Shown one piece after another: positions 1 through 64,000 of a stretch of 64,000 nucleotides of DNA; position 1 is the first letter of the stretch; every line of letters begins with the position of its first letter. Source of the stretch: Zymoseptoria tritici IPO323. Lineage: Eukaryota; Ascomycota; Dothideomycetes; Mycosphaerellales; Mycosphaerellaceae. The notes under the pieces were generated by a model. The model worked only from the letters and a program-made list of their open reading frames with translations. It was not told the DNA's origin and made no database searches. The DNA is taken from the NCBI RefSeq assembly GCF_000219625.1, contig NC_018203.1, positions 372,001 to 436,000 of the forward strand, written 5' to 3'. Both the position numbers and the translations under genes were made by a program.

Positions 1-624
1 GACTGTCAAGATCATACAGACTTCCTATACTCAGCGCCGAGAACAACTTCGCCAAATGCTGGATCTCAAACCGCCCCTCTCGGCGCCTCTCTTGGACGAA
101 TCCAACACCATTCTCAGCCGTTCGTACCTCGCCACAAACCATGCCCGTGCTTCGTCGCCGACCTTGGTTAAAGGAGAGCGTACCGGACCTGTAAGAGCCA
201 TTACCTCAAGTTGGTCCTCCTTGCCGCTAACAAGTTAAAGGAGGATACGAGAGCTTCTTCCACGCCGGATGACGATACGATCGATCCATCTACACCCTCG
301 CTCGACAATCTTGGAGATTCTCGACGCTCAGGTTCACCTGACGGTCCAGACCCCATCGTTGGCCCAAATTCTCACACGCCCATCAAGCAAGAAGAAGAAG
401 AGGTCGGTCGTCAGACTCTTTCTTGTTGCTAAGCTAACAGAAGAAAGATGACTGCTGCAGCCCACCGCCATGCCTCGAGAAGACGAGGCCAGTCGACAGC
501 ACGGAGAAGCGCACGAAACAGTGCTGGCAAAGGCCAACGCAAGAGCGCCACGGCTTCGCGCTCGGCCAGTCCGCCTTCGACTCCCTCGACCAAGCGCCGT
601 CGTTTGAACGGTCGTGTGATGTAG
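1..624 (+). CDS. 3' end of a Ser/Pro-rich nuclear-type hypothetical protein (partial)
   Basis: Two protein-like stretches lie on the plus strand: an acidic, Ser/Thr/Pro/Asp-rich frame at 211-402 that ends in a Glu run, and a strongly basic frame at 448-624 that ends in a KRRR cluster and stops with TAG at 622-624. Between them is a plausible 3' splice region (branch GCTAAC, acceptor ACAG at 440), but the donor I tried (GTCGGT at 403) does not keep the second frame open as the basic tail. The exact splice is therefore undecided. The composition resembles the C-terminus of a fungal chromatin or transcription-associated protein; no domain is recognised. The 5' part lies outside the window. Confidence 0.35.
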
Positions 625-3600
625 AGATTGTGGATGCTTTGAGGCGTTGTGTTGAGGTCGTGGGAGTAGGTTAGGGCATAGCAGATGAGGTTTGGCGACA
701 TCTTCCCATTGAATTGAGAGCTGTGAATGCGTCTCATCGTTCTGGCATGCTCATTTCAAACTTCAAGAACAGGCGAGGTCGGGGCGATGGGTAGTTGGCA
801 TTGCCTGTGGACTAGTCGGCTCAAGCTTTTTCTGATGGTTGAGAGAAGGAGCCGAAAATGAGCATGGCAAGAAAGCATGGAGAAACGATAACCAGGGAGA
901 TGATATCTACTCATTCGAAGGCGGCATGCGAGGATCGTGTCAAACAATGCTTCTTCCACGTCTTTGTATGCCATCTCGAACTGCTTCTCGGGTTCGGTTT
1001 CGGGAGATCCCAAGCCAAATTCAAACTTCGACCTCACATAGCTCTGGATTCACTTCCCATCGACAACATGACCAGTATCATACCGATCGTGCTCAAAAGT
1101 GGCTTGTCTTGAAGCGTCCAGTGTCCTCTATCGGCGGGCCTAGTTTCCATCAGGTATCGCCATCCGCTCGTCTCGCAATCGCCCTCGGCGCGACCATCCA
1201 CGATGCGATTCACAAGACAAGCCGAAAACCTCATGCCGCATCATTTACCAGACCGATGGGTCATTGTCAGGGTCTTGAGTCCTGCTGCTAATGGATAAAC
1301 TTGGCTGTGGGTCTTCGATACCTTTCCAAGTGCGCAGCAAGGGATTTAACGAGACTGGCTCCGTTTCTCCATGTTCTGGTGGTCGGCCACGACGGACGAA
1401 GCCATACAATGGTGACATCCTTCTGGGCCGCGTGACTGAGAAGCCATGGCTATGGTACGAAAAGTTACTAGCTCCTTGCCTCCGATACAATGTCGTCCTC
1501 CATCGACCGGACTGCCTCAACTCTCCCGACTTCGATTGTTCCACCGTTACTGGTTGTTCTCCTCCAGCTCGTTGACAGAAGTCCGGTTCGGGAACTTGTC
1601 TTCCCTCGCGAAGCTCCTCACCTTCGAGACGTATCATCGGAAACTACCAAACAGCACAAAGCATGATCAATGATCGCAAGATAGATAAAGAAATTTGCGC
1701 TTCCGAGGAGCAGAGTCTGAACGATTCAATGTGTCCCCTTTCATTGAGGTGTATTTTTTGCGATCGTCGGCGTCGGTTGCATCTTTCAAATCTGCGCGGT
1801 CGACACATTGGCGGCGAAGGGTGGTGCCGCCACAGCAGAACGTGTCATCAGATACTATTGATGGTCAATACTACACGTCCCTTTACTCGAGCTTGTGGGA
1901 GCCACCTCGTTCTAGTGGCGTTGCAACCTCTTCACCTGCGCCTCTGGAAACGCTCGAGCACGAAATTCTTGCGAGACATGAATTGCTATTCAAGGTACCT
2001 CAAAGTCGAGAAGACGGGAGGCTACCAAGGAAATCAAGGCAGCAACACTTCGCCGTGGTGAATTTTCACGTCCAGCTGCTCGCCAAGATCGCTCATCCGC
2101 CGAGCATCCTCTTTCGCATGTGAAGCCATGCCGCAGTCCAGAAGATTGCCGAGAGATGCTCATTCGTTGGGACTTGACTGGTTCACAACATTGCGAACAT
2201 CCTTACCGATATCCTGCCATTTTTAGGCGAAGGCCCTCAAATCTCGCCCGGAATAGGCTCATGCAAACAGGACTACAGCACGAAATGGAAGCAAACCATT
2301 TCTCCGGCCTGGGAAGAAAGGTCGCCGCGAGGCAATCAATACAAGGCTGCGATGGTGTGTAAGAAATGGAGGTTGCACGCCGCGGATGCCCAGATAGCAT
2401 AACTCGACGATGCTACGAATCCATGCAAAAGAGCTGAGTCTCCAATACATCATTCGTGCGGTGGTATCTCGCTGTTTTGGGAGAACGACTACAGTCTGAA
2501 CCTAGGGCTCCTGGAACACATCACCACCCAACCATCGACAATGCCACGGCTTTCTACGGAAAACAGCAACGATACCAACGTCAATACCTATGACTAGACC
2601 TTCGCAAGATGAAGAAGAAGCACAAGTCCAAGAAGAGCGATGCATCTTCAAGAGGAGCGACGAAGAAGGCAAGTCCACAACAGCACAGAATTCGAGGTTA
2701 CTTCCAGTGCCTAAGGCTTCTGAGACGTCTCAGGCGATGAAGCTCAGCAGGACACCGAAGAGGAGTGAGCCTAGTCTGACAGATTCGGCGACGATGAGAA
2801 TAAGGTCTGCAACGAAGAAGGCGAATTGCGATGGAGAGCTCGAGGTCCGCGACGCCGGAGACTTCGAAAATGCTGTTAGTGGCCAAGGCAACGGTGCATG
2901 CGACATGCGAACGAAATCTAGAGCGCCAATAGAGAGACCAGCAACTGACCTTGACGGAGCACAGCGACGCTTCATCCAATAGAGCCACGAAGTAAAACTA
3001 TGCTTCACCCGACAGGACCGCGAACTCGCCAGGAACCCGGCGAAGTTTCGTATGACAGGAGCCCCAAAAGAGCAGGACTGTTCGAGGTCGAACCTCCGGG
3101 TATTCTTTCTTGGCGTGAGCAGTTCTACGAACACACCTCTCACATACCATTTCGCGAGGACTACCTCATCAGTCGCAAGTCCTTGCTCAATCGACCTGCA
3201 GTCTCCTCACCCGATAGTGTGTTCAGCCCGTCACAAGACGGGCGCCGAGTCGACGCACTACTACGCAAAGATACCGGATACGATGCTTCAGCAGAAGATC
3301 GGCCCGCCGCACCTGTGTCAGTCGGCCTTCTCATCATACACACGTAGAGATCGGAGGCGGTTTTGCATACGTCAGATACATCAAGTATTTCCAAAGCTAT
3401 TCCAAAGTATTGAGTCACTACCCAGTCGACACTGTGATGCCCATTCCACATTGAATCGCCGTATGCGTTTTCCAGGCATCACCACACCTCATCCAATCGC
3501 TTCTGCGACAAATGCAATGAACATTGCCGGACGCCTGGGCCCCATTGACCGATGTAGGCATCTCTCTTGAGCTTGAAGAAGCTCGTGGCGTCAAATTCTG

Positions 3601-3639
3601 GCGATGACTGAATACTCGATACGGTAGTACCCTATCGGT
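625..3639. other. No confident gene; short overlapping frames only
   Basis: Only short open frames occur on both strands. A Lys/Glu/Ser-rich plus-strand frame at 2,590-2,982 has coding-like composition but no recognisable domain or start context. No repeats with clear boundaries were seen. Confidence 0.4.
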
Positions 3640-3988
3640 GTTAACGTCGGCGAGGCCGAGATGGTCACCGGGAAAGGAAGATGGCGATTCTGCAGAGAGT
3701 CGGAAGTGGACCAATGTCCTTATCATGACGGAGATTGTGACACAGTGGAAAGGTTGATCTGCTCTGCGGAAGAGCACCGAGCGTGATGATCGTTTGGCTT
3801 TCTTCGTTGGCGAATCCTACAATAACATCGTGTCTTTGCACCAGGAACACCCTTACCTACCGCCGTTGCACCTCACCAGCAAGTTCTGCAGTACAATTAA
3901 CGGCTCGCGCAGGAGGATCAGCCACCAAGCAACGACAGTTAGACCAGCACGGAAGAGATACACTTTGCACAGGCGCCTCTACAGCTGA
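3640..3988 (+). pseudogene. Frameshifted coding relic, unknown family
   Basis: A plus-strand frame from about 3,640 to 3,780 reads as a Cys-containing protein segment (a CPYHDGDCDT stretch) and then meets TGA TGA. Shifting one base near 3,775 gives a second convincing segment to 3,988, containing GESYNNIVSLHQEHPYLPPL. No intron-sized gap or splice sites separate them, so a single-base frameshift is the simplest reading. The family is not recognised. Either a decayed gene or an assembly indel would explain it. Confidence 0.4.
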
Positions 3989-4658
3989 AGTACGGCCATG
4001 CTAGCCCCTTTGCTCAAGATGTGGCGACCTTGCCCATGACCGCGACCGGATTGAGGATCGCCCGAAACCGTCTTCACCGGACCAGATGAGCCTACGCCAC
4101 GGAAAGAGGTTGTAACGGTGGAGAAAGCAGCTTTCGTTGCTGAATCGAGTCTGGAATGCTCCGGCAGCCATCCTTGCTCCGACGAGAGCAGTCCGGTTCG
4201 CGGTCTTCGTGGAGCGGAGACCGTCGGTAGACCTGATGCTTCCAGACTCGTCTCCAGGCTGGGTTCGCGAAAATGGTATGTCGGATTCAACTTTTCCTGC
4301 CGGGAACGCTCTGACATTTGCATGTGGTCCTTGGTTCAGTCCTGCTTGATCTATTCCAAGTGATGGGGCGTGATGTTGGAGCCGGTAAGGAGGGCCGGAC
4401 GAGCCTGCAATGCAAAGGCAAGCCAGATTCGTGGACCTGTGCGATGTAAAAAATCGCCTTCATCTGATGTCCAAGTCTCATGGAGATCATGACATGGATG
4501 TCTTGATATTGCGACACTGACCAGGCTTGTATGGATTCTGAGCTGAGATCGATGGAGACCATGGCCCATCCAGCTCGAGCCGAGACCGAGAAGCATGAGG
4601 CCGAATAGTGGATAGTGTAAAGAATCAAGCTTGTTTGCCCTGCGGCGGACAGAAGCAC
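3979..4658 (-). pseudogene. Possible coding relic, unknown
   Basis: Two overlapping minus-strand frames (4,287-4,658 and 3,979-4,323) both read like protein, but they are in different frames and no GT-AG intron was found at the junction. The upstream frame carries hydrophobic segments and the downstream one is Ser/Arg/Pro-rich. Function unknown. This could equally be two exons joined by a splice I failed to see. Confidence 0.28.
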
Positions 4659-7600
4659 TGGGTGTCATTGGTTTCCAGAGCTTCCTCGGTGGACCAAAGA
4701 TTCGGTGAGTAAGTCGCAGTCTCCGAGTGGATTGTTTCGAATGGCATCGATCTTGGAGTTCGGGAAGATTGCGATGTTGGCAGCGTAACGAAGAACAGCC
4801 ATGCACCAAAGCATAGACGAAAATGCTGCCCTCATGGAAGTGTCGCTGCGATCATGGCGGAAGTGATTCGGTCAATGTCCGAGGCCGCGGAATTGAATGT
4901 CAGTGCTTAGATTGCTGTGTCTCCGACATTACTACCTTACGACACGGCAGCGGCAACAGCGGTGAAGAACGCAGCAATAATAATCTTGTGTAACGAAATT
5001 CAGGAGCGAGCTTAGAGGCGGAGCGACCGTGATCATAAGAGATGTGATTCCAGCTGCTTAGCTTGCTGCAAGGTAGTAGATCGTTGTGTTTGAGGCATGG
5101 TGAAACTGAACATGACACTGAGCTAGCACGCCTCCCATGATGAACAGCCGCTTCTTACTGTGGAACGGGCTTCGGAAAAGCTGTAGCAAAGGGCGGTAGC
5201 AGATTGAGCGCCTCTAGATGGCGCTCCGATCAAAGACATCTCCGGTCCAATCTTCGTTTCCTCTTCGGCTACGCCGGTTTTCTGTACAAAGATGGCTCAG
5301 GTGAGTGCTGATCGCGAGAAGATCCGTCCGGATCGATCCGCAGCGGTGTAAAGAGAACAGCCAGCAGGCTGGTCAAGGAGATGAGAGAATCCCCCGATGA
5401 CGAGAAACCAGGCTCGCAAGACCAGCTGATCGTTCTGGGAGAAGGAGCATCTGCTTAAAGGAGGCGGACTTTGTTCGGCTAAGACGACTTGGACGGCAAC
5501 ATCGATTTATACATGGAGAAGCCGCTTACTCTAGACGATATGAGCCGTCCCGAGCTGCCCAAATAGGCCTCTCGTCCAAACCCACCCACGCCGACGTTTC
5601 GAACCTCCATGTCAGCCGATCAGATACCCGACATCGATAGGCTGCACGAATTATCGAAATCGTGGCGACGCCAAGTCATGAATGGCGGGGCCCACCAGCG
5701 TGATGTGCAGTCTCAACAGACGGATGTATCCTGGAAGGTGTCAGTAAGTAAATACGATGGGTGATGACTGGTGAAGTACCGCCAATGATCATTTCGGGTG
5801 GCTTTGAGTGGGCCACCGCATTGGTGAGGATTGACCTCTCTGCTCAGTTCTGCATGCTCAGCATGGTTGTGTTGGAACGGCTCCCTGAGAGTAGTTCTCC
5901 ACTCCTTTGGTCCTCGTCGAGATATGGTGGCCATGCTTGACCAATTGAAACCGTGGCGTGCAAGGGACAAAGTTTCAGGTCGACAGTGGCTCGGGTAAAA
6001 GATGAAGAGGCTTTGGCGAAGGCACGATAATCCCAGCCCGAGAGAGCAGTCCACGCGAGCGTATCTCATCGGGATATGACTGACAGGTAGTTGCTGGAGA
6101 GCATACTTCTGCTCCAGAGAAACTATGACAGCTACACTTATCTGTGACAATTCGCTGGCCGAAGCTTAACACCTTATGCTTGGATGTCGTCAGCGAATGC
6201 TGCTCGGACTTCTGAACATGCGGTCGCTCGATTCTCTGGTTTGCGGGCGGTCATATGAGCGTTGGCTGACGCACGAGAACATGCATCGTCTCCAAGCTTC
6301 CTTGCGGCTTGCCCCGCGAGTCCCTCTCTTGCGCCTCATAGGTTGAGATGCTTTGTTTTCCAGCGTAACAACGTCGCCATGCTGCAAAAATCCCCCTTCC
6401 CACGCTCCTCGGTACCTCCGGCCTTCGCGAGGGCGGATGATCATGCAGGTACGGTCGTATGAGCGGAGAACTGTTAAAAGCCCACGGAGGACATTTGACC
6501 TGATACAGTGCTTTCGATCATCTCATTGACGCATAGGAAGATGCTGGAGTATAGCACCGGCTCGGCGAGAGAGGCGTAGCAGGGAAGCAGGATTTGAACA
6601 ATCGGCATCGGAGGCGGATGAAAAGATGCCGAAGTATGCCACCGGCTTGGCTAGTGAGGCGTAGCAAAGGAGCAGGATTTGCACGGTCGGCATTGGAGGC
6701 TCCTCCTCGTCGGATGATCCGAGAATCCTGCTCCGTGGTAGCTTTGTCATTATTCTCGCCATTGTAAGACGTGGGAGGTCCAGGCTCGGCGGCTGCCAGC
6801 AGAGGAGTTGCTTCAGGGGCCGCGTTGGTGGGATCCTCGTTCCTGGTGATGCCGGCGGCGAGCGGTATGATGAGAATTCTCTGTAGAAGTCTTACTCGAC
6901 TGCAGTGAGACAATGGGCTGGTGATTGGGGTCGTCCATAATTCTTTGTGAAGAGGTCGATCCTCCGGCAGGTCGATCGAGGAGACGGCGAGTTGAGCTCC
7001 CACACTGAAACACTGTATGCGCTCGCGACGAATCCGATCCTAGCCTGGCTCGTTCAGAAGCTGTCCTGCTCCACATCGTCAATCCGCGGAACTACATCGT
7101 GAAAGCTGCCAGTGAAGAATCAGCCTGCGTGTTACCCAGGTTTGCAACCGCGAACAGACATCTTCGTATCTTCGCCGTGGCAGTGTTCCAATGTCTGAAA
7201 AATCTCAAGCCGCCACACGAAAGAACGGAAGGCTCTCGATATCAATATTGCCATCGTCCTTCGCCTTCGAGGCCGGCGAGGTCTTCTCTTGCGGCGTCTG
7301 TACTTCTTGTACGATTTCGATGTGGTCGTGCTCCAGCGAGATCTACACGCACTTCTCGGAGCCGCCGTTGCCTTGCGCTGGCGTAGAAATGACGTTCGCG
7401 ATGACTGAAGTACTGGGAATCGGTTGAGACATCTGGGCACTGGACCATTCGTAACCGACACCGATAAGTCAATGGCTGCGGGCATCTTGAGCGTGATCTT
7501 GCTGAAAGCCAATGCCAGGTCTATGGTCCTGGCAGGCTGGTGTCCAATCAATTGGAGGATACTGGTAGGCATCTCCGGTTGCAGGACGGCCAGCCAAGCA

Positions 7601-8752
7601 AAACCCATGCAGTACAAATCCCGGCGTGGGAGGCTTTGCTTCACCAAGAAGCCAGCCGTTCATGTGCTGCGTATCGCAACAATAGCATGCGATGAGTAGA
7701 AGGTTTGGCATGTGTACAACTTCGGCATGGTATAATGCTGCGCCGAGGGAGTATATGGTAGCAGTCGGTCGTGAACTGTGTTCAAACGGTCTCATCTTCT
7801 TTGTCTTAGTGCTTTGACTTCAAGACTGGCATCTCTAAAGAGGAAGCTCCGTCCCGCCGCTGACACTGGTCGCTGTCTTGTGCTTGCGGAGTCTTTCGGG
7901 GTTCACTGCTTGTAGCTACGACGTCGGATACCGGAATACTTTGGCTGCGGTGAAGCGTGGACGGCGGTCCATTCCATATTCACATCGCCTTGTCGATGCT
8001 TGACTCCACGTTGGACTGCGTACTCGACTTCATTCCAGCGCCATACTCCGAGCTCGCATCCAGGTCCGGCTCCGTGCTCGGTTCTTCTATGTGTCCGTGT
8101 ACTTTCAATCAGTGCCGCTTCCGATGCCCCGTCAAAGATCCACTGGCTCTTTCCATCGCCTCCACCAGTCCTCGTCGTACTTGGCTGACCCTTCCACACA
8201 ACACACAACATAACGCCGATTGCCTCGTCGGCACCTCTACACATCCCCCGGCCTCGAGCTTCTCAGCCAGAGCCTCGGTGCTTTCGGTGCTCTTTCATCT
8301 TCTTCCAGTGAAGTCAGCACCGATTCTGATGATCCTGAGATGCAGCTCACAGCATATTCGAATGTCGGTGATCAGTGCCAGCGTCTGCATGCTGGATCTG
8401 GTCTGACCTAGCGGGCGTGTGAGTTTTTCGCATCGGGGATCGTCAGTGATGGCAATTTCAAGGTCCACGGTAACTTCGTGAGCCCCGGCGAGAGATTCGG
8501 AGGGCAGCGATTTGGTCGCTGCAAGCAATTTGGGAGGTTGACTCTCATGGCTCGACGCCCTGTCCATTTCTCCTGAATCTGAAGTCTGTTCGTCGTCTCG
8601 TACCTGTCCAATTGTAGGAAACATTCGAGCCTTGATGGCGGTTGAGATGGAGATTGGGCCAGGAACGGAGCGAAAGGTGAGTATTCCCTCATGGTCAAGA
8701 TGGATAAGCTGCGACCTGAAAGTGCGAGTAAAAGAGGAAGCCAAAGCATCGT
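4659..8752. other. Gene-poor stretch with degenerate short frames
   Basis: Apart from the 85-bp tandem duplication at 6,531-6,700, I see only short competing frames. Minus-strand frames at 6,518-7,003 and 7,469-7,795 have coding-like composition in places, but I could not join them into a gene. No family recognised. Confidence 0.35.
6531..6700. repeat. 85-bp tandem duplication
   Basis: Unit one is 6,531-6,615 and unit two 6,616-6,700. Both share the cores CACCGGCT, GAGGCGTAGCA, AGCAGGATTTG and GGAGGC with scattered substitutions. It lies within a minus-strand open frame and would duplicate about 28 residues if that frame is coding. Confidence 0.75.
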
Positions 8753-9614
8753 TCACAGCTCGGCGAAGTAGTCCTCAGGATCTCCGAACGCACGCTCGTC
8801 GTCTCTGTCATCAATTTCTGTGACATCGGTGTCTTCGAACGAATCCTTGCATTCGCTGAGAACCGCTTCCGTCGTTGCATCGAACGCCATGGTTGATGGC
8901 AAACCAGACAAGGCATCATGCTTCACTCTCTTCGGTGACCGCGAGTAGGGAATGACATCGGAATCCTGCTTCTCTCGCTTCTTGGCAGGAGCTGCAGCTG
9001 CTGGCTTCGCAGTCTCCGATATCGCATTGGAAGCGTCGATCTCGAGACAACGGGCGGTGGTCTCGACTGCTTGACATCCTATTCTGAGGTTGCGGTCTTT
9101 ATTGCGGGAGACTTCCTGAACTCCAATATCGAGCTGACAGCGATCTGATCCGGAGACAGGCCTTTTGCATCTCCGAAGGACTCGCATGATCGAAATCCGC
9201 AAATTCGGATGCGTCAGTAGCTTCCTTACCGGGAGAATCCTTCGTACGAACAACTCGAGAAACAGTCGCATGAGCAGAGACCTCGGCTTCCGACACTCGA
9301 AAGCGATAATTTGCCGTGGAGGCAGAAAGACAACAGCCACGAACAGCATACCACAGCTTCTCACCATCCTGAGAAGGCAGCATGAAGTCTTTCAGGCCGG
9401 TCGGCTTAGAGCGTGTGCCCGTTGTTGCTGGACGTTGGAGACAGCCTAGATCTTCGATGCTGATAGCAATCCAAACTCGAATAGCTGTGAACTCAAGCTC
9501 AGCTCCACGAGAAGCCAACGTGCTCCTTTCTGAAGCTGTCGATGTCGAGCTTGCGATGTTCGGTGTGGGTGACCGAATGACGTTCTGAGAGCAGGGCACC
9601 GAATTCACAACCAA
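8753..9614 (-). pseudogene. Degenerate or multi-exon hypothetical gene, acidic C-terminus
   Basis: Read on the minus strand, 9,614 to about 9,170 gives a convincing protein frame (contains GEKLWYAVRGCCLSAS). It continues in another frame from about 9,170 to the stop at 8,753. The C-terminal part has an Ala/Lys-rich linker, an SPKRVK basic patch like a nuclear signal, and a highly acidic end finishing in DPEDYFAEL. Upstream, 9,520-9,800 also reads as protein in yet another frame. Frame changes near 9,500 and 9,170 are not accompanied by clear 50-bp introns, so I favour a frameshifted relic. An unrecognised splice pattern remains possible. Family unknown. Confidence 0.45.
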
Positions 9615-9782
9615 GTAGCATCAGAGAAGAGTGTTCCGCACGAATTGTCAGGCGTGACGACAGCACGCGAGCAGGTTCGAGGCGAATACATGGAGGCAGC
9701 TGTTCTGGTCTCGGGGTCCTCTTGATGTTGAGACCGACATCCTTGAGTTCGATGACATTCGGTTTCCGAAGGTGATGTCGAA

Positions 9783-9858
9783 ATTGTCCAGCTCGATAGC
9801 GGTGTCTTCCAGCAGGCGAGATTGTCCAGATCGACAGCAGTGTCCTCTAGCAGGCCGG
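9783..9858. repeat. 38-bp tandem duplication
   Basis: Units 9,783-9,820 and 9,821-9,858 both begin ATTGTCCAG and contain TAGCAGG or CAGCAGG; about six mismatches. Confidence 0.7.
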
Positions 9859-9941
9859 TCTGCGAGAGTCAATAACACAGGCCGCAGCGAAGGAGCTTCC
9901 ACCAGGACAAGTTGGGGGAGGTTCAGCCGAGTACGGCCGAG

Positions 9942-10292
9942 CAGTGAGCTTGTTGGCTTGGATGGCGTTGGATACGGGGTCGTTTCCAATCCATCCAACA
10001 AGGATCTAAGAGATTCCATTGGATATCCAAGTCCTAATCCGGTAATCCAACAAGAATCCAATAAGCAACGGCTTCTCCGAATCTCGCCTCTTCGAACGTC
10101 AAATCTACGCTTTATAGCGAGATTGCGGCACTCATGTCCTTACTACTGGCGCTATTGGATTTATTCTGGCGTTGGATTGGATCTTAAGATCGATTCCAAT
10201 CCATCCAATAACAAAGACATAGTAATCCAACACCGCCAAAACGATCCATTGCCAATCCAACCCAACAAGGATCCAATCCAACAAGCTCACTG
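9942..10292. mobile_element. hAT-type MITE (351 bp) with 8-bp target duplication
   Basis: The element starts CAGTGAGCTTGTTGGCTTGG and ends with its inverted complement, giving 22-bp terminal inverted repeats with one mismatch (9,942-9,963 and 10,271-10,292). It is flanked by a perfect 8-bp direct repeat CGGCCGAG at 9,934-9,941 and 10,293-10,300. An 8-bp duplication plus CAGTG-type termini is the hallmark of the hAT superfamily. There is no transposase frame, so it is non-autonomous. The interior is crowded with the hexamer ATCCAA/TTGGAT in both orientations (roughly twenty copies), which may be subterminal transposase-binding sites or slippage products. Confidence 0.9.
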
Positions 10293-10864
10293 CGGCCGAG
10301 CTACTCTTGACTCGTTCAGGTCCGAGTAAAGTTTCGTGGTGGCGAAAAGGCTCTCTGCAACAACATGAGCGATGCGTGGCGCAGTGGATCCAGTGCTACC
10401 GCCCGGAGGGATGCCGGGCCTGTCCCTGGGAGGAGATGCATGAACATGCGATGCCGAGCTAAATACGCCTGGTGAGTCCTCGGTGGTGCGGCGGCAGTGG
10501 GTGCCAACCGGAATTCTCTGAGTCAAATCGTTCCAGCTTGCTCAGAGGTAGATCACTTTGGGTGATAGCATCATGGCGAAGAAGTCATGGCCATGGTGCC
10601 TGAAATTGAGTGCGAGATTGTAAAGGGCATTCGGCAAGAGGTTCAATAGCCATCCCAGACGGAAGTGTCAATGAGTCTGACGAGGTGAACTTGCATGGAG
10701 GTCGTTGATCAAACCTGAAAGCCTGGCAATCAAGGCCACGGCCGACGCCCTTTGGCGCTCATCGCAGCTGGAGTCTCTTTCAGCGAAGCGGGTGCCTTGG
10801 GTGCGAAATGACACGGCATGGAAAGCCGAGGAAACACATTCGATACATCAGTATGTCAAGATTT
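10293..10864. other. No gene recognised
   Basis: Only short competing frames occur between the MITE and the frames near 11 kb. Nothing else with structure was seen. Confidence 0.4.
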
Positions 10865-11386
10865 TCAGAGGCGAGCGGTCACTGATACCGTTGCCGTCGC
10901 TGCTGTTCTGGCACATGCCCGACGAGTCTGTTGCTGCCTTCGTAGACCGTCGACTTCGCATGCTTGCTTTCCACTGTGCGTGGAACCGACTGAGGCGGCG
11001 CTGTGCTGTGACGAATGTTGCGAGGAGTGGCCTCGTTTCCTTGCGGCTCTTCGATTCGAGACCTGGTGGTTCGGTGAAAGCTGCAGTATAATCTCATCGT
11101 CGAATTCATCGCGTGCACCTGTTCCCTTCCGGCGTTTCGTGATATCCTCGATGCCTCTGCTTGTGCACTTCACTCCTGCATTTGCTGCCCTGATCTTACG
11201 CACTTGTGGTAGAAGGCTGGTGTTAAACAAACCCACAAACTGCTCCTTGTTGCTGCTGCCGTTAAAGAGAAGATGGGCAGCGGTGGTGGGAAACGTCGAT
11301 GGACCGAGATGTAAGGCCAAGAAACCACACAACAAGCAGGAGAACCTGTCAGGAACGGCTTGTCGAACCTCATTCATTCTCGACAT
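10865..11386 (-). CDS. Hypothetical basic protein or downstream exon of the 11.4-13.1 kb gene
   Basis: A 173-codon minus-strand frame with Arg/Ser/Gln-rich composition (an SSQHSSQHS repeat) lies immediately downstream of the 454-codon frame. It overlaps that frame by 13 bp in a different phase, so it may be a further exon of the same gene. The longer opposite-strand frame at 10,818-11,525 has Cys/Leu-rich antisense-like composition and is considered a shadow. No domain recognised. Confidence 0.35.
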   Translation of the reverse strand: MSRMNEVRQAVPDRFSCLLCGFLALHLGPSTFPTTAAHLLFNGSSNKEQFVGLFNTSLLPQVRKIRAANAGVKCTSRGIEDITKRRKGTGARDEFDDEIILQLSPNHQVSNRRAARKRGHSSQHSSQHSAASVGSTHSGKQACEVDGLRRQQQTRRACARTAATATVSVTARL

Positions 11387-13102
11387 TTTCCTTGATTTTC
11401 CTTACTGCGGAGTGGTATTCGAACAGTGCTGCCTTTACTCTCTCTGTCGGTCCCCTCAGTCCTCCCGCCTTGAGGCGTTCCCACGGGTCGTAGAGCGCTC
11501 TTGTCGAATGCAAGCTTTCTGCTGATTGCATGCGCGAGTTTTTGGAAAGGAGTGCCGAATTCTCCTGGACTGGCGATGCTGAGGTCTACAGCAGGTTTCT
11601 GCTTTGCGATTGTACGGTCCATTGGAATAGGCGGGCTATCATCATTCACCGGAGATAATTCCGCCGGACCAGGCTGGACAGTATCGGTCTCCAGGCTGCG
11701 AGTTGTGTCCTTACGGCTGGCTTTGCTTGTTGGCGAGCTCTTCTTGACACGCTCAGGTCCTTGCGGCAATACACTATCGCCATTGGGGAGTCCTGCACGG
11801 CTCTCCATTGCGACATACCCGAGATTCTCCCGAAGGGCACGCTTGTAAAGAGTGCGCTTGTCCGGTGCAAGCCTGCTGTTGATTGCTTGAGCGACTCTTT
11901 GAAAGTCTGCTGGACCGCCGGTTCGCTCAGTTCGTCTCTGAATGTTGAGGTCGAGAGCAGCCAAATGCAATGCAACGTTGTTCTCCACCGAGCGAGGCGA
12001 CACGTTCCAGCTAGCAATGTTCATCGGCGACTTGTTCTTAACAAGGGCAGATGACTCCAGTAGCTCGATGTCAGCGTCGAGATACTCTTCACGGCTCATA
12101 CCGATACCGTGGTGATCATTGAAAAAGCTTGTCAGAATAATGCTGTCCATGTCGTGCACCAGATTTGCGAGGTAAATAAACTGAAGCTTCATAGCATCCA
12201 GCTGTCGCTCCAGGTCGTGGATCTCGCTCCGTGCTTCTCCAGGATGGCGGGATTTCCCGTAATCTCGCCATGAATGGCGATCGTTCCGAGAGAGATGACC
12301 AGGTTGGGCGGCACGTTGCCCTTTAAATGGAGCGTCAGAGTTCCGCTCTGGCTTGCGACTGACCGGAGCGGAGCGAGGAGGTAGATCGGCGCTCTGTTGT
12401 ATCGGTGTGTGGCGAGGGGTGTGAGCAGGTCGATCGATACTATGCTCGGCTTTTCTTTGTGACTCGCAGTTGTCTTGAGAATGTCGAGCAGGTGGAACGG
12501 CACCGTACCCTCTGAATAGAATCCCGTCTTTATTTGGTGACTTGCGATTCTTTCGAGAAAGGCGAGCAATTGAGTCGGCGCCTGTTTCTTTCGACCTGTT
12601 GATTGCAGGATCTGGACGTTGACCGCTCGGAGACTTCTCGAGCATAGCTACCGATGGTGCTGCCATCGAAGGAGAGAACCGCGGTATCAGAGAGGTGTGA
12701 TGGCAGAGGGTAAGGATTGGAGCTGTGATCCCGGACACGGATTTGCCTCTTGGGACGATGTTGGCGAGAGGACCTTGTGCACTGAGACGATGTCAGCGAA
12801 GCATCGATCCTTGGCATTGGAAAGTTAGCATTCGTGGTCTGTACCGACTTCAGCGGCAACCCTGCCGTTGGAATCCGGCTCCGCATCCCTTCAGACTTTG
12901 TGCATCTCCCGTACCAGGTAGATAAGGTATGCTTGACGCCGCTCGCGATTGAGGTTGCCGAAAGGCTCGCTGTGGTCAATATCGATGCAGTATCTACATG
13001 CCATGACTCCAATGTGGCGGCATTGAGATTGGGAAAAGTGTATGTTAGTCTGCGATGGGAGTCGGCATATATCAGCTTTTTCTCCAGCGCCTCATCGTCC
13101 AT
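11374..13102 (-). CDS. Hypothetical low-complexity protein with internal motif duplication
   Basis: A 454-codon minus-strand frame (11,374-12,738) is the longest in the first 38 kb apart from antisense shadows. Its N-terminal half is basic and disordered (Arg/Ser/Pro/His-rich). A central amphipathic segment with EARSEIHDLERQLDAMKLQF looks like a short coiled coil. The C-terminal half contains a duplicated motif (FQRVAQAINSRLAPDK and FQKLAHAISRKLAFDK). An upstream frame at 12,530-13,102 starting MDDEALEKKL reads as a first exon in a different phase, so a two-exon gene is likely, but several GT-AG pairs are possible and I did not choose one. The N-terminal start of the 454-codon frame is GTG, which supports an upstream exon. 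Function unknown. Confidence 0.5.
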
Positions 13103-14102
13103 GTCTATATGAAGTCTTTAACTCTGTCATTCGACCAACGATTCATGCGGTGTTCGTGGCCCATACCGACCGATTTCGAGGCGACACCACCCGGGTGGGC
13201 AGGATCGCAGCTCTCTGCTTGCACTTCAAGTCATTCTGGACCGCCAAACCTGCTTCGACGTCAGATTGCAAGAGTACGATGGTTCATGATATCTCCACTA
13301 GCAACGATGGCATTTCTGCCTTCTTCCCATGGATGTACATGCATGTATCCCTTTCCACATTTTGTGCCTTCTTGACTGCGTACGTGTCTTCATCCCAGCG
13401 GCGCCTTCTCCAGCACCTTCTTCCTCTACCCCTCCTCATCTTGAAATCCACGGTAGAAGCACTGTTGACTCCCGCATCTCGTGTGGCCATCGGGTAAGCG
13501 TAGTGAGCCTCGCGGAGGTCAGAAGGTTGGTAAAGGCATCGGAAGGGCAGAGGTGTCAGCTCGTGCGTCAAAGTGCAATCGAAGCTGGGCCGTCGTGTTT
13601 GGAGCGCGTGACCAAGAGATACATGATCGAGACGACGTAACATCGAGGCGACGAGATGCGGAACAAAGGTGAGCAGAAAGTAAGGGTCAGTAATGAAGGA
13701 AGGTATTTAAGAGGTCGAGCAAGTTGAGCAAGTCGAGTTACTTCGATGGCCGGGAGAACGTCGGGATTTTGACCCCGCCGGACACTGCTTCCAATCTCAC
13801 TCTCCTCCTCGTGGACTCGGAATGCGACCGATCAATCCACTCACACCACCACCACCACCCTCATTCGCTGCCACCGGTCGATTGCATCACGATGTCCGGC
13901 ACCATACTTTTTCCGGGTATCACGGGCCGCTTCTTCGAGCGCGCGCCTGCCTGCGCATCTCGCCTCCTGGCCTCAGCACCCACGGCCCTCACATGAGCGT
14001 CCACACCGACAACACAGCGATTCCGCTCCTTCCCTCCCATCTCACCTTCGCGCTCCAGACGAGGCCGCCCACACCCGCGCCCGCGTCAGGTGATCAGACG
14101 AT
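13103..14102. other. No confident gene
   Basis: Short frames only. A His/Pro-rich stretch near 13,840-13,870 (CACCACCACCAC) precedes the coiled-coil gene and may be untranslated leader or coding in an unresolved exon. Confidence 0.35.
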
Positions 14103-14786
14103 GTGTCATCGAGGGAAGAGGTCCTCCGGTCATCTTCTTTTTCTCTCGACCTTTGCCTGACCTCTATACACCCGACAAACGACGAGCCCTTCGACTTCAG
14201 CGCACCCACACCTTCACGATCGCGACCATGCACCAGGATCACTGCAATCATCAGGTCCACGCCAGTGAACAGCAGAACGCCGCGCAGCAGACGCCCGAGA
14301 ATTACACGACCAAAGGTGAGCTCATGCCCGTGGACCCCAATGCCCGACTGCATGGCTAAGCTCCCAGAAAGAGAAGATAGCTCAATTGTTTGAAACGCTG
14401 GAGGTGCTGGAAGGCTTTTGCAAAGAGCAGAAGGTGAAGGAGAAGGAGTGGCCGCGGAGACTCGGTGTACTCTGTTCCGTCACGAAGGCACTGCTTCAGA
14501 GAGAGAAAGGAATTGCGAAGCTGAAAGAGGAGAACCCGCGTCTGGAGCACGACAACCATCGTTTGAAGAACGACAACCAGCGTCTGGAAGACGAGAATCG
14601 GCGTCTCTGGAAGCTCGTCGAGGTCATACGCGACGATGAGATTGATATCAACTTTCCGACTCTCTTCGAAGAGTTCGCGTCAGTCAATTGTCCTCCTTTC
14701 AGCACAGTGCTCGACTGCTGACCCAGTGCAGGTATGGAGAAGCCCTCCACGAGCTCGAGGAGCTCGAAGAGGCTCAACTCAAGTAA
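14103..14786 (+). CDS. Coiled-coil (leucine-zipper-like) protein, three exons
   Basis: Three exons fit one phase. Exon 1 ends at 14,315; intron 14,316-14,367 (52 bp, GTGAGC...CTCCCAG); exon 2 runs 14,368-14,678; intron 14,679-14,731 (53 bp, GTCAGT, branch CTGAC, CAG); exon 3 is 14,732-14,786 with TAA. The second exon holds repeated heptad-like units (RLEHDNHRLKNDNQRLEDEN), followed by a short acidic segment and a terminal LEELEE helix, so it should form a parallel coiled coil. The true start is uncertain: the exon-1 frame reaches back to about 14,103 without an ATG, so an upstream exon may exist. bZIP-like spacing is present but no basic DNA-binding region is obvious, so a transcription factor call is not justified. 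Confidence 0.6.
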
Positions 14787-17013
14787 GCAGGAAACTTTGG
14801 CCGTCGAGAGCATTTGGTGTGGAGAAGGAAGGTCGTGTGGTGAAAGAGATGAAGTTGATGAACAGCTGGAGGCGGATACAAGAGATGCTATCACGTTCAT
14901 CCCGCAATCATAAAGGAGGACTGGCATTATACCCCGAAATTGCAGCTTGAGGCGGAGACACGTCGTGAAACACAGACGCAAGACTGCCACCGGACACGCC
15001 TGCAGAGTCCACATGATCGCACAGACCAAACAGCAAGCAGAATCGTATGACTATCTTGTCGGTCCTCCTGCTCCAATCCTGGTACTGCCCGCACATCATC
15101 TTCCTGCGCACGATTTCGCACAGCAGCCTGCTTACAGAGCGCTGAGAACTGTAAGCTGCCGAGACCCCATGTTCGAAGTGCACGCTGCCATCTTTCTTGA
15201 ATCATCGATAGCGGGTTCCGAGTTCGTGGACCTCCATCCTGACTTGTACGAGCCAGTCTTGACACGTTCGAACCGCTTGAAGGCGACTGAGGCCCGTACA
15301 GACGGACGCCACATGCCATAGGCCCGGTCTGAGACAAATAAAATCCATCGATCGAGGAACACCCATCGCAGTCCATGCAACGATGCAAAAGATCTTGCGG
15401 GACCAGTCCCCGAGGTCGTCACCGCTCGATACAATTCGTCCGGAACTTTCACAGGGTGAGTCGCTGCACCGATGGGCGCAGCATTCGCATCGCTATTACG
15501 AAAGCCATTTTCCACATGTTTGGAGAGGACAGCATACCGATAAATGGACGGTCCCGCGGTCTGCAGCGTCAGCGCGGCGGAAGAGGAGTCTCCATCTCGT
15601 TCTCCCATCTCGGTCTGCAACAGTTGGGTTCGCACACGGCGACCCGGTTGGTCCTTTTGATGCCCGGCTCGATGTCCGCATCTTCGATCGAGCTCAGACC
15701 ACGAAATGGAGCAGATGCAGTTTCATGTATGGGATGTGCGCCTGTTTTCTCGATGCGTTCGCACTGGGTTGACTTTGCGATATTGCAGGAATACCTCAAA
15801 ATCGGCGCGCTGCAACGTGGGATGCAGCACATTCGCAGGTCGGTGCTTTCCACTGCCTTGATAATGGCAAGGTCAAGCAGGTCTTTCGTTGCTTCCAGCT
15901 CCTAAGGGATCAATCGCATCCGATCACTAAGTACCGAATTTGAAGAATCTCTCTCAAAGATCGAGGTCGGAGCCAGTGAGGACAATGTCAGCAATGGATA
16001 TAACGCCACATCACAACACTTCGACATGACCTTAGCGAGATCGAGGCAAACAGGAAATCTCAAAGTGCGCCGCAACGGAATCTGAGCGCAAGCGAGGATT
16101 CGATCACTCCCTCTGGACCTGATATCGCGGCAATGGCCTAATCTGTGGACTCCACCGTCTCTAACGGAACATCTTCCACGAACGCTGTGGACGACGAGAT
16201 GACCTCGATGAGATCAACCGCCGAGCGATCCTCGCCCACCTCATCGGCGATACGTAGCCTCCACGAGGGTGACTACCGAGCAAAGCTGTATCAACATAGA
16301 TGGGCAGAGGGTGATCCTGTACTCTCTACAGTCTTTCACGATGCTTAGATCCTTACAGAAGAGACACACTCCCCCAGGGGCGACAAGAGGGCGCTGTCCG
16401 GAGCAGCACAATGCATCCACTCCAGGCTCTGTGTTTCGCTCTCAGTAGCCGAGATGAGTCGGTCGGTCGCTTGCTCCCCCGCTTGAAGTGCTTCTTCGCG
16501 GCCCCGGCACAGTAGTTGAGAGCTTTCGCTCCCACGAGGCAAAGCTTTGTGCCGGTGGCAAGTCGCGCAGGCAGGGGACGCGGGCAGTGGAAGGGGGATC
16601 GCACCGAAGATCACGACCAGCCTTGGTAAAGTCGGTACCCAACGAGCAGCAAAGACCAAGCTCTTGTAGACTTGCCTCTCGACCTGGTAGACGCCTCTGG
16701 GTTAGCTGCCCTGCCTTCGAGGCACTTAGTGCCGCTTTGCTGTCGTCGAGACCGGCGGCGAGGGCGGAGAGGCGGTGCTGTTGGTAGTGGTAGTAATCTT
16801 ACCTTGTTGGAAGGATGTGGCGAGCACGCGGCGTAAGGAGAGGAGCGCGACCCATGCCATTTTGCATCCACGCCCCATATAACGGGAATGCCTAGGGGTC
16901 ATTTCTTTCCTCTTTCACCTCACTTAACCTCCGCACACCAACCTCTTCCCCGACTCACTCACCTGGTTCTCTTCAACTAACTACTTAACCTGGCCCTTCT
17001 TTGCATCTTTAGG
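14787..17013. other. No confident gene
   Basis: Short competing frames on both strands. Plus-strand frames at 15,375-15,905 and minus-strand 15,132-15,635 overlap heavily and neither is convincing. No repeat structure was seen. Confidence 0.35.
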
Positions 17014-17280
17014 ATGGCGCTACTCCATCCCCTGTCGTCGCCTACATCGCTCCTTTAGGCGCACCAGCTGAAGCGGGAGCACGGCTACCTGCTCGAACGG
17101 ATGCAAAGGCTTAAAGCCGAAAGCGCTAGACTTAACTCGCGCAACAAGGCCATCGAGACGAACGCTAGCAAGGACGACCTGGCTGCGCTTGCCGAGCAAG
17201 TGCGCTGTCCCAAATCTCCTTATCTCCCTGAGATTCCTCCTTACAATGTTTAGGAACGAGCATTAGAATCGAGATTGCCA
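17014..17280 (+). pseudogene. Coiled-coil paralogue with in-frame TAG at a tryptophan position
   Basis: From ATG 17,014 the frame reads 14 codons, then TAG (17,056-17,058), then 47 codons of charged helix beginning AHQLKREHGYLLERMQ. A good 54-bp intron (17,200-17,253, GTGCGC...TTTAG) follows. The segment around the TAG matches a minus-strand sequence at about 25,350-25,430 that reads SPTSLLWAHQLQREHDYLLN, where the codon is TGG. The TAG therefore stands in place of an ancestral Trp, as RIP of TGG would give. Downstream exons are not resolved. Function unknown; a charged helical (coiled-coil) family specific to this lineage is inferred. Confidence 0.5.
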
Positions 17281-19384
17281 TTGAAGCCTACAACGTTAAC
17301 TCCTCTCTGACTAACAGTTGGCCGAAGACATCGACGGAGACCGTCTGCGTTAAGTCCGAAGTCTTTTCGGTCTGTAAGCCTACCCTCGCAGATAGGTAAG
17401 GTATAAGTATGCGTATAGCCGGATGAGATGCGAACTCAGTCTCAGAACGTCCAAGCCAGAGCCACAGAGTCCGTTAGTCTGGACCCGACCACAAGTGAAA
17501 AGCAGCGGGGCAACAGTCTCGCTCAAGACTTTCTATCCAACAGCAGCCGCTTATTCCGCAGAGAGCTACCACCGTCACCGTGCTCAGGGAGAGGTGTGTC
17601 ATGGCAAGAAGCAGTTGTAGGTATGGTCGGTCATTGTGGAATGAAGCTCCACATTTGCGGCTCGGGAGAGGAGCAGGATCTGGCCTCCGCGCGCAAGCGA
17701 CTCCTTCTGCAAATAGGCATGCAGTTTTGGAACCGCCAGCGAACCTCTCCCTTAACGATCCGGCCAGCAAGCGTGCATCAGATTAACCGACCAGAGCACA
17801 GGAGTCCTCATACTGCCCGCCGCAAGTTGAATCTTATCAGCCCGGTCCAATCTCTTTACTAGATCTGGACGTGTTAGCAGCCTGTTGAAGCAGCCTCCAG
17901 ACGACACTCGAAGGGAAGCTCAGCCGAGCAGCAGCTCGTTGGTGTGAACCGGAGTAACAACAGAATGCAGGATCTCTACTCGCGATGGAGTATCCTTCCG
18001 CGCTTTGTAGGAGCCGTTTCACTCGACGGAACGACCTGCTCCATCCTCGTTTGTTGCTCCGCGTGCTCAGAAGCCCTCCAATGCCCGAGCGATTCTCATG
18101 CGGCTTCCCAACAAAGTCCATGAGAAATGTATGGTAACTCGATCACTTTCACTTCCCCAACGACACCCAATAACAGATCCCATGGCCATCGCATTGGGCA
18201 TCGTGTCCTTCCATTCTTCCAATTGTCCGCCAGCTTTGGGATAAGGAGTTGCAAGCACCTGCCCTTCGGCATTGTGTTTTCCTGCAAGTCGAGGCATTCA
18301 CCGTTTCATCCGATCTCCACTCTGACTTCTACTCGGTCACCACAACGCACCACCGGGCGCACACAGTCGCGCTCCGCGATATTCGAACTACCCTGCATAG
18401 ACTATTTCCCTCTATACGGTTGCTTCTCTCGGGACCTCGCCGCCGAGTTCAAGACATCCTTCAAGCAAGTTGAACAAGAGTATACAGTGGTCACCTTTCA
18501 CGTCTAGAAGCTGAAATCTGGGTACTCGTGCTTTCAGAATCCGCGTCCTTTCCGGGCATGCGTTGGCTTGCTCTGCCGTACCGGCAAGTCTTCAGCAGGA
18601 TTTCAGCTTCCAATCTGCACGAGGTCAAAGATCGATGGTCGAAGGCTTGGGTGAAGTAAGTCTGAATAGTCAAGAGCCGGTTGCGAGCCATGGCTCATGG
18701 CTGTGATGCGGGCATCTGGCTTCTCGCCCGGCGATTGCTCACGTAACCACGTCCTGTAAGTCGGCTCAACGTCCCCGGAGCAGTCCCTTTCCGATGCGGT
18801 CTACTCGGACAGACATGGGCCCCGCAGGCGCGCAATGCCAAACGGCTTGTCTGGAACGGAGGCCGGCCTACCTCTTTGTCTGCTCCATGTGCACAAGCTT
18901 CTTTTCATATCCTACTGGCACAAATGAAACACCTGCTTCTTCCCCGCACGCACGTTTCCTTCCACTCTTGTTGATAGAATTTCACTGCTCCTGAACTTTC
19001 CTTCGTCTATCTCTCCTAGCACGAAAGCGGTCATCCTTGCGGTCATTCCATGGGAGATGTCTCATCCTCCTTCTGATCGTATCACCACAGTTTACCCTGC
19101 GATGATATGGCCATAGTCTTGGTCGATGAAGGCGACGCTCTCCACTAGTGCTGGAAGATCGCAACGCTAAGGGCGGAGACCGTGTGATGCAAAGACTGTG
19201 AAGAAAGCTGTCCTGCGGACCTTGGCTGCCGCGATCGGGCTTGACAACGACGACACGGACAACGTCTCTGGACGTCCAGATTGCCTCTCTTCTCTTCTAC
19301 TCGACAATGGCTTGAAGTACAGCTCTGCTTGAAGAGTGCATCATCAGAATTGGCAGGCGACATGATCTTGTACTCATTTCTGGG
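17281..19384. other. No confident gene
   Basis: Short frames only on both strands. Nothing with clear coding structure or repeats was found. Confidence 0.35.
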
Positions 19385-20270
19385 CTTAACCGAGAGACGC
19401 AAAGAACTCGGTTCGGATGATGCACGGCAAAGCCTCGCGGTTCATCAGGCTCTCGTTGACAAGATGACCGCGTACCTCACGGAGCTCCTGATTTCTCCAG
19501 TCATCGGATTGCCGAGATCCGTAGTGCCGTTCGCGGCAAAGAGCCCAGCCAGCCAGCCAGCGCACCTCCTGTCCAACACCGTTGAGCCGGTGAAAAAGTA
19601 CGCCAGAGTGGGACGTTACAGAAGGCGATGGGAAGCCCAATTGCCGAGAAGAACCAAGAATAGTGCGGTTGGCGATGATGAGCGAGAAGGCAGCAAGGAT
19701 CGTGCGACAGCGAGCAAGATGAACATGGCATCTTCGGTAAGGCCACGGCTGAGGACCTCAGGCCTCTGATGCTCCTTGCAGTCTAGCTTGTCAAAAAGCT
19801 CTGGCATGATCACTCCGTAGTCGGCTGGCAAAGGCAAGACCAGCCAGAGTGACGTTGGTAAGAAGCCTGGTGGAGAGCGCAAAGGGTAGGAGAATGTAAA
19901 CGGCGAAGATTGCTAACACTGGAATCGAGACTCAAGCCAGCGTTACCTGGATCAAGGCTGTCGAAAGGGCTTGTACAGAGAAGAACGATCATATCGTCAA
20001 TAAAGAGCCGAATCTGGCCTCACCGATGGAAACTTTGCCAGCATTTGTGAAGACCTGGAAAAGCGGATGACCACTACTTTCATGCCTTCTGGCAAAAGTC
20101 TGCAACCAAGTGCGCAAACCGGGATCGGACGGATGTTTGTACCAAGTGTAGGAAGCCAGAGAAAATGAATATTCAAGCATGGGGTAGCGTTCAAAGTAGA
20201 GCGTTGAAAGGTCATTGAACATACCGCGGCAGGAGCGAATGAACGAGGGTGTGCTGGCCTTGACCACGAT
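19385..20270 (-). pseudogene. Broken membrane-protein-like relic
   Basis: Minus-strand segments in three frames read like one protein: a soluble part at 20,267-19,989 (contains LEYSFSLASYTWYKHP), a hydrophobic segment near 19,930-19,840 (SIPVLAIFAVYILLPFAL) and a segment at 19,810-19,700 ending in another hydrophobic helix (MFILLAVARSLL). Stops at about 19,990 and 19,940 and frame changes interrupt them. Some could be introns, but at least one gap is under 40 bp. Function not recognised; a one- to three-helix membrane protein is the best description. Confidence 0.35.
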
Positions 20271-20317
20271 GATGGAGAGGGTAGTGCCTCATCAGATGGC
20301 GAGCACGACCAGATGTT

Positions 20318-20420
20318 CATTCCGCGGCTCTCCATCGTACGGCTTTTCATCTCACGGCTCTCCATCTCCCGGCCTTGCATTGTACGGCCGTCTATCGTAC
20401 GGCGCTCCGTCGAATGGCTC
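20318..20420. repeat. 15-bp minisatellite (CGTACGGCTCTCCAT-like)
   Basis: Six to seven degenerate 15-bp units with the core TACGGC or CACGGC then TCTCCAT. Being a multiple of three, the array encodes a pentapeptide repeat in every frame (plus: GSPSYG-like; minus: MESRE-like). Confidence 0.75.
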
Positions 20421-20740
20421 GCATTGCTCCTACCGGCGATCGGTCTCCGAACCGTCTCGCCTTCTCCGGACTCGCCTCAAAGCTCCTCATTGATAGGATC
20501 GCCAGCCTCGTCGTCAATCATCATCTCCTCTCCCAGTCCATCTATACCAACATCCTCCGCTCTATGCCGCCCGTCTGCTTGCCGAAACTCTTTAAACCCG
20601 CACTACTAGCTTCTATGGCCTTCACGATCTTGGCTTGTCCCCACGGCATAGCTCGCGGTGTTTACATCTGACCTTATCGTGGCCGTTGATTCGCGGTCGG
20701 GAATCAGGAGGTGCTCGCCGTAGCTATAAATGATATCTGC

Positions 20741-21126
20741 TTATCGGTCGAAGGCATTCGCCATGGAACGAGCCTTAAGCATGGCAGTCTCGCACGGCGC
20801 AGAGTAGTTGGAAGCGGACCGTTCTTTCTCGGCACCTTCTAGGAATGGGCGAATGCTCGACTCTACAGCAAGGTATGCACCAAAATGTCGGACTAGTAAG
20901 CCAAATGCTGCAGTATCCGGTATTTGGGCGACGATGCCTCGCAATTCCGCCATTTTTCGCGAAGAAGAGCGGAGTAGCGATGGAAGCTAACGGACTCGTT
21001 GGACTTGCTTGTGACTTTGGCGACCACGATTCGATTTTGGAGGGATCTTTGGCGCGGATGCGGAGCAAGCGAATACCGCCGAGGGTCTTCTCGTCGGTCA
21101 AGTCGGTGAGTTCGCAGGCCGGTCAA
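20741..21126 (-). pseudogene. Frameshifted coding relic, unknown family
   Basis: Three short minus-strand frames chain into one protein-like reading. The first contains DEKTLGGIRLLRIRAKDP (about 21,095-21,040), the second VVAKVTSKSNESVSFHRYSA (about 21,035-20,970) and the third MAELRGIVAQIPDTAAFG, which runs to the stop at 20,741. The junctions are too tight for introns, so two frameshifts are inferred. The last part continues with a helical segment ending at MANAFDR. Family unknown. Confidence 0.5.
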
Positions 21127-21758
21127 AATTCCGGATGAGTAAAATCAATGTCCCCGAAGTGGCCAGGACAGAGGCGAAAGAGGCAGAGAAGGGCACAAGA
21201 TTGCGAAGGAGCTCACGATGGCGGTGGCAGTATTTGTGCTCGAGATTCCTCAGTTACATTGTACTGGAGTGCCTGACCTCTTGCATCTCTGCCGACGGGA
21301 ACTTGCGGAGTCGTGTTGTGTCGCAACGAGTCGACGACGTATCACATATGTATTTTGGAGAGAGTGGGCAAGATGCGGCCTTTGACGACTTTTATGGAGG
21401 TCTTCTTTCCGAGGATGAAGACTTTTTTGGACGAGCAACTCTGTAGAGCGAGGTTTGAAGACTTGAAAAGATGTTTGAAGACCTGTCAAAATTTGGAAGC
21501 TTGAATATCTGAGACTTCGAAGCTTTTCTTGACCAACGTTGTCCGGTGCTCACTCCCATTGACCATTTGCTTGATCCAGGTTCTGCTACCTTCCATCTAA
21601 CATTCGCAGCTCGCATTGACGCCGTCTCCACCAGACTTTTTCCTCGAACATGAGCAAAACTGAAAGCCTGCTAGACCAGTGTGCTCAGACAGCTGCGAGG
21701 CGTGTCAGTACAGTTCAGAGAGAAAGAGGAGACCTGACGACGTACTCGCAGTCAAGGC

Positions 21759-22127
21759 TCAACGCAACATGCAGGTGAGCATGAAGACCACAAAGATCCC
21801 CAAAGCCGTGACCATGGCCGTAACCATGTGCTCTTCCATCACCATGGAGGGTCCACAAGCGCCCTGGAACACAGCGGTGAAGTTCTCCTGCACGGCACGG
21901 GCACATTCGGGATGAGTGGCGACGTAAGCTTCGAGATTGACCAGAGCGTTGTGCAGGGCTTGGTGGGCGTTTTGGAGGGTCTCGGTGGTGTTCTCGTCGA
22001 GAGGGAGGACCGCGGTGGCGAGAGTGTAGGTGGTATTGGCAGCCTGTTAAGCGGCTGCAGCGACGGCCGAAAGGACCTTGGTGGTATTAGCAACGTCCAT
22101 GTTGTCTGTAGTGATGAGGTCGTCCAT
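21759..22127 (-). pseudogene. Small single-pass membrane glycoprotein with in-frame TAA
   Basis: From ATG at 22,127 the frame runs 122 codons to TGA at 21,759-21,761. It contains at least four N-glycosylation sequons (NTT twice, ENTTE, NFTA), two Cys, and a C-terminal hydrophobic helix (MVTAMVTALGIFVVFMLTC) consistent with a tail anchor. Codon 27 is TAA (22,047-22,049), directly followed by CAG, within an Ala/Gln-rich stretch. CAA to TAA is the RIP-type change. The rest is clearly coding in composition. An upstream 3' splice site (branch GCTGAC, TAG at about 22,142) just before the ATG suggests a preceding exon. Function unknown. Confidence 0.6.
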
Positions 22128-22207
22128 CTTAATGAGGCTACACAGTGGTCAGCTATGCACGTAGCATATTTGGTAGTTTAGCCTACATCATGTCTGCTCT
22201 TGAGTTC

Positions 22208-22411
22208 TCAGATCTTGGAGCGATGGTGGAGGTCGATAGCAGGAAGGAAGTGGTCGACGATGAAGAGGAGCACAGAGAAGTAGGAAGATCCAACAAGGTA
22301 CGAACGTCCAGTCAGCTCAGACATCTCGCTCGCTATCGCATCCGCCGTTTGTGCACACGAAACACCAGCAATGTCGTATATGCAGGCAGCCGTCGGGTAG
22401 AGGTCCTGCAA
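22208..22411 (-). CDS. Hypothetical small protein with one hydrophobic segment, possibly upstream exon
   Basis: A 67-codon minus-strand frame (MQDLYPTAACIYDIAG...) with a hydrophobic stretch near the C-terminus (SYFSVLLFIVDHFL). It lies 80 bp upstream of the glycoprotein frame and may be its 5' exon. A 50-bp GTAGGC...TGTAG intron is present between them, but the phases do not join without a stop. No family recognised. Confidence 0.4.
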   Translation of the reverse strand: MQDLYPTAACIYDIAGVSCAQTADAIASEMSELTGRSYLVGSSYFSVLLFIVDHFLPAIDLHHRSKI

Positions 22412-22476
22412 AGTACGGTGCTGATCTGATCCGCGATTGTTGTGACGGCAAACACGACGTTAATATTGCTCTCTCG

Positions 22477-22852
22477 CAGTGCTCTTCATGGTGTGGTTAG
22501 CTTGGTTGCTGGTAGTGGTTCATACGGTTACTAGTTAGTATAGTAAGGCCTCGCCGGTCTCTTAGTTAGTTTTGGTGCGAGATAGATTCTTTACCGGTAA
22601 CTAACAGAAATAGTAAAAACGGCGACAGCGAGGTCGAGAAGCGCGGACTAGGAGAACTCGCTCTATAGTACTAGAAATTAAGCCGACGGGATCGACTTAC
22701 GACCCTAGGAGGGCTACGGAACGACATTGTCGTCGCTACTAAAAAAGTCACTTTTTAGCCCCTTAGCGGTGGAGTTGGTGTAAGCCGGCGGTTTAGTTGT
22801 TGGTGGTGGTGACGGCCTGATTTTACCGGTAACCACACCATGAAGAGCACTG
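22477..22852. mobile_element. hAT-type MITE (376 bp) with 8-bp target duplication
   Basis: Perfect 23-bp terminal inverted repeats beginning CAGTGCTCTTCATGGTGTGG occupy 22,477-22,499 and 22,830-22,852. They are flanked by identical 8-bp repeats CTCTCTCG at 22,469-22,476 and 22,853-22,860. No coding capacity. Apart from CAGTG the termini differ from the 9.9 kb MITE, so it is a second family. The interior contains the palindrome TTACCGGTAA twice (about 22,593 and 22,822) and is fairly poor in CpA, suggesting partial RIP. Confidence 0.92.
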
Positions 22853-23030
22853 CTCTCTCGCCCTCCCGTCACAGCGCTAGGCGGAGTATCAACCGTCAAA
22901 AGCGACATTGCTATTGCCTGACTTCGAACCAAAGGCCAGCGAAAAGCATGGGGCGTTCTCGAGATGGGATTCTCAAGGGCGTAGGACATGGAAACCTTCA
23001 ATCTGGACCAAGGTGAACGTGCAGGGTACG

Positions 23031-23185
23031 CTGTGATGTTGGCATGATCCTGGTGACTGGAGTTCCGTCATGGTGCACCGTACGCCGTGATGTAGGATAG
23101 ATCCTGGTGAGTGGAATTCGATTATGCATCGTACGCCGTGATGTTGGAAAGATCCCGGTGAGTGGAGTTCCGTGAGAGCGCTTCC
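23031..23185. repeat. Tandem array, three units of about 52-57 bp
   Basis: Three copies of a unit with cores GTACGCCGTGATGT, GATCCTGGTGA and TGGAGTTCCGT. The array lies in a minus-strand frame (22,973-23,347) where it would encode a HSPGSFQHHGVRC-like repeat; an overlapping minus frame also stays open. Confidence 0.8.
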
Positions 23186-23218
23186 AGTTGCCATGCATGC
23201 TCCGGTGAACAGGTGAAG

Positions 23219-23420
23219 CTTTGACCGAATATTGATCTGCTCGGTTTGCATTCCTGTCGGCAAGCAGATCCAGGCGGAGGCTGAAGCGAATATGAACCTG
23301 CTTGGTTTGCACTCTCCGTCGGTGGGAACGCCCGGGTGGAGCCTCAAATGAACATGGATCTACTTCCCGTCGGCAAGAACGCCAGTTTGGAGCTTCAAAC
23401 GGATGTAGACCTGGATCGTG
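23219..23420. repeat. Second degenerate tandem array, about 51-62 bp units
   Basis: Three to four diverged copies with cores GAAYATKRAYCTRCT, GTCGGCAAG/GTCGGTGGG and GGAGSCT. It is adjacent to, but unrelated in sequence to, the array at 23,031-23,185. Confidence 0.6.
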
Positions 23421-23710
23421 AGACAGCCACTGAGCTCATTTGACACAGCGAAGAGGATGGATGATTAGAGATGAGAGGGTCACCAACCATCGAACTCCGC
23501 TTTCAACATGGATTGGTATTGACAGGCGTGGCAGTGGCAGCGGTGATTGTCTTCCAGTGCAGCAAGTCGGCATCATGATGTCTTGATCGGACATTCAAAG
23601 CTTGCTCCGTTGCAAGCCAGTTTCCGGTACAGAGACATCCATTGCTGGCCATGATCTGGCGGTCGCTGACCCTGCTTGGGCGTCTGCGACATGGGCGTTG
23701 ACCGAACCTT

Positions 23711-24001
23711 TTAGGCATGAGGCGCAGGTGGTGCACGAGGTTGGGTTTGCGAGCTGTTGTTCGCAATCTGATCGGGCAAAGCATGCTGCTGCAATTGCAT
23801 TTGATGCTTCTGTTGCAGCGTGTGCTGTTGCTGCATCTGAGATTGTCGTGTTCGAAGACTCTGCTGCTGAGGCGAGTTCATGATGGCATCAATGATCCCT
23901 TCCGGGTGACTCCGAAACCAAGCCTGCTGCATTTGTGACGCTCGCTCTAGACTTTCCGGCAGCCACCGTCGACATGTTCCTGTGCTGTGCTGGGCTTTCA
24001 A
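23711..24001 (-). CDS. Gln-rich hypothetical protein, terminal exon
   Basis: A 96-codon minus-strand frame ending at 23,711. It has a Trp/Arg-containing N-terminal part and a strongly Gln-rich centre (MQQQHTLQQKHQMQLQQHA), then a Pro/Ala end. An intron acceptor (GCTAAATTGAAAG) just upstream and the lack of an ATG suggest an earlier exon. The CAG/CAA codons are intact, showing that RIP has not swept this spot. Poly-Gln segments are common in fungal transcription regulators, but no domain is visible. Confidence 0.5.
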   Translation of the reverse strand: MKAQHSTGTCRRWLPESLERASQMQQAWFRSHPEGIIDAIMNSPQQQSLRTRQSQMQQQHTLQQKHQMQLQQHALPDQIANNSSQTQPRAPPAPHA

Positions 24002-24279
24002 TTTAGCAGAATAAGGTCACAGGACTTCGTCTCTCATACCGTATTCCTCCGGTCTGAGAATCGTGGCAACTACCCGTGAGGCACGAAGTCAGTATTTCCT
24101 TCGGCTCGTTTGAACGGGAGGAGCGGAGCATGATTACAAGGAGGAACACTCTCAGGAGAGGAAGGCTGAGTATTTGGGGTAAGCTAGAGATGATGTTTCG
24201 CCATTCTTGCTCGTCTCCAACCTTCGTCCAGTTCCCTCACAGAGGCGCTCCATTCCTTTGTTCTGACGGAAGAGGTACC

Positions 24280-25450
24280 GAGCGTCTTAGTCAGTGTCGT
24301 CCATGCCTTGTCTGTCTGAGCAGCATCTATCTGCTTGCAGCTTCTCCAGAGCACGCGCGTACTCCTCAAGGTTGCGCTTGACAAACCCGATGCGCTTAAG
24401 AAAAGGACCTTGGGTCTTACTCGTGCGCTCTCAGTTCTCTTGGTTTCTTCTATCTGCTTGCAGCTTCGCCGGCGGAAACGAACTCCTCAAGGTTGCGCTC
24501 GGCATACTCGATACGCTTGGGAAGAGGACCCTGGGAATCCTTCGTGCGCTCCCGGTCCTCCTTGTTCTACTGCTCCTCATCCTCGATGGCGGCGACCTGA
24601 CTCGATGCGCTTGAGAAGAAGACCTTGGGACTCATTCGTGCGCGCCCCCAGTTTCCGTTGTTCTGCTCGTGATCTCGGAAAGTAGAGCCTGCGTGGCGTG
24701 GGCATCAATCTCTGTGCTGAGTGCTGACAGTTGCGAGCCGAGACATGACTTGCCGGACTCAAAGAGTGGTTCTCCTTGTTCTGGTGTTCCTGATCTCCGA
24801 CAGTGGTGTACTGCTTGATGATGGCCTCCATCTCGGTGCTGGCGGTTGCGAGCCGGGACAGGTCCTTACCGGATTTGTAATTTGCCGCTCTTGATCTTCG
24901 GCAGTCATGACCTGCTTGACAATAGCTTCCATCTCAGAGCTAACAGTTGCGAGGCGAGAAATGACTTCTTGCCGGACATGTTCAGCTTCATCGAAACTCA
25001 ATGCGCTTGAGAAGAGGACCTTGAGAAGACTCCTTCGTGCACTTCCAGTTCTCCTTGTTCCACTTCTCCTGATCTTCGATAGTGGTGACCTGCCTGACCA
25101 TGACGATGGCCTCTATCTCTGTACTGACAGTTGAAGGTCACCACTATCGGAGACAAGGAGCAGCAGATCAAGGAGAACTGGAAGTGCACGACTGAGTCCA
25201 AAGACCCTCTTCCCATGGCCGGTTTGACGATCGCCTCCATCTCGGTACTGACAGTTGCGAGCCGCGTCGTGATTTCTTGCCGGCCTTCCTCGGCTTCATT
25301 GTCGCCGTCATCTTTCTTTCAGTGTGCGCATCAGCGATCTCGTGCTTAGTATTGTTCCATCTTCGAGCTTTTGCATTCGGTTGAGGAGGTAGTCGTGCTC
25401 GCGCTGTAGTTGATGTGCCCATAGCAGCGATGTTGGCGATGTAACGGCGG
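24280..25450 (-). pseudogene. Coiled-coil protein built of about 55-residue repeats, frame-disrupted
   Basis: Minus-strand reading shows an N-terminal segment with LLWAHQLQREHDYLL (25,430-25,350), related to the 17 kb locus. It is followed by several copies of a helical unit containing RLATVSxEMEAIVKQ, DQExxxKEN and KESQGPLLKRIE. Copies lie near 25,290-25,200, 25,130-25,010, 25,000-24,860, 24,830-24,580 and, weaker, 24,560-24,300. The copies are not all in one frame, and one is inverted (see 25,036-25,190), so the locus is either decayed or heavily spliced. The repeat units predict amphipathic helices. No function can be assigned. Confidence 0.5.
25036..25190. repeat. Inverted repeat, 55-bp arms with 45-bp spacer
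   Basis: 25,036-25,090 and 25,136-25,190 are reverse complements with seven mismatches. Each arm is a piece of the repeat that codes for the coiled-coil unit, so one unit has been inverted in place. Confidence 0.85.
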
Positions 25451-26374
25451 CATCTTGAAGATGTAAAGGACGTCGGGCCGAGGGAGTCAGGTGGAGAGAA
25501 TCGGTAAAGGAATTCGTGACGGCTGCGAGCTGAAGATGCTGAGCATGGTGGCTGAGAACGTCGCGGTCGTCGATTCGGTCGTCGATGGCGCAGTCGGAGG
25601 AACTTGGCGGGTGCGATGGCGGTGATGGATCTGCTATGTTGCGGAGTCTCGAGCGTTCACCGACTTCGAGAAAGGCCTTCGAAAGGTCAGCGCACTTCTT
25701 CTGGCTCGTCTGCCATCTTTCATTGTAACTTACTTATGCCTCCCACGCCTCATTCGTTGACTCGTGAACAACATTTCAAATGCTTTCGAATGCGTATAAG
25801 TCCGGGCTTTGTGCTGGACCTCGTTAGGATTCTTTGAGGGTGCGAGGGTCGCCGCGAGAGTTTGCCAGATTGTTGAAGACTTGTACACACAAGTGGCCAG
25901 CTGGTGCGGACTGGCGCTTCCGGACATCGTGCTGTGGGCATGTTGATCGTTGCATGAGAGAAGGAAAGTGAAGTTCACAAATGAAGGTCGTCGCGCTGAA
26001 TGACGTGTCAGCCCGGCGAAAGGTTTCTCCGACTCCGCAGCATGCTCCGACCTGGACCTCGGGAGTGTCACGAAAATCACACGAAAGTCACGCAAAGTCG
26101 GGAACCTTTGTGAAGTAATCATTACTTCTTCCGTGTTGCATCTTGTTCTTCTGCTTCGCTCTCTTGCAGTTCCTGAGCAGTGAGTATGCTCTGCCAAGCA
26201 TGTCCCACCTCATCCATGCTCGTCCTTCAATTCCATGCTCTTATGGTATGACTGCTTCCCATCTTCAGCGGAAACCCTTGCCTTTGCCCGGACATGCTGT
26301 AAGCTCGAACATTCTCCACTCTACCTACCATCGATCTTGAGAGGATCGTGGGTCAACGCTCATACATCCTAAGA
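25451..26374. other. No confident gene
   Basis: A 155-codon minus-strand frame (25,730-26,197) has weak coding character. Otherwise nothing recognised. Confidence 0.35.
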
Positions 26375-27604
26375 TCACTGCGAAGCGCAAGCTCGATCAT
26401 GATAGCTCACACCGTCCATGGCATGGCGCCTACCCATCGGTTCGTGCTCGTCCTGCATCGCTTTGGTGAAAGGCTTTGCGCTGACCGCAATCTCCTCATC
26501 ATCATCAGCCGGCTCCTCGTCTTTGTCCTGCACTCCTTTGGTGAGGGGCATCGCAGTAACCGCAATCTCATCGTCGCCAGATTGCTCCTCGTCTTTGCCT
26601 TGCACTGCTTCGTTAGGAGGCACCGAGGTAACCGCAACCGCATCATCATCACGCTCCTCCTCGTCTCCGCTCTCGTCGTGGTCCTCGCGTACCATTTCTG
26701 CTCGCATTTGCTACATAGGAGCGAGCGCATTCATGAGAGCCGTCTCCGTCTGTTCCATCTGACCAAACACTTGCATGATGCGGTCGACTTCCACCCTCAC
26801 GAAATTGCCCTCCTCGTCGAACCACTCAATGACGTCGTATCTCTCCGGACCATAGTCGGTCATGCCGGTGGTCATTGGGTCGGCCCTGTCGTACTTGTCG
26901 CCTTCTTCCGGGTCGTCCATGCCCAATTCAGATTCGCTTTCGTCCGGGTCGCTTGTTGCGATGCTCATCTCGGAGTCGGTCAGCTCTGCGTCGTTGTCGG
27001 CATCTTCGGAGTCGCCCTCGGCTGGGTCGCTTGTCGACGGGATGCGCACTTCGGAATTGCTCTCCGCGTTGTTGTCGGACTCTTGGGAATCGTCCTCGTG
27101 TGGATCGCTTGTTGCCGGGATGCGTATCTCGGAATTGCTGTTCACGTCGTTGTCGGCCTCTTCGGAATCGGCCTCATCATGGTCCTTCGTATTCAGGCTG
27201 TGTTCTTCAAAGTCGCTCAGCTCCATGTCGTTGTTGGCCTCCTCGAAGTTGCCGGACTTGTACTTCTCTTTAAGAGACGCCGAATCCCGCGGTGGCGCTT
27301 CGGCGTCACTACTAACTTCGAATAGATAGTCCGGAGAGGTCGCATCGCTCAGCTTTTGCCGCTAGACGATGTTGTCAGTCAGGTGAGCGACTGGCGGGAT
27401 GTGCAGACATACCTTGCACTTGTCGGAAACTAGGGCGACGGAAATCCCAGATGTATCGCTGTATGACCGCTTGCTTGCGTTAGTCGTGATATCGCGGGAT
27501 AGTGCGAGAGTCGAGCTGCTGCTCTCTTGCGTTAGCGACAAGATAGAGTCGATGATGCCGATGAGGGAGTTGTAATCGCTGGCCGCCTACTTTAGAGGAG
27601 CCAT
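26375..27604 (-). pseudogene. Acidic repeat protein, two exons, two in-frame TAG codons
   Basis: Exon 1 is 27,604-27,413 and exon 2 27,361-26,375, separated by a canonical 51-bp intron (GTATGT, branch CTGAC, TAG; 27,362-27,412). The joined frame is 392 codons in one phase. It contains TAG at codon 6 (27,587-27,589) and at 26,711-26,713, each in a context where CAG (Gln) or TGG (Trp) is plausible. The middle has three units of about 25 residues ending EIRIPATSDP, EVRIPSTSDP and EMSIATSDP. The C-terminal block has three more units around DDEIAVTAMPLTKGVQDKDE. The protein is extremely acidic and probably disordered. The opposite-strand 325-codon frame is an antisense shadow. It is either a pseudogene nicked by C-to-T mutation or a gene whose UAG codons are recoded. 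Confidence 0.65.
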
Positions 27605-28759
27605 GATATAACGCCGGACGCTACAGAAGAGTTTCGCAATATGGCGATAATAAGAAGTGCGCGGTGAATGGAGCGTGTGAGGATAAGGAGTCTAGATGTG
27701 AAAGACAGAAGATCGAAGTCCGAAAGTGAAGTAAAGTGGAATGAAATCGAAACACGATCGGACCTGCGCTAGTACCGTTGCGGACGGATTCGTCTCTGCG
27801 AGGGAGGACGGGAGCGTCAGAGGGCTAGAACCTAGCATGATATTGCCGACTCCACCACGTCACGCCGCTATCACTTGTCCTGTCACAAGAGTCGGGATGG
27901 TATACCAGATGTGCAGAACAAGAACCCGATGCACATACTAAATCTGGGAGACTTACCAGCCAGCATCACCTTTCCTCGGACGAAGCCAATGCTGATCGCA
28001 AACGGCTTCATCGCCTTCTCAAACCCAACGAAGCAAGAATCTGCCTTGGCTGCGTTCCATTCTCATCACTGCTCATGCGTCGTGTCCAAAGATATTACAG
28101 CTCTGCCATACGGCTCCCGGAACGCGAGACCGCTTCACACTCCGAGCTGATTCATCCTCGTGGCGTTCGCCGTGTCCATCGGCGACAACTTCTTCTGAAG
28201 TCCGAAGTTATGCCGCATGCTTGAGCTTACGCATTCGGGCATGTAGATGTTTGAGACCACGAAGCGAGTGTATAGTGCTTCCGCGCCTGGTAGCAACTGT
28301 TGTCTCAACCCTGCATGTCCTCACATAAGGGTCCAGCAGACCAGGCTGATGGTGTTTTTTTGGAGCCTTGATGCAGTCAGACTTGGTATCTGCCGGCCGT
28401 TCGGAAAGGTGAGAGGCGGAGGGTGATGATGTAGCATGCAGGTGGTTCAGCATCCTTGGTTGTGTTGGGCGAGAATGCGAGAATGTGATATCGATGCTCT
28501 GTCGGTGTATCTGTGCTCCATGCAGTCGTCTGTTCTTCGCTGGAAGCCATGGAATTTGTGGAAGGTTGAGCTCTGCCAAGGTATTGTGTGGCATTGCAGC
28601 TTCGCAAGATTGCGAGTTCTGCGAACCAGCATTGTCGCAGGTGCCAACGTGGATGAAGTGTTCACCGACAACGCCATCGACGCACATCACAAGTCCATGT
28701 GAGAGTCGACGACGGCGTCAAGCTGCGCCAGATCCTCGGCACGGTTCTTCTCGCTAGCT
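27605..28759. other. No confident gene
   Basis: A 160-codon minus-strand frame at 28,208-28,690 overlaps several others. Composition is His/Arg-rich and not convincing. Confidence 0.35.
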
Positions 28760-29274
28760 TCAGGGGCTCTTTGATCGAGAACAAGCTGCAGCGGGCATGC
28801 CACTCGATGCCCACCTTCTTGCTGACTTTACAAAGATTGAGAATTTCCAAAGCTCTCGCAGTTGTTCCCGTGCGGCTTGAAGCTTGTCCCTGGCATTGTC
28901 ACCTTTTGAACCGCCGTACTTTGTCCAGTTGGCCAAGAGCGGCAGCCTGTTCGAGCTGAGCGCGGGCAACTTTGAAATCGGCGAAGGACGAGAGCAGAGC
29001 GCAGTTTTGTTGTTGCCCATGCCGTCGACACGGAGGGAGAAGCTAGGTGCATCGATGCAACTGCCGGCGAGGTACCAGGTCTTGGAGCTGTGTGGGACTT
29101 GTGAACGAAGGCTGCGAGTTCCTTTGCGCCGGTTGGGCCCATGATATTATTTTCTGGGAGCATTGAATGGGCGAATTCGTTGCATCTCCAGGTGGAGATG
29201 GATACCGATAGTGGGTCTGAGCCTGAGCTGAAAGCTGTCCACGAAAGAGATCCCGCCATCGAGGATATTGTCAC
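28760..29274 (-). pseudogene. Helical coding relic with frame breaks
   Basis: Three minus-strand frames chain into a plausible charged-helix protein. Segments include a GPTGAKELAAFVHKSHTA stretch (about 29,140-29,080), ARAQLEQAAALGQLDKVRRF (about 28,970-28,910) and GDNARDKLQAAREQLREL (about 28,905-28,850). The last two are offset by one frame across fewer than ten bases, so a frameshift rather than an intron is inferred. Confidence 0.42.
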
Positions 29275-31115
29275 GCTTCAGCGAGTCGAGAGTTTATTGC
29301 TGTTCTCGTTGGCCCACGTAGAATTGGGTGCTAGGGTCCTGGATGTGGCGGGCGAGCTTGCTGGATTGAGAGACGGTGGCACATTTGGCACGCGGTCCTA
29401 ATCCATGGTGGCCTGAAGCGGCGTGTTGACATAGGAGTCGGTCATGATCGTGGCCGGGTAGCGTCGAAGCTTTGAGTGATAAACAATGTCTGCGTTATGA
29501 GTCGCCTTGGACGGTGCCCGTAAGTGGAGTAGACCTCGAATGATCCTCCGACCAGACAAGGAGCCAAATTGGAGACCACTCTTCATCATCCATTCTCTCA
29601 TCACCGTCCTCGAATCCACTTGCTCAATTCCCTGATTCAAAGCGAGCTTTGCGACCACCGTCCTTTCCTCTCACATAGCCGACGACATGCACAAGCAGTG
29701 TCTAATCAACGATCCCGACTGCATCGACCCAAACTTCGCCTCTTTCGACGATTTTCCTTGCGCCCATCTCGATCCGAGCACTTCCAAGACGAGGGCGAAG
29801 CCATACCGTAGCATTCATAGCCTTTAGTCGGAAAGGACGATAATCGAGATTCGGTTCGATGGCGGGCTCTCATCCGTCCATGCGCAAGAAGTCCCGGTGA
29901 GCTGAAGATGTTTCCGAATAACAACTGCCGATCCAAACCTTTCGGATGGCTGAGCTGACTGATTGGCAATGTTCATGATCAACTATCGCCGAATCGCTGA
30001 GCTGCGACCCGTTCCGCGGTGATCGAATTCTTCGATCAGCAAGTCGTCTTCTGCAGAGTCCGACCATGTTGGCAGCCCTTTTGGAGGTAAATGGAGTACT
30101 TACGACCAAACTGCTTGGAAGACATCTTCTGAGCGAGAGTGGCATCCCATGAAGCTCGAGAAGGAGAAAGAAGAGTGGAGAATGTTCGTACTATGGGGTG
30201 TGGGTGTATCGAATGAACAAGTGCACCGGAAGCGTAGTGCTGCGGCTGGCGCAGGAGATGACGGGAGAGGTGGTGATGGCCAGGTGCGAGAAGAGATGCT
30301 GAGAGCAGATCCTGCCGACGAGGATTCAGTAGCAAAATGTCAAGCGTGTTGAGAGTAGGAACATACCTTTTCACATCTTCGATGCGCCGAGCCTCCAAGG
30401 CTTCCCAGGCCAAGCCTATGACCACTCGGTCTAATCTATTTCAAACTTTGTGGCCGGAGCTTCGAGTCGTGCTTGACAATACTCGTTCGTACCTCCACTG
30501 TCAAGTATACCATCCGCACAGTCAGCGGAGGGAGCCAGTCGGGCATGGCGTTCAAGATGTAGCTGAAAGTCCGAAACTGCCGGACCAAGGCTATCGCATG
30601 CAGCGAGACATCGGCGCTCGCGATAGCTCAATCTTGCATCTTGTCGTGATGATGCCCTTCGCATGATGATGATGTGATCGTTGGGTTCGAAGATTGAGCC
30701 TCCGCTGTAATGGAGACGCATCGGAAGCGCTTCTTTTGTGGCTTCAAGCCGTGGGATTTCTGTCAGGCCAACCATGATGTCCATTTTCATCCAAGTCGGC
30801 GCAGAAGCGTCAGGGAGGGAACCATGGACGAGCTAGATCAATATGCGCGAAGAGATCGTCAGCTTCTTGGAACCCAGCATACTCCGGAAGTCTTCTGCTC
30901 GATGAGCTCACCTTATATCGGCAGACCATCATTTCCTCCACCCTTCCTCGAACCCAACATGTGCGTGACCCAACTCACTTCCATAACCACGATCAACACC
31001 CTTGCACGCAAGTCCTAGATCGGCTCTCGCCTCGGATTCACCTCTCTCGGCAGACGCAGACTCTTTTTCACCAGTTGTTGACGATATTTGAAAATGTCAT
31101 CCACCGCCGTCGACC
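29275..31115. other. No confident gene; weak minus-strand frames
   Basis: Minus-strand frames at 30,431-30,790 (119 codons) and 30,036-30,425 (129 codons) have moderately coding-like composition and could be exons of one gene. I could not fix a splice. Confidence 0.3.
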
Positions 31116-32498
31116 TCATTTGTGCGGTTCTGCCATCACGCAAAGCCAGCTCGCTTGGTGAGCAGTCATCTCTCTGCTCGCATCTGTCGTAGCGATCTCC
31201 TCGGAGTATCGGAAAGAATTGGAGAAAACTCCACCTGCAAAACGCACCCGCTCCTTCTTCGACATGAATCTTGTCGGGAGCTTGTCTTCGCTGTTATTGG
31301 CATGGTGCTCCACCTCGGCCTCTCGCTTCTTGTCGGAGACTTGAATGTGGTCGGGGTGGTCGGAGCGTCGTCGCCACCGTCGAGCTTGCCGCCGGCCTTC
31401 TGGACGCCCTTCGAGGTGTTGCGCCATGACACCTTCATGCTGTTAACGCTCGGAGACTTGAAGTCCGCGGTAGTGTCGTGGGTGTGTCGATGGGTCTACC
31501 ATTCCCGTCTTCGGGGTTGTCTTCGTGCGCTGAGCTTTAATGGCCCGTGTGAAGTCATTCACTGTGGTTGTAGTGGGTAGAATTGGCACGGGAAGCTCGT
31601 GGACTCTCCTTCTCCCAAATGCGGTCTCACTGTCGGTACTTGAGGTTCCAAGTTCTGAGAACGAACAGGTAAATCCTCTTTGGGTATCAATCTCGTGGAG
31701 GTCAGCTATGCTGTCAGGTAGCGAAGACCCAAATTCTGCGGGCATGCGGTTCAGCGGCGTTTTTATTTGAGGGTCGTCAGGGGCATCAGAAGGATGAACG
31801 CTGTCCGTGCAGAAGGAGCGTAGTCTCTCATGTTCTGGAGAGGTGAAACATCGCGGCAGTAGGCCATCCAGCGGCGCTGCGGTAATGCCCGTGAAACTGA
31901 GTGGACGCGGCTGCTCGATGAGATACTGTTCGATGGCAGCGACCCCAGTGACAGATGTGGTCCTTCCTGGAAGACTGTCGTAGGGCTGTGCACTCTTGAA
32001 GAAAGAGACTTCGGCGTTGGACGCTTGGGTGTGTCTTGGGTGTCTCTTGGGTGTCGCTTCTCTGCGCTCTTGCTGAATCCGTCGCTGCTCGTCTCGTTCT
32101 TGTTTTCGATGCGTTCTTGCTCGAGCCTGTTGCGCGGCGCTCTCCCATTTAATCTTGTCTGTGTCCATCCCTCGCCATAGCCAGATCCCGGTCCTTCCTG
32201 CCCATCGTAGCCAAAAATGCCCTGTCCGTAGCCCCGAAGGCGTGCGACGTCGTCGGTTCTCTTTGCCCTTGATCACGACGTCCGTATCAGCATCGGTGCT
32301 GCCGGTGTTCCCGGTTCCCTGCGAAGTTGTCCTTGGAGCCCATGGCCGATCCGGTCGTTGGCTTGAGTCTCGTCCTCCAACAGCACAATCTCCACTAGTC
32401 TCATGCTCGCAGCTGGCCGTGGTGTTATCGTCTGTGTAGCAAAGCTGCCGGGAGAACTCGACACCAGTATTCTCATGGTCGTGGTTTGTGAGAGCCAA
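31116..32498 (-). CDS. Hypothetical basic protein, probably two or more exons
   Basis: A 351-codon minus-strand frame (31,443-32,498) starts MALTNHDHEN. It carries an Arg/Gln/Lys-rich helical segment (KIKWESAAQQARARTHRKQE) followed by Ser/Pro/Thr-rich disorder. Near its end the reading moves into another frame that continues with FKSPSVNSMKVSWRNTSKG and TTFKSPTRSERP to about 31,166. A TAG acceptor-like site before ACCCATCGAC (about 31,495) supports an intron, but the donor is unclear. An FKSP motif occurs twice. No family is recognised; nuclear localisation is plausible from the basic patches. Confidence 0.45.
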
Positions 32499-33370
32499 TC
32501 CGTGTCCGCGACGAAGGTGAATGCTGGTTCGTCAAGTGCACAGCCGACACCATGACCGCAGGCCACACTTCATGATCCACTTCGTCGCCGCTTCTCTCCT
32601 CCAACACACCAAATAACCAGTGCGATGCAAAGCGATCTGCCAGGTCGCAAAAGGAGACCTCGGTACAGAAAGTGCGTGTACCGAGGACGACTCATTTTTC
32701 TGGAATCAGCACTCCGGGCGGCTTCGAGTTGGAATGGAGTGGAGGAGCCGTATGCTTTGAATTCGTGGCCACACTTCTTTCGACCCAGAGCGCTGTCGTT
32801 GGTGGAGGTCCTCCTCGAGAATTTCGGCGAAGGTCTCATTAGCGGAGTGTAGGCTGCGCAGTGGCGTGATCGTGCTAGTGGTAACTCCGTTGGACCCGTT
32901 GTGGGAGCTTCGCTGTAATGATCCCGTTAAGCTTGCTGTTAACGAGGATTGGGATGCTGCTGGCGATGGTTGACTTACGATACTCAAGCGTTGCCGTAGT
33001 TTCTCAGATGATCCTTGGTGTGGATGCGCGCTTCATTCCCCAAAAAAGATTCCATTTCTCGTCTTCCGACATCTCCCTTCCTCTCGCATCTCACCTCACC
33101 TTACCGCTTCTTGCCCACCTCCCTTAACACCACCCTTCACACCACCATCACAACCAGCCACACCTCCTCGTCCGCTCCACTGGGCACATCAGCTCAAGCA
33201 CATCAGCTCAAGCGCAAGCGAGCGAGCACTCCCATACACAAACTTCCACGATATCAACGAGCATCTTATCCCAGCCTCAAAACAGAAACCCGCAACACCA
33301 GACTCGATCGCAAGTCGTACATTTCGCCATCTTCCACGTAGGATGTATCATGTCGGTGACAGCAGACGTG
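32499..33370. other. No confident gene
   Basis: Minus-strand frames at 32,570-32,839 and 32,706-32,987 overlap and are both mildly coding-like. One contains a single hydrophobic segment (LCIALVIWCVGG). The region is not resolved. Confidence 0.3.
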
Positions 33371-33901
33371 CTATGGCAAATTGTTCTTGAGAAAAGTCTC
33401 CCTCTTCTTCTTGATGATCTCCCTGATCTTGCCATCATCACCGACCACGATCTCATGACCGGATGAGTCGTTATCCCATGGCTGTTCAGGTCTGAGGTGG
33501 AGATCATCAAAGTCGCCCCGTGCAAAATAAGAATTGCCCGCGGATAAATCAGCTTTTAATGAGGATGCGCCTTGGAGCTCCGTCCAAGACAAGTCGCAGG
33601 GAGGCCGGTGCTCTCCTCGCCTTCGCTCACAGGTCGGAGCTTGTTGCAGCCAAGAAAGCCTTTGGATCAACCGTCAGCGGCGGGCGCAATGCGATTCGCA
33701 GAAAGCGATGGAGGTCGCGATGACGTCTATCATGCAGCCAAGGCGATTCGCGATGAAGTTCTCTGTCTCCTGATGATGGAGGAATATATTGCGATTGGGG
33801 TGTGCGGCGGTTTGGTTTTGAACCAGTGGATGTATGTTGGTCGATTCTTGTCTTCTGATTTGAGGCGTGAATTGTGGCGGTCTGGTCGGATAATGTGACA
33901 A
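33371..33901 (-). CDS. Hypothetical protein, spliced
   Basis: The terminal exon, ending at 33,371, is convincing: it contains GNSYFARGDFDDLHLRPEQP and a basic end (REIIKKKRETFLKNNLP). A GTGAGC...CCAAG intron of 60 bp (about 33,570-33,630) joins it in phase to a short segment. Upstream, a frame at 33,674-33,901 starting MSHYPTRPPQF contains QETENFIANRLGCMIDVIAT and likely forms the first exon. The middle splice is not certain. No domain recognised. Confidence 0.45.
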
Positions 33902-34259
33902 GCGCGTTGGGGAGGAGGATTAAAGTCGGTCTGGGCGGAGGAGGACGAGGAAGAAGAGGGAGCATCATGCGGGTGAGGGCAGGCTCGAATCCTTCCGGAG
34001 ACGTCTGTGATTCGTCTCATTCATGATCCGTATTGATGTCGTTCAACCCGACCAGACTACACGTGAAGAGTCGAATGCGAGGATACACGAGTCGAAGGGT
34101 GTGTCGATCGTGACGCCGCCAGTGAAACGCACAACAGCGAGAGCAGAAGGCGGATGTACTCCCACGCAGCACACCCGCTTGAAGCATGAACCTATCGCAC
34201 AGGCTCTCAATGGCCCCTTGGCCATCCTCCAGTGCCATCGAAGCAAGCTCTCATTGCCA

Positions 34260-35128
34260 TCAAAGCCAGTGCCCACTGCCTGTGGGGAGCTTCGCCTTGC
34301 CCTTCCATTCTTTGTCTCGACACCTCTTCAGAGCCCAGTTCCTGTCCAGAGCGATCAGGGCCGGTCTTGCAGCATGCAGTCTCGCCTCCACTTCCTCCCA
34401 CTCTTGTCCTCGCATAGCTATTGCCATCGCGAAAAATCCTCGAAGAATGATCCGCACTTCGTTCCCTTCACGCTCCGGTATGCCTTTTATCGGGCTGAAC
34501 TTCGCTCCGTGTTCGCGCTTTACCCAGTCGACCAGATTGTTCCAGTTGGGTACACCTTGGAGTTCGAGCGTGAAGTAGACATACGTCCTGATGTTGTTGG
34601 CTTCGCGGAGAGCGAAGAATTTGGCGATTGGGGTGTAGTCGTACTCGAAGATGTAGCCGTAAAACTCATTGGTGTAGTAGCTAGCAAGCCACGTCAGTCG
34701 ACGTCCAGCAGTGACGAGCTTGAGATGTGCGCTCACAAGAGTTTGAGAGCATCTTTGCGAATCATCTTGCATGTCTCCAGCAGTGGTGGACGATCATAGC
34801 CCTGCGGCGTGACGATGATGTGTTTGTAGTCGTACTTGACCACATGGCGGAATATCTGATTCCTCAATTCCGGCGGCAGAGCAAGCAGACGTGAGTCTGT
34901 CGTTGTGCGACCGGAAGACGAATCCGAAGAGATCTGACGAGGTCAGCGAGAAGGTTGTCCAAGACTGTGGGACTTTTCCTTGCTCACTTGGTCCTGCGGA
35001 CTCTTGACCAATTTCATCTTCTTGTTGACCCTCTTGGGTGGTATGGCACGTCCGAGGGTGTCCTTGCTCACTGGGTGTTGTACCCTCTTGACCAATTCCG
35101 CCTGCTTCTTGACCATCTTGCGTGGCAT
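34260..35128 (-). CDS. LPPELR-type (F-box-like) fungal protein, three exons
   Basis: Exons 35,128-34,988, 34,933-34,737 and 34,680-34,260 join in one phase to give 252 residues. Both introns are canonical: 34,934-34,987 (54 bp, GTGAGC, branch CTGAC, CAG) and 34,681-34,736 (56 bp, GTGAGC, branch CTGAC, TAG). Exon 1 encodes a Lys/Arg-rich N-terminus (MPRKMVKKQ). Exon 2 has LLALPPELRNQIFRHVV followed by LLETCKMIRKDALKLF across the second splice. This is the pattern of the large fungal family with an F-box-like LPPELRxxI(Y/F) helix and a cysteine-containing TCxxIRxEALxLFY element. The C-terminal part (FALREANNIRTYVYFTLE and on) resembles the diverse remainder of that family. F-box proteins recruit substrates to SCF ubiquitin ligases, but this subgroup is mostly uncharacterised. 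The start could lie further upstream, as the frame stays open to 35,353. Confidence 0.75.
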
Positions 35129-35442
35129 GATGAGCCTCACGGTGTCGCTGGTATGATTGTGCGCGAGCACTCGGTGGAGATTGTCGGCGAGGGTGTCGGA
35201 GAGGATGCCGGCGGAAGTATCGGAGAGTGCGTCGGCGAAAGTGTCGGAGAGCGGAAGGCACGGAGGATCAGAGCGGAGAGCGGAGCTGTTCGACCTGTTC
35301 CCCGCACTTGTCAGCACCTCGCCAACATACCAGTGCACACCAGTGTGCTTCATGAATATTGCTCTCCGAGCTCTTCATTCGTGCGAGCGATGCTCAAGTG
35401 AATGCTGTCGCACTCTGAGTGGCAGCTTGGTGAGGGATGAAT

Positions 35443-35709
35443 TCAGGTCGGCTCGTGAAGTGGTGTGAGAATTAGCTCTGGAGGGTGCTCGAGGTCGAAA
35501 GGCTGCATGATGTCTTTGCGTCGATGAGGCGGGTGATCGGAGGTTCGGTGGGCCTGGATGGTGAAGTCTCGCTTTCCGATGGCAAAAGCCTTGAAGGTTG
35601 ATCGTCGTTGCGTTGCTACCTCCTCCACGACCGAACAGATTTGCCCGGCGCAGTCGATGCCCGCAACGAACGCGCAGCCGGCACAGCGCCCAGCACAGAG
35701 CTCGCACAA
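35443..35709 (-). CDS. Hypothetical protein with Cys-rich N-terminus
   Basis: An 88-codon minus-strand frame with five Cys in its first 30 codons (CELCAGRCAGCAFVAGIDC) followed by a normal-looking segment ending ELILTPLHEPT. It may be one exon of a larger gene. No family recognised; the competing plus-strand frame at 35,558-35,806 cannot be excluded. Confidence 0.3.
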   Translation of the reverse strand: MCELCAGRCAGCAFVAGIDCAGQICSVVEEVATQRRSTFKAFAIGKRDFTIQAHRTSDHPPHRRKDIMQPFDLEHPPELILTPLHEPT

Positions 35710-36053
35710 CAGATCTGATCTTCTCGTCTGGCCTTATTTATCGCCCGACGCATGGAATTCCTCCTATCGTCGACACATCTCCCGCAGCCTCTCGAAACTT
35801 GCCTGAGCCTCAAGCAATCAAAGAAGACGAACAGAAGGACATGTAGGTAGCTGTCCGGAGATACCAGTGTACCGAGCGTTATGCGAGTGGAACAGACACA
35901 ATCCAGTCCGACATTACTTGACACATGTAGCAGGTACGTTAACAAAAGAAAGCCCACTTCCAAGACAGCCCATGACCCTCTCCTCCCGTTTCCCAACCAC
36001 ATGGGCCTCCCACCTCCGCCGGGTTTGACGTCGAGACAACAATCCAAAATATC

Positions 36054-36458
36054 CTAGTTATCAAAGACGTCGCACCAGACGTTGTGTTTGTACTCTGTAC
36101 CCGCGACACACGAATCGTGGAATGCATCGTAGCCGGGTCCGGCGGGGAGTTCGTCGTAGGTGTAGTAGCACTGAGAGTACATGGATCAGTGACTGAATAA
36201 TAGGCTACGGTGTAGTACCTACGTATGTGTCGCCTGGCAGATAGTTTGTCTGCCAACGGACTGGATCGGCAGCTACGGCTCGGCCGCAAGCATTCTTGGT
36301 CGCTCCGGCCCGTGCCTGGATATCATGACGGCGGTCGCTGAAATCGCACCAGCAGTTTGTAAACGCCCAAGCACTAGTAACAGTTAGGATGGTGTCCGTT
36401 CGGTGACTGCTCTGACTTACATCGAGAGGCTCGAGAGCAATGTAAGCGCAGTGGCCAT
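36054..36458 (-). CDS. Small secreted cysteine-rich protein (candidate effector), three exons
   Basis: Exons 36,458-36,421, 36,373-36,223 and 36,170-36,054 join in phase to a 101-residue protein ending in TAG. Intron 1 is 36,374-36,420 (47 bp, GTAAGT, branch CTAAC, TAG) and intron 2 is 36,171-36,222 (52 bp, GTAGGT...CAG). The N-terminus MATALTLLSSLSIAWA is a good signal peptide with a predicted cut after Ala 16. The mature part is about 85 residues with six Cys (a CWC pair, then NAC, TYC, DSC and WCD), which allows three disulphides. It is rich in Tyr, Trp and Asp. Size, secretion signal and even Cys number fit fungal small secreted proteins. No homologous family is recognised, and pathogenic function is not implied. 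It lies in a gene-poor region 1.7 kb from the RIP block edge, a typical location for such genes. Confidence 0.8.
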
Positions 36459-36610
36459 GGTAGACCGCACCATTGTGGCTGAAGTAGACGCGAGGTGGAT
36501 GTTGAAGTAGAAGAAGTAGGACCTCTCAATGGAACTTCAGGTTTCGTGTGATGATGAAGAGAGGTGCGGCAGAAATGAGTGATGCGGCGGGTTCTTGTAG
36601 CCCTTCAGAA

Positions 36611-36679
36611 CACGTTGAGTGCTGGAACAAATGACGTGCTGGACCAAATGACACGTTGCACAGGCGCTGGGCCAAATGT
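36611..36679. repeat. Short tandem repeat with GCTGGxxCAAATG units
   Basis: GTGCTGGAACAAATGAC is followed at once by GTGCTGGACCAAATGAC and, 16 bp later, by GCGCTGGGCCAAATG. Confidence 0.65.
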
Positions 36680-36685
36680 AGTATT

Positions 36686-36870
36686 GCCGCCCAACTCCGT
36701 ACAGGGTGAAGGCATCGGAGGGAACGCCCCCAGTCAGTCTTGGGGTCAGTCGCACCAATAATCGACTCTCGATCCGTGGAGGTCTCGTGCCGATACCCTG
36801 CTCAAAGCCCCTGGGAACTGGGGAGGTGTTCATTCCGATGCGTTCACCCGCTGTACGGAGTTGGACGGCA
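36686..36870. repeat. Fold-back inverted repeat of about 185 bp
   Basis: The outer arm TTGCCGCCCAACTCCGTACA (36,686-36,705) is mirrored by its near-perfect complement ending at about 36,870. Pairing continues inward through GGTGAAGGCATCGG and GAACGCCCCCAG with their partners. No target-site duplication is evident. It could be a fold-back MITE remnant or a large RNA hairpin. Confidence 0.7.
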
Positions 36871-37620
36871 ACTGGGAAGGGGTGTTGTAACCGGGCGACT
36901 GCCATTACCGATGAACAGGGCTTTCGTAACTTGCAAATCTAAAACCGTGATCCTGCGCTCAACTCCTCTTACTGGCTGACGATTCGACCACGTGCATGCA
37001 CGACGAGGCGATCGGCGATACATTGCCGCTCTGAAGGGTTGGAGCCTACGAAGGTGTTGCCGATAAGCATATCGCCGGTGCGCAGGAGTAGTGGTGTAGT
37101 CCGCTGAGACGACGGGTCGCCGTGTTGGATACACGATCCATACTGACTATATTACGACATGGTGTTGGTAAGGATTGACGAGGACGCCAACAACACTGTC
37201 TTCGTTTCGAGCCCGTCCTTTTGTTGGCAGTGGAAAAGTCGGCTTAGGGCTTTCCAAAAGCTCAGAGTTGCGAAAGTCCGAAACCTTCTTCACAGCTCAA
37301 GGAAGATGCTGGAGATTTGTCGAGAACGAGGATGTGGGATTGGACGATGATTCTAGGAATCAGAACCAAGGATAAATCACTTGCTAGGTATAGGCCAGAA
37401 GTCCGTTCAAATCGCTAGGATGGCCACCGTTCATTTGGACATGGGGTAAATGAGGAAACTTGCCGATGAAGACTTCCGTGAAGGTTTACCAAAGTCCAGT
37501 GTCCTTGCTACCGGGTCCGTGTCTTTTTACGTGCAAGATGCAATTCAAGCTACCCGGAAAGCTAGTTAAGCTCCCTTGTTGTAAGCCGGCTAAGAAGATC
37601 AGAGCGATAAGACGCTCGCT

Positions 37621-37694
37621 GTATGAGGGCGTGTGAAAGAAGTCCTTGTTGCACGAGGTATGAGGGCGTGTGAAAGAAGTCCTTGTTGCACGAG
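37621..37694. repeat. Perfect 37-bp tandem duplication
   Basis: 37,621-37,657 and 37,658-37,694 are identical (GTATGAGGGCGTGTGAAAGA at the start, CACGAG at the end), followed by a partial GTACGAG. Confidence 0.9.
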
Positions 37695-37814
37695 GTACGA
37701 GTGCTAGTTTTATCAAAGACTGCAGCCGTCTTTCTGCGACGACAGGGATGTGATAAAGGTCTGTTTTGATTGGTTTTCCCAATAAAAAGAGGGGTCCATC
37801 ATGGCTTACTTTTG

Positions 37815-37925
37815 ATTGGTCGTCGCATCGTCGCACCGTCGTACCGTCGCATCGTCGCAGTCTGCACCGTCGCACCGTCGCATCGTCGCAATCTGCACCA
37901 TCGGATCGTCGCATCGTCGACTATC
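37815..37925. repeat. GTCGCA(T/C)C minisatellite
   Basis: About a dozen 8-bp GTCGCATC/GTCGCACC units with interspersed variants such as GTCGCAGTCTGCACC. It lies just outside the RIP block. Confidence 0.85.
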
Positions 37926-37999
37926 GCACATTCTTACCTTGGGCAAGGTAAGCTCCCTTTTCGTGCTTCTATAGCAGAAGAAAAAAGATCGGCAAAAAG

Positions 38000-38073
38000 A
38001 GAAGGATTTAAACCCGCGACCTTTCGATCGGAGCTAAACAGCGAATTTAACTGCTCTTTCCAATCGGCTAAAA
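38000..38073 (-). other. tRNA-like sequence (degenerate)
   Basis: On the minus strand a D-arm-like A box (TAGCCGATTGGAAAGAGCA) and a T-arm-like B box (GGTCGCGGGTTTAAATCC) are spaced as in a tRNA, with an over-long anticodon arm between them. The acceptor ends do not pair, and the B box has TTTAAA where TTCGAA is usual. It is probably a tRNA pseudogene or the head of a tRNA-derived SINE. Confidence 0.35.
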
Positions 38074-40858
38074 CGCTAATAAACTCTAAAAGCAAAAGAT
38101 AAACCTTATATATTAATTAATTGCTTTTACCTCGTATATATACTTAGACGTAGAGAGTCCGCTAGAAACCTTATCTATTCTCTTTAGACCTTCGAGGAGG
38201 CCTTAGTTCTTCGGAATACTTAGAATATATTTTAAACGTACTATTTACTATACTAAGAGGAGGTATATAAGCATCTAACGCCTCTCTAATTAGATAACCT
38301 TCTCTTTTAAATCTACTTTTAAAGTTATATTAGTACTAAATACTACTAGATATAAGTAGTATTAGGGAATAAGGGCTTCCTTAGATAGAGGAGGTAGGGT
38401 AGTAGGTAGAGCGTAATAGAGTACTCTAGGCTACTATTCTATTTCGCTTCGTATAGATATTTCTAGGTCTTATTTTAGCTCCTTATTTATAGCCCCTAGA
38501 ATATAATAAGAAGACCTTAGATATTTAGAATACTTATTATTCCGAAAGGAAAGATACTAGTATATATATTATAGCCGGTCTCCGTAGCTACCTCCGAGGT
38601 AGCTACCTAAGGCCGTAACTATTTCTATATATCTTCGAGTCCTTCTTAGACTCTCTTCTATAGTATTATATATAAACTTATCTATTTACCGAATTATTAG
38701 AATTACGTCTCTCTCTTATTAAGCCGTAATATATTTATATACCCCTAAGTATAAACTAACGATATAGTATAGGCCGGCTACGTAGATCGACCGCGTAGCT
38801 ACGGAAGTAATATCGCTATAATATTACTAGACGCCTTATTAGCTATAAGCGTCTTAGGAACTAAGTAGTACTTCCGAGTTAATCTTAGTACCTTTAGGAC
38901 GACCTATTCCCTAACTAGAATATTACCGAATATAGCGTACTAATACGCTCTAGAATTAGCGTACCGATACGCTCTAGACTCGACTATATATATAGATACG
39001 CTAGATATAGTACTTAGGTACTCTAGATAAAACGTATATGTAGGTACGCTAGAATCGATAATAAGTATACGGATATACTCTAGACCCGGAAAACCCTATA
39101 GGACTCTTATCCTACGCTAGTCGCGCGAGTCGAATATTCTCCTTACCGCTAAGAGTATACGATTAAATTCCTATATAACCTTAGTACTTTACTAGTATAC
39201 GCGCTCCTATCTTAGACGAGAATAGAATTAAGGAAGACGCGAGGGATAAAGTAATAATAGACGTATAAGGTAAGGAGTAGGCTTTAGATAAGAACTAGAG
39301 TCTTAGATAAAGTAAGGATAAGAGTAACGGATAGATACTTATTCTTAACCGCTACGCGTATATCTATATAAATTAGTTACGTCGGAATTTACGAGTACCG
39401 AGTCTCTACCCGTACGAGTACCTTATATATAGAGACTACTCGTATACTAGTCCTCCGACTTCTATCGACTTCTCGTTTAAAGCTATTAACCTCGCTAACT
39501 TGTTTATGCCCTACTAGTATCTAACTAATACCTACTCTTAGTATAATATTTCCTCTATCTTCTTATAAATCGCCTTATAAACTAACTAACCTCTACTCCG
39601 CTACTTCTATACTAGAAGATACTTAATAAACCCTCTCTTCTACGTCTACCGATACGACTACTCTCTATTAATAGCCGCTTCCGAGCCTCTATTACCGACA
39701 TTACCTTCTTAAACTCCTTAAGCCCTATCTAAGATAGCCTACTTTAACTTCTCCGAGTCGGACGCTAAAGACTCTAGTAATAGGGCTTCTAGCTTAAAGA
39801 CTAATAACCCTTAGAGCCCTACTAAGCCCGCTACCGCTAAGGTCCGCTACTCTATACTCCTAGAGGACTTCCGCTTATAGGATAAGGAAGAATTTATCGA
39901 TAATAATAATAATAAGGAAGAAGAAGAGGATACGTAGACTTAGTAGGAGTTTACCTTAAAGTAGAGACTAGCCTAGCTCGCTCGTCGTAAGATAAAGGGA
40001 CCGGTCGATATACCTATCGATTCGTTTAACCTTAGTATATTCTTTCTTTAGAGCTAGGTATTCCTAAACCCTAATAATCCTAGGGATTTAAAGGTCCGAG
40101 TCGAGCTAGATAGTACTACCGTTACCGTTAGTCTAACCGCCCTTAATAATATAGACCTTATACGATTTACTAGTTTTACCGCTAAGAATCCTAAGCTTTC
40201 CTACCGCTTAGTAGGTTATATCTATAGTAGGTTCGCTAAAGCTCTATAGAACGACGAGATCCTTAAGGATAGTTTTAGTATTTAAAAGGATTAGCTCTAT
40301 ATCGCCCTTAAGACTATAAAGGATATATAAGACGTTATTAATAAGAACGACTAGCTTAACGCCCGCGAAGCCTATAATTACTACGAAGAAGCTAAGAAGT
40401 ACCGTAATTAATCTAATTCTTAGTATAAGGCTATTAAGCTACGCGAGAAGGAAATCTCTAAGCTCTAAAATCGAGTTACTAGATATACTATAGCTATTAA
40501 GGAGAGTTAAGCGACTATCGCTATAGCTAAAGGCGCTACGTAGCGTAAATAAGACCTCCTAGTAACGATTAGTTTACTCGAGAAGTAGCTTAAGAAGAAC
40601 GTTATTACCTTTTCTAGATTAACCTACCGCGGTCGGTAGTCCTTACGCTCTTATTCTATCGAGCGTAGAGCTAGCCTACCTACGACCGGACTTATAGTAC
40701 TACTACTACCTCTACGACGATATAGTTACTGTTCTAGAGCCGGATTCCCTTTAGATAGCTTAGACGGTTTAGACTTCGACGATAACCGTCGCGAGGATCG
40801 CCGAGACGACTACCGTCGTAACGACTATCGCTTAAATCGCTACTTAGCCTATAATAGT

Positions 40859-40871
40859 ACCCCTACTACGT
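40859..40871. repeat. Target-site duplication (left) of SINE-like element 1
   Basis: ACCCCTACTACGT is repeated at 41,650-41,662; the first base may belong to the tail. Confidence 0.85.
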
Positions 40872-40947
40872 GACGGCCGAACAGACTGCACCTTCACGCG
40901 GTGGCCGTCGTAAGTACCTTCCTTGGAAGGGAAACTAAGACAGTCTG
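40872..40947 (+). ncRNA. HDV-like self-cleaving ribozyme, type A
   Basis: Hand folding gives all helices of the HDV fold. P1 is GACGGCC (1-7) with GGCCGTC (32-38). P2 is CAGACTG (11-17) with CAGTCTG (70-76). P3 is ACC (19-21) with GGT (29-31) around a 7-nt loop. P4 is CCTTC/GAAGG (46-50, 55-59). J4/2 is GAAACTAAGA with candidate catalytic C64. Cleavage would be just before G1, the first base of the element. P1.1 is not assigned with confidence. Confidence 0.75.
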
Positions 40948-41650
40948 GAAGAAATCTGGAAGAAACCTCCTCGAAAACCTCTCGAATCCGCCCGAAATCC
41001 TTCTCGAAATCCGCCTCGAAACACGAGCTACAACAGAACAACAGCACGATTCGAACGAATAGCCCTCTACGCTACGAACGAGAACGAGAAGAAGAAAGAA
41101 GCAGTCCACTCTGCCCTATACGCGCACCTCCTCGAAATCCGAATCGAAATCGCATATCCCTTCTCTAGAGACTTCGTCGCCCTCGAAGGAAGCATACATG
41201 CACTTTAAAGAGCTAGAACTCGGTGGAATCTACAACTCTGCGATCAACCTGCGTAGCTATATACGCTAGAAGGCGGCATATAGTTCCACAAAGGCATATT
41301 GAGGACAAGAGAAGGTAGCGAGTTGGACAGCTGCTTCTTGCGCTGCATCTCTTTCGAATTCGCAGCGTGCGTGCGTGCGAAGCGGAAGGATCCGCTGAAA
41401 ATTCTGCAAAAAGCTTGGCGCGAAAATTCTGCAGCCTTGGGCCGCAGCAACACTCGTTTGATTTCCTTTGTCTTGCATTTGTTTAAAGTCCTTTGGCATT
41501 GCCTTAGGCACGGGGTTTCCCCTAAGGTCAAAGAATACCGAAGAATTTGATTGTAAATAGATCTACTGCCTTGCCCTTAGGGCAAGGCCGTCCTACATAG
41601 TCTTGGACTCCGAAAGGACGTAAATGGAACAAACAAACAAACAAACAAAA
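40872..41650 (+). mobile_element. SINE-like retroposon 1, type A head, (ACAA)n tail
   Basis: A 779-bp insertion with normal CA/TG content inside RIP-mutated Gag sequence. It starts GACGGCCGAACAG, immediately after a 12-13 bp target duplication, and ends in ACAAACAAACAAACAAAA. Its 3' part has a 9-bp hairpin (GCCTTGCCC/GGGCAAGGC) and a small TCC-GAAA-GGA hairpin before GTAAATGGAACAAAC. No long sense-strand frame exists. A conserved antisense frame is present but is better explained as an accident of sequence conservation. It has no reverse transcriptase, so it would need a LINE partner recognising its 3' end. Confidence 0.85.
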
Positions 41651-44600
41651 CCCCTACTACGTAGGATTCTATAGCGACGATAATCGCCTATATTAATCCG
41701 ATATTATTAGACTTATACTATACTAATAAGGGCGTACTAATACCTAAAGCCTTTATAAACGATTCCGATAGACCTAGCTATCCTCGCTAGCTCCGCGTAG
41801 TAGAAGTAAAGCTTACTACTACTCGCTTTAGATTAGTCGTAGACTTACTCGCCTTCGTATAATTATATACTATAGGCTTAGTCTAGGATATACTCGAACT
41901 ACGAGTACCCTCCGTACTCGACTACTTAGAGACTCTACCTACCTTATACTTTAGGTCCCTCGACGATATATTCTTATAGATAGATAAGTAATACGCGGAG
42001 AATAACTATACTAGTAAGGCTTAAAATGCTATAACTGTTCTTAAATAAGGCGAGAAAGAGCTATTTACGGAGTTCTTCTACTAATATACTCTCTTACGCG
42101 CTTACCTAACCTAGTTACCGGACACTAAGCTATTCGAACTTAAGAATAAGCTTAATAAGCGCTACTACGTAAAGCTTACGGACAGTATACCGATTAAGAT
42201 ACTAGAGGAGCTAGTAAAGCGATACGAGAATCTAGAGATTAACCTCGAGTAACTCGATAATATCTACCTACTTACTAAGGTCTATAGCTCGTATCTAAAC
42301 GATAATAAGGACTATAGATCTAAGCGAGGTAGATTATCTAAAATAGCTTTACGCTCCGGTCGCTCTAACGCTTCTAGCGCGTTAGTCTTAGCTACCTCCT
42401 TATCTCGTCTAAAGGTTCTTACTAATAAATATAAGAATCTTCCTCGACTTACTAATACGGAGCGTACTAAGTTCCGTAAGGAAGGCTACTACTTCCGCTA
42501 CTAAGAACTCGGCTACCTCCCTTAGGACAACGCTTACCCTATAAAGGGGTTTAATAGTAATAGTACTTAGGGTCCTCGCTTAACTACTAACTTAGCCTAA
42601 ATCGAGACTAAATCGAGCTCCGACTCCGACGATAAAGCGGGAAATAGAACGTCCGCTACTTTAGCTAGAAAGTAGGCGGACTAGATACTATTAGTATTAA
42701 ATAACTTAAGCTCTTAGCTTTATTAATTTACGCTTCGCTCCGGCCGGAGCCTAATAAGGAAGAAGTACTTAATCTAATCGTCGAGCCTTACGTAGTTATT
42801 CTAGTTAAACTCGATAAACTAGCTAGTAAAGCGTACCTAGATCCCGGAGCTAACGCTTTGTTTATTAGCTACGCTATAGCTCGAGCGAATAAATACCTAA
42901 CATTTCTACTAGCTACTACGCGCTTACTCGGTATAGTAGACGGCTCTACTATAGTAAAGCGAATTACCTACTACGTAATAGTAGAACTTAATATCTCCGG
43001 TTACCGCGAAGCCTTCCTTATATTCGTAGCTAACCTTTAATACGATATCGTACTAGGACTCGATTAGTTCTACCGATATAAGCCTTATATCTACTAGAAA
43101 ACCGGCCGCGTAGCTTTCGCCGCTAAATGCTATACCCCCCGCTACCTTAAGGGCGATATTATTAGCGTATAGTTAATTAACTACGCCTATATTAAACTAC
43201 TAGACTTCTACCCTCGATACCCGATACTACCGAAGGTAGTACTACTACTCTATCTAAAGGTAGAACTATAGGTACCGGTCGTAGGTATCGAGTAGATTAC
43301 CGGTAGTTTACTAGTAGAGCTCCTTAAAATCTCTATACGCGCTATCGAACTTATATCTTACTAACCTAACGCTAAGGTCTTTACCTACTAGCTAGTACCT
43401 CCGAATTAGCTATTAGCTTACGTAACTACTATCGAGGATTACGAGAAGTTTATAGCTAGTTCTAAATCTACGATAGTCGATACTATTAAGAAACTTCCGG
43501 AATACTTATAAGACCTTACGTACGCCTTTAGTCGTAAAGAAGCCGATATACTATCCCCTTATAAGGACGGCGTAAATTACTATATCGAACTTAAGCTAGG
43601 AGCGTTACTTCCCTTCCGCTATCCGTACCGCCTCTTAGGATAAGAAGAAGACGCTCTAAAGAAATAGGTCGATAATATACTTATAAAGAAGATAATCCGT
43701 TAGGCTACTTCTAAAGCTATAGCGCCGGTTATTATCGTTCGTAAGCCTAGAGGGGGACTACGTATATATATCGATTACCGCGTACTAAACGCGGTTACCG
43801 TTAAGAATCGGTACCCTATTCTACTCGTCTAGGATACTCTTACTCGGCTTAGCTTAAAGAAGTACTTTACTAAACTCGACATTATCGCTATATTTAACTA
43901 AATACGTATTACTAAGGGGGATAAATATAAAACCGCCTTTACTACGCGCTACGGTTAGTTCGAATGTTTAGCTATACTATTTAGCCTTTATAATGTACTA
44001 AGTACCTTCTAAGTAGTAATTAACTACTCCCTACGTAAATACCTTAACGACTTCTACTTAGCCTACCTTAATAACGTACTCCTTTTTAGTAATACTCTAG
44101 AGGACTACGAGAAATACGTTCGTCCTATTATTAACCGACTTTACGCTATAGGACTCCTAATTAATATTAAGAAATCCGAGTTCTTCGTTTAAGAGACTAA
44201 GTATCTTAGCCTTATTATCGGAAAAGATAGTATCTATATAGACTCCGAGAAGGTAGCTACCGTATAAGTATAGGAAACCCCTACCTACGTAAAGGATGTT
44301 TAGTTATTCCTCGGCTTTACGAACTTCTACTATCGATTTATCGAGAAGTTCTCGAAGCTAGCTATACTATTAATAGGCCTTATATATATAATATCCCTAG
44401 ATCCGGACCGCGACCCTTAGACTAAGGTACCTCTATCTAAGTCTCGCTACCTCTCCTTCGTTTAGTTACTATAATACTAATAAGCCTAACGAGATAAAGC
44501 TCCGTTTTACGAAAGTACTAGTCCTCGCCTATTTTACGCTAGGACTCGAAACTATCCTAGAGACTAATATATCCGACTTCGTTACTATAGCCGTACTTTC

Positions 44601-45843
44601 TTAGTATAGGAATAATAGAGTTATACGACTAGTCGCCTACCTCTTAAAGAAGATATTACTAGCTAAATATAACTATAATATCTACGATAAGGAGCTAATA
44701 GCTATCGTTAAGGTCTTTAAGGAGTAGAGACCGGAATTAGTATTAGACGATAATAGCTAACTAGTTAAGGTCCTCTCTAATTATAAGAACCTCGAGCACT
44801 TTATATTAACTAAGATACTTAACCGCCGATAAGCTCGGTAGGCTAAGTTCTTATCTTAGTTTAACTTTACTATCTCCTTTGTTTCTAGTAAGAGTAATAG
44901 TAAGGTAGATGCTCTTATACGCCTCCCTTAAGACCTTCCTTCGTTACTAGATAGCCTAAGGTTAAAGTACTAATACTAGACTATCCTTTAACCGAAGTAC
45001 CTTATAGGATACTAGCTAAATATATCTAGCCTCCTCGTCTACGTACTAGAATCCTTAATAGCTTTAGTTTAGGCTATTTAAGCTACTTACCGGAGCTAAG
45101 CCGGCGTAGAAGCCTATACTACTATTTTATAACTAGTATAGGGATTAACTATACCGCTACTAGGTAAGATTAAGTACTACGCGGACGACGTACGCTCTAA
45201 GAACAGTATACTATACGTCCGTAACCGATACGGATCTTAGAGTCTCTACGTACCTAGCGAGGACGACGACTAGTCTAGCCTACGCGCCTCTATACTACGC
45301 TTATATTACGAGTTACCTATAGCTAGACACCCTAGTTAAGCTAAAACGTTCGACCTAATTAGCCGCTACTTCTTCTAGCCTCGTATAGCTAGGTCGATTA
45401 GTCGGTACCTATATAATTATAGCTACTATAATAATAAACCGAGCAATCTCGCTTACTAATCCCTCCTACGCTCCTTAGAGGCACTAGCTAAACTATAGAC
45501 TAATATTACTATAGACTTCGTAGTTAACCTACCTCCGAGTAAGAGCTATATAGATTTAGCGACATACTATAATATTATAACTATTACGGACCGAATAACT
45601 AAGGAACGCTATCTAATCCCCGTCCTATTAATAGAAGTAGACTACTACGCTCGTATATTTCTTCGCTACGTATAGTCCCGCTATAGCTTTCTAATTAGCC
45701 TCGTATTAGATCGTAGGCCTTAGTTCGTATTAGCCTTTTAGACGCGGCTATATAAGATAATAGGTATATCGAGGAAACTATCGTCCTTATACTACCCTAA
45801 AATAGACGGTTAATCTAAGAACTCTAATAAGATAATAGAGACC

Positions 45844-46013
45844 TATTACGGGTAAATAATATATATACGAGAGTTTAGAGTCTATATTAGATATAGCAAG
45901 TTCGATAAGGAAGTAGCCTAAAACCTCGCGGTAAGCGTAGAAAAGGATGTAGGCTACTAAGACAAAGTACGGGGTTACGCTACGTATTATAGAAAGGGCG
46001 CTAGTCCCTTATA
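45844..46013 (-). repeat. LTR (3' LTR of chromovirus 2)
   Basis: 170 bp, TATTACGGG...CCCTTATA as written on the plus strand. It differs from the other copy at about four positions, all C/T or G/A. Confidence 0.88.
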
Positions 46014-46430
46014 ATACCCCCCTCCTCTTAGTACGCGGAAAAGTCGTTAGTAACCGACATAAAAGTAGCGGACTATTTACCCTCCTCCTTTAGACCTACT
46101 ACAATCGTCTAATTAGCTAAAATTTACTCCTATTGTCCGCTCTTTTCCTAGTATTGTCGTATGTCCGGGCAAAAACTATCGGATCCCGATATAATAAGCC
46201 CGCTATACTTTACTCTATCTCTTTACCTTTCTAGTATTATCGAGAAAGTAACAATATACGGAAAATACGCCCTTAGAGCCTAGGGCTACGTATAAATACC
46301 CTACCCCCCCCCTCGTTTCTACTACTAATATTACTAAATCGCTAAGGTAAGTTTTTAACCTAAAGGTTAAGGGTTCGAGTCCTTCGCCTTTATCTAGGAC
46401 CCCGGTGCTTTTCTAACAGAGTCGTAGATA

Positions 46431-47272
46431 ATGTCCCTTTTCGGTAATAATAATAATCCTTAGAATAATAACCTAGGTCCCGCCCTTACCTTCCCGCTAG
46501 CCGCTAATAACCCGCCGGCGCCTGCCCCCGCTCCTCCTCTAGCGGCTCCCGCTTAGAACTAGCCGCGTACTGTTATCTATTACGAGCTATACGCTAAAGG
46601 CGGAATCGACTATGTCCTACCGGTAGTATAAAATATATCCTACCTATTTTCCGCCGGACCCCGCTAATAAACCTAGATAGGCCGATCTCGCGCGTATATA
46701 AGCTATTACGCTAAGCGTAAGAATTACGCTAAACTATAAGTTATAGCCGGGCTCCGCGCGAAGGTCGCCGCTAACTACCTAGTCCTTAATTCGCCTATGT
46801 CGCCTACGCCCTCTAGACCCGCGTAGGTACTTAGTAGGTAGCGTAAGTATCGCCGGCCTCCGCTCGAAAACCGTTAGCTAATTAGACTATAGTAATAATG
46901 CTTATAATAGTTTAGGTACTACTCTTAAGGCTTAGAAAGCCCTAAAGCTACTATAGGTAGTAGGTTTACTCTCTATATAGGTTCTCTTATTATCTCCGAT
47001 CGAAAAGCCCTACTAACTACTTAAAACAGTCCGGTAGCCTCGGAGATTACTCGTTCTATAGAGGAGGTTGTCGCGTAGTAAGGACAAACGTAAATACTTC
47101 GCCGGTCTCCGTTTAGTATAACCCGCTAACCGCTTATTAGTCCTAGTAGCATTCCTACTACTCTCGTATTAGGTAGGCGTTACTCCTCGTAGATAGCTAC
47201 TTCCGCTCGTTCTTAGTCGGTTCCCGGTATAGAATATAGTAGTACGATTACTACTCTAAAAAGTAATTTATA
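46431..47272 (+). pseudogene. Extra antisense frame of chromovirus 2 (about 280 codons), RIP-nonsense
   Basis: From ATG 46,431 one frame runs about 280 codons, interrupted only by TAG and TAA (no TGA), as expected if CAG, CAA and TGG were mutated. It lies between the polyprotein chromodomain and the 3' LTR, on the opposite strand. It begins with an Asn run, then a Pro/Ala-rich linker (PPAPAPAPPLAAPA), then a globular-looking part (ELYAKGGIDYVLPVV, SRAYISYYAKRKNYAKL). No family recognised. It may be an accessory gene of the element or a captured host gene. The retained start codon and absence of other stop types argue that it was coding. Confidence 0.55.
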
Positions 47273-48111
47273 AAATAAAAATTCTTACGTAACCTCTCGT
47301 TCTCCTCGTATATCTAGTTACTTCTTCTCGGTAACCGCTCTCTTTTTCCTCTTCTTAATATACTTCTCTTTTAGCCTATTATTAACTTTAGTATTTCTAA
47401 ATTTTTGCTCGAAGTTATCTATAGCGATAGTATCTACTAGGTTGTCTAAGGGCTCCTACGTTAGATCGTAGTAGCTAGTCTATTTAACTAGGACCTCCCT
47501 TCCCCCTCCTCTATTCTTTAGTACTATCCTTATATATAGTAGTTCTTCTATATCCTATTCCTCGTACGACTTAATTAATACTAGATCCGGCTAGTAATCG
47601 TCGGAGACCTAGCCTAGGAGAAGGTCGTCGCTCGCTAGTCTTAGTAGATCTAAATAGAAGACCGGATAAATGTTACCGGGGATCCTAGCTAAACGGATAG
47701 AAACCGGCGATAAGACCTTATTAACCGTATACTTCGTATTCTTATAATCTAGGCTTTCCTTAGGGCGATTAGTACGATAATTCCTTAAATCTAGCTATAC
47801 CTTATCGCCCTTCCGGTATATTAGCGCCGCGGTACGCTTCCTATTAGCGGCCTCCTCCTACTTTTAGGTAGCGTCCGCTATACTTACCTAGTATAGGTCT
47901 ATAATTCCCTTTATTTTCTCTACGAACTTCGAGGCTCTCTAGGCTACGGCTAGCGTAGAGGGCTCCTCGCTATCCGGCTCTAAGGGCACGGGAGACAGGG
48001 CTTCGTATCCGTAAACTACGAAGAAGGGGCTTATTCCTAACCCCGAATAGTAATAGGCGTTTAGCGCTAATTAGGCCGTAGAGAGCTAGCGTTTCTAGTC
48101 GGACTACTCGT

Positions 48112-48125
48112 AATTAATGTAGTTC
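48112..48125. repeat. Target-site duplication of SINE-like element 2
   Basis: AATTAATGTAGTTC, repeated exactly at 48,882-48,895. Confidence 0.92.
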
Positions 48126-48881
48126 TGTTTTGTTTGTTTGTTTGTTTGTTTGTTTGTTCCATTTACGTCCTTTTGGAGTCTATAACTATGTAGGACGGCC
48201 TTGCAAGCAAGGCAGTAGATCTATTTATAATCAAATTCTTTTAGTATTCTTTGACCTTAGGGGAAACCCCGTGCCTAAGGCAATGCCAAAGGACTTTAAA
48301 CAAATGCAAGACAAAGGAAATCGAACGAGTGTCGTTGTCTGTTGTCTACAGCCAGGGCTGCAGAATTTTCGTGCTAAGCTTTTTGCAGAATTTTCAGCGG
48401 ATCCTTCCGCTTCGCACACACGCTGCGAATTCGAAAGAGATGCAGCGCAAGGCGATGTAGCGCAAAGGCGCAAAAAGCAGCTGTCCAACTCGCTGCCTTC
48501 TCTTGTCCTTAATACGCCTTTGTAGAACTATATGCCGCTTCCAAACGCATATAGCTACGCAGGTTGATCGCAGAGTTGTGGATTCCACCGACTGTTCCAG
48601 CTCTTTAAAGTGCTTCGGTTCGGATTTCGAGGAGGTGCGCGTATAGGGCAGAGTGGACTGCTTCTTTCTTCTTCTGTTTGTAGCGTAGAGGGCTATTCGT
48701 TCGAATCGTGCTGTCGTTCTGTAGCTTGTGTTTCAATAGGAGGCGTGCCTCCAGGTCGTGTTTGTAAGGGAAGAGGGATCGACGGCCTCTCCAATCCTTC
48801 GGAGGAAACTTAGCTCTACAACAACGATGTCGTTGTAGGTTCGTAGCCGGCACCACGTACAGGTGTTCCTCATCGCCGGCC
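48126..48881 (-). mobile_element. SINE-like retroposon 2, type B head
   Basis: A 756-bp non-RIPped insertion in chromovirus 2. On the minus strand it starts GGCCGGCGATGAGG directly after the 14-bp duplication and ends in (ACAA)n. Its body matches elements 1, 3 and 4 from the ACAGCACGATTCGAACGAAT region to the tail, but its first ~190 bp are unrelated to the type A head. The 3' hairpin is GCCTTGC/GCAAGGC. Confidence 0.87.
48802..48881 (-). ncRNA. HDV-like self-cleaving ribozyme, type B
   Basis: Minus-strand fold: P1 is GGCCGGC (1-7) with GCCGGCT (31-37), including the G1-U wobble seen in HDV itself. P2 is GAGGAA (11-16) with TTCCTC (75-80). P3 is ACC/GGT (18-20, 28-30) around TGTACGT. P4 is a 10-bp hairpin CTACAACGAC/GTTGTTGTAG (44-66). 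J4/2 is AGCTAAGT with candidate catalytic C69. G1 coincides with the insertion boundary. Confidence 0.82.
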
Positions 48882-51326
48882 AATTAATGTAGTTCCTTAG
48901 ATAGGCTTAGACATCCTAGTTTAGTCTCTCTAGGCCTCCGTCGGTTTAAGGGTAGTAAGCTAAGCTTAGTCGCTACTATACTCCGACTAACCGGTAGAGT
49001 GTTTTCTAGAATATACTCGTCTAGTTCGTCCCCCTATTACTCGTAATCGCGCTCGGTAGCCTATAATATCTTACCTAGTAGTCTAGGAATCTCTCGGCGT
49101 ACTCCTCTGCTTTTATACTAGGCATCGCCTCTAAAACGACGGACTTACTTAAATAGTCTTTAATAACCTATAGGTAACGGTTCCCCTTAGACTTAGGGAG
49201 GTCGGTTATAAAATCTATAGAGATCTCCTAGAAGAAGCGATTAGGAACCGGTAGAGGGCGTAGGAGTCCGTATTTATGCTCTCTCTATACCTTATTCCTT
49301 CCGTAGTAATCGTAGTTTCTTAAAAACCTCCTAATATAATATAACTATAGGGGCTAGTAGAAGTTTCTCCCTAGTATAAAGGCCGTAGAGTCCCGCCCGG
49401 GGTAGCCGTAGACTAGGGAGTTATATACGGACTAAATAATCTTAGTACGGAGTTTATCGTTTTATAGAATCTTAGTGTCCGCCGACTTATATTCGGCCTC
49501 CGACGTAACTACTACTCTAGGAACCTATAACCTACCGCGATGCCTTAAGCGGCCCTTCTCGTCAATACTATAATCTCTAATCTAGATTTTAACCTTTAGA
49601 TCCGGTAGAATAGCCCGGGATCCGTCCTTAACGGCGTAGATTACTGTCTAATACTAGGTATCCTTTTTTAAAGTCGGACCCTATAGTTTATTTAACTCGC
49701 TGTCCTAAAAGGGTCCCGCTATAGCCGCGTCCTTACTATCGGAATTCGGCTCTAAAGCTACTAGCTATATTAGTATAGCTTATAGGTAGTAGAGTTAGAT
49801 AGACGTAGCCGATAGGTTATTAGCTACTACCTCCCTTTCCCCTCCGGCCGCCGGCTAATCTAGGGCTAGATTAGGTTCTAGGAACCTCCTAAACCGTAAC
49901 ATCTTATCGTCCTCGCCTAGAGTATCCTACTCCCTACAAGAAAGTACGTCCGGTATAATCGCTTCGGTCCCCGGTCGGTATACGAGTTTAAACTAGAACA
50001 AAGTAACGGTCTTAAACTATCGAATCTGCCTCTTACTTAGCTACCTCTTCGTTATAAAGTACTCTAGGTTCTTATAGTCCGTCTAAATAGTAAAGGGACT
50101 ATAGGTCTTTAGCTCGGGTACCTAGAATTTTAGGTAGGATACTACTACTAATATCTCCTTATCGTAAATATCGTAGTTAATCTCGGCCTTATTAAGCTTC
50201 TATAAAAAGAAGCCTACTAGCTTTAGGACCCCGTTCGCTTCCTATAGGAGCGCGCCTCTAATCGCGAACCCGCTATAATCCGTCTCTAGGAACGTAGGAA
50301 GCCCCGGGTCCTAGTATATAAGTACTAGAGCCCTATAATACTTCCCCTTTAACTTCTCGAATACTTTCTCCTTAAGCTCTCCTTAGGAGAACGGCGTTCC
50401 TTTCCTAGTAAGCGCGGTTAAGGGAGCGGCGATCTTAGAGTAGTTAGGGATAAATATCCTATAGTAGTTAGTAAAACCTAGGAACCTTCGAACCTCCTTC
50501 TACGTTCGTAGTACCTTCTAGTCTTCTACTACTTAAATCTTCTTAGGGTCGGGTCCTACGCCTTTTCCGTCGGTATAAACGATAAACTCTAGGTACTTAA
50601 CGGTCTTCTATACGAAAGCGCACTTTCCTAGGTCTAGGTATAGGCCCCTATCCTAAAGGGCCCGGAGGACTATACAAACCTTCTAGTAGTAATCCTCGAG
50701 CGTACTATTGGAGTAGATAATTATATTATTACTATATACTAATATAAAGTCGTCTAAATATTCCCGTAACAAATTGTTAATAAACCGCTAGAAAGTAGCT
50801 AGTACCCCGGATAGACCGAACGGGTATACTAACTACTCGAATAGACTAAATCTAGTACGGAAGGCTGTCTTATACTCTTCGCTAGCTACTATACGAATAT
50901 AATAGAAGGCGGCTATAACGTCGACCTTCGTAAGCTATCGTAAGCCCGTAAGGTTCCTTAAGGTCTCCGGAACTAACGGGAGTAGGTACCTATTATACTT
51001 CGTTAGAGCGTTTAGCGCTCGATAGTTATAGTAGAAACGTAGTCCCCCTCCCGGTTTACGAGCGAAAAGCACCGGTACTATAGCCTCCGAGGAACTTAGC
51101 TAGATATATCCCTTTTTTAGTAGGGTATCGATAACTTTTCTTAGGACTAGGAGTTCGTCCTTAGACATACTATATAAGGGGCCCTAAGGTAATCGGGGTA
51201 GTAAACTATTAGTATTCGGCTAGAGAGCGATCTTATAGTCTAGATCCCCTCTATAAGGAGCGAGCTTATCAGCCTCCCGCGTCCTAAATAGTAGTAGTAA
51301 GTCGTAAAGCTCCGGGGGGAGCCTAC

Positions 51327-51339
51327 TCTTAAGCTACTT
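51327..51339. repeat. Target-site duplication of SINE-like element 3
   Basis: TCTTAAGCTACTT, repeated at 52,140-52,152. Confidence 0.9.
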
Positions 51340-52139
51340 GTTTGTTTGTTTGTTTGTTTGTTTGTTCCATTTACGTCCTTTCGGAGTCCAAGACTATGTA
51401 GGACGGCTTTGCCATAAAGGCAAAGCAGTAGATCTAGTTACAATCAGATTTTTCGGTATTCTTTGACCTTAGGGGAAACCCCGTGCCTAAGGCAGGACCT
51501 GCAAGCAGAATCTGCCGAAGGACTTCAAAACAGCGCAAGACAAAGGAAATCAAACGAGTGTCGTTGTCTACAGCCGGGGCTGCAGAATTTTCGCGCTAAG
51601 CTTTTTGTAGAATTTTCAGCGGATCCTTCCGCTTCGCACACACGCTGCAAATTCGAAAGAGAGGGCAAAGGCGCCTAAAGCAGCTGTCCAGACTCGCTAT
51701 CTTCTCTTGTCCTCAATATGCCTTTGTGGTATCGTAGTAGCAGTTCTATCTACGACAACGTAGGTTGATCGTAGAGTTGTGGATTCCACCGAGTTCCAGC
51801 TCTTTAAAGTGCATGTATGCTTCCTTTCGAGGGCGACGAAGTCTCTAGAGAAGGGACATGCGATTTCGATTCGGATTTCGAGGAGGTGCGCGTATAGGGC
51901 AGAGTGGACTGCTTCTTCTTCTTCTTCTTCTTCTTCTCGTTTGTAGCGTAGAGGGCTATTCGTTCGAATCGTGCTGTTGTTCTGTTGTAGCTTGTATTTC
52001 GAGGCGGATTTCGAGAAGGATTTCGGGCGGATTTCGAGAGATTTTCGAGGAGGTTTGTTCTTCCAGACTGTCTTGGTTTCCCTTCTAAGGAAGGTACTTA
52101 CGACGGCCACCGCGTGAAGGTGCAGTCTGTTCGGCCGTC
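51340..52139 (-). mobile_element. SINE-like retroposon 3, type A head
   Basis: An 800-bp non-RIPped insertion in chromovirus 2. Its minus-strand start GACGGCCGAACAG and body are close to element 1. It carries a (CTT)n expansion at 51,914-51,936 and the 3' hairpin GCTTTGCC/GGCAAAGC, a compensated variant of the other copies. Confidence 0.87.
52064..52139 (-). ncRNA. HDV-like self-cleaving ribozyme, type A (copy 2)
   Basis: Same 76-nt fold as at 40,872. The P4 loop is CTTA instead of CTTG and J4/2 is GAAACCAAGA. P1, P2 and P3 are unchanged. Confidence 0.75.
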
Positions 52140-54055
52140 TCTTAAGCTACTTATCTATTAGGGGCTCCTTTACTTCTAAGGATTTCTAGATATCCTAAAC
52201 CGTCGCTATAGCGAGGGTTATAAACCTCTTAGTATCCTAAAGGGTCTTCTTAACGTTCTCGACTAAAGCTATAGTAGCCGCTATAAAGCTACCGGAGTCC
52301 TTAATCTCCTTATAGTTCCTCCCTTCTTCTACCTATTTATTAGCGGCACTATAGTAGAACCGGTATTCCTCTAGTATAGTCCGGATCTTATTATGCGCCT
52401 TCTAGGGGTTCCTAAGGATTAGAGGGAAGGCTAAGTTAGGTACGACGTAAGTATATACTAACTAGGTATATCCGCTTACTCCTATCCGGAACGCGACGAC
52501 TCCCTTAATCCGCGAGTTACGCCTAGACGTAGTAGCGCCCTTAACGCCTTTCTTCTTATTACTAACTAAGCTAAGCCCGAGGCCTTTAGCTAGGTCTCCG
52601 TTAATAGTAGCGTAGTATTAATATCCTTTGTCGATTAGGGCGAAGGTCCTAAAGGTTTCTTCTAGGACTACGTCGCTATAGATTAGGGTACCGTTTATCT
52701 TACTCTTAAACGCCTCCTAGCCTACTATTATTGCTACGGCTATACCGTCTCCTACCCTAGTACTTCGGGAAGGAGTTAGTCTTTTCCCGTCTCTACGGAA
52801 TCCGACTCCTCTTTATTATCCTCTAGAACCGGTCCCGCGCGGACCGCGTTTATTCTAGCGGGTAGCGTTACTACGGCGTAGGGACATTCGCGTATACGGT
52901 GTCCGTCTACTCTATAGCGGAAGTAGAGTCTCTTCTATCGGCGTCGCTCTCTTTCTACGTCGTCGACCTACTTTACTCTCTACTTCCCTCTAGCGTAACT
53001 ATTCCGACTTCCTTAGCTTCTTAAGCGATTCCCGCTCGTCTAGGCTAGGGTTATAATAGTATCTCTATCGGCGTCTACCCGTACTCTCGAGGTGCTCCTA
53101 CCCTAAGGGCGCGCGGTTACTAGTATAGAAGAAATAGTGTCCTTGTTCTTCTCTTTCTACTTTTTATAGGTAGCCTTAAACTAGTTAGTAGCCTCTAGAT
53201 TAGTTATTACCCGCTCGACCTCCTCCGTATAATCGTTATAGTCCTTAATATTTACGATAGAGGTAGTATATATCTTTATAGGGTTCGAAAAGGTATATTT
53301 TAGGTATCTAATCTAGACCTCGTCTTTCTAGCTCGCTCCGCCGGTACTAAGTAGGAGATTGTTAAATCTTAGCTAGTAGTTATACTATAGCTAACTAAGT
53401 TTATGCCGGAGGTTTATAAGCTCTTCTAGTACGTTTAAGGCCTCTCTACTATCGCTGAAGACCTCTTCGAGTCGCGTAAAGAAAGCCTCGGGGTCCCGTA
53501 CTTTGTTCGCTCCTCCTAACTCCTAGAAATAATATATACGAGATCTCTCCTTATAAGGGAGGGTATCGTAGATAGCGTCCTAGTAGTATAGGTCGGGGAG
53601 CGTTAGTTTAAGGCCGGTACGTACTCGAAAGGAGCTTCTTAGCCGTAGTAGATAGTCTCGGAAAGTACTCGACTTCCCGTCCTAGGCTACCGGCTTCTAA
53701 CCCTTAGGGCCCGAGGGTTTTAAGTCGTCGCCCGCGGCCGGTCGACCGGAGATCGTCTAAGTTAGTACTCGAATTAGGTCGTTTATAGAAGGGGCCGCTA
53801 GATCTACTAGGGCTCCTCTAGTTTCGGCTACCGACTACGGTATATTCCACTCGGCTTCTACTCGATTAATAGCGTTCCGCTAATGTTCTAGCTCTACCTA
53901 CATTATATATTAACGTATATATAGTTACTAGAGGAACGTTTGTAGATCGGGTATACTCGGCTCCTCCGGATTAATATTACCGGATCCCGAAGGATTTACG
54001 CCGTTGTCCGTTATATCGCTTATAGAAGGAGTTATATCGAGTAGATCGAACTTAA

Positions 54056-54225
54056 TATTACGGGTAAATAATATATATACGAGAGTTTAGAGTCTATATT
54101 AGATATAGTAAGTTTAATAAGGAAGTAGCCTAAAACCTCGCGGTAAGCGTAGAAAAGGATATAGGCTACTAAGACAAAGTACGGGGTTACGCTACGTATT
54201 ATAGAAAGGGCGCTAGTCCCTTATA
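54056..54225 (-). repeat. LTR (5' LTR of chromovirus 2)
   Basis: 170 bp, same ends as the copy at 45,844. Its right flank (GGTAG) does not match the left flank of the other LTR (AGACC), so no target duplication exists. Confidence 0.88.
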
Positions 54226-57200
54226 GGTAGAACCGGAAGAGTTTCTACTACTCTAAGCTATTAGAGGACCTTTAGAAAGAGATTAATAAGAACGAGAAGC
54301 TCGCTAGTACGTATAATATAGTAGAACTTATAGATATCGTATTAATCTACGAGAATATCTATTTTCTAAAAGAACGCTCTAGGGCTCGTAATACTAAACT
54401 AAGGAAGGACCCGGAATAGCCCCCTACCGGCCCTACTATAGCTATAAATCCGTCCTAGACCCCGAAGGGTCGGGGTAGAGGTCGACTAGGCTAGAGGGGT
54501 AGCCGCGGAAACTTCGCCTACTATATAAATAATATACCTACTTCCGGCGTTAATCGTATACTAGCGGGGTATATCGGGAAGGTAAAAGAGTAGCCCTAGT
54601 TAAAGTTATCGTTATATAACTTAGCTCCCTTAAGCTAGGGCTAAAAATAAGAGGGAAGGAGAGAAGACTAGCTATTAATATCTAGATCCGCGATAGCGAC
54701 GGTAGGCTCTAGACGCTAATAGCGTTAGTCGACTATAGCGCTTAGATTAACCTTATCTCCTAATATAAGGTCTAATTACTTTAGCTCCTAAGTAATAGGG
54801 CCCCGGTACTAAAGGTTAAGTTCTTAAACGACTATTAGATAATAGTCTATAAGGGCTATAACCTAATAGTACTAGTAAAGGACTCGAAAGGGGCTAAAAG
54901 AGGTATAAACTAGACCTTCTAGGTAGCTACCTTTACCGGATACGATATAGTACTTAAATAGGACTAGATTCTTATATCTAATCCTCTTATCTATTTCTAG
55001 TTAGGGAGATTCGTATAGGCTATAGCCGACGACGATAGCGACGACGTAGAAGAAGAGGATAAGAGCTAGCCCTAAAGAGACTATCCTACTAGTATAGTAC
55101 TATACGCTATCTTTAGCGGAGAGGCCGTATTTAAATAGAAAGGATAGTTCCTAGTCGGATTAGTAGTATAGGGGGATAAGGAAGACGCTAATATTATCCC
55201 TAAAATAGTAGATATTAACGCCCTAGATAGCGCTATTATAGAACCTATAGCGATTTATATCGATAGGGACCGCGACCTAATAGAGGTAGACCTAAATAAG
55301 TAATACGAATACTAGATTATAGCGCTATCGTACTACGAACGCTACCGCGATATATATAAGGATAAACTAGAGCTAAGCGAACTACCGAAATAGGTCTATC
55401 GGACTATACTTACTATCGCCGTAGTAGAATAAGCGGACCTCGACTACGTTCCCCCTAAATACCGCGACTATAACGTATTTAGTAAGGAGCTCGCCGGTAA
55501 TATAGCCTATAATAGCTAGTATAACTATATAATCGATATTAAGGAGGGGAAGATCCCCCCTAAATACCGATATATAACCTCTTATAGAAGGAGCTAGTTA
55601 TCCTACGCGAGTATATCGATAAGGCCTTAAAGAAGGGCTAGATTAGGCCTAGTAAGAGCCTATACGGGGCGCCTATTCTATTCGTTCCTAAAAAGGATAG
55701 CGAGATAAGGCTATATATTAACTATAGGGGATTAAACCGAGTTACTATTAAGAACCGATACCCTCTCCCCCTTATTAGCGAGATACTAGATCGCCTAAGT
55801 TAGGCCCGAATCTTCTCTAAATTAGACCTAAGGGACGCCTACTATAGGATAAGGATTAAGAAGGGAGACGAGTAGAAGACGGCGTTTAAAATAAGGTACG
55901 GCTTATTCGAGTACCTAGTTATACTATTTAGGCTAGCTAATACGCTAGCGACGTTCTAAGCGTATATTAATAAGGCCCTTATAGGGCTTATCGATACTAT
56001 CTATATAGTATACCTAGATAATATACTTATCTACTCGAAGAATAAGGAGGAATACCGCCGCTACGTTAAATAAGTCCTTAAGCGACTAGAGAAGTAGAAG
56101 CTATATATAAAACCCGCGAAGTACGAGTTCTATATAGATTACGTCGAGCTCTTAGGGTTTGTTATTATACTAGGGGGTATAGTTCTAGACTAAAGAAGGA
56201 TCGAGGCTATCTATAAATAGTCTATACCGAAGTCCTATAGGGATATATAGGTATTCTTAGGGTTCGTAAACTTCTATAGGAGGTTTATATATAGGTACTC
56301 GAAGATTACGAGGCCGCTAAATAATATACTATCTAGTAGCTAGGTTATAGATAAGGGGAAACGAGGGAAGAAGTAGGTAGTCCGTAGACCCTTTAAGTAG
56401 AATAAGACCTCTAATAGAGTATTTTTAGACCTAAAATAGGCCTTTATAGACGTACCTCTACTTTAGTACTTCGATCTATCCCTCCCGATTATAGTTATTA
56501 TAGATATATTAGATACTACCTACTCCGGTATCCTCCTCTAGCTAAAAGAGAACACCGATAGTAACCGCTACTAGTACCCGGTAGCTTGTTATTCTAAGAG
56601 CTAGGTAGGACCGGAGATCCGGTACTATATACTAGATAAGGAATTAATAGTAATATTAGAGTATTTTAAGATATAGCGGTATTACTTAGAGGGCGCTACC
56701 TATCTAATATAGGTAATAACCGACTACTATAACCTACGCTACTTTATAATAATAAAGATACTTAATAGGCGCTAGGCTCGTATCGCCGAGACCCTCGCCG
56801 CGTATAACTTTATTATTAAATATAAGCTAGAGAAATTAAATCCTACGGATAGCTTATTATACTACCCTAACTACTTTATAGGCTTTAAGGAAGGCGTAAA
56901 GGAAGACGAGCTATAAGGGGCCCTCCCTATCCTTTAATAGTCGCTAAGAACGCTATTCCCGGACGGCTCTACTTTAGACCTATATAAGGCTAGTAATAGC
57001 CCTATAGTTATATTAGTATAGGAGCCTATAGAAGGTAGTCTAGAGGGCTATACGCCTAACGCGTTAGAAGAAATATAATTCTCGATATACGAATAGAGTA
57101 TATACGTAGTTTATAGTATTAAGGACGATACCTCGATTAGAAGCGTTATATATATTCTATACTACCTTATTACCGCTATAGTAGAGGGGAAGATAGTAAA

Positions 57201-57446
57201 TTTAGTAGAGCTACCGGCCTTATTCGTTAATCTAATTAGGGATATCTAGTAAGCGGATCCCTTTATTTAGGAACGAAGAAGTCGAATAACCGCGCGAAAT
57301 TTAGGTATAGCCGCCTTAGCCCTAAAGTAGGCCCTAGGTATACCCGAATTAGACCCGGACCTAGTAGGAGAGGACGACTAGTAGGCGTTCGACTCTAGTA
57401 GAATCCTACGGTACGATAGAAAAGTCTATATTCCTAATACGGTATT

Positions 57447-58194
57447 GTTTGTTGTTTGTTTGTTTGTTTGTTTGTTTGTTCCATTTACGTCCTTTTGGAG
57501 TCTATAACTATGTAGGACGGCCTTGCCCTAAAGGCAAGGCAGCAGATCTATTTACAATCAAAATCTTTTATATTCTTTAACCTTAGGGGAAAACCCCGTG
57601 CCTAAGGCAATGCTAAAGGACTTTAAACAAATGCAGAACAAAGGAAATTAAACGAGTGCTGCAGCCTAGGGCTGCAGAATTTTCGTGCCAAGCTTTTTGC
57701 AGAATTTTCAGCGGATCCTTCCGCTTCGCACGCACGCATGCTGCAAATTCGAAACGCAGTGCAAAAGCAGTGCAAAAGCAGCTGTCCAACTCGCTGCCTT
57801 CTCTTATCCTTAATATGCCTTTGTGGAACTGTATGCCGCTTCCAAACGCATACAGCTACGTAGGTTAATCGTAGAGTTATGGATTCCACTAACTGTTCCA
57901 GCTCTTTAAAGTGTTTCGGTTCGGATTTCGAGGAGGTGCGCGTATAGGGCAGAGTGGATTGCTTCTTCTTCTTCTTCTTGTTTGTAGCGTTTGTAGCGTA
58001 GAGGGCGTTCGAATCGTGCTGTTGTTCTGTAGCTTGTGTTTCAATAGGAGGCGTACCTCCAGGTCGTGTTGTTGTTGTAAGGGAAGAGGGATCGACAGCC
58101 TCTCCAATCCTCTAGAGGAAACTTGGCTCTGCAACGACGGTATCGTCGCAGGTTCGTAGCCGGCACCACGTACAGGTGTTCCTCGTCGCCGACC
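57447..58194 (-). mobile_element. SINE-like retroposon 4, type B head, no clear target duplication
   Basis: A 748-bp non-RIPped insertion in chromovirus 3. The minus-strand start is GGTCGGCGACGAGG and the tail is (ACAA)n with one irregular unit. Removing it restores the host frame (reading PNTVLRTILVT across the junction) with at most one duplicated base. Body and head match element 2. Confidence 0.85.
58115..58194 (-). ncRNA. HDV-like self-cleaving ribozyme, type B (copy 2)
   Basis: Same 80-nt fold as at 48,802. P1 keeps pairing through a U-G wobble (GGTCGGC with GCCGGCT). P4 is CTGCGACGAT/GTCGTTGCAG, with compensatory changes against copy 1. J4/2 is AGCCAAGT. Confidence 0.8.
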
Positions 58195-59480
58195 TACGAA
58201 CGATATTAGTAACTACGTCGGAACCTATAATATATACTAGCGGACTAAGATAAAATACTATAAGCTATATAGACGGCTATAACCCTTCTCTATTCCTAAT
58301 AGACTATAGTCGTTACTATCGATAGACTTTATTATCGGCTTACTACCGTCTAAGGGATTTAATAGTAAGGTATATAACGCTATATTAGTTATCGTCGACT
58401 AGTTTACTAAGTATATCCGGTACTTCCCTATAAATAATACGATCGACGCTAGCGCCCTAGGAGACCTAATCTATAACCGAATTATATATAAGATAGGCTC
58501 CCCGGACAATATCGTATTAGATCGAGGATTAATCTTTATAAGTACGTACTAGAGCGCTCTATTCTACTACCTCTCTATTAAGAAACGGCTTAGTACGGCT
58601 TTCTACCTATAGACGGATAGCTAGACTAAGCGTATAAACTAGTAGCTTAAGGCTTACCTCCGTATCTACTATAACTAGGACTAAGACGACTAGGCTATCC
58701 TTCTCCCTATAGCGGCTTATACCTATAATACTAAGGTCTATTCTAGGTCTAGATTTAGCCTAATAAAGCTCGCTTATAGGTCTAATATAGGTACTATTAA
58801 TAGCGTATTATAAAAGGATTTCCCTATAAAGGGACTAACGTCTAAAGTAAGGTTACTAGCTAACGCTACGCGCGAATACCTCGCGAATAGAGCGATAGAG
58901 TTTACTAAGGTAAAAGAATACCTAGAGTATATAGCGACCCTTTAGAAGAAGTACTATAATAAGATAATAGTAGAGAAGTTCTATAATATTAGTAATAGGG
59001 TACTACTATTAAGGAAGAATATTAAGACTAGGCAACCCTATCGGAAACTAGATAATAAGTTCCTTAGGCTCTCCGTATTATAGAACGGATTAGGACGTAA
59101 GCCTACTACCTCGACCTTCCGCTATTAATAAAGTAGTTCTACCCTATCTTCTACGTATTCCTACTAGAGCTATATCCGGCCCGAGAAGGATACTAACTAC
59201 CCCTAGTATAGTCCCTCGAGCCTAACGATAATAAGGAAGACGACTAGGAGGTAGAAGGGATCCTAGCTATAAGGGGCGATACGTAGGAAACGAGGGAATA
59301 CCTAGTATAATAGTTAGAGTACTTCCTAGAATATAATAAGTAGATATCGGCGGAAAATATAGAAGGAGCGAGTAAACTTATTAAAGAGTTTAAAATTAAG
59401 TAAGCCCGGCTATAGGCCGAAGGTAGGCCTAAAATAGGCCCGAATACTACTATAGGTAGGTACCCTACGCGACTAAAAAA

Positions 59481-61026
59481 GAAAAGAACTCGTAGATAAG
59501 GTCGTACGCTTTTACCTTACCCTCTACGCTAAAAATTAAAAGGCTCTATAGCTAAAAATAAAGAACCGGACTAAGGAGTCTAATAAGCTAGGCCCCGCTA
59601 TAGTCTTTAATACTATACCGACGTTATCTATTATACCCTAATGCCCTCTAAAAGAGCCCCGCCTTATACCTATTCTATACTAATAGCCCCTTAAAAGGCC
59701 GAATAGCTATAGTATACGAGGCGGAGTATACGAGGGCTTATATCCGCGATAATAAGACGCTCGAAGGGCCCGTCTATAACGATATTAAATAGCTACTACG
59801 ACGATACCCCTATACTAGCTATAAACCGCGTCTTCTTACCTATTATATTAGCGCGACGAGACCGACGGTAGGCTATCTACTACTCCTCTATAGGCTTAGA
59901 AGTTAAGTCCTTATACTTACGCGCGGGGGGGGGAGCCCTAGTAAAGAATATAAGAATACGCGCGTAAGTAGGAGCATTTATACTAGCGATAAAGACCTCC
60001 TTAATTAGGGACGTAATCTAAGGGTATAGCTTCGCGGCGTAGTTACGAACTACGTTAGTCCGGCGTAGGAGGCGCTTCGCGGCGTCGGTCCTCTCTATAG
60101 GGTCGTTAGTAGTATCGTCGATAGTAATACCGGGGTTCCGCTAAAGGTAATCCTTTATAGTATATTATAGGTAATCGAGAATATTTATAGCGCGGAAAGC
60201 CTCCTCCGGTACGGGGTAGTAGTAATTAGTCTACTTATTAGTAATATACTACGAGTACTTACTACTCGGATTATCCCTTATAGTAGGGAATATCGCACTA
60301 TTACGTATAGTCTATATCTAGCTTTAGCTTCGTATATATGTCGGAGGATTAGAGAGACACCGACTACTAGCACCTCCGAAAAGGACCTTCGACGCGAACA
60401 CGAGGCCTAATAGTATAGAGCACTTAATACTACCTCTTTTGCCCCCCTACCTTTTACTCTAATTATATAGTTTACCGCCCTTTTTGCCCCCTATACTACC
60501 CCGTACGTCCGTACTACTACTATCCGCGGGAGATCGGAACCTTTAGAAGTTCCCCCCTTATACCCTTATATCGTAGTAGGTAGTAACGGGGAGCTATTAT
60601 AGCGCGAGGCTATATTAGCCGATAGGCTAGAGGCGATAGATATAGTTAATATAGGGTAATATATAAGCTAGAGGGCGAGGCTATAGGTAAGGAGGAAGGT
60701 AGGGAACGCGAGTAAGCGGAAGGTCGCTTACGGCTATCTCCTTACGAGAATAGAGACCTATAGGAATCTTCGCCTTTAGAGGAACGGTAATAGGAGGCCC
60801 TATCTATATTAGCTTAGTCGTAGGCTAGAATTAGACCGGATATATACCTAAACGCTAGGTAAGGGAGCTATTAGAATTCGACCGAGGTATAGTCCCCGGA
60901 GCCTAAGGAGATATTAGTAGACTATTACCGGCCTCCTAGCTAGTACGCTAATTATAGCTACGATTACGCTAATCGAGGCGCTAGCTCTTAGGGCTACTAA
61001 TAGCGGGAAAGCTACTCGGAGGACAG

Positions 61027-61075
<49 letters not shown>

Positions 61076-62650
61076 CGCTAGGATAGTTATATACGAAACC
61101 CTACTAGCTTATAATAGTAGAAACTCGGCGAGGCGTAGCGGAGTACTAGGGAAAGGGCGGTAACGGAAAGAAGCTATTACTAAATACTCTCTACGGAAAG
61201 TCTTCTTAGATAGATATAAGGGGGAAGGCTAGAGCTAGCTTAATAATATCGATAGTAGTATTAACGAGAAAGCGAAGAAGGTTAATAAAGAAGGAAGGAA
61301 GGAATAAGTAGAATAGCGTAGTTTTATACGTAAAAATATATAGACTACGCCTATAATTAAGGTAATATATTATAAGTATAAGGAGTTATAGAAAGAATTT
61401 ACGGATAATTACGAGCCTTAGGTATTAGGTAGGTAGCTACGAGACCGGATTTAGGGTAGTTTATACTATATAATAGTAGTTAAGAGGCGATACTATAGCG
61501 TAGATACCTAGGGAGGACCTAACGATTAGACTCCTCGGTCCGAGTCTTAGATATAATAGCTAGTAGGCCTAAGCTACGCCGGATATAGGCTAGGGATAGT
61601 ATTTAGACTATCGAACCCCTCTTTAGTCCTCTTATAAGGACCGGAAACTATAACGATAACGAAACCGGACCTCTACCCCCCCCTTTTTTCTATCTATATA
61701 TATAACTAGATTACTACTAACTCCGTTCTAATAGCCTAGTAGTCGTTACGTCTACTTAATAGTTTCTCCTTCCGTTAGCTTCCTCTTATAGTACCCTCGG
61801 TTTAAGTCTCCTAGAGAATAGTACGTCTTCGACTAACTTATAGTACTTCCTTTTATATACCGATTTCCGTTTTAGGAAGGCGTTTAGTACTATATTTATA
61901 TACTAACGCGTAGCTACTTACTCTAACTAATTACGCGCTTCTATACGTAAACTAATTTCGTCGCGCCTAGTTAGCTAGAGTAGCGCTTAAACGGACTAAC
62001 CTACTAGAGATCGTATATAAAATACCGCGGTTCGATTCTTTTACTATTAGTCGGTTTCGAGATATTATTAAGTTTCTTTTTTACTATTTTTTCTTTTACG
62101 ACCTAAGGATAGGCTACTAGGGGAGGGGGGGATACTATTAGGGAACGACTAGGGTATTACTACTCCGGGCCTAAATCGGGCCTATTCTAGGCCTAATATA
62201 GACCCGATATAGACCCGAGGCTACCCTAAGCGAGGCTTAGCGTATATATTCCCTTTTATTCCCTTTCGCCTTCCTTCGTTATACTTAGTAGGTAATATAG
62301 ATATTCGTATATAGAATACTTATACGTATTAGTTACTACCTAGTTATACTACCCTTATACTAGTCGTTCCCTAATAGCGCCTCTAATCTAGACGTAGCTC
62401 GGATACTAGAGTTATAGGAGGTATAAAGATAGACTTTATAGAGCGAAGCTTTAATTATAGCCTAGTATAACAAAGGAATAGAGTATAGGCTATATAGCTA
62501 GATAACGCCTCGTAATCTACTTAGGATTCGTAGTACGCGCTAATAATAATAATTAAGAAGAAGGGAAGATAATATACTCCGTACGTAAAGGTATGTCTTT
62601 ACTAGAATCTAGAAGGAGGGTAGCATTACTAATGTAGGCGAGACTAAGAC
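59481..62650. mobile_element. Unassigned RIP-mutated repeat sequence
   Basis: Same CpA-depleted composition. A plus-strand frame around 60,870-61,330, read through TAG/TAA, looks like a charged low-complexity protein (possibly another Gag) with a poly-Tyr run from (TAC)n. A run of nine G lies near 59,925. No LTR or reverse transcriptase was found here. Confidence 0.5.
61027..61074. repeat. (CTA)n/(TAC)n microsatellite, 16 units
   Basis: A pure trinucleotide run. In the plus-strand coding-like frame it is poly-Tyr, which RIP would make from a poly-His (CAC)n run. Confidence 0.9.
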
Positions 62651-62912
62651 TAATAGGAGTATCGCTTAGAAGGTCGAGACAACAGTGCGGAGAATGCTAT
62701 TAGTTAAGGAGAAACAGTAACGTGTCCTTATGCCGAAGGATCTCTCGATCTCACGAGGACTCGATTCACGTCCTCAATTCACCTCAATCTGCCTACGCTC
62801 TCCATTTCTTTCCGAAGCCGCCTATCTCTCGTTCCGACCGGTCCGCTCCAGATCCAGCCATCTCCAATTCCGAACTCCGCTACACTTGCTCCTGGCAGCA
62901 ACAGCGACATCA

Positions 62913-63660
62913 CCATGCCAGACCACCGCCACAAGACCAACCAGCGCATCGACCACTGTCTTTACACGTCCACTTTCGCCGTCACCTCGGTCATCCCCAC
63001 TTTGACCCGCGGAACAAACATCGCCAACTTGGGCTTCATCTGCAGCAGTCTCCAAACACCTTTATCTACTTGGTCGAGCTTTTAGAGCCTCCACAGGTCA
63101 TTTTCATCCCGAATCTGGCCGTCTGACTCACTCATGGGTACTGCGAGTGCGGCAGCATGATTTGCACAAGCCGCTGTCCGTCACGCGTGCAGTCCAATTC
63201 CACAATCAATATCTGACGCCTCCAATCATGAAACAGTGTCGGTGAGCAGGGCCTCCCTCTCACCAACGTGTCCAACGCCATCAATTTGCCTTTCTGTACC
63301 CTGGCTACTGCCGGAAGCGAAAGACGCATGTGGGCACAAGGTCGAGGAGTAGCACGATCACCAGCATGTCAAGAACGCATACGTACAGAGGCTCTTCCAC
63401 GATGTGCTACGAAGCAAGAAATATCAGCCATCACAGCTATATGCCTTTTGCCTGTAGCTGACGCTGGCGCTGGAGCTTCGTCTTATCAGGTCCCAGCCGA
63501 ACGTCAGTTCCCTCGCCGCAGTTGCGAAGTCGATGTCTACCCGCCTCACATTGACAACGCAGTCATTGCTTCGCACACATATGCCGCTGATACCTCGACT
63601 TCGCATGTCTCAACAGCCGTCTCTGCTGCTGAAGCGACGGCGCCGAGCTCGGCGCTCTGA
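62913..63660 (+). CDS. Hypothetical protein, probably two exons
   Basis: An ATG at 62,913 opens a frame MPDHRHKTNQRIDHCLYTST that reads well to about 63,045 (ANLGFICSS). A second frame at 63,268-63,660 continues as NAINLPFCTLATAGSERRMW and ends with an Ala/Ser/Thr-rich tail at TGA 63,658. An intron between about 63,050 and 63,260 is needed but its sites were not fixed. No family recognised. Composition is normal, showing that the RIP block has ended. Confidence 0.4.
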
Positions 63661-64000
63661 TCTCCGGCCAGCAGTCCCGAGAAGAGCGGCGCCTCCTCCC
63701 GCAACTTCCTGTCGAACCTGGGGAGGATCAGCATGCGAGAGCCGATTACATCGGACATGAAGCTGTGGTGCAGATCGTCGTGCTGGGAAAAAATCAGAGT
63801 GGGCTGGGAACGTGAAGAAAGATGTGGCTTGAAGGTGTCGAGCTCGTGAGGAAATTTGGGACACGCCGCATGAATAGGCGCATTGTGGAGCTTGCCCGGG
63901 AGAGAGACACCATGGCAACGTGCCTCAAAGTGGCCAGGCAGTTGCGGCCAAGCGTTTGTTCAAGCTCTGTTTCGATCCCGCAGATCTCACAGGCTCGAAA
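63661..64000. other. No gene recognised
   Basis: Short frames only up to the window edge. Confidence 0.4.

Follow-up and report, generated by a model that had tools for sequence, protein, structure and literature searches.

What sets the exact 5' end of a short, dispersed retroposon in a fungal genome? The question is raised by an element at 48881 to 48126 of a 64,000-nt stretch of Zymoseptoria tritici IPO323 DNA (NC_018203.1, positions 372,001 to 436,000), called here the window, whose first 80 nucleotides can be folded into an HDV-like ribozyme. The genome of this species comprises 39.7 Mb in 21 chromosomes, numbered in order of decreasing length, of which chromosomes 14–21 are accessory (PMC4522978, PMC4502367), and its repeat libraries hold a single SINE family (PMC4502367, PMC10652580). 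That the retroposon starts exactly with an HDV-like fold is very likely, and self-cleavage by this head, with a role of the cleavage in the life of the retroposon, is likely. The features of the locus and of related copies in the window are as follows.

48881 to 48126, minus strand: retroposon of type B, from G1 to the AAAC tail
48802..48881, minus strand: predicted type B HDV-like ribozyme, covering the opening 80 nt of the element, with G1 at 48881
48875..48881, minus strand: 5' strand of P1, GGCCGGC, whose partner is GCCGGCT at 48845-48851, with a G1-U wobble
48866..48871, minus strand: 5' strand of P2, GAGGAA, whose partner is TTCCTC at 48802-48807, forming the pseudoknot
48852..48864, minus strand: P3, ACC/GGT, closing the 7-nt L3 TGTACGT
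48816..48838, minus strand: P4 hairpin of 9 pairs, one of them G-U
48808..48815, minus strand: J4/2, AGCTAAGT; its C at 48813, position 69 of the ribozyme, is the predicted catalytic residue
48735..48801, minus strand: type-B-specific linker between the ribozyme and the body
48242..48734, minus strand: body common to type A and type B copies, with no recognised coding frame
48129..48277, minus strand: 3' region common to a LINE, 79% identity over 153 aligned columns
48126..48158, minus strand: AAAC-repeat tail
48882..48895, minus strand: 5' target site duplication (TSD) GAACTACATTAATT, 14 nt, exact
48112..48125, minus strand: 3' TSD GAACTACATTAATT, 14 nt, exact
40872..41649, plus strand: type A copy with an HDV-like head from 40872 and a 13-nt TSD
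51340..52139, minus strand: type A copy with its head from 52139 and a 14-nt TSD
57452..58194, minus strand: second type B copy with its head from 58194 and no TSD above chance length

The fold claimed for this site in the original prediction is found there, with P1, P2, P3, the 7-nt L3 and J4/2 carrying C69, all within 48802-48881. Two details are amended: P4, given as 10 bp, counts 9 pairs, and the element lies on the minus strand, which places G1 at 48881. Between P2 and P3 the type B head has an extra C (48865, minus strand), and L3 pairs with J1.1/4 to form a P1.1 of two pairs, GU/AC, found in all 22 type B copies.

The prediction that G1 is the first base after a 14-bp target duplication is borne out by the exact copies at 48112-48125 and 48882-48895, and the boundary was followed through a set of 65 distinct copies (43 of type A and 22 of type B), taken from the fetched loci and the window and each having a head, a tail and enough flank. 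TSDs of at least 12 nt, mostly 13-15 nt long, border 62 of them, against a match of at most 10 nt among 643 mismatched flank pairs; the flank matches of the remaining three are 5-7 nt, within chance, and one of these copies is L017_A, which has a nested insertion. In the 62 copies the 5' junction lies at offset 0 from G1 in 40, at +1 to +3 in 19, where bases common to the duplication and the element make the offset ambiguous, and at -1 in three. The 5' ends of 59 of 62 duplication-bearing copies are thus compatible with G1, as had been predicted. Moreover, the joined flanks with one copy of the duplication match 19 other genomic places without a break, out of 25 matches that include the window's own two flanks; since these paralogous empty sites run unbroken, the inserted unit is the sequence from G1 to the tail plus one duplication. 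The copy at 57452-58194 has a head and a tail without a TSD above chance length, perhaps owing to later recombination.

A search with the whole element returned, among 40 scored of 422 candidates, some copies that match from position 148 on only. Upstream of the common body these carry a different HDV-like head, which defines type A. Its segments are, in order, GACGGCC, GAA, CAGACTG, C, ACC, TTCACGC, GGT and GGCCGTC, followed by GTAAGTA, CCTTCC-TT-GGAAGG, GAAACTAAGA and CAGTCTG. They fold into a P1 of 7 pairs, a P2 of 7, P3, a P4 of 6 and a J4/2 with its C, and P1.1 has one of two pairs. The letters AGUA and GAA beside P4 of this head resemble those of a loop E motif. With G-U counted as a pair, 62 of the 65 copies have an intact P1, 60 an intact P2, 64 an intact P3 and 56 an intact P4, a P4 pair being broken in the other nine; the predicted catalytic C of J4/2 is kept in 65 of 65.

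The specificity of the fold was assessed with a loose and a stringent HDV descriptor, both designed after types A and B had been seen. The loose one matches the window nine times; 60 shuffled single strands yielded 37 matches, from which about 1.2 would be expected for two strands. Four of the nine coincide with the starts of the four head-bearing copies detected there, and the remaining five are at about chance level. The stringent one gives three matches in the window, every one at an element 5' end, against one in 746 shuffled strands, and misses the copy starting at 58194. Over the 65 copies it matches 47 (38 of 43 type A and 9 of 22 type B), each at offset 0, and the fetched loci, 298,683 bases in all, contain no match beyond starts resembling these copies. 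Type B accounts for 13 of its 18 misses, for which a G-U pair in P4 appears mostly to be the reason. A core pattern for a third ribozyme type matched six times, against four in a reversed control, and gave no evidence of one.

Covariance models are less favourable. At gathering thresholds Rfam yields no match, and the strict form of the check proposed with the original prediction is therefore failed: the permissive search aligns HDV-F-prausnitzii over minus-strand positions 48881 to 48809 at 15.8 bits, under a gathering threshold of 44 and with an E-value of 1.6. The permissive search with the type A head returns no HDV match. An Rfam threshold is a search criterion and not a defining chemical feature of HDV-like ribozymes. 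The other Rfam listings (snoU54, mir-124, PGK and similar) are below their own cut-offs and were set aside.

Comparison of the two heads provides a further line of evidence. The first look at the head searches covered 40 scored of 95 candidates for head B and 40 of 173 for head A, all of these scored ones counting as matches, and 21 hand-picked head variants (10 of 17 of type A and 11 of 16 of type B) were aligned. Between the types three P1 pairs differ at both sides, and 98.6% of the P1/P3 cells are paired, against 24-58% in slid versions. In 500 shuffles the percentage paired, the number of cells changed at both sides and the covariation score were never reached; 390 shuffles reached the number of pairs changed at both sides, and all 500 the number of pair types. 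Within type B, for which 13 of 16 variants were compared, the P4 pair 46-64 occurs as A-U, G-U and G-C and nothing else is telling; 9 of 500 shuffles reach the score, 353 the pairs changed at both sides and 494 the further pair types. P2 is invariant within each head type. The covariation support thus appears real but modest, and comes mostly from one contrast between A and B.

In both types the first 40 columns belong to the more constant ones of the element, with a mean share of minor letters of 0.002-0.005 in type A and 0.009-0.034 in type B, against up to 0.28 in the bodies. The constancy of the type A head is partly an artefact, because the set was partly picked by similarity to the head used as the query, and in type B the P4 and J4/2 columns (0.06-0.09) are not among the constant ones, P4 varying at least as much as parts of the body.

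The heads and the bodies do not seem to have one common history. The final body tree comprises 64 bodies and 674 columns and leaves out L017_A, whose body was misassigned because of the type B copy nested in it. The nucleotide tree, whose bootstrap had yet to stabilise, requires 12 changes of the head label, at least seven of them forced by strongly supported branches (13 and at least eight with L017_A included). Transitions outnumber transversions among the copies by 1546 to 439 in type A and by 843 to 154 in type B; when transitions are hidden, which removes RIP-type changes and leaves 41 informative columns, 15 changes are needed and at least five forced. That the A bodies and the B bodies are two old clades was rejected, since a single change is found in 0% of the bootstrap trees. 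At the same time, head labels are clustered as tightly in none of 500 shuffles, and in 23 and 13 of 500 on transversions; being more clustered than in most shuffles, the heads are partly inherited with the bodies. Recombination inside the bodies could contribute to the conflict between the trees. The element of the window appears to illustrate head exchange. It carries exactly the 80-nt head of L011; the two bodies are 12 transversions apart, and its own body shows no transversion against the type A copies L010 and L012. Two diverged HDV-like heads thus appear to have been swapped repeatedly on the same body lineages.

No coding frame was recognised in the body. The longest stop-free stretch of the window copy has 132 codons, antisense to the element, against a shuffle 95th percentile of 134. 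Among the 65 copies the longest stretches reach 252 codons (e.g. in L030, L037 and L015), exceeding their own 95th percentile in 20 copies and the maximum in nine with dinucleotide shuffles, and in 25 and eight, respectively, with plain shuffles. They lie on the element strand in 39 copies and on the opposite strand in 26, the element lengths are spread evenly over the three remainders, and three stop-free stretches gave no Pfam match over the cut-off. A coding role is accordingly regarded as unsupported and not as refuted, with an excess of stop-free length in 20 of 65 copies.

As to the class of the element, ARAGORN finds no tRNA in the window, the element matches no Pol III RNA family in Rfam, and 56 of the 65 copies contain an internal TTTT, which is expected to stop Pol III. 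The motif GATTCGAAC, present in 60 of 65 copies and resembling part of the B box consensus, is the sole hint of possible Pol III transcription. A SINE in the strict sense, with a Pol III head derived from tRNA, 5S or 7SL RNA, has little support, and SINE-like retroposon is the preferred term; of the earlier designation, the non-autonomous retroposon stands. With no recognised mobility ORF, a 3' end in common with a LINE, TSDs and a simple-repeat tail, the element has the characters by which a LINE-dependent non-autonomous retroposon would be recognised. It differs from a SIDE, both ends of which derive from the parent LINE, in having the 3' end and not the 5' end in common with the LINE, and the plan of a hybrid SIDE would fit if the head came from another parent.

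The LINE in question was traced through its endonuclease, a family search for which gave 113 matches, one of them under the cut-off. The copy on contig 2, read except for about 1.1 kb, has an open frame of 1148 codons with RVT_1 and Exo_endo_phos_2, an upstream open stretch of 390 codons with no Pfam match, the TSD AACAAATCCTAATC and an AAAC tail as in the element, to which its 3' end is 79% identical over 153 columns. When 19 further endonuclease loci were compared with it on a single strand, nine proved 97-99% identical across 3.3 kb, and the LINE family therefore looks young. Because the 3' end and the AAAC tail are common to both, this LINE is likely to be the helper that moves the element. 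Its 5' end, CATCGACATCC..., is sharp: of the 39 other scored copies (99 candidates) 38 start within query positions 17-25, and 23 exactly at 24. A search of this end with the stringent descriptor gave no HDV-like fold; the LINE seems to have its own route to a sharp 5' end and does not appear as the source of the ribozyme. As the LINE is equally sharp without a ribozyme, a sharp 5' end alone is no proof of cleavage. At locus L069 another LINE-like family is represented, whose open stretches beside the endonuclease match are different.

The reading that best accounts for these data, and one held with considerable confidence, is that the HDV-like head cuts a read-through transcript before G1 and so would give the copies their exact 5' end. 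The transcript would begin upstream of a copy, or at some promoter, and cross the element; the nested double pseudoknot of P1-P4 and P1.1 would form, C69 would catalyse the cut before G1 and, by HDV chemistry, a 5'-OH would be left on G1. The reverse transcriptase of the LINE with the common 3' end and AAAC tail would then use the released RNA as template at a nicked target and so produce the duplications of mostly 13-15 nt that are observed; this machinery is suggested by the common 3' end. Heads might be replaced by template switching onto another cleaved RNA or by DNA recombination.

A constant 5' end would likewise follow if the first 80 nt were mainly a DNA promoter starting transcription at position 1, with the ribozyme fold secondary or vestigial. 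The LINE keeps a constant 5' end without a ribozyme, and the trypanosomatid Pr77 is both a promoter and a ribozyme (PMC4035085). The A and B heads differ, however, in the sequences of P1, P2 and P4 with pairing and the C of J4/2 kept, and pairing kept despite sequence change points to an RNA structure rather than to a common DNA motif, which makes a mainly promoter function improbable. A fold that arose by chance or serves as structure only, does not cleave and is kept only because the copies have recently diverged from a few masters would agree with the low diversity within types, the weak Rfam score and the covariation measures at chance level. It is very improbable in view of the rarity of stringent matches in shuffled strands (1 in 746) against three at element 5' ends in the window, the same core in two diverged heads, and the coincidence of the predicted cleavage site with the end defined by the TSDs.

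The origin of the heads is a separate matter. They may have come from another LINE family of the same genome with an HDV-like 5' end, the element then being an ordinary hybrid SIDE, an origin compatible with cleavage before G1. R2/R1 hybrid SIDEs join the ribozyme of one element to the 3' end of another (PMC3414825), and locus L069 shows that the genome has a second LINE-like family. Yet head matches lead into the same body in 68 loci (from head and whole-element queries, with some overlap), and the search for further variants by the core pattern stayed close to its reversed control (6 against 4). This origin is accordingly held to be unlikely, a diverged LINE being a possible source of the head.

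Among the known systems, R2 and the R2/R1 hybrid SIDEs of Drosophila are rDNA-specific, are cotranscribed with 28S rRNA and have been shown to cleave (PMC3414825), and cleavage at the element 5' end is also described for the R4, L1 and RTE clades (PMC3774820). The element described here resembles the R2 and R2/R1 SIDEs in being non-autonomous, with a 5' HDV-like ribozyme and the 3' end of the mobilising LINE, and the R2/R1 hybrids also in that the ribozyme is not from the mobilising element. Unlike the latter, it is a dispersed fungal element with two swapped heads and a longer body, and no LINE with a ribozyme head was seen. The analogy to R2 drawn in the original prediction thus holds for the ribozyme at the element start and breaks down at the LINE with the common 3' end, which has none. 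The trypanosomatid NARTc, RIME and SIDER are likewise SINE-like, and their start is formed by an HDV-like ribozyme, Pr77, some 77-80 nt long, the same head being carried by their LINE (L1Tc/ingi), whereas here the 5' end of the LINE is unrelated (PMC4035085). Apparently swappable heads and a probable helper without a ribozyme set the element apart among 5'-ribozyme retroelements such as the R2 SIDEs and the trypanosomatid NARTc.

The original prediction considered the fungal occurrence unusual; HDV-like ribozymes as such are already published from fungi, and it is the retroposon context that may be new. Li and Breaker (2017) described 230 HDV variants from 26 fungal species, found that their gene associations varied, demonstrated cleavage, and credited 11 earlier fungal examples to Webb 2009 (PMC5640933); words beginning with 'transpos' or 'retrotransposon' are absent from the main text of that paper. 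All 21 aligned A and B variants share with those fungal variants the extra C between P2 and P3. Their loop E, which replaces part of P4, has a counterpart in letters only in type A, with AGTA and GAA beside P4, and type B differs in having a plain P4 and no AGTA. The cleavage-site pair is typically C-G in the variants of Li and Breaker, as against G-C in 9 of 10 type A variants (A-C in one) and G-U in 11 of 11 of type B. HDV-F-prausnitzii (RF02682), the sole Rfam HDV model to align, has a similar P3-L3 and a CUAAG J4/2; unlike the present head it is bacterial, and the type B score is far under its gathering threshold. No fungal case is named in the available portions of PMC8256844 and PMC8865084, and no report of a fungal retroposon with an HDV-like head was found among the papers listed by searches of literature mostly outside subscription journals, which is weak evidence of novelty.

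The element would extend the 5'-ribozyme plan of the R2 and trypanosome elements to a dispersed fungal retroposon, and would offer a natural case of two ribozymes swapped on one element body. It suggests a role for the fungal HDV ribozymes, which were published without one. A bolder generalisation, put forward tentatively, is that fungal HDV ribozymes are largely detachable retroposon heads traded among bodies, by which promoterless elements might ride on transcripts and be copied by a LINE without a ribozyme. How retroposons with no known promoter obtain a full-length RNA can be tested here in a fungus with a finished genome.

The repeat into which the element at 48881 to 48126 inserted (47000-48111 and 48896-49800), which has about 20 paralogues, shows strong RIP indices, with TA/AT of 2.2 and (CA+TG)/(AC+GT) of 0.07-0.10, and the values for the element, 1.15 and 1.06, are not RIP-like, as if the element had arrived later than the RIP of the flanking repeat. 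Several other copies have peculiarities of their own. In L023 a type B copy (G000:C9:18888) stands directly after CCCTAA telomere-type repeats, its duplication being at least 40 nt long and including these repeats, and in L017 (1125-2670) a type B copy with a 16-nt duplication is nested within a type A member of the family. The bodies of L004 and L007 contain variable arrays of short units, e.g. TTTTGCACTGC, and in type A copies repeats of the CTCGAAATCCGCC type are located between the head and the body.
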